NCBI GenBank assembly: GCA_002401345.1
Contig: NVSU01000009.1
Span: 4,546-42,681 of the forward strand
Origin: Candidatus Wolfebacteria bacterium
GTDB lineage: Bacteria; Patescibacteriota; Minisyncoccia; Phycocordibacterales; NVSU01
Direction: 5' to 3'
Length of the DNA: 38,136 nt
Shown: one piece after another, positions 1-38,136 of the stretch
How positions within the stretch are numbered: the first letter of the stretch is position 1
Layout of the letters: the number at the start of each line of letters is the position of its first letter
Position numbers and translations under genes: made by a program
Notes under the pieces: generated by a model
What the model was told of the DNA's origin: nothing
The model's input: only the letters and a program-made list of their open reading frames with translations
Databases searched by the model: none

Positions 1-3
1 AAA

Positions 4-30
4 ATTCTACTACTGGGTTGACCCAGTAGT
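4..30. repeat. REP-like palindrome, copy 1 of a dispersed motif
   Basis: A perfect hairpin is visible: nine-base arms ACTACTGGG (9-17) and CCCAGTAGT (22-30) around the loop TTGA. Its left part, ATTCTACTACTGGGTTGA, recurs at 85-102 and, inverted, at 8312-8329. A related right part lies inverted at 8379-8396. The form resembles REP sequences mobilised by REP-associated tyrosine transposases, but no such transposase is in the window. Function unknown. Confidence 0.6.
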
Positions 31-84
31 GAAATTTAATAATTTCTTTAATATGACCGATATCAACTGTGTAAGTGATATAAA

Positions 85-127
85 ATTCTACTACTGGGTT
101 GATTTTTCTACGTAAACCCTCTATACT
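85..127 (+). promoter_or_regulatory. rpmA promoter fused to dispersed motif copy 2
   Basis: A -35 box TTGATT (99-104), a 17-base spacer and a -10 box TATACT (122-127) precede rpmA. The -35 box is the tail of the repeated motif ATTCTACTACTGGGTTGATT (85-104). A transcript from here would have a leader of roughly 37 bases. The promoter assignment is inferred from match and spacing. Confidence 0.6.
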
Positions 128-170
128 CATATCATTGTAAGTATACGTAATATTTAATAAATAGCACAAT

Positions 171-443
171 ATGGCACATAGAAAAGCCGGTGGTTCCACC
201 AAAAACTTAAGAGATTCAAATCCTAAATATCTAGGTACAAAACTTTACGATGGAGAGAAAGCTCAACCTGGTTCTATTATTGTGCGCCAGAGAGGAACAA
301 AGATAATGGCTGGAAATAATGTTCGAGTTGGAAAAGATCATACGCTTTACTCTGTAGTCACAGGGACAGTTAAATTTGGAAGAAAAAGAAAAATTAACTT
401 TGATGGAAAACAAGTTGTAAAGAAAACCGTAAGCGTTAACTAA
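171..443 (+). CDS. rpmA: 50S ribosomal protein L27 (bL27)
   Basis: This is a 90-residue bL27 of normal length. It opens with the family signature [12 protein letters not shown] and carries [11 protein letters not shown] and the KDHTLYS segment. bL27 sits at the peptidyl-transferase centre of the large subunit, where its flexible N-terminus reaches the tRNA acceptor ends. Translation starts directly at MAHRKAGG, so there is no cleavable N-terminal extension of the kind processed by Prp in Firmicutes. The usual partner rplU is not seen in the 170 bases upstream, so rpmA appears to be a single-gene unit with its own promoter (TATACT at 122-127) and a strong terminator just downstream. Confidence 0.97.
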
Positions 444-450
444 ATAAAAA

Positions 451-480
451 GAAAATCCCCAGATCTCTCTGGGGATTTTC
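451..480 (+). terminator. rpmA terminator
   Basis: Perfect 13-base arms (451-463 and 468-480) close on the loop TCTC. The stem has a GC-rich CCCC/GGGG core and ends in TTTTC. It starts 8 bases after the rpmA stop codon. Confidence 0.85.
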
Positions 481-492
481 TTATGTAATAAA

Positions 493-524
493 AAAACCGT
501 TCATGCATTAGCATGAACGGTTTT
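493..524 (-). terminator. Terminator of the 547-1269 gene
   Basis: Perfect 14-base arms (493-506, 511-524) with a 4-base loop. On the minus strand the stem runs into a T-tract, so it fits the convergent minus-strand gene. A further small inverted repeat, TGATC-ATAC-GATCA, lies at 526-539. Confidence 0.8.
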
Positions 525-546
525 ATGATCATACGATCATAAATGG

Positions 547-1269
547 TTATGAACCAGTTTGTTTGAGACTCTTGTCACCTCCCTGTTCGGCCTTAGGTAC
601 AACCCTCAGCTTTTTGGTTTTTGAATTAGGCTCCTCAGTTTTTGGTTTCGACTTAGTCTCAACCTTTTTCACTGAATCGATTTTCTCTTTCACCCGGCGA
701 GCTTTCTGCTCTCGTACTTCTAGTCTTCTCGTTACGATTCTATCTAGAATTTTAACCGCAGCCTTTAAGCCTATTACATCCTTTATGGTGTACGAAAGTT
801 TAATTTCTTTCGACATTTTATCCAATAAATCTGCATCAGCCAACTCCACGAGTACTTTAAGGTTCTTCAGACTGATTACAAATTTCCCTCCATTAGGAGT
901 CTTTATGTAATCAAATTTATCCTTTACTGTCTTTCTATCAAGACCCTGGTAGATAACACTGCCGAACTTTAATCTTTCACGATCACCTTCTTGGCCAATA
1001 ACTTTAAGGCTAAAAACCTTCATCATGTTGGACTCAAGTATATCGAAATATTCGAATACATATGTTCCATCCATAATGCTGTAGCATAGACGTTGTAAAA
1101 AAAGATTACACGCGTTCCAACCAGCCTTTTTAAGGGCGCTTTGAAGTCCTTCATTAAAGGAATTCAAATTTGGATTTTTGCTGTTTACTTTAGCGATTTT
1201 GTGAATAAATTGCATGTACTGTAGACATTCATCAATAAACTCGCCTAAATTAAAATCTGACTTTTTCAT
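547..1269 (-). CDS. Hypothetical protein with basic tail
   Basis: I do not recognise this 240-residue protein. The first ~175 residues look globular and mixed alpha/beta, with no membrane segment or signal peptide. From about residue 180 the chain becomes low-complexity and rich in Lys, Arg, Glu and Ser (KKVETKSKPKTEEPNSKTKK), a disordered basic tail that could contact nucleic acid. It is a single-gene unit: a good promoter lies upstream (1367-1394) and a clear terminator downstream. No nucleotide-binding or catalytic motif is visible. Coding is supported by length, promoter and terminator rather than by homology. Confidence 0.75.
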   Translation of the reverse strand: MKKSDFNLGEFIDECLQYMQFIHKIAKVNSKNPNLNSFNEGLQSALKKAGWNACNLFLQRLCYSIMDGTYVFEYFDILESNMMKVFSLKVIGQEGDRERLKFGSVIYQGLDRKTVKDKFDYIKTPNGGKFVISLKNLKVLVELADADLLDKMSKEIKLSYTIKDVIGLKAAVKILDRIVTRRLEVREQKARRVKEKIDSVKKVETKSKPKTEEPNSKTKKLRVVPKAEQGGDKSLKQTGS

Positions 1270-1366
1270 GTTATCCGTATTTTGTGCTCACATTCGAAAT
1301 TCATCGAACAGAACTCGGTTATAGAACTATTTAGTTTTCAATGATCAGTAATTGACCTTTGAGTAT

Positions 1367-1394
1367 ATTATACATATTAATCAAAAAAAGTCAA
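1367..1394 (-). promoter_or_regulatory. Promoter of the 547-1269 gene
   Basis: On the minus strand, TTGACT (1389-1394), a 16-base spacer and TATAAT (1367-1372) form a near-consensus sigma-70 promoter. The -35 box is embedded in the stem of the rplI terminator, so one sequence ends one transcript and helps start the next. The predicted leader is about 90 bases. Confidence 0.7.
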
Positions 1395-1420
1395 TACCTG
1401 GGAAGGTATTGACTTTTTTT
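1383..1420 (-). terminator. rplI terminator
   Basis: Seventeen-base arms (1383-1399 and 1404-1420) pair around a 4-base loop, with T-runs on the outside. It lies just downstream of rplI on the minus strand. Confidence 0.85.
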
Positions 1421-1441
1421 GTTTTAGACAGCTATTATTCT

Positions 1442-1885
1442 CTATTCTGCTTCTATTATCGCCTTAAATGTGGCATTTTGCTCCTCTACTGTGACTGTAA
1501 CTGGGAACTCCCCTGCTTCTTTTAGTGGTTGTTTTAGAACGATATGTTCAGCTGAAATGTTGATATTATTCTGCTTCATCATCTCCTCTGAGAGTCTTTC
1601 AGCATTAATACCTGTAAAGAGACCGCCTGTCTCATTTACCTTCTCTTTTATAGTAACAGAAGCTCCATCAATTTTAGCCATGCTTTTCTTAAGCTCTTCC
1701 TTAGAAAGCTTCATTTTAGCTTCGTGAAGCTCTTTCATTCGCTTCATTTGCTGAACTACGGCAGGAGTTGCTATATTAACCAATTTCTTAGGTATAAGAA
1801 AGTTCTGTGCATAGCCATCACTTACCTCTTTTATGTCATATTTTGTACCCACATGTGGTACGTCTTCTAATAATACTACTTTCAT
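1442..1885 (-). CDS. rplI: 50S ribosomal protein L9 (bL9)
   Basis: A 147-residue protein of normal bL9 length. The N-terminal rRNA-binding domain starts MKVVLLEDVPHVG and contains the family block VSDGYAQNFLIPKKLV. A long lysine/glutamate-rich helix (about residues 45-75) connects to the C-terminal domain. bL9 binds 23S rRNA near the L1 stalk and helps hold reading frame. The ATG lies immediately after the last arm of an unusual structured leader (1886-2004), with no Shine-Dalgarno sequence, so translation may be governed by that structure. ctp lies upstream on the same strand, so readthrough transcription is possible. Confidence 0.96.
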   Translation of the reverse strand: MKVVLLEDVPHVGTKYDIKEVSDGYAQNFLIPKKLVNIATPAVVQQMKRMKELHEAKMKLSKEELKKSMAKIDGASVTIKEKVNETGGLFTGINAERLSEEMMKQNNINISAEHIVLKQPLKEAGEFPVTVTVEEQNATFKAIIEAE

Positions 1886-2004
1886 CCCGTTAGAGATAGG
1901 AAATGATTACATTTCCGTGTAACTCATACCTATCGTCATTATAATAAATTATTTTTATGTGTTTTTCTTCCTCCCGCATACATAACGTTATGATCTCTAA
2001 CGGG
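1886..2004 (-). promoter_or_regulatory. Structured leader element before rplI (copy 1 of family)
   Basis: Arms CCCGTTAGAGAT (1886-1897) and ATCTCTAACGGG (1993-2004) are perfectly complementary and enclose 95 bases. An inner hairpin, GGAAAT/ATTTCC (1899-1904, 1911-1916), sits beside one arm. In mRNA sense the outer 3' arm ends directly at the rplI ATG. The 5' arm begins inside a possible upstream frame starting ATGAATCCCGT (Met-Asn-Pro-Val-Arg, 23 codons). The gap gene carries the same architecture with different arm sequences. It may be an RNA control element or a mobile palindromic element. Confidence 0.7.
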
Positions 2005-2036
2005 ATTCATGATTGTCTTATCTTACACTACTATTT

Positions 2037-3266
2037 CTATTTTTTCAATGCACCAGAGGTGAGTAATTCTATAGCTTTATCAAGCTGTAGATCTCTCTCT
2101 GCTTCTATATCTTCCCTGGTGAGCATCACTTCAATATCAGGGGCGAGTCCACTTTCAGATATAGAAGTTCCATCAGGCGTAAGCCATTCAGCAATAGTAA
2201 TCTTGAGAGATGTATCAGATGTTATATCAATTAATTCTTGCACAGATCCCTTTCCAAATGTCGCAGTACCTACGAGTGTTGCAATATCATGTTGCTGAAG
2301 TGCGCCTGCGAGAATCTCTGATGCTGATGCTGAACCTGAATCAATCAATACAACAAATTGCAGTTCATCAGTGAAAATATCGTATCCCTTACTTCGATAC
2401 ATTGTGACTGATCCTTCTGTACCCGGAGCCTCTGTCACCACAATCTTTCCTGATGGAAGGAACCAACTTGCGATGTCGATTGAAGCCTCTAGAAATCCAC
2501 CTGGATTACCTCTTAGGTCGAGAATAAGTTTATCACTATTTGAATCAATGAACTCCTGAAGTGAATCCCTAAAGAGTTCAGGCGAGCTTGTTGAAAAACT
2601 GAAGAGTCGAATTAAGAAAATATTATCATCAAGTTGTTCAGTTTCAATTGTTGGAATATTTATAATTGCTCTTGTAAGTGTAAACTCAAGTGGTTCATCT
2701 TCCCCATCTCTAAATATTGTCAGCATCACATCTGTTCCTATTTCTCCTCGAATTAATGTAACTGCTCTTTCAATCGTTACATCGGAGGTCACCATATCGT
2801 CAATTTTTATAATTTTATCACCGGACTGTATCCCTGAATTATATGCAGGAGTGTCTTTAAGAGGTGCGATTACAGTTAAGATATTGTCTTTCAGTCCAAT
2901 CTCTATTCCCACACCACCAAATTGTCCGTTAATGTTTTCGGCAAATGCTTTAGCTTCTTCTGGTGAGAAAAATACACTATACGGATCGTCGAGAGAATCA
3001 ACTAGTCCACCAATTGCACCATAGACACGGTCAAGATCTGACACTGAGTCTGCAGCAGGATGTTTTTCATCTATAAGGTTCCATACTTTCCAAAAACTCG
3101 CAAAATCTGTTTCTGCAACTACACTAGATTCTTTATTAAATACAGAAGTAACTTTTTTCGATGAAGGACTATTTTGAAATCCTATGTACAGTCCCACAAT
3201 AAAAAAAACACCTAGGAGAAGTATTGGAATGACTACGTAACTAATTTTTCTCAGACGTGACTTCAT
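2037..3266 (-). CDS. Carboxyl-terminal processing protease (S41 family)
   Basis: An S41 (Ctp/Prc-like) serine protease, normally exported and anchored, which trims or degrades envelope proteins. The order is an N-terminal membrane anchor, a linker, a PDZ domain (blocks FGGVGIEIG and GIQSGDKI) and the protease core with LDLRGNPGG. Counted from the upstream ATG at 3284, the catalytic serine is about residue 320 (DSGSASASE) and the lysine about 345 (TFGKGSVQ), the family's Ser-Lys dyad. I chose the inner ATG (3266, MKSRLRK) because a promoter TTGATA-17-GATACT ends 8 bases before it, which would cut through a start at 3284. It lies upstream of rplI on the same strand. Confidence 0.92.
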   Translation of the reverse strand: MKSRLRKISYVVIPILLLGVFFIVGLYIGFQNSPSSKKVTSVFNKESSVVAETDFASFWKVWNLIDEKHPAADSVSDLDRVYGAIGGLVDSLDDPYSVFFSPEEAKAFAENINGQFGGVGIEIGLKDNILTVIAPLKDTPAYNSGIQSGDKIIKIDDMVTSDVTIERAVTLIRGEIGTDVMLTIFRDGEDEPLEFTLTRAIINIPTIETEQLDDNIFLIRLFSFSTSSPELFRDSLQEFIDSNSDKLILDLRGNPGGFLEASIDIASWFLPSGKIVVTEAPGTEGSVTMYRSKGYDIFTDELQFVVLIDSGSASASEILAGALQQHDIATLVGTATFGKGSVQELIDITSDTSLKITIAEWLTPDGTSISESGLAPDIEVMLTREDIEAERDLQLDKAIELLTSGALKK

Positions 3267-3274
3267 GTGTATAC

Positions 3275-3303
3275 AGTATCTCATGCTGTACTTAAAATAT
3301 CAA
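3275..3303 (-). promoter_or_regulatory. ctp promoter
   Basis: Minus-strand TTGATA (3298-3303), a 17-base spacer and GATACT (3275-3280). The predicted transcription start falls at or next to the ATG at 3266, giving a leaderless or nearly leaderless mRNA. Confidence 0.5.
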
Positions 3304-3332
3304 CAGTTCAATTCTAGAAAAAAGTATAATAA

Positions 3333-3361
3333 TTGACATGTAGTGTATTGTATTCTAATAT
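3333..3361 (+). promoter_or_regulatory. Promoter of the 3388 small gene
   Basis: TTGACA (3333-3338), exactly 17 bases, then TAATAT (3356-3361). This is one of the best promoter matches in the window, and it drives only a 70-codon gene. Confidence 0.75.
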
Positions 3362-3387
3362 AAATACAGAACTTTTAAATATAAACT

Positions 3388-3600
3388 ATGGATGCAAAGA
3401 TTTGTTCAACACATAGTCGTTTTTTAAATCAAGAAACAAATAGATGGAATAAACTTACACAGACCATACTATCTTCTATATACAGCAGTGCATTAAGTAG
3501 TCAATGGGATTCTGAAATATATTTCTTCTGTTCATGTAATGTCTGTAAAAAGGAAGAAAAGAAACAAAAGAAGAAAAATGTAGTGAGTAATAATGTATAA
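3388..3600 (+). CDS. Small cysteine-containing protein, hypothetical
   Basis: I do not recognise this 70-residue protein. It has a polar N-terminal half, then a cysteine cluster (FFCSCNVCK) followed by a lysine-rich stretch (KKEEKKQKKK), which could bind metal or nucleic acid. Coding is supported by its setting: a TTGACA-17-TAATAT promoter lies 26 bases upstream and a terminator begins at the stop codon. It is the only plus-strand gene between minus-strand ctp and the DUF4015 gene, so it is an independently transcribed insert rather than an operon member. Confidence 0.6.
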   Translation: MDAKICSTHSRFLNQETNRWNKLTQTILSSIYSSALSSQWDSEIYFFCSCNVCKKEEKKQKKKNVVSNNV

Positions 3601-3626
3601 AGCCTCGGATTATCCCGAGGCTTTTT
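3600..3626 (+). terminator. Terminator of the 3388 small gene
   Basis: Stem GCCTCGG/CCGAGGC (3602-3608, 3615-3621) followed by six T on the plus strand. It overlaps the end of the convergent DUF4015 gene, whose own side has a weaker T-tract. Confidence 0.8.
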
Positions 3627-4794
3627 TCAATGCTTCTTCAGTATATGTATTTGCCGCATCCCACATCATCCATGAAGTAAGACCAGAGTCATACGTCGCG
3701 TCTATTTGAGCACGAACCATGTCAGGAGTATATTTTGCTCCTAAATTAAAGTCTTGAAGCCATGGTCGGAGTTTGAGTGGATCTTCTCCCATTGCAATTA
3801 CTCTCTCCACTGCTTTTGACATAGAATATTTTATAACTTTATACGGTTCTTTTGCGGGCTTTGGTATTCCATTCCATCCAGGTGGGAAATGTGATGGATA
3901 TACCATAGGTGCAACATAATCAAAATATTGTATTGCATGTTCGAGATATTGACCTATGTTAAGATCATCCCTATTTGTTGTGGTCATTCCAAAAAGATCA
4001 GCAGAAAGTTTTGCTCCACTATCTCCCAAGTTAGTTCTCAGGTATGCGTAGAAGTCGCGCATTATCTCTGCTTTGGCAATCCCTTCGCTGAATGGATATG
4101 CAATGTCTGACATGTTGCCATCTGAAGGGAAACGAATATAGTCAAAGTTGAGCTCATCAAATCCTATAGCATATGATTCCCTTGCAATTGCAACCAAATA
4201 ATCCCATGCATCTCGTGAACCCGCATCGATCCATCCTATTCCCTTTCGATCTCGCCATAGACTTCCATCACTTCTTGTCTTCACTGCGAGATCGGGCCTA
4301 TGTTCAATAAAGTATTGATCCTGGAATGCAGAGATTCTCCCAATGATATAGATGTCTTTTTCATGTAACTCCTCTATAATCTCATGAATATCTGAGATAC
4401 GATTTATGGAGGATCCAACTGACTGAAGGAATGGATCAGAAACTTCAAATGCAATATTTCCTGAGAAGTCCTTAATATCGATAATTATGGCATTTACTTC
4501 AGTTCTATCTATAACACCAATTATGTCTTCTCTAAAGCTTTTGAGGCTCGCAGCAAAGCTCGTCATATAAATTGCCTTCAAAGGCTCTGGCGTTTCTATA
4601 TGAGTGACAGTGTATGTTTTAGTAGACGGTTCCTCTTCGTCATCGGTGGTTGCATCACGAACAGTCGCTGTAAGTACTGATGTACTATTTGTATAGCGTA
4701 TTCCTTTGACTTCAGGAATCACTACATAAAATAAAAAAAGCACTCCTATACTGATGCCCGAAATGATCAGTTTTTTTGAGAGTGAAGATCTCAT
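3610..4794 (-). CDS. Putative glycoside hydrolase, DUF4015 family
   Basis: A 394-residue secreted or membrane-anchored protein of the DUF4015 (glycosidase-like TIM barrel) family. One N-terminal membrane segment (about residues 9-27) is followed by an acidic linker (TTDDEEEPSTK) and then the barrel. Family-type blocks include IKAIYMTS-like LKAIYMTSFAAS, AIIIDIKD, IGRISAFQD, GFDELNFDYIRFPSDG, SADLFGMTT and YVAPMVYPSHFPPGWNG. The substrate is unknown; an envelope polysaccharide is a reasonable guess. Its start overlaps the end of the upstream membrane gene by four bases (ATGA), so the two form an operon. Confidence 0.85.
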   Translation of the reverse strand: MRSSLSKKLIISGISIGVLFLFYVVIPEVKGIRYTNSTSVLTATVRDATTDDEEEPSTKTYTVTHIETPEPLKAIYMTSFAASLKSFREDIIGVIDRTEVNAIIIDIKDFSGNIAFEVSDPFLQSVGSSINRISDIHEIIEELHEKDIYIIGRISAFQDQYFIEHRPDLAVKTRSDGSLWRDRKGIGWIDAGSRDAWDYLVAIARESYAIGFDELNFDYIRFPSDGNMSDIAYPFSEGIAKAEIMRDFYAYLRTNLGDSGAKLSADLFGMTTTNRDDLNIGQYLEHAIQYFDYVAPMVYPSHFPPGWNGIPKPAKEPYKVIKYSMSKAVERVIAMGEDPLKLRPWLQDFNLGAKYTPDMVRAQIDATYDSGLTSWMMWDAANTYTEEALKKASG

Positions 4795-5162
4795 GACTGT
4801 GTAGTTTTTGTTTTTATTGAGTTGTCAGGAGAGTTGGAATTTTGTGTATTTGAAATCTTGATGGTTGTATCTGGAGTGCGTGACTCTTGAGTGTTTGAAT
4901 CATTAGATTCTGAATCCTGTGAATTTGAATTACTAGGTTGGTAATAGAACTCATCTCTATTGTCTGCGTATACATCTCGACTACCATCTTTCTTTGTGTG
5001 ACGACTTTCAGTTTTAGATTTTTCATTAATGAGATATGCAATAAAAATAAGTATTAGACCTGTCACGATGAAGAAGAATTTTTTCCATGCTTGTGGAAAT
5101 CCAAGAAAAGGCAAGATGATGATCCAAATACCTAATAGAAAAATTATTCGCTGTTTAGACAT
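4791..5162 (-). CDS. Small membrane protein with Ser/Asn/Thr-rich tail
   Basis: A 123-residue protein of unknown function. Two membrane segments (about residues 5-22 and 28-46) form a hairpin, followed by a charged stretch and a low-complexity tail of about 55 residues rich in Ser, Asn, Thr and Gln, probably disordered. It is the first gene of an operon with the DUF4015 protein (four-base overlap). A -10-like TATACT lies about 10 bases before the ATG, so the leader is very short. The tail repeats of SNS/DSN/TQ type give it a biased composition. Confidence 0.7.
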   Translation of the reverse strand: MSKQRIIFLLGIWIIILPFLGFPQAWKKFFFIVTGLILIFIAYLINEKSKTESRHTKKDGSRDVYADNRDEFYYQPSNSNSQDSESNDSNTQESRTPDTTIKISNTQNSNSPDNSIKTKTTQS

Positions 5163-5194
5163 GTTATGTAATAGTATACCTTATTTTTTATTAG

Positions 5195-5250
5195 GATCAA
5201 CAATAACAACAAACTCGTCTCGTACTTTGTCTGCATTGACATTAGTACAA
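5195..5250. repeat. rsmI 3'-end repeat, copy C (diverged)
   Basis: This stretch resembles the last ~45 bases of rsmI (6196-6250) in the same orientation. Read on the minus strand it would encode ADKVRDEFVVIVDP, against TDKVRGEFVVIVEA in RsmI. Most differences are synonymous or conservative, so it derives from a coding rsmI end. It is more diverged than copy A. The promoter of the next cassette starts inside it (TTGACA at 5236). Confidence 0.65.
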
Positions 5251-5264
5251 TAAGATGTTATTAT
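5236..5264 (+). promoter_or_regulatory. Promoter of the DUF4325-like gene
   Basis: TTGACA (5236-5241), 17 bases, TATTAT (5259-5264), with an extended TGT before the -10 box. The -35 box has arisen inside the rsmI-end repeat. Confidence 0.75.
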
Positions 5265-5280
5265 CTTATTAGATTTAATA

Positions 5281-5652
5281 ATGCATAAAATTCAGTCAAT
5301 GAAAGTAATTGTAAATATAGAGTCAGTCATAGAAAAATCCTCAGCAATACTTTATAGCGATGGGTTAAAAATTTGTACAAGAATAAAAGAGGTATTCGAC
5401 AAAGGAGAAAGTGTAACACTTTCCTTTAAGGGAGTAGGTAATGTAACAACAGCTTTTTTAACAGCTTTAATGGTTGAATTACATACTCACTATAGTAGGT
5501 CATACATTAATGACATGCTATCAATAGTTGATATTTCTGACGTAGTGGATTCAGAGATTACAGAAAGGAAAATAAAAAAAGTAAGATTAGTTGATTTTAC
5601 TCTTCCTGATCCTGATCACGATCAATTGCTTCGAGAAGCATATTCTAGCTGA
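5281..5652 (+). CDS. STAS-like protein (DUF4325 family)
   Basis: A 123-residue protein whose core, GESVTLSFKGVGNVTTAFLTALMVEL, has the DUF4325 STAS-like pattern: a hydrophobic strand, a small-residue turn, then a helix bearing the FLTAL block. STAS-fold proteins are usually regulatory or binding modules; the partner here is unknown. Start 5281 is used, but Met at 5299 (MKVIVNIE) is equally possible, as a TAAAAT box lies 7 bases before it. The gene is an independent plus-strand unit with a near-consensus promoter and a terminator, placed between copies of the rsmI 3' end, which suggests it was inserted. Confidence 0.7.
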   Translation: MHKIQSMKVIVNIESVIEKSSAILYSDGLKICTRIKEVFDKGESVTLSFKGVGNVTTAFLTALMVELHTHYSRSYINDMLSIVDISDVVDSEITERKIKKVRLVDFTLPDPDHDQLLREAYSS

Positions 5653-5659
5653 TTAGCAC

Positions 5660-5753
5660 AAAAGCAACCCTAGACTTTTAAAGTCTAGGGTTTTATTTTG
5701 CTTCAACAATAACAACAAACTCACCTCGCACTTTGTCTGTGTTGATCAAAGTA
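5660..5753. repeat. rsmI 3'-end plus terminator repeat, copy A
   Basis: About 94 bases match 6163-6258 (the true end of rsmI with its terminator) with one substitution and a two-base deletion, at a period of 503 bases. It contains the duplicated terminator hairpin (5666-5692) and the last codons of rsmI. The near identity indicates a recent event. Confidence 0.85.
5666..5692 (+). terminator. Terminator of the DUF4325-like gene
   Basis: Thirteen-base arms AACCCTAGACTTT/AAAGTCTAGGGTT followed by TTTATTTT on the plus strand. It is a duplicate of the rsmI terminator at 6169-6195. Confidence 0.8.
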
Positions 5754-5790
5754 ACATATAATAATAGTACTACACAATATTTCTCGAGGT

Positions 5791-5819
5791 TTGACAAGAT
5801 ACATATAATATGATATAAT
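5791..5819 (+). promoter_or_regulatory. Promoter of the 5867 membrane gene
   Basis: TTGACA (5791-5796), 17 bases, TATAAT (5814-5819), preceded by an extended TGA. This is a full consensus promoter; the leader would be about 40 bases. Confidence 0.8.
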
Positions 5820-5866
5820 TGTGCACAGAATTAGAAAGAGAATATTAACATTTAAATGAGTTAGTT

Positions 5867-6184
5867 ATGTATGTATTTGCACTCTTAATTGCGTTTAGTT
5901 TTCCTCTCATGTTTGTTATTTCAATCTTGCATATCTTTATGCACGAAAAATATCATTGGACGAAGAAAATTTCTATAAGTTTATACCAATCATTGAGTAT
6001 TACTTTGATCTATGCAGGTTTATTTGCAAACAGAGATCTTGATCATCATTACTATGGAATTACATTTGCGATTATTTGCTTAACTTTGGCCGTAGCTTTT
6101 TATGTAGTTTATTTGAAAATAGAAAAGCATAAAAAGGATAGTACAATAAATAATCGATCACAAAAAGCAACCCTAGACTTTTAA
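5867..6184 (+). CDS. Small membrane protein, hypothetical
   Basis: A 105-residue protein, not recognised. Three hydrophobic segments are visible (about residues 3-25, 37-54 and 63-85), with a histidine-rich loop (RDLDHHYYG) before the last and a basic tail. The final residues (SQKATLDF) and the stop codon are encoded by the terminator repeat itself, so the original C-terminus may have been altered when this cassette joined rsmI. It has its own consensus promoter and shares the bidirectional terminator with rsmI. Confidence 0.65.
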   Translation: MYVFALLIAFSFPLMFVISILHIFMHEKYHWTKKISISLYQSLSITLIYAGLFANRDLDHHYYGITFAIICLTLAVAFYVVYLKIEKHKKDSTINNRSQKATLDF

Positions 6185-6195
6185 AGTCTAGGGTT
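6169..6195 (-). terminator. rsmI terminator (bidirectional)
   Basis: Arms AACCCTAGACTTT/AAAGTCTAGGGTT. On the minus strand the stem directly follows the rsmI stop codon and is followed by GCTTTTTG. On the plus strand it also serves the 5867 gene. Confidence 0.8.
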
Positions 6196-6876
6196 TTATT
6201 TTGCTTCAACAATAACAACAAACTCACCTCGCACTTTGTCTGTATTGATCTCAAAGTATGCAAGAAGTTCCTCTGGAGTGCCAGATACAAGCTCTTCATA
6301 GATCTTTGTAAGCTCTCGTGCAACTACCACATTTCGATTCGGAATATGTTCATTCAGAGAAGTCAGTGTCTTTATTATTCTGTGCGGTGATTCATAGAAC
6401 ACAACAGTACGTGCTGATTCGGTAATTTCTCTAAATAAAGTTTCTCTTCCCTTTTTGTGTGGCAGGAATCCGAGAAATAGAAATTCTGACGAAGGTACTC
6501 CTGATGCGGAGAGAGCAGTGATCACTGCACTTGCCCCTGGGATGGGAACGATTGAAACTTCATCTTTGAAGTGCTCTTTAATTTTAGAAATAAGTAACAT
6601 TCCTGGATCTGATATTGTGGGAGTACCTGCATCAGAGACAAGTGCAATATTCTTTCCTTCTTCAATCATTTTAATTATTTGATCGATTTTTGAGAGTTTA
6701 CTTTGGCTGTGATAACTTTGAGTTCTAGTTTTTATATTGTAATGATCGAGAAGTTTTCGAGTTACTCGAGTATCTTCAGCAAGAATGAGATCCACTTCAC
6801 CAAGTATTCGAATTGCCCGAAGAGTTATATCTTCGAGATTTCCAATTGGTGTTGCGACAACATAAAAGTTTGCCAT
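6196..6876 (-). CDS. rsmI: 16S rRNA (cytidine-1402-2'-O)-methyltransferase
   Basis: A 226-residue SAM-dependent methyltransferase of the tetrapyrrole methylase fold, which 2'-O-methylates C1402 in the 30S decoding centre. It shows the RsmI start FYVVATPIGNLEDITLRA, the block AEDTRVTRKLL, the SAM-binding stretch ALVSDAGTPTISDPG, and VPIPGASAVITALSASG. FLGFLPHKKGRE and FYESPHR are further family blocks. It begins one base after the PEBP gene, so they form an operon with DoxX. Its 3' end is repeated twice downstream (5195-5250, 5660-5753), making it a likely insertion target. Confidence 0.96.
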   Translation of the reverse strand: MANFYVVATPIGNLEDITLRAIRILGEVDLILAEDTRVTRKLLDHYNIKTRTQSYHSQSKLSKIDQIIKMIEEGKNIALVSDAGTPTISDPGMLLISKIKEHFKDEVSIVPIPGASAVITALSASGVPSSEFLFLGFLPHKKGRETLFREITESARTVVFYESPHRIIKTLTSLNEHIPNRNVVVARELTKIYEELVSGTPEELLAYFEINTDKVRGEFVVIVEAK

Positions 6877-6877
6877 A

Positions 6878-7417
6878 CTAGATTCTGTTATATCTTCCGA
6901 TAAGTTCTGCTGATTCTATAACATGTGTTTGCATTGCTTCGAGTACTTGATCTTTCGTCGCTCCTTCTTCGAGCCCGAGTTTTGAGCTGAGTGCAAAGAG
7001 TTTAAAAGAGTATCTATGTTCTCTGTCAGGCGGACATGGCCCTTCATAGCCTATGTTCCCCCCAGAACTAATGCCTTCTGTTCCCGCCGGCTTAGCATTC
7101 TCTAACATACCAGTAGTCTCTGCTGGTATGTTAAATACCACCCAATGATCCCATATTCCATCTGCCCGTATACTTGTGGGTACATCTGGATCTTCCATCA
7201 GGAGTACCAAACTTTTAGAATTTTCTGGAACATTAATAAATGAGAGTTCAGGATTTATATTATCGCCATCACATGTGTAGAGTGATGGTATAGATTTATT
7301 GTGTGCAAATGCACTGCTTTCAATTTTCATAGTAGTTTTATTTTTAGCTTGTTGGCTCGCTATAATTATCAAAATAATTCCAACTATAATTAAAAGCGCG
7401 CCGAGGAATTTTTTCAT
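6878..7417 (-). CDS. YbhB/YbcL family (PEBP-like) membrane-anchored protein
   Basis: A 179-residue phosphatidylethanolamine-binding-protein-like protein (Raf kinase inhibitor-like family). An N-terminal membrane anchor (about residues 3-21) precedes the PEBP core. Family blocks are PELSFINVPENSKSLVLLMEDPDVP, HWVVFNIP and the ligand-site motif GPCPPDREHRYSFKLFALS. The bacterial role is not well defined; ligand or anion binding outside the membrane is expected from the anchor. Middle gene of the DoxX-PEBP-rsmI operon (1-base spacing on each side). Confidence 0.9.
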   Translation of the reverse strand: MKKFLGALLIIVGIILIIIASQQAKNKTTMKIESSAFAHNKSIPSLYTCDGDNINPELSFINVPENSKSLVLLMEDPDVPTSIRADGIWDHWVVFNIPAETTGMLENAKPAGTEGISSGGNIGYEGPCPPDREHRYSFKLFALSSKLGLEEGATKDQVLEAMQTHVIESAELIGRYNRI

Positions 7418-7418
7418 A

Positions 7419-7781
7419 TTACATTATTGAATAGATAATTAACAGTGCTCCAATCAATCCTATGTTTCTCATAAAGTTGACCATTTGTATCATCTTATCC
7501 ATAGGATCTTTGAGTGCCCAGAAATTGTGGATGAAAAGCGCTGCAAAAAATAGAAAGATAATAAGAAGAAGAACTGAAATACCGACTTGAGTCCAAAAGA
7601 GTATTCCAAGTCCACCGAGTATTAAAAATAATCCACCGACGACTGTAGCAAGTCCTGCAAGAGGTGTTCCCTTTTGCTTGGCCATCATATGCATCATTTT
7701 ATATTGCGTAAAATGCATGCTTCCCATAACAAGGAAGTAGCCACCAAAAAGTATTTGTCCAATAAGTAATGCTGTTTCCAT
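7419..7781 (-). CDS. DoxX-like membrane protein
   Basis: A protein of about 120 residues with four hydrophobic segments, starting METALLIGQILFGGYFLVMGSMHF, a pattern typical of DoxX-family membrane proteins. The block AGLATVVGGLFLILGGLGIL supports this. The frame is open further upstream to 7970, but that extension runs through two terminator-like hairpins, a promoter-like TGATATACT and a palindromic repeat, so the internal ATG at 7781 is preferred. The exact activity is unknown; relatives are linked to thiol or quinone redox. First gene of the operon with PEBP and rsmI. Confidence 0.8.
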   Translation of the reverse strand: METALLIGQILFGGYFLVMGSMHFTQYKMMHMMAKQKGTPLAGLATVVGGLFLILGGLGILFWTQVGISVLLLIIFLFFAALFIHNFWALKDPMDKMIQMVNFMRNIGLIGALLIIYSIM

Positions 7782-7833
7782 AATAATAAAAAATTTATCT
7801 AATAAAGATGTCCCATGTAGCATGAGATATTCA

Positions 7834-7856
7834 ACCCTGCCTGACGGTAGGCAGGC
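7834..7856. repeat. Palindromic GC-rich repeat
   Basis: CCTGCCT and AGGCAGG (7836-7842, 7849-7855) pair around GACGGT. Its GC content contrasts with the AT-rich surroundings. Similar CCTGCC/GGCAGG palindromes are, from memory, dispersed in Parcubacteria-type genomes. It lies in the leader of the DoxX operon. Confidence 0.5.
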
Positions 7857-7864
7857 ATATATAT

Positions 7865-7873
7865 AGTATATCA
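7865..7873 (-). promoter_or_regulatory. Extended -10 box before the DoxX operon
   Basis: Minus-strand TGATATACT, the same nonamer found before fba (16685-16693) and yqeY (33111-33119). It lies just after a GGCC/GGCC hairpin (7881-7893) with a long T-run. Confidence 0.45.
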
Positions 7874-7880
7874 AAAAAAA

Positions 7881-7925
7881 GGCCCACGAGGCCCTAGAAA
7901 TGAAAAACACCAGGCAAGCCCGGTG
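7881..7925 (-). terminator. Two tandem terminator-like hairpins
   Basis: On the minus strand, CACC-GGC/GCC-GGTG (7908-7925) is followed by TTTTTC, and GGCC/GGCC (7881-7893) is followed by eight T. They insulate the DoxX operon from tRNA-Ile transcription upstream. Confidence 0.6.
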
Positions 7926-8198
7926 ATTTTCAGTGTATCCAGATGTACATAAATGCACTTCCGAATACATTTACAAGTATATATGTCCCATTAATTTGGT
8001 CAAGTTTCACTCCTGGGAAAACCTGTGGATAAACTTATTTAGGCTACATATATGAGTAATTTTTTGAATATCGGTATAATTAGGTTTTTATATTAAAAGT
8101 ATATTAAGAAACTTGATCAAAAAACACTCTGTAAATACAGAGTGTTTTTGTGTGAATATTTGTAGCCTACATAGGATAATGCTTGGCAGTACATCGTG
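7926..8198. other. Gene-free region with inverted repeats and a DnaA-box match
   Basis: No convincing gene. A perfect DnaA-box match (TTATCCACA on the minus strand) is at 8024-8032. Inverted repeats are TAGGCTACA (8040-8048) with TGTAGCCTA (8161-8169), and GGTCAAGTTT (about 7998) with AAACTTGATC (about 8109). The tRNA-Ile terminator lies inside the first pair. Confidence 0.5.
8120..8150 (-). terminator. tRNA-Ile terminator
   Basis: ACACTCTGT/ACAGAGTGT stem with A-run and T-run flanks. On the minus strand it lies about 50 bases after the tRNA 3' end and is followed by TTTTTTG. Confidence 0.8.
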
Positions 8199-8272
8199 TG
8201 CGCGAGCTTGGACTTGAACCAAGGACCTCAGTCTTATCAGGACTGCGCTCTAACCACCTGAGCTACACGCGC
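8199..8272 (-). tRNA. tRNA-Ile (GAT anticodon)
   Basis: The 74-base minus-strand sequence folds as a tRNA: acceptor GCGCGTG pairs with CTCGCGC (one U-U mismatch), the D-arm is GCTC...GAGC, the anticodon arm is CAGTC-CTGATAA-GACTG with anticodon GAT, and the T-arm is CTTGG-TTCAAGT-CCAAG. The discriminator base is A. The 3' CCA is not encoded, so it must be added by a nucleotidyltransferase. A promoter lies just upstream and a terminator downstream; it is a single-gene unit after prfA. Confidence 0.95.
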
Positions 8273-8282
8273 GACAAGTATC

Positions 8283-8329
8283 AATATATCAAAAAGAGCG
8301 TCACTTATCAATCAACCCAGTAGTAGAAT
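8283..8329 (-). promoter_or_regulatory. tRNA-Ile promoter with dispersed motif copy 3
   Basis: Minus-strand TTGATA (8306-8311), 17 bases, TATATT (8283-8288); transcription would start about 5 bases before the mature tRNA. The repeated motif ATTCTACTACTGGGTTGAT (8311-8329, inverted) directly abuts the -35 box, as it does for rpmA. Confidence 0.55.
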
Positions 8330-8378
8330 ATAATAGCATGCATAATGTGTATTACAACTCATGTCAGAGTATTATTAT

Positions 8379-8396
8379 ATTTCACTACCGGATCAA
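8379..8396. repeat. Diverged right half of the dispersed motif
   Basis: On the minus strand TTGATCCGGTAGTGAAAT, matching 16 of 18 bases of TTGACCCAGTAGTGAAAT at 18-35. With 8311-8329 it recreates both halves of the palindrome seen at the window start, here 50 bases apart. Confidence 0.5.
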
Positions 8397-8398
8397 TT

Positions 8399-9370
8399 TT
8401 ATAGAGTTTCTTTTTGAGTTTCTTCTTCAAGAGTGCTGATAATCTTTTCAAGATCTCCATTCAATATACCTGGAAGATTTGGCCATGATTTCTTTATGCG
8501 ATGATCAGTGACTCGATCTTGTGGTTCATTGTAGGTTCTTATTTTCTCTGATCGATCAGCAGTTCCCACTTGGCTTTTCCGAAGGGATGTTTCTTTTGAT
8601 GCATCCTCTTCATCCTTTAGTAATTGTAATTTAGATTTAAGAATCGCAAGCGCGTTTTCTTTATTCTTCAACTGACTTCTCTCGGCCGTTGAACGAACAT
8701 CTACACCTGTAGGTGTATGAATTACACGAACCGCCGTTTCAACTTTGTTTACATTTTGACCACCTGCTCCACCTGAACGAGAATATTCAAATTCTAGATC
8801 TGCGGGATTTAGTTCGATGGTAGTTTTCTTTTTGATTGGCATGATAGCAATTGATGCAGTTGAAGTATGAATACGTCCCTGTTTTTCAGTTGCTGGAATT
8901 CTTTGAATTCTATGCACACCAGTTTCAAATCGCATCTGTCTATATACATCCTTACCCTTTATTTCGAATGTCGCCTCTTTATAACCACCAACATTATTAA
9001 TGGATTCATGTATTCTCTTCCATGACCACCCTTTTTTTTCAGCATATTTTTCATACATTTCTGCGAGATCAAGTGCGAATAGAGATGCTTCATCTCCTCC
9101 TGCTCCTGCACGTACCTCAAGTATAATTTCATTCGGAAATTCTTCCTCTGCTTCTTCTGATTTTTTAATATCTGCGATCTGTTGTTCTAATCCCTTTTTT
9201 TGCTCTTGAATTGACCTTAATTCCTCCTGTGCAAGTTCTTTGAGTGACTCATCAGAGCTTATCATCTTATTCACTTGTGCTTCCTCTTCTAAAAGCCGCT
9301 CATATGCTTCAGCAATATGACTTGTTTTAAAATCCTTTTTAAGTTCAACGATGTTAAATTCTTCTGACAT
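8399..9370 (-). CDS. prfA: Peptide chain release factor 1
   Basis: A 323-residue class I release factor that ends translation at UAA/UAG. The stop-codon-reading tripeptide is PAT (159-161, in VHRIQRIPATEKQGRIHTS), which marks RF1 rather than RF2 (SPF). The peptidyl-hydrolysis motif GGQ is at 203-205 (SGGAGGQNVNKVETAVR). It is shorter than the usual ~360 residues, mainly in N-terminal domain 1. An extended -10 box (TGATACTAT) lies six bases before the ATG, so the mRNA is probably leaderless. The usual neighbour prmC is absent; rpmE is upstream. Confidence 0.96.
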   Translation of the reverse strand: MSEEFNIVELKKDFKTSHIAEAYERLLEEEAQVNKMISSDESLKELAQEELRSIQEQKKGLEQQIADIKKSEEAEEEFPNEIILEVRAGAGGDEASLFALDLAEMYEKYAEKKGWSWKRIHESINNVGGYKEATFEIKGKDVYRQMRFETGVHRIQRIPATEKQGRIHTSTASIAIMPIKKKTTIELNPADLEFEYSRSGGAGGQNVNKVETAVRVIHTPTGVDVRSTAERSQLKNKENALAILKSKLQLLKDEEDASKETSLRKSQVGTADRSEKIRTYNEPQDRVTDHRIKKSWPNLPGILNGDLEKIISTLEEETQKETL

Positions 9371-9376
9371 GTGATT

Positions 9377-9385
9377 ATAGTATCA
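9377..9385 (-). promoter_or_regulatory. prfA extended -10 box (leaderless start)
   Basis: Minus-strand TGA-TACTAT with exactly six bases to the ATG. No convincing -35 box is visible, which is tolerated with an extended -10. Confidence 0.5.
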
Positions 9386-9399
9386 TGTGGGCGTATAAA

Positions 9400-9435
9400 C
9401 TAAAATGCATACGAAGGTGTTCGCATGCATTTTAG
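9400..9435 (-). terminator. Hairpin between rpmE and prfA
   Basis: Sixteen-base arms with one mismatch (9400-9415, 9420-9435) and loop GGTG. There is no long T-run, so it may be a weak terminator or an mRNA-end stabiliser. Confidence 0.5.
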
Positions 9436-9452
9436 AATAAGTACTTAGATAG

Positions 9453-9728
9453 TTATTTAGACTCCTCTTCTTCCTCCTTTTTCTTTACCTTAGGTTTTGG
9501 CTTAGGAGCATTCTTTTTAGCCTCCTCAGCTGCAACTCGTCGCATCTTAAATTTCTCTACACGTCCTGCAGTATCAAGAATTTTTTCGTTACCGGTATAA
9601 AAAGGATGACAATCTGCACAAATTTCAAGATTGAGTTCTGAGAGCGTAGTTCCCACTTCATACTCTGCACCACATGCGCATTTTGCTTTTAATGTTGGAT
9701 TATATGTAGGATGTATATCTTTTTTCAT
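9453..9728 (-). CDS. rpmE: 50S ribosomal protein L31 (bL31), zinc-binding type
   Basis: A 91-residue bL31, a protein bridging the ribosomal subunits. It starts MKKDIHPTYN and has four cysteines (17, 19, 37, 40) in the spacing of the zinc-binding (C+) form, followed by HPFYTGNEKILDTAGRVEKF. The last ~22 residues form an extra Lys/Glu/Pro-rich tail beyond the usual ~70. The first 23 bases around its start (9710-9732) are repeated exactly at 9834-9856, with a hairpin-rich insert between, so its leader has been remodelled. Confidence 0.95.
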   Translation of the reverse strand: MKKDIHPTYNPTLKAKCACGAEYEVGTTLSELNLEICADCHPFYTGNEKILDTAGRVEKFKMRRVAAEEAKKNAPKPKPKVKKKEEEEESK

Positions 9729-9732
9729 AATT

Positions 9733-9856
9733 TTTAAGAATATGTTGTCCCGATAAATAATGATGTTTTGATTATATATTTATCGAGGATCCTCGATTTC
9801 TTAATTTATCTTCGTTACATTAAGAAATCGGGAGATGTATATCTTTTTTCATAATT
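9733..9856 (-). promoter_or_regulatory. rpmE structured leader with duplicated gene start
   Basis: In mRNA order: a duplicate start encoding MKKDIHLPIS then stop (9850 down to 9818); arm TCCCGAT (9827-9833); stem CGATTTCTTAAT/ATTAAGAAATCG (plus-strand 9794-9805, 9819-9830); a 12-base palindrome CGAGGATCCTCG (9784-9795); stem CGATAAAT/ATTTATCG (9751-9758, 9778-9785); closing arm ATCGGGA (9748-9754). Adjacent stems share bases, so they are mutually exclusive, as in attenuators. Direct repeats of 23 bases flank the element. Confidence 0.65.
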
Positions 9857-9871
9857 GATTGTTTGAGAATA

Positions 9872-11245
9872 TCATAAATTTAATAGTGGGTCAATCATAT
9901 TCTCTTGAATATTTTTCGCATGATTCATAACACTATTTCCATAAAATAGGTTTTTTACCTTTGGATCCATACAACCTCTTCCTGAGAAATATCGACATGC
10001 TGCATCTCTCTCAGCTGTAAATGTTTGTTTGTCAGCTCCTAGGTCATCCATGAAGATTCCTGTCGCCATTATTGCATGTTGAGGATTCCATGGGTTTGGA
10101 ATATTTACTCCAACGGCTTTTGCTATTCGTGATTTGAATATAGCCCATGTAGAAGGTATAAACTGCGAAGGACCCATTGCTCCTCCAAATCCTATAACCC
10201 ATGGACATGAAACTGGTGTAGTAAATGGATCTATACCAAGTGATTTTGTAATATCAAGAAATGGTGCAACGTCACGTGTAGGTTTCATTATTCGTTTAAT
10301 AACTTTCCCTGTATTTTTTCCTACACCATCTCCTGTTGCGGTATCACGGAGGAAACATGAACCGACATTTTGCCCCAGATTTGATTCCTGTGTAAGGATA
10401 GCGAGAATAAATGCAGGACGTACACCAGTTTTTTCTGATGCAAGCAATGCATATTCGTACGCCTTTCCAAATGGAATAGCAGCGGTGTCTCTAAGTGAAA
10501 ATAATGCACTTCGTATTTCAGCTGCCTTTTTCTCCCTATCAGCAATTACAGCCTCATATGCTTTTTCTTTATTCTTGCTTATAGAAAGCAGTTCCTTCTT
10601 CGCACTCTCTTTCTTCTGAACTGATCGCTTTTCAGTTTCTATAACTTTTTTTGCATCTAGTTCTCTGTTCTGCTTTTGTGTAAGTGAAGCTTTTTCAGCG
10701 GCGGTCTCAACTTTAACTCCGTTAATTTCATCTATAGAATCTTTAACAGAAGCTTTTATTGAGGAGAAAGAATCTAAATCAACATAGAATCTAGAAAGAT
10801 TCTGTTTACTGAGAACTAGATGAATAAGTGATAAATCGTCAATTACATTTGTTCTCCGAATGAGCTGTCCGAGGGACTCTTTTTCTCGTATAATTTTATT
10901 ACTGAGTGAAGAAATTTTGTTCGTTTTACTGGTGATTTCACCTCCTAGTTTTTGAATTGCAACATTTTTTGACTTAATATTTAAACGCGCCTTGCTTATT
11001 TCTGCGGTCAATACTGATACGTCTTTCTGAATTGAGGAAGATTCATTTTTCTGCCCCGCTAATATTGCCTCCTGGACCTGTATTTGTGCTTCTAGTTGTG
11101 CTAATTCTGCTTCCAGTCGTGTTTTTCGTTCTGCCACTGACTCAGCATTAACAGTTGAAATTGCGATCACACCAAAAAAAAGTACGAATGCAACTATAAA
11201 GATGCTCGTGAATTGTAGAGTTTTGTTATTGAAACGTATGCTCAT
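9872..11245 (-). CDS. Coiled-coil lytic transglycosylase, secreted
   Basis: A 457-residue exported protein. A signal peptide (about 1-34, cleavage after VNA) is followed by a long coiled coil (about 38-245) like those of PcsB/EnvC-type cell-wall factors, then a lytic murein transglycosylase domain. The catalytic Glu is about residue 287 in AILTQESNLGQN; GGAMGPSQFIPSTW and NPWNPQHAI are typical SLT blocks. It would cleave glycan strands of peptidoglycan, probably with activity gated by the coiled coil. It is flanked by rplY upstream and rpmE downstream on the same strand. Confidence 0.9.
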   Translation of the reverse strand: MSIRFNNKTLQFTSIFIVAFVLFFGVIAISTVNAESVAERKTRLEAELAQLEAQIQVQEAILAGQKNESSSIQKDVSVLTAEISKARLNIKSKNVAIQKLGGEITSKTNKISSLSNKIIREKESLGQLIRRTNVIDDLSLIHLVLSKQNLSRFYVDLDSFSSIKASVKDSIDEINGVKVETAAEKASLTQKQNRELDAKKVIETEKRSVQKKESAKKELLSISKNKEKAYEAVIADREKKAAEIRSALFSLRDTAAIPFGKAYEYALLASEKTGVRPAFILAILTQESNLGQNVGSCFLRDTATGDGVGKNTGKVIKRIMKPTRDVAPFLDITKSLGIDPFTTPVSCPWVIGFGGAMGPSQFIPSTWAIFKSRIAKAVGVNIPNPWNPQHAIMATGIFMDDLGADKQTFTAERDAACRYFSGRGCMDPKVKNLFYGNSVMNHAKNIQENMIDPLLNL

Positions 11246-11285
11246 ATAATATTTAATTTAAAAGATGGCTTGAGAATAAATAAGA

Positions 11286-11939
11286 TTATTCTTTGGTTTC
11301 TGAAGCAGTTTCACCTTCCTCTTCAGCTTTTCCTCTCTTTTCAACTTCAATTGACGCGAGATCAGGTGATTCACCAGCTTCTTCTTCAGTTTCTTCTTTA
11401 ATTGCAGCAACCGATACAACTACATCATCTTCATTAAGTAATGACGTTACACCACTAGGTAATGTTACATCTTTAACAGCGATGTGATCTTCGAGTGTTT
11501 CAAGTTTTGATATATCAATGGTGATTTCATTTGGAAGTTCTTTTGGTAGTGCTTCTATATGTAATTCATGGAGTACTTTCACAAGTGTACCAAGTCCAGT
11601 TTTGACAGCAGGTGAATCACCTACAAGTTCTATAGGAATATTAGCTTGAACTGGCTTATTCATGTCAATTGCAAGGAAATCAGCGTGTATTGGATTTCCT
11701 TTTACTACATCTACTTGTACATCATGTATAAGTGCTTCTACTTCACCGTCTTTTGTAGCGAGCTTTATGGCCGTTGTTTCTCCTGCTTCTTCCCATATTT
11801 TATTAAAGTCTCTCTCTTCTATAGAAATAGGAGTTGTGTCTTTCTTGTATCCATAAAATACAGCTGGGATTTCTCCCTTTGATCGCAGTGTTTTTAAATC
11901 ACTTTTTGGGTCTCTTTTTTTTACTTTAAGCGTTAACAT
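11286..11939 (-). CDS. rplY: 50S ribosomal protein L25/CTC (bL25)
   Basis: A 217-residue long-form bL25 (CTC type) that binds 5S rRNA. The N-terminal domain has LRSKGEIPAVFYGYK and ALIHDVQVDVVKGNPIHADFLAID. The C-terminal CTC domain (about residues 100-185) has PIELVGDSPAVKTGLGTLV and LPNEITIDIS. An acidic tail rich in Glu follows. A TATAAT box lies exactly six bases before the ATG, predicting a leaderless mRNA. Downstream is the lytic transglycosylase gene (40 bases), possibly co-transcribed. Confidence 0.95.
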   Translation of the reverse strand: MLTLKVKKRDPKSDLKTLRSKGEIPAVFYGYKKDTTPISIEERDFNKIWEEAGETTAIKLATKDGEVEALIHDVQVDVVKGNPIHADFLAIDMNKPVQANIPIELVGDSPAVKTGLGTLVKVLHELHIEALPKELPNEITIDISKLETLEDHIAVKDVTLPSGVTSLLNEDDVVVSVAAIKEETEEEAGESPDLASIEVEKRGKAEEEGETASETKE

Positions 11940-11945
11940 ACACCG

Positions 11946-11951
11946 ATTATA
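11946..11951 (-). promoter_or_regulatory. rplY -10 box (leaderless start)
   Basis: Minus-strand TATAAT with six bases to the ATG. No strong -35 box is seen. Confidence 0.55.
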
Positions 11952-11999
11952 TAAAAGAACTGTTTAAAAGTAAAGGTATATTCACTAGTCATTAAAATA

Positions 12000-12324
12000 A
12001 AAAAACAGCGATAAAATCGCTGTTATAGGTTATAGCGTTGGCCGTGGGGGTCGCCTGAATAAATCAGACTTGATTAGCGTTACTAATCTATTTGGCCGTG
12101 CTATTTTCGCCATTTCACTCGTTAAATATCTAACTGCAACCGCGCCTGGGTGCGCGCGACAGGTCGTCGCAATACGCGCGTCAGCGGATGGATATAGAAT
12201 CTTACAATAGATAGTTCCCCTTAAGGAACATCTGACTCACTACATCATAGTGAATACAGAGATTCAATAGTGAAATGATAGTAAAAAGGAATGTTACCCC
12301 CGATATATGAATGAACTGCTGTTC
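12000..12324 (-). ncRNA. Unassigned structured ncRNA next to the reverse transcriptase
   Basis: This stretch has no open frame of note, is locally GC-rich, and is bounded on the minus strand by its own promoter (12331-12359) and a strong terminator (12004-12024). Visible pairings in RNA order: GAAC/GTTC at the 5' end; GGGGGT (about 12295-12299) with ACCCCC (12046-12051), closing the molecule; GAATCT/AGATTC (12260-12265, 12197-12202) enclosing hairpins TCACTA/TAGTGA and GTTCC/GGAAC; a CGCGCG/CGAC double stem (12153-12180); and GATTAG/CTAATC (about 12070-12087). A motif GGCGA...CACGGCCAA occurs twice near the 3' end. I cannot assign a family. Confidence 0.7.
12004..12024 (-). terminator. ncRNA terminator
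   Basis: AACAGCGA/TCGCTGTT with a 5-base loop. On the minus strand it is followed by TTTTTATTTT, a strong intrinsic terminator. Confidence 0.85.
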
Positions 12325-12330
12325 GTTTTA

Positions 12331-12359
12331 ATAGTACTAAAAAAGGCACTGAATCTCAA
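12331..12359 (-). promoter_or_regulatory. ncRNA promoter
   Basis: Minus-strand TTGAGA (12354-12359), 17 bases, TACTAT (12331-12336). It lies just past the reverse transcriptase terminator, so the RNA is made independently of the RT mRNA. Confidence 0.6.
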
Positions 12360-12369
12360 TGGTATTAAA

Positions 12370-12401
12370 AAATGCCTTGATCTAATCCGATCAAGGCATT
12401 T
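12370..12401 (-). terminator. Reverse transcriptase gene terminator
   Basis: Thirteen-base arms AAATGCCTTGATC/GATCAAGGCATTT with a 6-base loop, followed on the minus strand by a T-run. It overlaps the RT stop codon. Confidence 0.85.
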
Positions 12402-13365
12402 ATGTTGTCTCTTCTCTCATTTCCCTAATGAGTTCTTTTAATCCGAATGATGCTCTGTTATAGTATTTGAGAATTTTCTCCTCAGATGTATTGAGTGTTC
12501 TCTTTCCTTTCTTAGAACTATCCGTAACTTGATTAAACCAACCCATCAATCCTTCTATTTTTCTTGGATTTAATTTTGCTTCATCATACCAAAATAAATA
12601 AAGTAGCATTTCCAACTTTTTCCTTTTACTACGAGGAAGAAATATTTCAGCTTGAGTAGAAGTATTTCGTATCCCTACTCCATTAATGATCTTCCCCTCT
12701 TTTAACTTATTCAAATTAAATGAATGAGTTTTATTGTCATTGGGTGTAAACTCAGCGACTCGAAGTATCGATAATAAAGCCTTTTTCTTTTTCTTACCGA
12801 TGATTGTATCAGAGGTGAAAATCAAATCATCACCAAAACGAGTGTAGGAAATATTGTACTGTGTACAAAGTTCTCTAAAATGTTGATCGATCATTTTCTC
12901 CGCATAGATGTTAAATAGTTTTGGAGATGTTGAATACCCTTCTGCAAGTCCACTTCCACCTGGAGCGAAAAAATATTTTTTTAAATATTCTTTCATGTCA
13001 GGCCAATTTGTAAAATCATAGTATGGAAATAGATTACAGAGCACCCAAGACATTTTCTGAAGATTTACACTTCTAAATGCATCCTTGATATCAGTTATAT
13101 ACCAGTATTCATGGAAAAATCCCTGTCCATTTGTATGAGAAAGGATGTGATCTTTGGTAATTGATCCTCTTCCTTTTATCCATCCAGTTGCACTTGGCAT
13201 TTCGAATATATATTCTTCTATTTTTCGAAGTGCATATGCATGGAGTACTCTTAAAGAATCATTCGGAATATAATGTAGTTTATTTTTATTGTGTTTTCTT
13301 CCACCTCCTTTTTGGGAGGATGGTTCTGGATCCAGAATCAATAGTCCTCTTAATGAAGGTATCAT
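12400..13365 (-). CDS. Retron-like reverse transcriptase
   Basis: A 321-residue RNA-directed DNA polymerase. The motifs run in order: HYIPNDSLRVLHAYALRKI (fingers), GWIKGRGSI then a His (about 61-77), motif A ITDIKDAF (D92, D95), motif B GYSTSPKLFNIYAEKMID (143-160), catalytic motif C RFGDD (D179, D180), and motif D/E NDNKTHSF...KIINGVGI. The order and the IxGR-SI, TSPxLxN and INGV blocks recall retron RTs, whose equivalent of NGV is VTG. The DGR-type SQ motif is missing and no thumb/maturase or endonuclease domain is fused. Only ~106 bases precede it, too few for a usual msr-msd, but a structured ncRNA follows it. Confidence 0.88.
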   Translation of the reverse strand: MIPSLRGLLILDPEPSSQKGGGRKHNKNKLHYIPNDSLRVLHAYALRKIEEYIFEMPSATGWIKGRGSITKDHILSHTNGQGFFHEYWYITDIKDAFRSVNLQKMSWVLCNLFPYYDFTNWPDMKEYLKKYFFAPGGSGLAEGYSTSPKLFNIYAEKMIDQHFRELCTQYNISYTRFGDDLIFTSDTIIGKKKKKALLSILRVAEFTPNDNKTHSFNLNKLKEGKIINGVGIRNTSTQAEIFLPRSKRKKLEMLLYLFWYDEAKLNPRKIEGLMGWFNQVTDSSKKGKRTLNTSEEKILKYYNRASFGLKELIREMREETT

Positions 13366-13413
13366 AGTAGAATGTTTGGTTAGTACACAAGTACATTATG
13401 TCAACGTACATTT

Positions 13414-13451
13414 ATTTAATGTGATTATACATTAAATCTGAAAAAAATCAA
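13414..13451 (-). promoter_or_regulatory. RT promoter with overlapping inverted repeat
   Basis: Minus-strand TTGATT (13446-13451), 16 bases, TATAAT (13424-13429). A perfect inverted repeat ATTTAATGT/ACATTAAAT (13414-13422, 13429-13437) straddles the -10 box, as expected for a repressor operator. The leader would be about 50 bases with repeated GTAC words. Confidence 0.6.
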
Positions 13452-13471
13452 TATGAGATATTCTGAGATTT

Positions 13472-15166
13472 TTACTCAGTTTGGTTTTTAGACTGAATCA
13501 GATGGTCTTTTATGTATTGTTTACTGCCCCCCACCTTCTTTCCGGGGTTAAATATGTTATTAGGGTCAAATGTATCCTTGACCTTTTGAAAGAGAGCGAT
13601 GATTTCATCACCATACATTTTCCTTAAAAATGGCGTTCTGATAATACCGTCATTATGTTCCGCAGTAATGGAACCATTATATGAAAGCACAAGACTGTAT
13701 ACTTTCTCAGAAAGTTCAAGAATGGTATCAGGAGGAATAGGTTCTGCCAGGTCCATGAGAGGAATAATGTGAAAATTTCCACTTCCTGCATGACCTGCGA
13801 TTGAGTAGTCAATTGGATATTGTGCTAATATGTTTTGCAACTCAGGAAAAAACTCAGGCAATACTTCAGGAGACACAATAAAATCATCTATGAAAGGAGC
13901 TGTTCTTTTGCCTTTTGAGTGTTCTCTAAGGAGTTTAAAGCTGTCACGTCGAATGGACCAATATTTTTCTTCTCCCGCTTTGGTTTTAACTTCTTGTGTC
14001 CTTATTTTAAATTTTTTATCACCACCAGTTGTAATGTGGAGGGATGTTAACTCTTTGTCTAGGTCTGAAAGTTTCTTCTCAAGCTCAGCTTCATTGTCTC
14101 CTGTAAATTCGATCAATGTTATAAGCTTTGGAATTCCACCAGTGATAAACATAAAAAAATCAGGAATAAAAGAAAGTCCCATTTTTAAGAATCCCAGAAA
14201 CCCTCGTTCTTTAATGAAACCTCTCCAGAATCTAATAGCAAGTTTAAGTGTTTCATCGTCGTATGTTTCCATACTTGTTGGATTATATTTTAGTGCCTTG
14301 TTTACAACAGCTGGAATGCCATCCATGCCATCCATGAATACAACTAAAAGTTTGGAGAATTTTTCAACTGGTACCAGACGAAATGTAATCTCAGTTATAA
14401 TTCCCAGTGTGCCCTGCGATCCGACAATAAGTCTGTTCAAATCAAAGGTTGTTCCGTTCCATACATTCCATAGATAATAGCCAGCAGAATTTTTAGATAC
14501 GTTAGGTTTAGCATTCTTAATTTTTTCTTCATTGTTCTGAATAAGTTCCCATATCTCCTTATAGATATTTCCTTCGAAATCATTTTGATTTATTTTTTCT
14601 TCTAGTTCATTTTTTGAGAGTGCTTTGATTTCATATTCATTGCCATCTGAGAATACAACCTTAAGTTTTTCTATGTACTCTTCCGTCTTTCCGTATCGCA
14701 ATGTTTTCTCTCCTCCTGTATTATTGGCAGCCATCCCTCCTACTGCATTAATGGTTTTAGAGGCAGGAAATGTTGGTAGAAGCAACTCATGTTTTAGTGT
14801 TTCATTCTCAAAATCAATATACATGGTGCCAGGTAGTACTCGTGCAGTTTTATTCTCGACGTCAATCTCGGGAGCACCATGCATATATTTTGTAAAGTTC
14901 AATATAATGGATTCATTCAACGGTCCACCTGACATGTCAGTACCTGCAGATCTCGCAGTTATAGAAAGAGCTGGTGTGTCAGCTGGTTGTGTGTCTTTAT
15001 TTTCATTTACCCAGTTTACAACTGCTTTCACATCCTCAGCATGTTTAGGAAATACGACTACTTGAGGTCTCACGTCAAAAAGACTCGTATCTTGACTGAA
15101 CTCAGTGAGTGTTTTTTCGTCATCCAAGACATCACCTTCTATAATTTTTTGCAATTGCTCTTTCAT
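13472..15166 (-). CDS. FAD-linked oxidase (GlcD / D-lactate dehydrogenase type)
   Basis: A 564-residue flavoprotein of the vanillyl-alcohol-oxidase fold. The N-terminal FAD-binding domain has PQVVVFPKHAEDVKAVVNW, TARSAGTDMSGG and GGMAANNTGGEKTLRYG; GSQGTLGIITEITFRLVP closes it. The C-terminal FAD-oxidase domain has IDYSIAGHAGSGNFHIIPLMD and TAEHNDGIIRTPFL, with GDEIIALFQKVKDTFDPNNIFNPGKK at the end. Relatives oxidise 2-hydroxyacids such as D-lactate or glycolate and pass electrons on. The C-terminal cysteine-rich half found in some fused enzymes is absent. It is a monocistronic minus-strand gene. Confidence 0.92.
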   Translation of the reverse strand: MKEQLQKIIEGDVLDDEKTLTEFSQDTSLFDVRPQVVVFPKHAEDVKAVVNWVNENKDTQPADTPALSITARSAGTDMSGGPLNESIILNFTKYMHGAPEIDVENKTARVLPGTMYIDFENETLKHELLLPTFPASKTINAVGGMAANNTGGEKTLRYGKTEEYIEKLKVVFSDGNEYEIKALSKNELEEKINQNDFEGNIYKEIWELIQNNEEKIKNAKPNVSKNSAGYYLWNVWNGTTFDLNRLIVGSQGTLGIITEITFRLVPVEKFSKLLVVFMDGMDGIPAVVNKALKYNPTSMETYDDETLKLAIRFWRGFIKERGFLGFLKMGLSFIPDFFMFITGGIPKLITLIEFTGDNEAELEKKLSDLDKELTSLHITTGGDKKFKIRTQEVKTKAGEEKYWSIRRDSFKLLREHSKGKRTAPFIDDFIVSPEVLPEFFPELQNILAQYPIDYSIAGHAGSGNFHIIPLMDLAEPIPPDTILELSEKVYSLVLSYNGSITAEHNDGIIRTPFLRKMYGDEIIALFQKVKDTFDPNNIFNPGKKVGGSKQYIKDHLIQSKNQTE

Positions 15167-15218
15167 ATTTACTTATTATATCAGTTTTAAATATTTTTTA
15201 AATATTATGAAAATAAAA

Positions 15219-15244
15219 AACCGCACACATAAATGTGCGCGGTT
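15219..15244 (-). terminator. Terminator of the 15249 membrane gene
   Basis: AACCGC-CACA/TGTG-GCGGTT with one mismatch and a TAAA loop. On the minus strand it is followed by TTTTTTATTTT. Confidence 0.8.
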
Positions 15245-15248
15245 CGTT

Positions 15249-15698
15249 TCAAAAGAGTGCGTGTGTATTGAACTCTTTACCAAAGCCAACAATAAGTCCT
15301 AAAATGAGTCCTGCACCAACCCCAGCAGAGAGCGCTATCATAATCTGATAAGAGGGCCCACCAAGGAAATAGGCAGCGAGACTCAATGTAGGTCCAGCAA
15401 CAACTGCAATGAGAAGTCCCCACATAAGTGACGATATAAGTCCGCCATCTCCAATTCTATTTAAATGCCTTACAATTGACACCGCTGAACATGTGATTAA
15501 TGAAATCCATATATATACAGCAATTAATAGAAGTGATACATATACTAAATCAGTAAATGGTATATCAGCCATTTCATTTTTTAGATTTTCCATTTCAGTT
15601 AAGATATGAGCACTTAAAAAATATCCAAACAATACCAAGAAAGCTGTGATCAGAGTTATAAAAAAAGACTGACCTAATGATGTCCGTTTTTTTTCCAT
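15249..15698 (-). CDS. Four-segment membrane protein, hypothetical
   Basis: A 149-residue protein that I do not recognise. Four hydrophobic segments are visible (about residues 10-32, 47-70, 85-109 and 115-138), with a short charged N-terminus (MEKKRTSLGQ) and glycine-rich last helices (SAGVGAGLILGLIVGFG). There is no enzymatic motif. It stands alone, with its own terminator just downstream and about 120 AT-rich bases upstream. Confidence 0.65.
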   Translation of the reverse strand: MEKKRTSLGQSFFITLITAFLVLFGYFLSAHILTEMENLKNEMADIPFTDLVYVSLLLIAVYIWISLITCSAVSIVRHLNRIGDGGLISSLMWGLLIAVVAGPTLSLAAYFLGGPSYQIMIALSAGVGAGLILGLIVGFGKEFNTHALF

Positions 15699-15786
15699 TT
15701 GAAGAACATTTATAATTACACAATTATTTATCTTTTATGATTATATCTAATAAATTTAATTTGTCAATTTACTCATCCACTAAAAA

Positions 15787-15808
15787 AACCCAGATTATAA
15801 CTGGGGTT
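15787..15808 (-). terminator. fba terminator
   Basis: AACCCAG/CTGGGGTT with flanking A- and T-runs. On the minus strand it follows the aldolase stop codon. Confidence 0.75.
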
Positions 15809-15819
15809 TTTTGATTTGT

Positions 15820-16677
15820 TTATTTTATTCCACTGAATAATTTAATGCGGGCTTCAACAATTCTTTCGATTTCTTTACGTGGTTTCTTGAGATATTTATA
15901 TGGAGCAATTTCTTTGGTTTCTTCAAGAGATGCTTTTAATGACTCAAGATATCCAAGTCGTAATTCTGTGCTGATATGAATGATGGACATACCAGCGTGT
16001 GCTGCGTGTACAAAATCTTCATCAGAGCTTCCAGAACCACCATGAAGCACAAGTGGTACTCCTGCAGTCTCGCGTATATCTTTTATTCTTTGAATGTTGA
16101 GTTGCGGATTACCCGACTTTACAATGCCGTGTATATTTCCAACTGAGGGTGCAAGTAGATCTACTCCTGTTGCTTTTATAAACTCAAGTGCATCATTTGG
16201 TTTTGTCTGTGTTTCCTCAGATACTCCTTCTGGAATAGATTCCTTTACATTTGAGCCAGATCCAATAAAACCAAGTTCAGCTTCCACGAGCACATCGTTC
16301 GGTGATTGTGCTGCATAGTCTGCACATCTTTTTGAAATATCAACATTTTCATCATACGGTAGATTTGAACCATCGTAGATCACCATATCAAATCCAGCAT
16401 CGATTGCTTCTTTCACTCTGTCGAATGAGTATGAATGGTCAGCATTTAAAAAAACTGGAAAGTCGAATTCCTCTCGTAAACTTCTAATGAGTACGACTGA
16501 TTGCTTGATTCCAATAAAATCTCTCTCCCCTTCTGATACTCCAATAATAACTGGAACATCGAGATTTCGTGCAGCATTAAATACACCCCACATAGTTTCA
16601 ATATTAGCGATATTAAAGTGTCCTATGGCTGTACCATTTTTGTCTGCTTCGAGAATGTACTCTTTTAATGTTTTCAT
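15820..16677 (-). CDS. fba: Class II fructose-bisphosphate aldolase
   Basis: A zinc-dependent aldolase of about 285 residues, which interconverts fructose-1,6-bisphosphate with dihydroxyacetone phosphate and glyceraldehyde-3-phosphate. Seen are GHFNIANIETMWGVF, VFLNADHSYSFD (Asp and His of the active site), VEAELGFIG, NIHGI and VLHGGSGSSDEDF (a zinc His and the phosphate-binding loop). The start at 16677 is chosen because an extended -10 box (TGATATACT, 16685-16693) ends 7 bases before this ATG; a longer frame to 16722 would run through it and into the next terminator. The mRNA is probably leaderless. It belongs functionally with gap and the pentose-phosphate genes. Confidence 0.93.
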   Translation of the reverse strand: MKTLKEYILEADKNGTAIGHFNIANIETMWGVFNAARNLDVPVIIGVSEGERDFIGIKQSVVLIRSLREEFDFPVFLNADHSYSFDRVKEAIDAGFDMVIYDGSNLPYDENVDISKRCADYAAQSPNDVLVEAELGFIGSGSNVKESIPEGVSEETQTKPNDALEFIKATGVDLLAPSVGNIHGIVKSGNPQLNIQRIKDIRETAGVPLVLHGGSGSSDEDFVHAAHAGMSIIHISTELRLGYLESLKASLEETKEIAPYKYLKKPRKEIERIVEARIKLFSGIK

Positions 16678-16684
16678 AATATAT

Positions 16685-16693
16685 AGTATATCA
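16685..16693 (-). promoter_or_regulatory. fba extended -10 box (leaderless start)
   Basis: Minus-strand TGA-TATACT, with seven bases to the ATG. Confidence 0.55.
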
Positions 16694-16714
16694 CTTTTAG
16701 AATAACAAATAAAA

Positions 16715-16750
16715 AAACCCAATTATTCCACATGTGGAATAATTGGGTTT
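16715..16750 (-). terminator. Terminator of the ParB-like gene (36-base palindrome)
   Basis: A perfect 36-base palindrome centred on CCACATGTGG. On the minus strand it is followed by a T-run, and it lies 15 bases after the ParB-like stop codon. Confidence 0.8.
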
Positions 16751-16765
16751 AGAGTGCATATGACG

Positions 16766-17974
16766 CTACGCGCTCATTTTTTTTGTAACAGAGCTCACTT
16801 GATGCATCTTTTTTTTAAAAACACTGAACTCATCTTTTTTCATGATTTTTTCTAGTCTTGGAAGTAATTCCTTTTGAACATCCACAAGGTCAAACAAATA
16901 TCTCTTACTTCGTTTTGTGGAGTAAATTTCGTCCTCCTCGACCAATAAACCATCTTGAATTAGACGAGCCACATTTTTAAGATACAAGTTGTCTGTCAAC
17001 AATTTTATGTCTATTTGAGGATCGATTATTGATTTATACTTTGCTCTGCAAGAAGCGTTATTTTTTTTCTCCCATATTTCATATAGAGTTGATTGTCCCG
17101 AATTGTCCTCCTCGAGAAATAAATCGATCACCTTTTTAAATGTCGTTACGTTATACCTCTTAGAAACTGCAACAATAAGCCAGTGATCTATTTCATCTTC
17201 CGTCAATCCATTTTGTTGTAGTCGAGCCAACTGATTTGCCACACCATATGATATGACTGAATCCTCAACATATTTATGAATTTTCGCAGGTAAATCAAAA
17301 TAGCCAATTGCATTTTTAACCTTCTCTGTACCTCTTGCCACTCTTCTAGAGAATTTAGAAACAGAATAATTCTTATCAATAAGTCTAAGTAATCTAAAAT
17401 AAGGACCATAGACACGAGCTTCTTCATGAGGCTTGGGTGCGACATAATCATTTTCCGAAAACTGAACAAGTAATGCTTGAAATGGAATTACGTCGTTAGA
17501 CACGCTAAATCTCATTTTCTTTGAATTGGTCTGAAAGTGACTTTTAAAGCATATGCCAGGTGTAAGTGGTGAATTCCCATTTTCATCTAGACACCTGCGA
17601 CATCCTCTCTCATATAAAAGATTCAAAGCTCTGAATCTGCGTTCTCCGGCAATTAAAATAAAATAAGAAGGATTCTTTGCAGTTCTTCTTTTTTTCAAGT
17701 CAATCAACTTATGTGATTGACCATGAATGGTGTTAATAATCTCCAAATGTTGCTCTGTTGTTTTTTGATCATACTGAGCAATTGTAGGAGGTTGTATTAA
17801 TCCATTGAGTGCAATATTTTGTGCAAGTTCCTCTATGGAACTTTGTTCAAAATTCCGACGAACTTGTGTGAGTATGTTCACTGAATTCAGTGAAAGTTCC
17901 TTCACGGAGTAGGTTGGATGTTTTGCCCTATCAAGTAGTGACTCAATATCGTATTTATCTGTTAAAGTGCGCAT
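16766..17974 (-). CDS. ParB/Spo0J-like nuclease-domain protein
   Basis: A 402-residue protein with a ParB N-terminal (CTPase-type) domain. Visible are TQVRRNFEQSSIEELAQNI, NGLIQPPTI and, after a 40-residue insert, the C-box YFILIAGERRFRAL (GERRFRA at 110-116). A likely helix-turn-helix region follows (about 200-255: SVSKFSRRVARGTEKVKNAI). Canonical ParB is ~290 residues, so this one has a long C-terminal region of unknown fold. An inserted CRRC...C stretch (about 125-142) breaks the usual spacing. No parA is in the window and no parS palindrome was found, so it may be an accessory DNA-binding protein rather than the chromosome partition factor. Confidence 0.8.
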   Translation of the reverse strand: MRTLTDKYDIESLLDRAKHPTYSVKELSLNSVNILTQVRRNFEQSSIEELAQNIALNGLIQPPTIAQYDQKTTEQHLEIINTIHGQSHKLIDLKKRRTAKNPSYFILIAGERRFRALNLLYERGCRRCLDENGNSPLTPGICFKSHFQTNSKKMRFSVSNDVIPFQALLVQFSENDYVAPKPHEEARVYGPYFRLLRLIDKNYSVSKFSRRVARGTEKVKNAIGYFDLPAKIHKYVEDSVISYGVANQLARLQQNGLTEDEIDHWLIVAVSKRYNVTTFKKVIDLFLEEDNSGQSTLYEIWEKKNNASCRAKYKSIIDPQIDIKLLTDNLYLKNVARLIQDGLLVEEDEIYSTKRSKRYLFDLVDVQKELLPRLEKIMKKDEFSVFKKKMHQVSSVTKKMSA

Positions 17975-18045
17975 AACTTATTTTTTTATATTCTATTTTC
18001 ATTTAAGCATTTTCGCAGCAAATCAGCAATTGGGAGAAATAAAAT

Positions 18046-18078
18046 AAACACTATCTAGATTTCTCTATGATAGTGTTT
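18046..18078 (-). terminator. Terminator of the EndoIII-like gene
   Basis: AAACACTATC/GATAGTGTTT with an inner TAGA/TCTA pairing, overlapping the stop codon. It separates this gene from the ParB-like gene. Confidence 0.7.
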
Positions 18079-19120
18079 AAATGCCGGTAAATAGATACAT
18101 TTGTGCCGGTTTGCCTCGTAGGCCTCTTGTTATAAGTTTCCCTTGCCGATAATAGTTAGCAGACGGAATATTAAAGCAACAGGTTTTTTCAATTGGACAC
18201 AGAAGACACGATTTATTGAAGGCTTGAACCTGAGACTTGTTCCATATTACTTTGATAGGTTGAATCTCTGTCTTCCTGGCCTTATAGGGACCTATATGAG
18301 ATTCATTACCAGGATGAGTCCCACATAAATCTCTCGAGAGAAACCAAAGTGCATCAGAGAGCTCTTTGCTGCTTATATTATTATTTTTACAATATCGCAC
18401 AGATAGTGAACGTGCCTTTTTCAATATTTCGTCACCAAAGAAATTTTTATTTTCTTTGTATTTACCTTTGGTGATTATTTTATGAGCTACCATAATTCGT
18501 AGTACATGAAAATCTATTGGAATAGGAAATGTAGCACTATCAACAATTTCTGCATGAATGTAAAAATAAATTAACATGCTCACCATTTTTTCTTGAAATC
18601 CGTAAAAGCCGTTTGGATGTGCTGATGAAAATGTTCCTTTGTTCGATATAATCTCACATGTTTTTTTGTAAGAATTTGTACTCTTCAAAAGACTCATAGG
18701 GTTACCATTCCAAAATGTGTGAAGTTTTTGAAAATTGCGTATCCAGAACTTAGGAATTACACTCGCATTAAAGGCGAGACCATTGTCCTGAAGAACACCC
18801 ATCATTTTTTTTATTAGTTTATTTTCCTCGTCAGTAGATTTTATTTCTGAAATATATTCTGGAATAAAAAATTCCGGATGTGCATCACATACATTTGAAA
18901 GACTCATAATTGCCGTTGAACTTTTAATTCCACCGCGCATGTAATAACATGCACAAAAAAGGAATAAGGCATGCTGGATACTCCGTGGTTCGAAATGTTC
19001 AAAAATTTTATCCGGAACCAATTCCAAATCCCTATCATATGGGAATTTTTTTTCTTTCAATCTCTCCAACAAGACATTGAAGATGGACTCTGCGCGCGTA
19101 TAGTCTACATGTAGTTTCAT
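18077..19120 (-). CDS. Endonuclease III-like Fe-S DNA glycosylase candidate
   Basis: A 347-residue protein that I read as a remote member of the HhH-GPD superfamily. GFQEK (174-178) aligns with the hairpin GVGRK of endonuclease III, including the catalytic Lys. PIDFHVLRI (201-209) aligns with VDTHVFR and puts Asp203 at the catalytic Asp. Near the C-terminus, C305-x2-C308-x5-C314 matches the last three ligands of the 4Fe-4S loop (Cx6Cx2Cx5C), and C266 could be the first, displaced by an insert of ~38 residues. It is much longer than the usual ~210 residues. The likely role is base excision or another DNA-damage function, but substrate and family are unproven. Confidence 0.6.
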   Translation of the reverse strand: MKLHVDYTRAESIFNVLLERLKEKKFPYDRDLELVPDKIFEHFEPRSIQHALFLFCACYYMRGGIKSSTAIMSLSNVCDAHPEFFIPEYISEIKSTDEENKLIKKMMGVLQDNGLAFNASVIPKFWIRNFQKLHTFWNGNPMSLLKSTNSYKKTCEIISNKGTFSSAHPNGFYGFQEKMVSMLIYFYIHAEIVDSATFPIPIDFHVLRIMVAHKIITKGKYKENKNFFGDEILKKARSLSVRYCKNNNISSKELSDALWFLSRDLCGTHPGNESHIGPYKARKTEIQPIKVIWNKSQVQAFNKSCLLCPIEKTCCFNIPSANYYRQGKLITRGLRGKPAQMYLFTGI

Positions 19121-19201
19121 AGGTGCTTGTTTTTAAGGTTCTGAAGCAACTATATACTATTGTTGATAGCATTCCAAATCTCATATCTAGTTGTGTGATA
19201 T

Positions 19202-19822
19202 CTATTTATGTTTGTGAGGAAAGAATGTTTTGAGTACGAGTCTGCGTAGATGTCTTCCTAGAATAAGGAACACAATAATAATTATGAGGAAAAACATCCA
19301 ATGCTTTATTATTCCAGACGTATTTACAATTGAGACAAATTTGTTCTGAAAATAATTTCCGACAAACATAAGTGACGGTACAAGGATAATGATCGCAAGT
19401 GAATCAAGTAGGATGAACGTTTTAGTTTTGATTTTCAGCATTCCTGCAGTGAATGGTCCGATAAATCTAAATCCAGCCACAAAACGCGAGAAGAAAATAA
19501 TTTTCCTAATGTGATTTCTGAAAAAATCACTATGTGCGGTGAAGTCATCGTCGTATAAGATCATCTTCCCTATTCCCATTAGAAATTTATTACCTCTTTT
19601 AATAAGTGTGAATATTATAATGTCACTAATAATAAGCCCTGCAATTGCAATCGGTGCAGCAATAAACATATTTAACGTACCTAGACTACCAAGGTATCCT
19701 AATGCGATGATAAATACTTCCTCTGGAAACGGTATGACTGCATTCGCGAGAAGAAATAATATAAAAATTCCCCCATACGATAATGCACTGAGGGAACTTA
19801 TGATTGTTTGTGCTTCTTCCAT
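19202..19822 (-). CDS. DedA family (VTT-domain) membrane protein
   Basis: A 206-residue integral membrane protein. Family blocks are AVIPFPEEVFIIALGYLGSLG in the first re-entrant region, then FFSRFVAGFRFIGPFTAGMLKI in the second, with membrane helices around them and a basic C-terminus (HLRRLVLKTFFPHKHK). DedA proteins are thought to move lipids such as undecaprenyl phosphate across the membrane. It stands alone between unknown genes. A second VTT protein of a different subfamily is at 31602-32282. Confidence 0.88.
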   Translation of the reverse strand: MEEAQTIISSLSALSYGGIFILFLLANAVIPFPEEVFIIALGYLGSLGTLNMFIAAPIAIAGLIISDIIIFTLIKRGNKFLMGIGKMILYDDDFTAHSDFFRNHIRKIIFFSRFVAGFRFIGPFTAGMLKIKTKTFILLDSLAIIILVPSLMFVGNYFQNKFVSIVNTSGIIKHWMFFLIIIIVFLILGRHLRRLVLKTFFPHKHK

Positions 19823-19877
19823 ATATAGCTCTTAGAGTAGAAAAATAGTTCTCATTAGTCAATGGCTTAAAAATAAA

Positions 19878-19906
19878 AAATCGCTAGTTCTTAAAACTAG
19901 CGATTT
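19878..19906 (-). terminator. Terminator of the 19925 gene
   Basis: AAATCGCTAGTT/AACTAGCGATTT with a 5-base loop; on the minus strand it is followed by TTTTTATTTTTAAG. Beside it, CAGTGACA-G-TGTCACTG (19914-19930) is a second palindrome overlapping the gene's end. Confidence 0.8.
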
Positions 19907-19924
19907 AAACTATCAGTGACAGTG

Positions 19925-20482
19925 TCACTGCTCTTCATATGAGCTTATCTCTCCTATGTGCATGTCGAATTTTCTCAACTTTGCTTTATTTTCATCTGAA
20001 TACAAATATTCCAAAAAATACTTCATTCCATCCTTCGAATAAAAGATCGGTAAATTTGATTTTTCCCATTTCAACAAATATTCTGATTTTTTCTTATCAC
20101 TCCATCCTTGAAGTAGAGGTGACGTATAGTGAACAACCGCAAAAATAGGATAAAAACCAAAACGGCTGTCGTGTATATAGAGTGCAAGTTTCTCATGCTG
20201 TGAACAAATGATGAGTATGTCGATCATTTGGATTTTGGTGAACTTTTTTTGAGTAATTACATCTTCAATAACATTTTCCCGGTGTACAGCTCTATATTTT
20301 GATGTACTCAAATTAGGGATAGGTTTTTGACGTCGCACTTTTTCTGTTTTCCATATGCCCTTTGCATAGCCCTTAATCCTCTCAACAAGTTTATTTTCCA
20401 GCGTACGTTTGGCTTCCAAAATTTTATTGGCCGTTTCAATTCTGTCTGATTCCTCAGCTTTACCTTTTATATATGTTTCCAT
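19925..20482 (-). CDS. Hypothetical protein
   Basis: A soluble-looking protein of 185 residues (192 if a TTG start at 20503 is used), not recognised. The N-terminal ~50 residues are predicted helical and charged (KGKAEESDRIETANKILEAKRTLENKL). The rest contains hydrophobic strands (QMIDILIICSQ, FGFYPIFAVVHY) and a Trp/Lys-rich stretch (GWSDKKKSEYLLKWEKSNLP). No catalytic motif or membrane segment is seen. The ATG at 20482 is chosen over the upstream TTG. It is divergent from the PfkB operon and has its own terminator. Confidence 0.65.
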   Translation of the reverse strand: METYIKGKAEESDRIETANKILEAKRTLENKLVERIKGYAKGIWKTEKVRRQKPIPNLSTSKYRAVHRENVIEDVITQKKFTKIQMIDILIICSQHEKLALYIHDSRFGFYPIFAVVHYTSPLLQGWSDKKKSEYLLKWEKSNLPIFYSKDGMKYFLEYLYSDENKAKLRKFDMHIGEISSYEEQ

Positions 20483-20577
20483 GGTATATATGTTAATGTT
20501 CAAAATAGTATTTTCTGAAAATCATAATACCATACTTTTAAATATTATGTATGGAACTATTGCGGACTCATAGTTTA

Positions 20578-20586
20578 TGTTAAAAT
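20578..20586 (+). promoter_or_regulatory. pfkB extended -10 box (leaderless start)
   Basis: TGT-TAAAAT (20578-20586) with exactly six bases to the ATG at 20593. Confidence 0.55.
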
Positions 20587-20592
20587 ATAATT

Positions 20593-21591
20593 ATGACTGA
20601 TAAAAAAATAGATTTTTTAGCTATAGGAGACATTACCACTGATGCATTTATTGCACTTCAAGATGCAACAGTAAACTGTGATGTAGATAATGAGAACTGT
20701 ACCTTGTGTATGAGTTTTGGAGATAAGATTCCATATAAAAAAGTAACAGTAGTTCGTGCAGTTGGTAATAGTCCAAATGCCTCAGTATCCGCAGCTCGAC
20801 TTGGATTGAATTCTGCAGCACTTACCTATGTGGGTGATGATCAAAATGGAAAAGAATGCATTGAGTCACTAGAAGCAGATGGTGTGATCACTGATTTTGT
20901 TCAAATTGAAAAAGGATCACTTACTAACTATCACTATGTGCTTCTTTTTGATGCTGAGCGAACAATTCTCGTAAAACATACTGAGTTTAAATATTCAATT
21001 CCAGAAATGCCTGAACCTAAATGGATTTATTTAAGTTCACTTTCCGATAACTCGCTTCCCTATCACATAGAAATTGCTGAGTACTTGAAAGCACACCCAG
21101 ATGTGAAGCTCGCATTTCAACCCGGAACATTTCAAATAAAAATGGGACATGAAAAATTAAAAGATCTTTATGAACAAAGTGAATTATTTTTCTGTAACAA
21201 ACAAGAAGCACAGAGAATTTTACACACTGATGAAGATGATATAAATAAATTACTGGAAGGAATTCATAATCTCGGTCCTAAGATAGCAATTATCACAGAT
21301 GGTCCAGGGGGCGCATATACGTTTGATGGTGAAGAAATATGGTATACACCAATGTATCCAGACGCAGCACCTCCAGTGGATCGTACAGGCGCAGGAGACT
21401 CATTTGCTTCAACATTCACAGTTGCACTCGCTCAAGGAAAAAGCATACCAGAGGCACTTTCATGGGGGCCAGTGAATTCTATGTCTGTAGTTCAATACAT
21501 TGGAGCACAAAAAGGCCTCCTGTCGAAGGATGCATTGGAAGGGTATTTAAAAGATGCACCCGATAGTTATAAAGTAAAAAAGATTAATTAG
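20593..21591 (+). CDS. PfkB-family carbohydrate kinase
   Basis: A 332-residue sugar kinase of the ribokinase/PfkB family. It has the N-terminal strand FLAIGDITTDAF, the sugar-binding VRAVGNSPNASVSAARLGL block, and the catalytic/ATP motif DRTGAGDSFAS near residue 263 with the base Asp. A 25-residue insert with three cysteines (CDVDNENCTLC) follows the first strand and is unusual. The exact substrate (ribose, fructose-6-phosphate or a nucleoside) cannot be read from sequence. It leads a plus-strand operon with the next small gene (one-base spacing) and sits opposite the pentose-phosphate operon. Confidence 0.9.
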   Translation: MTDKKIDFLAIGDITTDAFIALQDATVNCDVDNENCTLCMSFGDKIPYKKVTVVRAVGNSPNASVSAARLGLNSAALTYVGDDQNGKECIESLEADGVITDFVQIEKGSLTNYHYVLLFDAERTILVKHTEFKYSIPEMPEPKWIYLSSLSDNSLPYHIEIAEYLKAHPDVKLAFQPGTFQIKMGHEKLKDLYEQSELFFCNKQEAQRILHTDEDDINKLLEGIHNLGPKIAIITDGPGGAYTFDGEEIWYTPMYPDAAPPVDRTGAGDSFASTFTVALAQGKSIPEALSWGPVNSMSVVQYIGAQKGLLSKDALEGYLKDAPDSYKVKKIN

Positions 21592-21592
21592 T

Positions 21593-22012
21593 ATGGAAAA
21601 TAAAGAATGGTGGAAATCTTCTGTTTCAAAAGAAGAAAAAAATAAATATAAAGAACTTTTAGAGAGTTCACCTTTGAGTTATGATGTTATTGAAGATAAT
21701 ATAGAGGTATTAAAGAAAAAATTAAAGGACTTAGAGGGTGACGATTCACTCTTGAATGATGAAGCTCAAGAAATGGTTGCGTCGATTGATAATCTTGAAA
21801 TGGAGATTGATGACTTGGAGGCAGGACATGATGATATAACTGAAGGACAAGATGAAAAAGCGAAACAAGCAGTACTTGCAGATATGAAAAAAGATCTTGA
21901 GAATATCAATGCGAAACGAAAAGAATTTGAGCCAGGCATTCTGGACCTTGAGGCAAAAATAATCTACTTAGAGAAAGGTCTAGAAGAAAACACTAAGACG
22001 TCAGATAATTAA
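21593..22012 (+). CDS. Coiled-coil protein, hypothetical (paralogue 1)
   Basis: A 139-residue, strongly acidic, almost entirely helical protein with heptad-like spacing (for example NIEVLKKKLKDLEGD and DNLEMEIDDLEAG). It starts one base after the PfkB stop codon, so it is translationally linked to that gene. Its N-terminus (NKEWWKSSVSKEEKNKYKELL) resembles that of the next gene (EYWKKGIPEDDKESIKKLA), so the two are probably paralogues. Function unknown. Confidence 0.7.
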   Translation: MENKEWWKSSVSKEEKNKYKELLESSPLSYDVIEDNIEVLKKKLKDLEGDDSLLNDEAQEMVASIDNLEMEIDDLEAGHDDITEGQDEKAKQAVLADMKKDLENINAKRKEFEPGILDLEAKIIYLEKGLEENTKTSDN

Positions 22013-22066
22013 TTCATACTTTTAAATATAGTTATTTTTGCTACACTGCATTAAGATTTAATTGAA

Positions 22067-22072
22067 TATTAT
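22067..22072 (+). promoter_or_regulatory. -10 box of paralogue 2 (leaderless start)
   Basis: TATTAT with exactly six bases to the ATG at 22079. An overlapping TATAAT (22070-22075) is the other candidate. Confidence 0.45.
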
Positions 22073-22078
22073 AATACT

Positions 22079-22432
22079 ATGGAACAATTTGAGTACTGGA
22101 AAAAAGGAATACCTGAAGACGATAAAGAATCAATTAAAAAATTAGCTCACGAAACAATACACAAGGATTCACGCATTGAAGAAGAACTTGAGACTCATAA
22201 AATAATCAAAGGACTCAGAGAGTCAAACTATATTGATTTTGAAGAAATTTCCCAAAAGACATCGGACGAAATTTCTTTTTTAGAAGAGGAAGAAAAAGTG
22301 ATACGACAAAAAATTGAAAAAGATGAATCAAATCCGGACGCACTCAAATGGGAGGAGGAAGCAGATTCACTTAGAGCGACTAGAGAAAAATTAATGGAGA
22401 ATATACAATCTGATAATCCACAACTTCAATAA
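22079..22432 (+). CDS. Coiled-coil protein, hypothetical (paralogue 2)
   Basis: A 117-residue acidic helical protein of unknown function, with a predicted coiled coil over most of its length (EISFLEEEEKVIRQKIEKDE and EEADSLRATREKLMENI). Its first ~20 residues resemble those of the preceding gene. It has its own -10 box close to the ATG and a strong terminator immediately after the stop codon, so it can be transcribed separately from the kinase operon. Confidence 0.7.
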   Translation: MEQFEYWKKGIPEDDKESIKKLAHETIHKDSRIEEELETHKIIKGLRESNYIDFEEISQKTSDEISFLEEEEKVIRQKIEKDESNPDALKWEEEADSLRATREKLMENIQSDNPQLQ

Positions 22433-22455
22433 AACACCGCACTAGATGCGGTGTT
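22433..22455 (+). terminator. Bidirectional terminator
   Basis: AACACCGCA/TGCGGTGTT with loop CTAGA. T-runs follow on both strands; it ends the plus-strand paralogue gene and the minus-strand carbon operon. Confidence 0.85.
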
Positions 22456-22457
22456 TT

Positions 22458-22703
22458 TTATTCTTCAATTAATTCAAATTTAGTTCTCTGTACTCCGTCT
22501 ATTTCACTAATTTCTGTAAACATGGATAGTGGACGAACCCATATTTTAGAGAGGTTATTGCCGTACAAAGCTTCATATACAACCACATCAATCAGATCTA
22601 ATTCAGGATATTCATCAGGGGCTTGGAATTTGCCTAAAGTTACAATTACATAGTCTGTCTTTGATTTTACGTGTCTGTATTTTTGGCCAACCTTTACGTC
22701 CAT
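22458..22703 (-). CDS. DUF1653 family protein
   Basis: An 81-residue protein with the DUF1653 pattern: VGQKYRHVKSKTDYVIVTLGKF, then VVYEALYGN, then IWVRPLSMFTEISEIDGVQRTKFELIEE. The fold is a small beta barrel, and its role is unknown. It is the last gene of the gap-rpiB-sixA-rpe-transketolase operon, starting one base after the transketolase C-terminal gene. Confidence 0.88.
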   Translation of the reverse strand: MDVKVGQKYRHVKSKTDYVIVTLGKFQAPDEYPELDLIDVVVYEALYGNNLSKIWVRPLSMFTEISEIDGVQRTKFELIEE

Positions 22704-22704
22704 A

Positions 22705-23682
22705 CTATTTATTCTTATTGAGAAACTCTAATAGTATTTCCTGTGTTCCCTTTTTATCTAGCTTATATTTATCCCAGAGATCTTTAACACTTCCGGACTC
22801 TGTAAATTGATCCATGACACCATGCATTTTTAGAGGAACCGGATGATTTTCAGAAAGAAACTCAGCAACTGCACTTCCCAATCCTCCTACTATATTATGA
22901 TCTTCTGCAGTGAATACCTTGCCGGTCTTTTTTGCTGATTCTAACAGAGTTTCACCATCCAGTGGTTTGATTGTGTGCATATTAATTACTTCTATAGAAA
23001 TTGTATCCTTGAGATCCTCGGCAATTTGCAGAAGAAAATATGTCATATATCCGTGACCAATTACTGTGACATCTGTTCCCTTTCGCAATACTTGGGCCTT
23101 ACCTATTTCAAATGGAGTATCTTCTGTGGTGAACACAGGAGTTTTTTCTCGTGAATTTCGAATGTATACTGGTCCTTCAATATCATACGCAGCCTTAACT
23201 GCCTTCCTGGCTTGCTCAGTATCACATGGTGCAATCACAGTAAAATTTGGAAGACATCGAGTGAGTGATATATCCTCGGTCATTTGATGAGTCGGTCCGT
23301 CTGGTCCTGTTGCCAGTCCTGCGTGCGAGGAGACGAAGACCACATGATTTCTTGGATATGCAATTGTTGTTCGTATAGGCTCCCATGGTCGTCCAATGAG
23401 AAATGGTGCATACGTGACGGCATACGGTACTTTTCCCTGATATGCGAGTCCCGCTGCAATACCTATCATGTTTTGCTCTGCTACTCCCACTTGTATAAAT
23501 CTCTCGGGAAATTTATCTGCGAAGAATTTCGCTCGTGAAGATCCAATCGTATCAGCCCCGATTACTACCATGTCTTTTTTAATTTCACCGAGTTCAGCCA
23601 TACCATGACCTGAACCATCACGCATTGGTGCCCATTGTACCTTCTCATCGTCTAAGTAATTTTTTGCTAGATTATAATCCAT
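22705..23682 (-). CDS. Transketolase, C-terminal subunit
   Basis: A 325-residue protein covering the pyrimidine-binding and C-terminal domains of transketolase. Visible are GHGMAELGEIKKDMVVIGADTIGSS, RFIQVGVAEQNMIGIAAGLA (the Glu that activates thiamine diphosphate), HAGLATGPDGPTHQMTEDI, and the C-terminal domain IEVINMHTIKPLDGETL with EDHNIVGGLGSAVAE. With the partner encoded just upstream it forms the thiamine-dependent enzyme that moves two-carbon units between sugar phosphates. Confidence 0.94.
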   Translation of the reverse strand: MDYNLAKNYLDDEKVQWAPMRDGSGHGMAELGEIKKDMVVIGADTIGSSRAKFFADKFPERFIQVGVAEQNMIGIAAGLAYQGKVPYAVTYAPFLIGRPWEPIRTTIAYPRNHVVFVSSHAGLATGPDGPTHQMTEDISLTRCLPNFTVIAPCDTEQARKAVKAAYDIEGPVYIRNSREKTPVFTTEDTPFEIGKAQVLRKGTDVTVIGHGYMTYFLLQIAEDLKDTISIEVINMHTIKPLDGETLLESAKKTGKVFTAEDHNIVGGLGSAVAEFLSENHPVPLKMHGVMDQFTESGSVKDLWDKYKLDKKGTQEILLEFLNKNK

Positions 23683-23690
23683 ATATATTA

Positions 23691-24584
23691 TTACTCCATT
23701 TGAGACAAGATTTCGTCTTCTCTTTTTTGGAGTTGTTTTAATGCTTCATCAAACTGTTGATCCTTTGGAAATGCATCCTCAGGACCACTTCCTGGTGGAA
23801 CACCATGCCATCCGAAGCGATTTTCCATAAAGTCCACGCCTTTACCGGGAATTGTATTAGCGATAATAAATACAGGTTTTTCCTGAATAGCTTTTGCCTC
23901 TTCTAATTTATTTACTATATCTTGCATATCATGCGCATTTATTTCTAGTACATGCCATCCAAATGATTCATATTTTGATCTCAGTGGTTCGAGTGGCATG
24001 ATCTCCTCAGTCACTCCATCAATTTGAATATTATTTCTATCAACTATTGCAGTTAGATTTTTAAGTTTATATTTACCCGCAAGCATAGCTGCCTCCCATG
24101 TCATTCCCTCTTGATGCTCTCCATCAGACATCAGACACCATATGTGATAGTTTTTATCCATATTATCCATTCGTGCAGCGAGCGCAAATCCACAGGCTTG
24201 AGAGAGACCTTCTCCAAGTGGCCCAGAAGAAGTTTCTAGTGCGGGTATTCTTCTGGCATTTGGGTGTCCTTCTAATCGAGAACCTATTTGACGAAGGGTT
24301 TTTAATTCTTCTTCAGTAATATCATATCCTGCATGATACATTGTCGCATAGCGTACCGGACAAATATGACCATTTGATAAAATTAATCGATCACGCTCTG
24401 GCCATGTAGGATTTTTAGGATCATGTTTAAGTGTATTGAAATATAGTGCAGTGAAAATATCAGCCATACCTAATGGTCCTGCAGTGTGGCCTGATCCTGC
24501 GGTAGTTACTAATTCGAGTGATGTTTTACGAATGCGGTTCGCCATCAATTCTAGTTCTTTTATTTTTTTATCTGTAAGTGACAT
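23691..24584 (-). CDS. Transketolase, N-terminal subunit
   Basis: A 297-residue protein covering the diphosphate-binding domain of transketolase. It has AGSGHTAGPLGMADIFTALYF, the block RDRLILSNGHICPVRYATMYHAG, SGPLGEGLSQACGFALAARM and the thiamine-diphosphate/metal motif SDGEHQEGMTWEAAMLAGKYKLKNLTAIVDRNN (GDG variant SDGE with the NN end). Split transketolases are common in archaea and in Patescibacteria. Eight bases separate it from the C-terminal subunit gene and two bases from the rpe-like gene. Confidence 0.94.
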   Translation of the reverse strand: MSLTDKKIKELELMANRIRKTSLELVTTAGSGHTAGPLGMADIFTALYFNTLKHDPKNPTWPERDRLILSNGHICPVRYATMYHAGYDITEEELKTLRQIGSRLEGHPNARRIPALETSSGPLGEGLSQACGFALAARMDNMDKNYHIWCLMSDGEHQEGMTWEAAMLAGKYKLKNLTAIVDRNNIQIDGVTEEIMPLEPLRSKYESFGWHVLEINAHDMQDIVNKLEEAKAIQEKPVFIIANTIPGKGVDFMENRFGWHGVPPGSGPEDAFPKDQQFDEALKQLQKREDEILSQME

Positions 24585-24586
24585 AA

Positions 24587-25225
24587 TTATTCTAATGATT
24601 TAAATTCTTGTATTGTGTGTTCGATGTGTTCGCTCTTAAGTATTGCCGATCCTATCACAAGTCTATGAACGCCGAGGGCTATAAGTTTGGGAGCAGTCAT
24701 GAAGTTGACTCCACCATCAACACTTATTATAAGTTCCGGATGATTTTTTCGCAAATGACGAATGTGATCAAGTATTCGCCCATCGAATGGCTGACCCTGA
24801 AATCCAATACGATCTATACCCATGAGCTGCACAAAATCTATAGTCGGAAGATATGCATCAAGTTCTGAGAGCGGTGTGCTTATATTGAGCGCTACACCAA
24901 TCTCAACGGACGGCATACGTGCTCTAACTGTTTTTATTGATGAGACAAGATCATCTTCCGCTTCCAAATGTAAGATAATTCTTTTTGGTTTTAATTCTGC
25001 GAATGTATCTATCTGAATACCGGCATTTGTAACCATAAGATCTAATTCAATGTCAGTAGTAAAATCAAGATTTTCAAACGTTCCGTTGTATGGAAGCGTT
25101 TTTTCAGGAACAAATTCACCGTCCATTAGATCAAGTTGAATAGTGTCCACAAATGAAGAAACTAAAGAGAGTTGCTCCTTTAAATCACTATTATTTTTTG
25201 GCATTACTGCAGGTATTATTTCCAT
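24587..25225 (-). CDS. Ribulose-phosphate 3-epimerase-like protein with altered metal site
   Basis: A 212-residue TIM barrel clearly in the ribulose-phosphate 3-epimerase family: IQLDLMDGEFVPEKT, DIELDLMV, LHLEAEDD, FVQLMGIDRIGFQGQPF, ISVDGGV and VIGSAIL all align. By alignment in memory to the E. coli enzyme, two of the four metal ligands are replaced: His34 by Gln30 and His67 by Asp62. Asp32 and Asp170 are kept, and the active-site Ser in PSILS is replaced (PAVMP). It may use a different metal site, have a different epimerase substrate, or be inactive. Its place between sixA and transketolase genes supports a pentose-phosphate role. Confidence 0.85.
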   Translation of the reverse strand: MEIIPAVMPKNNSDLKEQLSLVSSFVDTIQLDLMDGEFVPEKTLPYNGTFENLDFTTDIELDLMVTNAGIQIDTFAELKPKRIILHLEAEDDLVSSIKTVRARMPSVEIGVALNISTPLSELDAYLPTIDFVQLMGIDRIGFQGQPFDGRILDHIRHLRKNHPELIISVDGGVNFMTAPKLIALGVHRLVIGSAILKSEHIEHTIQEFKSLE

Positions 25226-25247
25226 AAGAGTAGTATTTAAATTAAAA

Positions 25248-25706
25248 TTAAGCGAGTAATTCTGGAATAATCATCCATGTCAGTTTCCATGTATCTTCTG
25301 CTTTTTCCAAACATACAACTCCTCCCTGTTGAAATTGAATGAGTTCATTTTTTGAATTTTCACACAATAGCGATGTGGCTACATTGCTAAGATATGGAAG
25401 ATGACCAACGATCATAATATCACTTATATTTGTCTCTAATTCCTTCATCATAGGATCAATCGGATCCATTGGATTCAATCCCTCTCTTTGGTGTACTTCA
25501 TTAGGAGTAAGCGACTGAGCTAAAATGTCTGCTGTCTGTTGTGCTCGAGCTTTTCCACTGTGGTATATACTCGTCAATTTAATATTGGATTTCCTAAGAA
25601 ACGCTGCAATATTTGCAACATCTTTTTTTCCTTTGTCTGAGAGATTTTTCTCGGGATCAATATTCTCGGGATTCTGCTGACCGTGTTGTACAAGATAAAG
25701 TTTCAT
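25248..25706 (-). CDS. SixA-like histidine phosphatase
   Basis: A 152-residue histidine-phosphatase-superfamily protein. The phosphorylated His is in LVQHGQ (QHG in place of the more common RHG, a variant seen in SixA-like proteins). Further blocks are LSDKGKKDVANIAAFL, IYHSGKARAQQTADIL and the second catalytic His in IMIVGHLPYLSNV. SixA removes phosphate from phosphohistidine in signalling proteins; small-molecule substrates are also possible. It overlaps the rpiB stop codon by one base, so the two are translationally coupled. Confidence 0.85.
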   Translation of the reverse strand: MKLYLVQHGQQNPENIDPEKNLSDKGKKDVANIAAFLRKSNIKLTSIYHSGKARAQQTADILAQSLTPNEVHQREGLNPMDPIDPMMKELETNISDIMIVGHLPYLSNVATSLLCENSKNELIQFQQGGVVCLEKAEDTWKLTWMIIPELLA

Positions 25707-26203
25707 TATTTTGTATTGTCTAATTTTTTAATGCGTCGAATGTGACGCTCTTCTCCAGAGAATTTTGTGGCTAAGAAAAGTTTTACCGCATTCTGAGCTT
25801 CTTCAACTGTTAAAAAGCGTGAGGCGAGAGAAAGTATATTTGCATCATTGTGTTCACGTGATAAACGAATGATCTCAAGTTCATCCTCGCTTTTTCTTCC
25901 AGAGATGTCTACAGATTCAGTGGCTGTGCGCGGACCATAGTACACTGCCGCACGTATGCCTGGTACCCTATTTGCAGCCATAGCCTCTCCTTGTCCTGAT
26001 CCACCTAAAATAATTCCCTTATATTCGTGTGGGTCGTCTGAAACAGCAACAGCGACTTCTTTTATAAAGTCTGGGTAATCATCTTGTTGATTAAGTTCAT
26101 ACGCACCCTTATCAATAACCTCGTGTCCGAGATCGTCTATATAGTCTATAAGTTTTTCTTTGAGTTCGAACCCCGCATGATCAGATCCTATAAAAATCAG
26201 CAT
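25706..26203 (-). CDS. rpiB: Ribose-5-phosphate isomerase B
   Basis: A 165-residue RpiB/LacA-family isomerase interconverting ribose-5-phosphate and ribulose-5-phosphate. It begins LIFIGSDHAGFELKEKL, has YPDFIKEVA and the GSGQGEAMAANRVPGIRAAV loop. That loop is of the actinobacterial type, where a Glu rather than a Cys acts as base. SREHNDANILSLASRFL carries the phosphate-binding His/Asn. The C-terminus is extended by a basic stretch (RHIRRIKKLDNTK). It lies 25 bases after gap and heads the pentose-phosphate genes. Confidence 0.93.
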   Translation of the reverse strand: MLIFIGSDHAGFELKEKLIDYIDDLGHEVIDKGAYELNQQDDYPDFIKEVAVAVSDDPHEYKGIILGGSGQGEAMAANRVPGIRAAVYYGPRTATESVDISGRKSEDELEIIRLSREHNDANILSLASRFLTVEEAQNAVKLFLATKFSGEERHIRRIKKLDNTK

Positions 26204-26228
26204 ATTAAAAAGTAATTAATGGTAAATG

Positions 26229-27248
26229 TTATTTATTCTCCAAATAAGGGATAAGGGTTACTGCATGTCGTGCAAGCATATTTGCATATCCCCATTCATT
26301 GTCATACCACACCATAACTTTGACTAATTCTCCTCCTACTACACGCGTAAGATTAAGATCAACAATTGCCCCATGTGAATTTTTTATAATATCTGATGAG
26401 ACGAGTGGTTTGTCTGTCACCATAAGAATATCTTTCCAGTAAGGCTTTTTAGATGCTTCGATAAATATATTATTTATTTCTTCAACCGTTACTTTTTTAT
26501 TTGGGATAAAAGTAAAGTCAAGAATTGAACCCGCAGCTACCGGTACTCGTATTGCAAGACCATCAAATTTGTTTTCCATACCAGTAATTGCTTTTGCAGT
26601 TGCTATCGCAGCTCCTGTTGTAGTTGGAACAATGTTTGCTGCACCTGCTCTCCCTCGTCTGAAGTCTTTATGAGGTCCGTCTACTATACCTTGTGATGCA
26701 GTATATCCGTGAACAGTATTAACCATAGAGAATTTTATTCCTGGTTCTAATGACAAGATCGCAGCAATAGGAGTAATCGCATTTGTCGTACACGATGCAT
26801 TGGTTGAAATTTTTGATTTCTTGAGTGCATCCATGTTTACATTAGGTGTCGCTGTTACAGTTTCACCTTCATCTTTTGCTGGTGCAGATATAACAACTCT
26901 TTGTGCACCTGCATCCAAGTGCGCACTTGCCTTCGTGTAGGTTCTAAATACACCGGTTGATTCTATTACAATATCAACCTCCAATTCTTTCCATGGAAGT
27001 TTAGATGGATCTGATTCGCTTAGGTATTTAATTTTTTTTCCATCAACGACTAAGTTACCATTGCTCACTTCGACTTTTTTATCATATATGCCATAGACAG
27101 TATCAAATTCTAAAAGATACGCTAAATTTTCTATATCACCCAAATCATTTATTGCTACTATTTCAAATTCAGGATAGTCGAGTGCGACTTTGAGAAACGC
27201 TCTTCCAATTCGACCAAAACCATTTATTGCAATTTTTGTTGTTTTCAT
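26229..27248 (-). CDS. gap: Glyceraldehyde-3-phosphate dehydrogenase
   Basis: A 339-residue GAPDH. It has the NAD-binding start IAINGFGRIGRAFLK, the catalytic Cys153 in SNASCTTN-type ISTNASCTTNAI, the TVHGYTASQGIVDGPHKDFRRGRAGAANIVPTTTGAA region (with its catalytic His) and the end block VKVMVWYDNEWGYANMLA. It makes 1,3-bisphosphoglycerate in lower glycolysis. It is the first gene of the operon gap-rpiB-sixA-rpe-tkt(2)-DUF1653. Its ATG directly abuts the closing arm of a structured leader (27249-27366), so expression is probably controlled there. Confidence 0.96.
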   Translation of the reverse strand: MKTTKIAINGFGRIGRAFLKVALDYPEFEIVAINDLGDIENLAYLLEFDTVYGIYDKKVEVSNGNLVVDGKKIKYLSESDPSKLPWKELEVDIVIESTGVFRTYTKASAHLDAGAQRVVISAPAKDEGETVTATPNVNMDALKKSKISTNASCTTNAITPIAAILSLEPGIKFSMVNTVHGYTASQGIVDGPHKDFRRGRAGAANIVPTTTGAAIATAKAITGMENKFDGLAIRVPVAAGSILDFTFIPNKKVTVEEINNIFIEASKKPYWKDILMVTDKPLVSSDIIKNSHGAIVDLNLTRVVGGELVKVMVWYDNEWGYANMLARHAVTLIPYLENK

Positions 27249-27366
27249 CCCGTACGAAATAGGAAATCAAAGATTTCCGTATATTACTTAATAAAATTCC
27301 ATTACTCCTATCATATTTAAATATTTACTGTAAAATCAGATACACAACTATATCATTTCGTACGGG
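27249..27366 (-). promoter_or_regulatory. Structured leader element before gap (copy 2 of family)
   Basis: Arms CCCGTACGAAAT (27249-27260) and ATTTCGTACGGG (27355-27366) enclose 94 bases. An inner hairpin GGAAAT/ATTTCC (27262-27267, 27273-27278) sits beside the arm. Overall length (118) and layout match the rplI element (119), but the variable part of the arms differs on both sides so that pairing is kept. A -10 box TATAAT (27381-27386) lies 8 bases before an upstream ATG that starts ATGAATCCCGTACG (Met-Asn-Pro-Val-Arg, 15 codons), so the RNA may begin at that ATG. Confidence 0.75.
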
Positions 27367-27409
27367 ATTCATATTTATTCATTATACAAAAAGAAATATA
27401 AAATCGGAA

Positions 27410-27438
27410 TTGACAGTATATTATCTTAGTGCTATTTT
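27410..27438 (+). promoter_or_regulatory. Promoter of the 27468 small gene
   Basis: TTGACA (27410-27415), 17 bases, TATTTT (27433-27438). The predicted leader is about 23 bases. Confidence 0.6.
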
Positions 27439-27467
27439 GATTTTAGACATAACATTTAGCTCATCAA

Positions 27468-27662
27468 ATGAAAAAAGCCATATACTTCATATTCATTCCT
27501 TGTGTGATTTCACTTTGTGCGATAGTTGTAATTTCTCGAATTGGTTATATGGGAGAATTTATTTTTTTTCTAAAACATACATATTACATTTGGGTACCCC
27601 CATCAATGATAGTATTAGTACTTATGGTGTATGGGTATAGAAAAAAAGCCTCATCTTTATGA
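27468..27662 (+). CDS. Small two-segment membrane protein
   Basis: A 64-residue protein of unknown function with two hydrophobic segments (about residues 4-22 and 41-57) separated by a short loop (SRIGYMGEFIFFLKHTYY). The C-terminus is basic (YRKKASSL). Coding is supported by its own promoter with 17-base spacing and a strong terminator right at the stop codon. Like the genes at 3388, 5281 and 5867, it is an isolated plus-strand unit among minus-strand housekeeping genes. Confidence 0.55.
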   Translation: MKKAIYFIFIPCVISLCAIVVISRIGYMGEFIFFLKHTYYIWVPPSMIVLVLMVYGYRKKASSL

Positions 27663-27671
27663 TTGAGGCTT
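27646..27671. terminator. Bidirectional terminator between the small gene and gatB
   Basis: AAGCCTCA/TGAGGCTT with T-runs on both strands. It ends the plus-strand small gene and minus-strand gatB. Confidence 0.8.
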
Positions 27672-27696
27672 TTTATTTTTATCGATAGTAGTGAGA

Positions 27697-29109
27697 TTAT
27701 GTACTTAACAAATCTTTTAAAATTTTCGTAACAATTTGTGGATTAGCGGATCCATGAGTAGCCTTCATCGCTTGACCGACGAAGAATTGCAGAGATGACT
27801 CCTTTCCGCCTTTATACTCTTCTACTACACTTGGATGTGCGTCTAGTAATTTTTCTATGATAGATTTCAATTCACCCTCATCACTTTTCTGTAACAAGTT
27901 CTTCTCCTCCGCGATCTTTGAAGGTGAGTCATCATGTCCGTGCATGATTTCTAATATATCTTTTGCTCCGCGTGATGAAATTTTTCCATCAGCTATCATG
28001 TCAATGAGTTCTGCAAAATGAGCTGGCTCTGGTAATGTCGAATCCTGTTTCTCTCTCATATGACTCACTACGTCTGTCGTAATATAATTCGAAGCAAGTT
28101 TTGTTTTTTGTTCGTCCCCATTGAATGAAGTCACGACTTTTTCGAAATATTCTCCGAGTGAAAAGTTTCCTATGAATAGTTCGATTGCTTCATCTCGCAT
28201 ATTAAATTCCTTTTTATATCGATCACGTTTTTGCCACGGTAATTCGGGTAGTGTCTTTTCAATTTCATTAATATCAAATACTTCATGAAGTTTGAGTTTG
28301 GGAAGATCAGGATCAGGAAAATATCGATAGTCTTCTGAACTTTCTTTTTTTCTCTGTGAAAAGGTTTCTTGTGTATCTTCGTTCCACCCTCTCGTCTCCT
28401 GCATTATTTCATCACCTCTACCTTCGTCTAGTAATTCTGACATTCTTTGTATTTCAAATTGTATTGCTCGTTCAACTGCTTTAAATGAATTGAGGTTTTT
28501 AACTTCAACTTTAGTTCCAAATTCTTCAGTGGCACTTACTGATATATTCGCTTCCACTCTCATTTGACCTTTTTCCATGTTGGCATCTGAAATTCCTAAA
28601 TAACGAAGTAAATGCTGCAGTTCTTTTGCAAACTTTACAGCTTCATCAGCGTTTTCAATATAAGGTTCAGTTACGAGCTCCATGAGAGGCACGCCGGCAC
28701 GATTATAGTCTACTAAACTGAAATCTTTCCCATGACGAGATGTTGCGGTGTCTTCTTCTAGGTGAATGCGAGTCAATTCAACACCTACAAGTTTTCCTCC
28801 AGATACAATAGGATATTTGTACTGACTTATTTGATATCCTTTAGGAATATCTGGATAGAAATAGTTTTTTCTATCAAACTCGGTGAAATCAGCAATTTCT
28901 CCATCCAATGCTAATCCCACTTTTATGACATGTTCAATAGCTTGTTTGTTTATAACAGGTAGTGTTCCGGGATGAGCCATGCACACAGGACACACATTCA
29001 CATTTGGACGTGTTTCCTCAGCATCATTACGAGAATTACAGAACATTTTTGTGTCTGTTTTTAATTCCGCGTGTATTTCTAATCCAATTGTAGGTTTGTA
29101 TTTACTCAT
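27697..29109 (-). CDS. gatB: Asp/Glu-tRNA amidotransferase subunit B
   Basis: A 470-residue GatB, part of the GatCAB complex that converts Glu-tRNA(Gln) and/or Asp-tRNA(Asn) to the amide forms. It begins YKPTIGLEIHAELKT and has the zinc-site cysteines (FCNSR, VCPVCMAHPG). Further blocks are RIHLEEDTATSRH, DYNRAGVPLMELVTEP and DYRYFPDPDLPKL. The GatB/YqeY helical tail covers about residues 330-470. The ATG at 29109 is preferred over a TTG 12 bases upstream. No gatA or gatC is in the window. Its leader carries a hairpin related to those of rplI and gap. Confidence 0.95.
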   Translation of the reverse strand: MSKYKPTIGLEIHAELKTDTKMFCNSRNDAEETRPNVNVCPVCMAHPGTLPVINKQAIEHVIKVGLALDGEIADFTEFDRKNYFYPDIPKGYQISQYKYPIVSGGKLVGVELTRIHLEEDTATSRHGKDFSLVDYNRAGVPLMELVTEPYIENADEAVKFAKELQHLLRYLGISDANMEKGQMRVEANISVSATEEFGTKVEVKNLNSFKAVERAIQFEIQRMSELLDEGRGDEIMQETRGWNEDTQETFSQRKKESSEDYRYFPDPDLPKLKLHEVFDINEIEKTLPELPWQKRDRYKKEFNMRDEAIELFIGNFSLGEYFEKVVTSFNGDEQKTKLASNYITTDVVSHMREKQDSTLPEPAHFAELIDMIADGKISSRGAKDILEIMHGHDDSPSKIAEEKNLLQKSDEGELKSIIEKLLDAHPSVVEEYKGGKESSLQFFVGQAMKATHGSANPQIVTKILKDLLST

Positions 29110-29126
29110 TTTTAAGACCAACCTGT

Positions 29127-29174
29127 CCCGTTAGAAGTGGATCCGATGATAATCGGATTGTTAGTTCAAATGGG
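29127..29174 (-). promoter_or_regulatory. gatB leader hairpin (related to the rplI/gap elements)
   Basis: In mRNA sense, CCCATTTGAA (29165-29174) can pair 8 of 10 with TTCTAACGGG (29127-29136). Between them a perfect hairpin ATCCGAT-TATC-ATCGGAT (29141-29158) forms. The 3' arm and the inner hairpin next to it repeat the layout of the rplI and gap leaders in a shorter form. Eighteen bases separate it from the ATG. Confidence 0.5.
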
Positions 29175-29206
29175 ATTGTCGGTGCGTATCTATTTTTATG
29201 CAACTA

Positions 29207-29235
29207 ATTATACTCGTTATATTTTTTTGAGTAAA
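29207..29235 (-). promoter_or_regulatory. gatB promoter
   Basis: Minus-strand TTTACT (29230-29235), 17 bases, TATAAT (29207-29212). The leader would be about 90 bases and contains the hairpin above. Confidence 0.6.
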
Positions 29236-29270
29236 CACCATTATCATTATCACCACTCACTCTATAGTCT

Positions 29271-29288
29271 ACCATTCGTACGAATGGT
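29271..29288. promoter_or_regulatory. Palindromic operator 1
   Basis: A perfect 18-base palindrome, ACCATTC-GTAC-GAATGGT. The same half-sites form the palindrome at the regulator's own promoter (29603-29620). It lies about 35 bases upstream of the gatB -35 box and just past the end of the regulator gene. Confidence 0.6.
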
Positions 29289-29307
29289 CCCATGGACTAT
29301 ATTAAAA

Positions 29308-29571
29308 TTATTTGAGTCTAGAGATGATATAAGTGGTAATAGGATTCTGTTGCTCCTTTAAACGATACATTCCGTAAAAACTCTTTTGTTCTCTTTCTAA
29401 AATATTGGATTGGAAAAGAATTGCTAGATGCTTTGATGTAGCTTTAAATGACAATTTAATCGTTTCGGAAATATCATTGACGGATGCTTCTTTGTTTTTC
29501 TTAAGGAATTTCAGGATCGCGAGGCGACGACTATTTGCAAGTGCTTTTAAAATTTTCTCCATTTTCTTCAT
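29308..29571 (-). CDS. ArsR-family transcriptional regulator
   Basis: A winged-helix protein of about 87 residues. It starts MKKMEKILKALANSRRLAILKFLKKN, has the recognition helix-turn-helix EASVNDISETIKLSFKATSKHLAIL, then a wing (ILEREQKSFYGMYRLKEQ). No metal-binding cysteine pair (such as CxC) is present, so the inducer is unclear. The open frame extends to 29607, but that extension passes through the operator and a TGG-TATTAT extended -10 box, so the start at 29571 (or 29562) is preferred. It probably represses itself through the palindromes around its promoter. Confidence 0.85.
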   Translation of the reverse strand: MKKMEKILKALANSRRLAILKFLKKNKEASVNDISETIKLSFKATSKHLAILFQSNILEREQKSFYGMYRLKEQQNPITTYIISRLK

Positions 29572-29574
29572 GTA

Positions 29575-29620
29575 ATAATACCACACACATATATTCAATG
29601 GTACCATTCACGTGAATGGT
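29575..29620 (-). promoter_or_regulatory. ArsR-type promoter and operator 2
   Basis: Extended -10 box TGG-TATTAT (-10 hexamer 29575-29580). The -35 position falls inside three consecutive half-sites: AATGGT (29597-29602), ACCATT (29603-29608) and AATGGT (29615-29620). These form an 18-base palindrome (29603-29620) plus an overlapping 12-base one. Repressor binding would block the polymerase. Confidence 0.65.
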
Positions 29621-29722
29621 AGCATTGAGATGTGGAAATGGAAACACGAAATGTGAAAATCAACAAAGTGCGAAAATTAATGTGAAAATTAAAAAAGAAG
29701 TTACAATGAAGAGATATAAAAG

Positions 29723-30703
29723 TTAGATATTTATATTTCGCAAAATCTTTACAATTCCATCTGTCACCTGTTTTATCGATACGTCATCAAAGAGAGTGAG
29801 AACCATAACTTCTTTATTAATTTTTTTGAAACTCTCTTTTACTCTCTCTATTTGGTCCATGTGTGCCACATCAGATTTAGAAAGAATAATTATCTCTTTT
29901 CTCTTCGCTAGTTCTTCATCAAATTTTTCCAATTCATGTCGTATTGTTGTATATGCTTCTATTGGGTCAGGGTTTTCTAATGATACAAGGTGCACCAAGA
30001 ATTTTGTTCGACGGATGTGACGAAGGAATTTGCTACCTAACCCTTTTCCTTCAGATGCACCTTCAATAACTCCTGGAATATCAGCGACAATATATCCGCC
30101 CGCGAGTACTCCTAGATTTGGTTCTAGTGTAGTAAAAGGATACGAACCAATTTTTGCCTCGGCAGCTGTAATTGAATTTAATAGACTAGATTTTCCCGCA
30201 TTAGGAAATCCAATAAGTCCTATATCTGCGATAAGTTGAAGTTCTACATAAATTTCTGCTTCTTCTCCAGGTTTTCCTGGAGTTGACTCCATAGGAGTTG
30301 TGTTTATCGGACTTTTAAAATGTTCATTACCAAAGCCACCTTTTCCTCCGTGTAAAATAAGAATTTGTTCCCCTTCCTTTAGTAATGTGTATTGTTTATC
30401 TGTTGTGTTGTTTGTGATTATTGAACCTACAGGAACATCAAAGAAATAGTCTTCACCATTTTTTCCTTCAAGACTACTCTTGCCTCCACTTTCCCCATTT
30501 TCGGCACTGAAATCTTTTTGATTTCTATATTTGGAAAAAATATTTATATCTCTTACTGCACGAATATAAAAGTCTCCTCCTCGTCCACCATCACCACCGT
30601 TGGGTCCTCCCTTGTCAATATATTTTTCGCGACGCCATCGAACAACACCGTCTCCTCCCTTACCGGCTCGTGCGTATATAGTTATTTCATCTACAAATGC
30701 CAT
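29723..30703 (-). CDS. obgE: GTPase Obg/CgtA
   Basis: A 326-residue Obg GTPase, needed for late 50S assembly. The glycine-rich Obg domain (1-157) has AGKGGDGVVRWRREK, GGPNGGDGGRGGD and GGKGGFGNEHF. The G domain has the P-loop GFPNAGKSS, DIPGVIEGASEGKGLGSKFLRHI (G3 and the Obg signature) and SKSD as the base-recognition loop. There is no C-terminal OCT domain. It is the last gene of the yqeY-holin-VTT-MYG1-obg operon, three bases after MYG1. Confidence 0.96.
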   Translation of the reverse strand: MAFVDEITIYARAGKGGDGVVRWRREKYIDKGGPNGGDGGRGGDFYIRAVRDINIFSKYRNQKDFSAENGESGGKSSLEGKNGEDYFFDVPVGSIITNNTTDKQYTLLKEGEQILILHGGKGGFGNEHFKSPINTTPMESTPGKPGEEAEIYVELQLIADIGLIGFPNAGKSSLLNSITAAEAKIGSYPFTTLEPNLGVLAGGYIVADIPGVIEGASEGKGLGSKFLRHIRRTKFLVHLVSLENPDPIEAYTTIRHELEKFDEELAKRKEIIILSKSDVAHMDQIERVKESFKKINKEVMVLTLFDDVSIKQVTDGIVKILRNINI

Positions 30704-30706
30704 ATA

Positions 30707-31609
30707 TTAATTTTCTACTGCTAATTGAGCGAGCCTAAGCACTCCCTCCCTCGATCCTGCGACTACAATAAATCGATCTCTATGACAAAAAATGGCATCA
30801 GCTACGCCAGTTACTTCGGCTAGCTTTTCATTTTGTAGTCCGGCCCAACTCTCTGGAAAATATTTTCTTCTTTTAAATACCTCTCCTTTTATTCTGTTTG
30901 CTTCTATTTGCCACTTATCTTGCTCTCTGGGAGAAATTACAAATAGTGGCTCTTCAAGATCTTCAAGTGCACTTTTCCAGGGAAGATATCTTTTTAATTC
31001 GACGATCCGTTTGTCGGTTGCGTGTTCATAGGCTTCTATAATGTATTTCTCAGCCTCTTTTTTGTGCTGTCTTCGAATTATTTCCCTCTGAATAATATCT
31101 TTTGCAAAATGTACGACTTTAATAAATTCATCGTCCACATTTTTCTCTCCGTGCTCACTTTCTTTCCATGTTGGCACAAAAAGTCCAAATGTTCTATCAA
31201 ATGAATAGTGAGATATATTTTCAAATAAGGATTTTGAAATTTCTATACCGCTGTCCTCAGCATCTATTGCCTGTGCAATACTTTCATCTATTTTCTCTGC
31301 GATTTCTTTAGATCCACAAAGTTCTTCACCGAACTTTTTCCATACGAGGCCAAATGATGCATATGGAATACCATTTGGATGCTCCCCTGCTCCCTCTTTT
31401 TGATGATGGTCAAAAAGGTTTTTATTTGCATCATATATACCACCTACATCGACTACATACTCTCCTGTCTTAATTATTTCTTCGTCACGAGTTCGAATGA
31501 ATTCTACATTTCCATTTAATAAAATAGAGAGTGTGGCGCATGCAAATACGTCGTCGGCATGAAATGTGCCACTGTGAGTTATTATTTTTGTAATATTTGA
31601 ATTATTCAT
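30707..31609 (-). CDS. MYG1 family protein (UPF0160)
   Basis: A 300-residue member of the MYG1/UPF0160 family of DHH-like metal-dependent phosphoesterases (human MYG1 is a 3'-5' RNA exonuclease). It begins ITKIITHSGTFHADDVFACATL and has VVDVGGIYDANKNLFDHHQK (the DHH-type motif), GIPYASFGLVWKKFG and QAIDAEDSGI. The C-terminus has WAGLQNEKLAEVTGVADAIFCHRDRFI. The ATG at 31609 overlaps the upstream VTT gene by eight bases; a longer frame to 31726 would run inside that gene and is rejected. Confidence 0.9.
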   Translation of the reverse strand: MNNSNITKIITHSGTFHADDVFACATLSILLNGNVEFIRTRDEEIIKTGEYVVDVGGIYDANKNLFDHHQKEGAGEHPNGIPYASFGLVWKKFGEELCGSKEIAEKIDESIAQAIDAEDSGIEISKSLFENISHYSFDRTFGLFVPTWKESEHGEKNVDDEFIKVVHFAKDIIQREIIRRQHKKEAEKYIIEAYEHATDKRIVELKRYLPWKSALEDLEEPLFVISPREQDKWQIEANRIKGEVFKRRKYFPESWAGLQNEKLAEVTGVADAIFCHRDRFIVVAGSREGVLRLAQLAVEN

Positions 31610-32282
31610 TATTCTTTTTATATTCCCGGTGAAGCAAATATCCAAATACTGCGACTGCAATAGTAATTGCAACGATATAGATTGCAACTGAACCAAATTT
31701 TTGTTTGATGAATGCATCTCCTGCATATGTCAGTACTATTGCAAAAGGAAGTTCCGAAATTAAAGTTGCCAGAAGATATTTTCCAAAAGGATAGCGTATT
31801 ACTCCTAATAAAATTCCTCCAATCTCTGATGGTACGGCGAGCCTAAAGAGTACAATTAAATTAAATGATATTTTTTGAAGAAGAAATTCTGAATAGTGCG
31901 TATATTTTTCCTTGCTGATAATCTTTTTAACTAATGGCTGCCCAAAATAATATGCAAGTGTATATGATATAACTCCTCCAAGAATCCACCCTGATAGTGT
32001 GAGGATGACGGTTGCAATAGGTCCCCATGCGACAAGTGCAATAGGAATGAGAGGCGCACTACTGAAGAATGACAACACGGCAGCGAAAGCGGAGATTCCG
32101 ACATATGTTGCCATACCGAGTACTGGTCGTGATGCTGCTATGGAGCCAAGAAATTCAATCGCACTTGTGATAACGTCTCTTATTCCGGATGAGAAACTAA
32201 TAATAAGTACTACAATAAGCACTCCGATAAGCAATAATATATTCTCTTTGTGGAACCAGGAGTATGAGTTGGATGTATTCAT
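31602..32282 (-). CDS. TVP38/TMEM64 family (VTT) membrane protein
   Basis: A 226-residue integral membrane protein with a VTT (SNARE-associated) domain. After a first membrane helix, SSAPLIPIALVAWGPIATVILTLSGWILGG forms the first re-entrant region, and FRLAVPSEIGGILLGVIRYPFGKYL the second (the F-R-P-G pattern of the family). Members are thought to scramble or move lipids. The ATG at 32282 follows the stop codon of the holin-like gene by seven bases and is preferred over an in-frame start at 32372 that would overlap that gene. Confidence 0.85.
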   Translation of the reverse strand: MNTSNSYSWFHKENILLLIGVLIVVLIISFSSGIRDVITSAIEFLGSIAASRPVLGMATYVGISAFAAVLSFFSSAPLIPIALVAWGPIATVILTLSGWILGGVISYTLAYYFGQPLVKKIISKEKYTHYSEFLLQKISFNLIVLFRLAVPSEIGGILLGVIRYPFGKYLLATLISELPFAIVLTYAGDAFIKQKFGSVAIYIVAITIAVAVFGYLLHREYKKNNE

Positions 32283-32289
32283 ATGAGTA

Positions 32290-32625
32290 TTAGTTAAGAA
32301 CTTTATTTCCAATCCATGTGAGAATTGATACAACAATAGCACCGATAATTGCGGTCTGTATTGTTGCAACATTGAATCCGTTTATTATTGTCCCGACAAA
32401 CCAAAAAATTAGTCCGTTTAATATAAGCGCAAAAAGTCCGAAGGTGACTATATTAATAGGAAGTGTGATGATTTTTATAATTGGTTTTATAATTAAGTTA
32501 ACAAATGTCAAAATTGCACCTACAATCAATGCTGCCGCTATTCCCGAAATTGAAATGGCTGGAAGAAAGTATGCGACTGCAATTATCGCAAGTGTCAATA
32601 TAAGCCATTGAATTATTATTTTCAT
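32290..32625 (-). CDS. Phage-holin-family (PF04020-like) membrane protein
   Basis: A 111-residue protein with four membrane helices of the family often called 'phage holin family 4' (YvlD-like). Its typical blocks are AYFLPAISISGIAAALIVGAIL and FVNLIIKPIIKIITLPINIVTFGLFALILNGLIFW. Despite the name, chromosomal members are not known to lyse cells. It lies 20 bases after yqeY and seven before the VTT gene in the same operon. Confidence 0.88.
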   Translation of the reverse strand: MKIIIQWLILTLAIIAVAYFLPAISISGIAAALIVGAILTFVNLIIKPIIKIITLPINIVTFGLFALILNGLIFWFVGTIINGFNVATIQTAIIGAIVVSILTWIGNKVLN

Positions 32626-32645
32626 TTTTATTATGTAGTAATGAA

Positions 32646-33101
32646 TTAATTAAATAAAGAATCGACTACTTGCTTCACATCACCTCCATCAGCTTTCCCT
32701 TTTAAGTCTTTCATGAGTGCACCCATTAATACACCTTTTTTAGAGACATCATCAATTCCAAGCTCTTCTTTTTTTGCGGTGATGATTTTTGTGATTTCTT
32801 CAATGCTCATCATCTCTGGAAGATATTCATTTAATACTTCCAATTCTTTTTCTTCTTCCACTACAAGATCTTCCCGTCCACCACTCTTGAATTGTTCTAT
32901 AGAGTCTTTGCGTTGTTTTGCTAATCTCTGAATCACCTTGAGTACGTCCTCATCAGGGAGTATTTCATCAGGTTTTCTTTTGTTTGAGACAAGTTCATTT
33001 ATAAACGCAGCAAGTAGACCACGTAAGACCTCAAGTTTTACTGCTTCTTTCGCTTTCATAGCGACAATCATCTCTTTTTTTATATCTTCGTGCAATGTCA
33101 T
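32646..33101 (-). CDS. GatB/YqeY domain protein
   Basis: A 151-residue YqeY protein, a free-standing homologue of the GatB helical tail domain. It shows LHEDIKKEMIVAMKAKEAVKLEVLRGLLAAF, then DVLKVIQRLAKQRKDSIEQFKSGGREDLVVEEEKELEVLNEYLPEMMS and KGVLMGALMKDLKGKADGGDVKQVV, all typical. The role is unclear, probably tRNA-related. First gene of the operon ending in obgE; an extended -10 box (TGATATACT) lies 9 bases upstream of the ATG, divergent from the nuclease gene promoter. Confidence 0.93.
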   Translation of the reverse strand: MTLHEDIKKEMIVAMKAKEAVKLEVLRGLLAAFINELVSNKRKPDEILPDEDVLKVIQRLAKQRKDSIEQFKSGGREDLVVEEEKELEVLNEYLPEMMSIEEITKIITAKKEELGIDDVSKKGVLMGALMKDLKGKADGGDVKQVVDSLFN

Positions 33102-33110
33102 AGTACGGAA

Positions 33111-33135
33111 AGTATATCAAATAATATGCTAAAAT
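33111..33135. promoter_or_regulatory. Divergent near-leaderless promoters
   Basis: Minus strand: TGATATACT (33111-33119), 9 bases before the yqeY ATG. Plus strand: TGC-TAAAAT (33127-33135), exactly 6 bases before the nuclease ATG. The whole intergenic region is 40 bases. Confidence 0.6.
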
Positions 33136-33141
33136 AACAGA

Positions 33142-33939
33142 ATGTCACAGTATTACAATCCAAAACGAACACGAAATTTGTTTGATCCGGAAGCTACAAA
33201 GCCCTTCAATATAAGTCGATCAAAAATAGATCTCTTTATGCAGTGTCCGCGTTGTTTCTATTTGGATCGTAGGCTTGGTGTGGGACGTCCTCCGGGATTT
33301 CCCTTCACCCTTAACTCCGCAGTGGATACACTTTTAAAGAAAGAGTTCGATATTCACCGCATGAAAGAAACTGCACACCCTCTCATGAAAGAATATGGTA
33401 TTGATGCAATTCCCTACGCCCATAAAGATCTTGATATATGGCGAGAGAACTTTAAAGGCATAAGGGTTGAACATGAACCCACTAATCTCACTATCAGTGG
33501 AGCGATTGACGATGTGTGGATCACACCTGAAGGAGAACTTATTATAGTTGACTATAAGGCGACTGCTAAAAACTCTGAAGTGAATCTCGATGCAGATTGG
33601 CAAATAGGATATAAGAGACAAATGGAAGTGTATCAATGGTTGATGCGTAAAAAGGGATTTAAGGTTTCTGATACAGGATACTTTGTATATGCAAATGGAA
33701 AAACTAATTCTGAGGCATTTAATGCAAAATTAGATTTTGATATGGAGGTACTTCCCTACACAGGTGATGATAGTTGGATAGATTCTACACTCAATGAATT
33801 ACATGTGTGTATGAGTAGTGATGAGATTCCAGATGCCGGTAGTGAATGCGACTATTGTCCATATCGTGAAACTGCAGGAAAAGAATTGTGGATACGAAAG
33901 AAAAGCAATGAAAAGAAAAATTCAACACTCTTTGACTAA
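33142..33939 (+). CDS. PD-(D/E)XK (RecB/Cas4-like) nuclease, Fe-S type
   Basis: A 265-residue nuclease of the RecB/Cas4-like PD-(D/E)XK superfamily. It starts with NISRSKIDLFMQCPRCFYLDRRLG, the catalytic core GAIDDVWITPEGELIIVDYKA has Asp124, Asp137 and Lys139, and QMEVYQWLM is the helix after it. Four cysteines (35, 38, 236 and 239 in CDYC) are placed to hold an Fe-S cluster, as in Cas4 and AddB. No CRISPR or cas genes are nearby, so it is probably a DNA repair exonuclease. Single-gene unit with a six-base leaderless promoter and its own terminator. Confidence 0.85.
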   Translation: MSQYYNPKRTRNLFDPEATKPFNISRSKIDLFMQCPRCFYLDRRLGVGRPPGFPFTLNSAVDTLLKKEFDIHRMKETAHPLMKEYGIDAIPYAHKDLDIWRENFKGIRVEHEPTNLTISGAIDDVWITPEGELIIVDYKATAKNSEVNLDADWQIGYKRQMEVYQWLMRKKGFKVSDTGYFVYANGKTNSEAFNAKLDFDMEVLPYTGDDSWIDSTLNELHVCMSSDEIPDAGSECDYCPYRETAGKELWIRKKSNEKKNSTLFD

Positions 33940-33940
33940 A

Positions 33941-33968
33941 AAAACTCCCATACTAGTATGGGAGTTTT
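33941..33968. terminator. Bidirectional terminator
   Basis: A perfect 28-base palindrome (12-base arms around CTAG), following the nuclease gene and overlapping the end of the convergent membrane gene. Confidence 0.8.
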
Positions 33969-34318
33969 AAAATTTTCCTTCTATAGAGACGTCTTAATCG
34001 TCGTTTCATCTTTCTAGTCTGTTTGTTGTACGCAAGCTTATATAAGATCAAGCCAAAAAAGAATCCTATTGGAATGGGTAATGCTATGATTATCCAGAAT
34101 GGATCTCCAGAGAAAGTCTGGAAAAACATTTTAAACACTATCCACATCGTTACAAGTATCGCAAGTATACCTAGACCCATAAGTACTCTTTTGTTCTCCG
34201 TATTATATCTATACTCATGAAGAATTTTGAAACATACTATTAAGGCAAATAAAATACTTGAGAATACAACATGTGTGTCAGTCCACAGAAAGTACATTAA
34301 TTCATTAAAGGTCCCCAT
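33953..34318 (-). CDS. Small membrane protein, hypothetical
   Basis: A 121-residue protein of unknown function with three hydrophobic segments (about residues 15-33, 45-65 and 73-95) and a strongly basic C-terminal tail (KQTRKMKRRLRRLYRRKILK), which suggests contact with phospholipid or nucleic acid at the inner face. It overlaps the end of the upstream gene by 22 bases in another frame, so the two are probably co-expressed. Confidence 0.65.
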   Translation of the reverse strand: MGTFNELMYFLWTDTHVVFSSILFALIVCFKILHEYRYNTENKRVLMGLGILAILVTMWIVFKMFFQTFSGDPFWIIIALPIPIGFFFGLILYKLAYNKQTRKMKRRLRRLYRRKILKLPY

Positions 34319-34569
34319 AGCTCATATATTGGTTCAAATTTGCTTTCACTAAATATTGGCTCTCGTAACCCATCAACATCATGATGGACCTTTTTGTTTA
34401 CAATTTCCTTCAGTTTAAAACCAATACTACCATCAGCACTTACAACCTGTTTTCTAACAGTATACGGTTTATATTTTTCGGGTTTTTGTACTTTGTTATC
34501 TCCTTTTGGGATCTGACCACTTATGACGTCTTTGTCATCAATGCATAATATTTGATCACCTCTCTTCAT
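34297..34569 (-). CDS. Hypothetical protein
   Basis: A 90-residue soluble protein, not recognised. It begins MKRGDQILCIDDKD and contains KYKPYTVRKQVVSADGSIGFKLKEI, a pattern seen in small SH3-like or beta-barrel proteins, but I cannot name the family. Its last 22 bases overlap the following membrane-protein gene. A C-terminal segment (ESKFEPIYELWGPLMN) is acidic and aromatic. Confidence 0.6.
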   Translation of the reverse strand: MKRGDQILCIDDKDVISGQIPKGDNKVQKPEKYKPYTVRKQVVSADGSIGFKLKEIVNKKVHHDVDGLREPIFSESKFEPIYELWGPLMN

Positions 34570-34680
34570 AGCTATTCATTTTTAAATCTACAAATTTATT
34601 TCTGACTGTACAATACTGTAAAATAGCATGACTGTCAATTTGGAAAATATATAATCTTTGATTTCCCGTCCCTAACGAGG

Positions 34681-34686
34681 TAAAAT
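34681..34686 (+). promoter_or_regulatory. rmuC -10 box (leaderless start)
   Basis: TAAAAT with exactly six bases to the ATG. A short imperfect hairpin, CCCGT/ACGAGG, lies just upstream (about 34667-34681). Confidence 0.5.
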
Positions 34687-34692
34687 GTATTC

Positions 34693-35739
34693 ATGCAAAT
34701 ACTAATTATAATTTTACTCGCAGTAATTGTTGCGCTTTTGATCTGGCTGCTTATCTCTAGGAGGAAGCCTGAGTCAGATAAAAACTCTCAGGGTATGCAA
34801 CTTCTTCTTCAACAGCTCAATGAGCTCACACGTACTGTGGACACAAAGCTCGGTGATCAATCGAAGCAGATGCATGAGTCGCTTAAACATCAGTCAAGTC
34901 AGTCAACTGAAATCATTCGTGATATCACAGAGCGATTGACACGCCTCGATGAGACAAATAAACAAGTCGTATCATTTACTGAACAATTAAAGGACTTGCA
35001 GGATATATTAAAAAACCCAAAGCAACGTGGAGTCCTTGGTGAGTATTTCCTTGAGACACTATTAAAGAATGTGCTCCCTACTGGAAGTTATCAAATGCAA
35101 TATGCATTTTCAGATGGAACTATTGTTGATGCAGTAGTATTTGTAAAAGAAAAAATTATTCCAATTGATTCAAAATTTTCACTAGAGAATTATAATCGAC
35201 TTGCAGCTGAAAAGAATCCTCAGGAGCGAGAGCGACTTGAAAAGGAATTTAAAAATGATTTGAAGAAGCGAATTGATGAAACATCAAAATATATAAAACC
35301 TGATGAAAATACAATGGAGTTTGCATTTATGTTTATTCCTCATGAGGCGATCTACTATGATCTTCTTATTGCTCAGGTTGGAGGAGTTAAAATCAATACG
35401 AGGGATTTGATAGAGTATGCATTTAAAGAAAAGAAAGTTGTGATCGTCTCCCCTACTTCATTCTTGGCATTTCTTCAAACTGTATTACAGGGACTTAAGG
35501 CGCTACAGATTGAAGAGTCAGCTGTAGAGATCAAGAAACGTGTTGAACAACTCGGAAGTCATATTAATGCATATGATCAGTTTATGGGTTCACTCGGTAA
35601 ATCGCTGGGTACGACAGTAAATCATTACAACAAGGCACATGCTGAGTTGAAGAAAATTGACAAGGATGTCACACGAATCACTGGGGAGTCACCCGAAGTT
35701 GATCCACTTGTATTAGACAAACCATCATTAGACGACTAA
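34693..35739 (+). CDS. rmuC: DNA recombination protein RmuC
   Basis: A 348-residue RmuC. An N-terminal membrane anchor (about 2-22) is followed by a coiled coil (about 30-105) and the endonuclease-fold RmuC domain. Typical blocks are NPKQRGVLGEYFLETLLKNVLP, DGTIVDAVVFVKEKIIPIDSKF and FMFIPHEAIYYDLL; VIVSPTSFLAFLQTVLQGLKALQIEE comes later. RmuC limits DNA inversions at short repeats, which is of interest in a window full of palindromes. Followed after 11 bases by a phosphatase gene, probably one operon. Confidence 0.94.
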   Translation: MQILIIILLAVIVALLIWLLISRRKPESDKNSQGMQLLLQQLNELTRTVDTKLGDQSKQMHESLKHQSSQSTEIIRDITERLTRLDETNKQVVSFTEQLKDLQDILKNPKQRGVLGEYFLETLLKNVLPTGSYQMQYAFSDGTIVDAVVFVKEKIIPIDSKFSLENYNRLAAEKNPQERERLEKEFKNDLKKRIDETSKYIKPDENTMEFAFMFIPHEAIYYDLLIAQVGGVKINTRDLIEYAFKEKKVVIVSPTSFLAFLQTVLQGLKALQIEESAVEIKKRVEQLGSHINAYDQFMGSLGKSLGTTVNHYNKAHAELKKIDKDVTRITGESPEVDPLVLDKPSLDD

Positions 35740-35751
35740 AATATAAACCAT

Positions 35752-36222
35752 ATGCGCACACCACTACACCCAGAGAAACCAATATTTGAATACAATTATA
35801 TTGATGACGGAATTTATATAGGAACAAATCAATGTTGTCAGACTCATTTCAATGAGATGCTTTTAAAAGAAGGCATTACGTCAGATTTTTCTTTAGAAAA
35901 AGATAAGATTGATCAGCCATTTGGTGCTGATTATTATATTTGGGTTCCAATCGAAAATCACACAGCTCCCACACAGAAACAATTAGACTTTAGTGTAGAG
36001 ACATTGGACCGACTAGTGAAATCAAAAGACAAAGTGTATCTCCACTGTCAAAATGGACATGGGAGGGCGCCCACAATCGCCGTGGCATATTTTATCAAGA
36101 CAAGGGATATGAGTGTTGATGATGCAATTGCATTTGTAAAAGATAAACGACCCACAATGCATATAGCAGATACTCAAAAGAATGCACTACAAGAATACTA
36201 CAAGAGAGTGCACAAAAAATAA
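35752..36222 (+). CDS. Dual-specificity protein phosphatase
   Basis: A 156-residue cysteine phosphatase of the dual-specificity family. The signature HCQNGHGRAPT (Cys99, Arg105; HCx5R) is intact. The general-acid Asp is not assigned with certainty. The following helix, AYFIKTRDMSVDDAIAFVKDKRP, is typical of DSPs. It may act on phosphoproteins, phosphoinositides or other phosphates. It is the second gene of the rmuC operon (11-base spacing). Confidence 0.85.
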   Translation: MRTPLHPEKPIFEYNYIDDGIYIGTNQCCQTHFNEMLLKEGITSDFSLEKDKIDQPFGADYYIWVPIENHTAPTQKQLDFSVETLDRLVKSKDKVYLHCQNGHGRAPTIAVAYFIKTRDMSVDDAIAFVKDKRPTMHIADTQKNALQEYYKRVHKK

Positions 36223-36305
36223 TTATAGAAAAGCTTAAAAAAATCCGTTAGATCACTTGCCTTGCTATTCCTTCTTATGTATTCTATAGATACTTAAATA
36301 AATAT

Positions 36306-36377
36306 GGCCCTATCGTCTAACGGTTAGGACGTAAGCTTCTCAAGCTTGAGATCGGGGTTCGATTCCCCGTAGGGTCA
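36306..36377 (+). tRNA. tRNA-Glu (CTC anticodon)
   Basis: A 72-base tRNA: acceptor GGCCCTA pairs with TAGGGTC (one G-U), anticodon arm TAAGC-TTCTCAA-GCTTG with anticodon CTC, T-arm CGGGG-TTCGATT-CCCCG, discriminator A. CCA is not encoded. The end of its T-arm and acceptor is duplicated in inverted orientation 50 bases downstream (36428-36447). Confidence 0.94.
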
Positions 36378-36380
36378 CAT

Positions 36381-36425
36381 AAAACACAAGGTCCAGGTAC
36401 GTATGCATTTGGGCTTTTGTGTTTT
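36381..36425 (+). terminator. tRNA-Glu terminator
   Basis: AAAACACAA/TTGTGTTTT arms with a 27-base loop that can itself pair partly (GGTCC with GGGC). It lies four bases after the tRNA. Confidence 0.6.
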
Positions 36426-36427
36426 AG

Positions 36428-36447
36428 TGCCCTACGGGAATCGAACC
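36428..36447 (-). repeat. Inverted partial copy of tRNA-Glu 3' end
   Basis: TGCCCTACGGGAATCGAACC is the reverse complement of the tRNA-Glu T-arm/acceptor with one G missing. It could mark an old integration or rearrangement at the tRNA. Confidence 0.6.
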
Positions 36448-36451
36448 AGAT

Positions 36452-36472
36452 AAAAGGTACCTGACACCTTTT
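36452..36472. repeat. REP-like repeat GGTACCTGACACC, copy 1
   Basis: AAAAGGTACCTGACACCTTT is an imperfect palindrome of the kind associated with REP-associated tyrosine transposases (from general knowledge). It is followed by pyrimidine-rich CCTTTTCCC repeats. Confidence 0.65.
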
Positions 36473-36571
36473 CCCTCCACCTTTTCCCTTTTCCTACATC
36501 AGACATAGAAAAATTTAAGAAGTAACTTAAGTATTAATTCTTAATCTTATCAATTATAACAAAATTAAATT

Positions 36572-36877
36572 ATGGAGATTAAATCAAAACAGCAAATTAT
36601 TGAAAGACGTAAGGAAATAGAAAAAGATCTCTTAAATATACTTAAGGAAACTAAAAGTGACTTTAGTTTAGAAGATATTAAGGATATTATCTATAATGAA
36701 GAAGACCAAGACGATTTAACTAAAGTTATTGCCATATTTGATGCTGGGCGAGAGACAATAGAATTAAGTAGTGTACTTGAGTTGGTAAATGATGCTTGGA
36801 ATTATTTTTCACATAAAACTTTAGACGGACTCTCTCCAGCTGAGAAAATATTGGAGTATCAGTGTAAAAGGTGGTAA
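36572..36877 (+). CDS. Hypothetical protein between REP repeats
   Basis: A 101-residue helical, acidic protein that I cannot name. The C-terminal block DAWNYFSHKTLDGLSPAEKI is a recognisable motif in uncharacterised proteins and loosely resembles the tail of rve-type transposases, but nothing else supports a transposase. The final residues (QCKRW) and the stop codon fall in the second REP repeat, so the natural C-terminus was probably altered by the repeat. It lies between two same-orientation REP copies (36452 and 36876). Confidence 0.55.
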   Translation: MEIKSKQQIIERRKEIEKDLLNILKETKSDFSLEDIKDIIYNEEDQDDLTKVIAIFDAGRETIELSSVLELVNDAWNYFSHKTLDGLSPAEKILEYQCKRW

Positions 36878-36895
36878 AAGGTACCTGACACCTTT
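36876..36895. repeat. REP-like repeat GGTACCTGACACC, copy 2
   Basis: AAAAGGTACCTGACACCTTT, identical in its core and orientation to copy 1 at 36452-36471. It overlaps the end of the 36572 gene. Confidence 0.65.
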
Positions 36896-36963
36896 CCCCC
36901 GTAGATTCATCAGCAGTGAACATTATGAACGTTTAGAACATCGCAGATAGATAAAAATAAAAA

Positions 36964-36997
36964 AGCACCCCATGGGAATATGTCCTACTGAGGTGCT
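36964..36997 (-). terminator. Terminator of the 37012 gene
   Basis: AGCACC/GGTGCT stem; on the minus strand it is followed by TTTTTTATTTTT. Confidence 0.65.
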
Positions 36998-37011
36998 ATA
37001 CATAGATTTTA

Positions 37012-37461
37012 TTAAACAGTAATTTTTTCTTTTTGATATAGATACTGTTCAATGATTTTTATTCCTTTTGCAAGATCTTTTATAGAAAGAGAGGAACATG
37101 GGCTATTACAATCAAGCGGGAGAGTATTACCTGTTGCTAGTACAAATCCACGTTTGTCGTGATTATTTTCATAACAAGTTATTTCTATATTCCCATCGAG
37201 ATTTATATCTATACACACCTTAGTTCCTTTTTTCCAATACTCACCTTCCCATAATTCAAAACTGTATGAATCATAAAGTTGATAACTACGATCACCTTCA
37301 CCTCTATCGGGGTTATATTTAAGCTCACCGACTGTTATATCAGATCTAATTTCACGCTTAAGTGCGTTATAAATATCTGTAACTTCTTGCTTAAATGTGT
37401 TTAAAACATCTGAAATTTTTTGATCAAATGAATGTACGGTTAAATCTTTTAAATTTTTCAT
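37012..37461 (-). CDS. Hypothetical protein
   Basis: A 149-residue soluble protein, not recognised. The N-terminal ~45 residues look helical (SDVLNTFKQEVTDIYNALKREI); the middle is strand-rich with several aromatics (SYQLYDSYSFELWEGEYWKKG); two cysteines lie close together near residue 120 (LDCNSPCSSL). It has its own terminator. A DnaA-box match (37537-37545) lies in the 150-base AT-rich region upstream. Confidence 0.6.
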   Translation of the reverse strand: MKNLKDLTVHSFDQKISDVLNTFKQEVTDIYNALKREIRSDITVGELKYNPDRGEGDRSYQLYDSYSFELWEGEYWKKGTKVCIDINLDGNIEITCYENNHDKRGFVLATGNTLPLDCNSPCSSLSIKDLAKGIKIIEQYLYQKEKITV

Positions 37462-37574
37462 TGTACTGGGAGTTTTTTGTGGTTCAAGTCTAGTTAAAAT
37501 ATAGCATAAAATTCCTATCTTTACATACTAAACCTTTTATCCACAGATTAGAACTTTTTGGAAGGAAATAAAAA

Positions 37575-37603
37575 AAGTCACCTATTTAATTAATAGGTGA
37601 CTT
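37575..37603 (-). terminator. Terminator of the 37613 gene
   Basis: AAGTCACCTATT/AATAGGTGACTT with a 5-base loop; seven or more T follow on the minus strand. Confidence 0.85.
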
Positions 37604-37612
37604 AAATCCATC

Positions 37613-37957
37613 TTATTTCTTATGTAAATTATTTAACTTTTTTACCGCTAAATAATATGCCATTGAATCACGGGGTGTACAACTAATAATAGCTGTGATT
37701 CTTTTTCCATCGTCCGCAAATGACAACATCTTTTTAAGAGCTTCACATTTAACAAATGACATCGTTGGTGCATCTTCCCATGCATCACGGGCCTCTTTAT
37801 AATTAGAAGCATTGTCAATTTCCTCCATAGATATATCTACCCAGAGATTCCAAAGCTTCTTACTTTTCCCTCCCCGTTTATTCGATGGACTTGTATAATA
37901 AAATGAACCAGCCTGCTTAGCCGTCTTAACATCATCAATAGTTATTTCTATGACCAT
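37613..37957 (-). CDS. Hypothetical protein
   Basis: A protein of about 114 residues, not recognised. It starts MVIEITIDDVKTAKQ and contains KRGGKSKKLWNLWVDISMEEI and DAWEDAPTMSFVKCEALKKML. The frame is open to a TTG at 38002, but a TATAAT box (38003-38008) directly touches that codon, so the ATG at 37957 is a better start for the transcript made there. The -35 box of this promoter comes from the presumed end of the neighbouring IS30-family element. Confidence 0.6.
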   Translation of the reverse strand: MVIEITIDDVKTAKQAGSFYYTSPSNKRGGKSKKLWNLWVDISMEEIDNASNYKEARDAWEDAPTMSFVKCEALKKMLSFADDGKRITAIISCTPRDSMAYYLAVKKLNNLHKK

Positions 37958-38002
37958 TTTAGGTGTTTTTAAAAGTTCATTATTTGATTTATTCTGTGGC
38001 AA

Positions 38003-38030
38003 ATTATATCATAAATACTCTATTTGTCAA
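38003..38030 (-). promoter_or_regulatory. Promoter formed with the IS end
   Basis: Minus-strand TTGACA (38025-38030), 16 bases, TGA-TATAAT (38003-38008). The -35 box lies in the palindrome TTGTCA-A-TGACAA (38024-38036) that probably belongs to the IS terminus. Confidence 0.6.
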
Positions 38031-38036
38031 TGACAA
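38024..38036. repeat. Probable IS30-family terminal palindrome
   Basis: TTGTCAATGACAA, palindromic around one central base, eight bases beyond the transposase stop codon. This is the expected position for a terminal inverted repeat; the other end is outside the window. Confidence 0.5.
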
Positions 38037-38044
38037 TTCTTAAA

Positions 38045-38136
38045 TTAACTCTTGAAATGCACTCCTTTAAAAACTTGTTGTGGCGTCAAATAGTTAAGAC
38101 GTTTACGCGGTCGACTATTCAATTTATGAACAGCAC
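38045..38136 (-). mobile_element. IS30-family transposase, C-terminal fragment (cut by window edge)
   Basis: Only the last 29 codons are inside the window. Reading leftward they encode AVHKLNSRPRKRLNYLTPQQ then VFKGVHFKS and stop. LNxRPRKRLxYxTPxxVF is the characteristic C-terminus of IS30-family DDE transposases. The gene continues beyond the right edge. Too little is visible to say whether the element is intact. Confidence 0.85.

Follow-up and report, generated by a model that had tools for sequence, protein, structure and literature searches.

Most of the retrons studied so far have a toxic effector near them. In the standard retron cassette, the msr-msd region lies upstream of the reverse transcriptase (RT) gene, and the RT motifs vary even among validated retrons, with Ec48 and Mx65 lacking the Asn of NAxxH and Vc81 and Ec48 deviating at VTG (PMC6868368). 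We treat an RNA that precedes the RT and is co-transcribed with it as the usual retron layout, not as a defining one. In the defense-associated systems DRT2 and DRT9, an RT is combined with a neighboring ncRNA without a separate effector (PMC12039810, PMC12483538). In a literature search of partial coverage, with key surveys (e.g. Mestre 2020) outside its range, we found no account of retrons in Patescibacteria.

Here, we analyzed a 38,136-nucleotide stretch of contig NVSU01000009.1 (the window) from a Candidatus Wolfebacteria genome, in which an RT gene is directly followed, on the same strand, by a structured RNA gene (Table 1). The host genome comprises 897 kb in 24 contigs, is 92% complete (~8% missing), and is the only genome of its genus and family. 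We consider it likely that the locus is a solitary retron-like module belonging to an RT clade specific to Patescibacteria.

Table 1 Features of the RT-RNA locus in the window and of the adjacent rplY gene
Feature	Position	Strand	Basis or remark
Promoter-like site of RT, TTGATT-16-TATAAT	13424-13451	-	consensus match only
RT coding sequence, retron-like, 321 aa, intact	12400-13365	-	profiles, fold, tree, motif alignment
Terminator hairpin, strong, directly behind the RT stop, between RT and RNA	12370-12401	-	
Promoter-like site of RNA, TTGAGA-17-TACTAT	12331-12359	-	consensus match only; number not above chance
Structured RNA gene, ~320 nt	12004-12325	-	fold significance; no Rfam family
a1-like 5' closing arm, GGGGGT	12296-12301	-	6 bp only in the window member
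Inner closing helix, 5' arm, TCATTTCACT	12269-12278	-	
Tandem hairpin 1, msr-like stem-loop	12235-12255	-	
Tandem hairpin 2, msr-like stem-loop, bulge on 3' side	12209-12233	-	
GC-rich hairpin region 3' of the tandem hairpins; candidate msd-like (reverse-transcribed) part	12136-12187	-	fold; role inferred
Inner closing helix, 3' arm, AGTGAAATGG	12110-12119	-	
Repeat GGCGA...CACGGCCAA, copy 1	12092-12111	-	sequence
a2-like 3' closing arm, ACCCCC	12046-12051	-	can pair with GGGGGT
Repeat GGCGA...CACGGCCAA, copy 2, overlaps the a2-like arm	12038-12055	-	sequence
Intrinsic terminator of RNA	12004-12024	-	
rplY (L25)	11286-11939		RNA region directly upstream of rplY

The first-pass annotation described the RT as retron-like with intact catalytic motifs, and our analysis agreed on both points. 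The YxDD motif of the 321-aa protein reads FGDD, and D92 and D179/D180 are invariant in its relatives. Among the PADLOC profiles, RT_II-A ranked first (1.3e-21) with III-A and I-B close behind, and the best 25 matches were all retron RT models except for one CRISPR-associated RT model. The NCBIfam model for the St85 retron (retron_St85, NF038233) matched at 1.1e-22 with 80.7 bits, far under its cut-off of 235. Types II-A, III-A, and VI provided the best-scoring PADLOC RT models for the window RT and its relatives; however, many types scored similarly, and the window RT is about equally distant from many of them. The AlphaFold model of the RT had a mean pLDDT of 84.8, and in a fold search of the PDB with this model, ranks 1-15 were occupied by retron RTs, with group II intron RTs next. 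Region X of the window RT reads HILSH in place of NAxxH, and the region Y triplet reads ING in place of VTG. A group II intron was tried as an explanation of the locus and rejected: the RNA had no Rfam match, and RVT_1 was the only Pfam domain of the RT, with no maturase domain.

The gene 5' of the RT encodes an FAD-linked oxidase and ends 106 nt before the RT gene, a distance too short for a typical msr-msd, as the first-pass annotation had noted. The ten neighbors of the RT are mostly ordinary genes, and none of them (0/10) matched PADLOC. Within these ten neighbors and the PADLOC results, we found neither an effector gene nor an effector domain fused to the RT. Across the RT clade, no neighbor family recurred, apart from the syntenic pair L114/L115 and scattered single matches. 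About 5 kb from the window RT (18077-19120, minus strand), there is a gene for a protein without a Pfam match, a homologue of which stands directly behind the RT in the relative L185 (25% identity, 1e-22); it is probably a common Patescibacteria protein.

On the other side of the RT, the region 12000-12330 folded at -99.3 kcal/mol (z -4.8), with 0 of 100 shuffles as low, and the closing-stem span gave a z of -4.3. The GGGGGT and ACCCCC arms proposed to close the RNA can pair, and the reported GGCGA...CACGGCCAA motif is present as a direct repeat toward the 3' end of the RNA, with copies ~55 nt apart. The description of the RNA as GC-rich applied to its middle only, the GC content between the closing arms being 44%. 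Of the promoter and terminator assigned to the RNA, the terminator was borne out, terminator-like sites in the region being above chance (4 found, 0.5 expected), whereas the promoter is a consensus match of a kind no more frequent than expected from shuffles (5 found vs. 6.4 expected). Given the terminator hairpin that stands between them, the RT and the RNA are probably transcribed separately. A second promoter-like site (TTTACT-17-TATAAT) lies between the RNA terminator and rplY, and with this site and rplY following it, the RNA looks like a transcription unit of its own.

The position of the RNA directly upstream of rplY would suit a leader of the L25 gene, or the RNA could be a divergent housekeeping RNA. 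However, Rfam returned chance-level matches only for the RNA region, at a permissive threshold too, and its only hits in the window were two tRNAs; in the host genome, the tmRNA match (123.5 bits) and an RNase P candidate, whose 42 bits fall short of the gathering score, are located on contigs other than that of the window. For a leader, moreover, the terminator and then the second promoter-like site would intervene before L25. We therefore regard these readings as very improbable.

A DNA search revealed no second copy of the RNA in the 92%-complete host genome. This bears on a diversity-generating retroelement (DGR), in which the RNA would contain the template repeat. DGRs occur in CPR bacteria and would place an RNA near an RT, but the RNA region is single-copy and therefore offers no variable repeat, and retron RT models and folds score best, so that a DGR is hardly credible here. 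In the 394 genomes of the order, the DNA search with the window RNA gave short matches and no credible homologue, and a reading of the L015-L019 sequences found no comparable RNA. Because DNA search yielded no homologous RNA, it is by architecture only that the window RNA is tied to the RNA family described below.

A tree of 88 RTs placed the window RT in a group of 18 rows with an SH-aLRT support of 100 and a long stem, and every one of these rows came from a Patescibacteria genome or record; this was a quick tree, in which the window branch itself is long (1.46). The closest relatives of the window RT were Patescibacteria/CPR records. As the reference set contained no labeled DGR, group II, or Abi RTs, the wider placement of the RT rests on profiles and fold. 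When ten relatives were scanned with PADLOC, nine were about equally close to many retron types, and L185 had no match at 1e-15. Of 13 clade members, 10 have N[AV]xxH in region X, and the triplet that starts region Y usually takes the form [VI][TN]G (ITG or ING in most of the relatives). At the cut-offs used, clade RTs occurred in about 2-3% of the sampled Patescibacteria genomes. A search of genome contigs and viral contigs with the window RT alone as the query gave no matches, and the viral relatives obtained from a profile scan were distant.

Two divergent clade RTs are fused to other domains: the RT of L121 (2920-4164, plus strand) carries a CHC2 zinc ribbon of the DnaG type (Pfam PF01807, 2e-24), and that of L197 (1447-3402, plus strand) carries a peroxide stress domain of the YaaA type (Pfam PF03883, 4.9e-63). 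Genome G1091 encodes two clade RTs (L213 and L214) separated by ~68 kb, and a closing-stem RNA lies upstream of each. In L118 (MHWW01000009.1), a 108-nt copy of the miaA 5' end, 94% identical, lies upstream of the RNA-RT module, and the full miaA is the downstream neighbor of the module (-680..-573 and 1008..1115 relative to the RT start), suggesting a rearrangement or insertion. In L195 (G1068), a 43-nt direct repeat, 81% identical, brackets the RT-RNA module (-170..-128 and 1335..1377 relative to the RT start) and is apparently the 3' end of a dnaJ-like neighbor gene; together with L118, this repeat hints that the module is mobile.

Reading the flanks of the clade RTs, we found that most relatives have next to the RT an RNA of 185-380 nt whose ends are closed by long inverted repeats, and the adjacency of RT and RNA recurs across Patescibacteria. 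The RNA lies upstream of the RT in L110, L116, L117, L118, L119, L120, L121, and L185, downstream in L111, L114, L115, and L195, and on both sides in L112 only. A downstream promoter-to-terminator RNA candidate in L024 (z -7.4) is without the same closing stem, and inspection of the L113 flanks delimited no RNA; L027, L186, L188, and L197 are left out of this tally. The first-pass annotation had suggested that, if the RNA serves the RT, the system would have an inverted gene order compared with retrons and most defense-associated RTs. Since the position of the RNA varies within the RT clade, the inverted order does not define a separate class.

Each of the 15 delimited RNAs, the window RNA included, folded more stably than all of its 100 shuffles (z -3.6 to -8.4). 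In many of the relatives' RNAs, two tandem hairpins occur 44-75 nt past the first closing arm, the first with ~9 bp and a short loop and the second often with a small bulge on the 3' side. Counterparts of the tandem hairpins of the window RNA were found in L112 (both copies), L114, L115, L116, L117, L118, and L120. In L112, L117, and L121, an AGC marks the end of a1; the window RNA has no AGC right after a1. The two RNAs of L112 (DAIDAM010000002.1), located at -178..+39 and 1139..1378 (numbered from the called RT start), are paralogous closing-stem RNAs. A tandem-hairpin module of 56 nt, 95% identical, and a short 3' stretch are common to both, and the middle parts differ. Such a pair fits a constant recognition part joined to a variable template part, and it links the upstream and downstream arrangements.

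The window RNA is a weak member of this family, with an outer stem of 6 bp and a descriptor score of 57, a value that ~4% of native stretches and ~2% of shuffled ones also reach, and its assignment leans on the family. This weak closing stem, the separate terminator and promoter-like site, and the failure to find a sequence homologue in the order would all suit a reading in which the RT and the window RNA are unrelated neighbors, the RNA being a lineage-specific sRNA and the real RNA of the RT lying elsewhere or having been lost. Against this, a similar tandem-hairpin element stands beside the RTs of several relatives, the RNA is again downstream in L111, L112, L114, L115, L195, and probably L024, and the space 5' of the window RT leaves no place for another RNA. 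We therefore consider chance adjacency improbable.

Closing stems (span 170-400 nt, score >= 29) were present in 12/32 flanks of clade RTs, compared with 15/190 native stretches from other parts of these loci (p 4e-5) and 27/800 shuffles (p 2e-9), p-values that are optimistic because the criteria were drawn from the same loci as those tested. Tandem hairpins combined with a closing stem at a score of >= 62 occurred in 8/32 flanks, vs. 3/193 native and 3/800 shuffled stretches. The out-of-sample loci were L213 and L214 only, judged mainly by the closing stem; their RTs were fetched after the pattern had been defined, and closing stems with a score of >= 32 were located immediately upstream of both.

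Covariation was present in one syntenic pair, L114/L115, in which the RNA lies downstream of the RT in both loci and neighbor genes are in common. Here, 21 of 53 aligned pairs were compensatory, compared with 1-4 in slid controls of the same alignment. This was a plain sequence alignment, and because the structure was predicted on the same two rows, complete pairing is to some extent a given, and the information lies in how many of the pairs are compensatory. The MAFFT alignment of the tandem hairpins from eight members was not structure-true, and therefore no covariance model was made, while pair counts on hand-picked hairpins were excluded as circular.

An RT beside a structured ncRNA without a separate effector recalls not only retrons but also DRT2, DRT9, and DRT10. 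In a DRT-like system, the RNA would template or scaffold the synthesis of repeat or homopolymer DNA, not of branched msDNA. DRT2 and DRT9 structures did appear in the PDB fold list of the window RT, at ranks 28 and 37, but behind the 15 leading retron RTs. The sequence match was also weak, with NCBIfam Drt2 and Drt3a reaching 20.8 and 28.7 bits against curated cut-offs of 390 and 200. Furthermore, long closing inverted repeats and an N[AV]xxH form of region X are retron features. Overall, a DRT-like system appears rather unlikely.

The likeness to retrons extends to the RT fold, to the NAxxH-like region X and VTG-like region Y of the clade, and to a structured RNA that is bounded by inverted repeats beside the RT and has short stem-loops near its 5' arm. 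Closing repeats corresponding to a1/a2 of retrons are clear in most clade members, whereas the window RNA has only 6 bp and an inner helix. In contrast to retrons, the window and several relatives have the RNA 3' of the RT, bounded by a promoter-like site and a terminator of its own, no effector is adjacent, and both NAxxH and VTG are substituted in the window RT. The standard cassette layout of an upstream RNA in one transcript is absent in the window, where a terminator intervenes; in many relatives the RNA is upstream.

Most likely, the RT and the RNA together form a retron-like particle that makes msDNA and whose gene order is movable; we infer the use of the RNA as a template, and with it cDNA synthesis. 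The C-terminal part of the RT would bind the msr-like tandem hairpins, and the a1/a2-like closing arms would join the priming site and the template. The RT would then copy a 3' portion of the RNA, beyond hairpin 2, into a short cDNA, which would be retained in an RT-RNA-DNA particle. Because the RNA and the RT appear to be separate transcription units in the window, we propose that the RNA may act in trans, which would leave its position free. By analogy with other retrons, the job of the particle would probably be to sense phages or mobile elements, and a defense role is likely by kinship with retrons rather than from anything at the locus itself. As no effector is encoded alongside, the effector may lie elsewhere or the particle may have a different use.

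A minor but real possibility is that these loci constitute a phylum-specific RT-RNA system, with a position-free, independent RNA gene, up to two paralogous copies of the RNA per RT, and no dedicated effector, whose product or job would be unlike msDNA-based abortive infection.

Under the preferred reading of a solitary retron-like module, the Patescibacteria clade is a deep branch of retron-like systems, apparently not described before and thinly spread in the phylum, with the RNA on either side of the RT, no obvious toxin partner, and no adjacent effector. If this is true, the RT-RNA pair would be the conserved core, and layout and effector would be optional. The clade would provide about 17 RNA-RT pairs with which to test how retron RTs recognize their RNA, as well as new compact RTs for ssDNA production. 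It also raises the question of what role a solitary retron plays in cells with genomes near 1 Mb.
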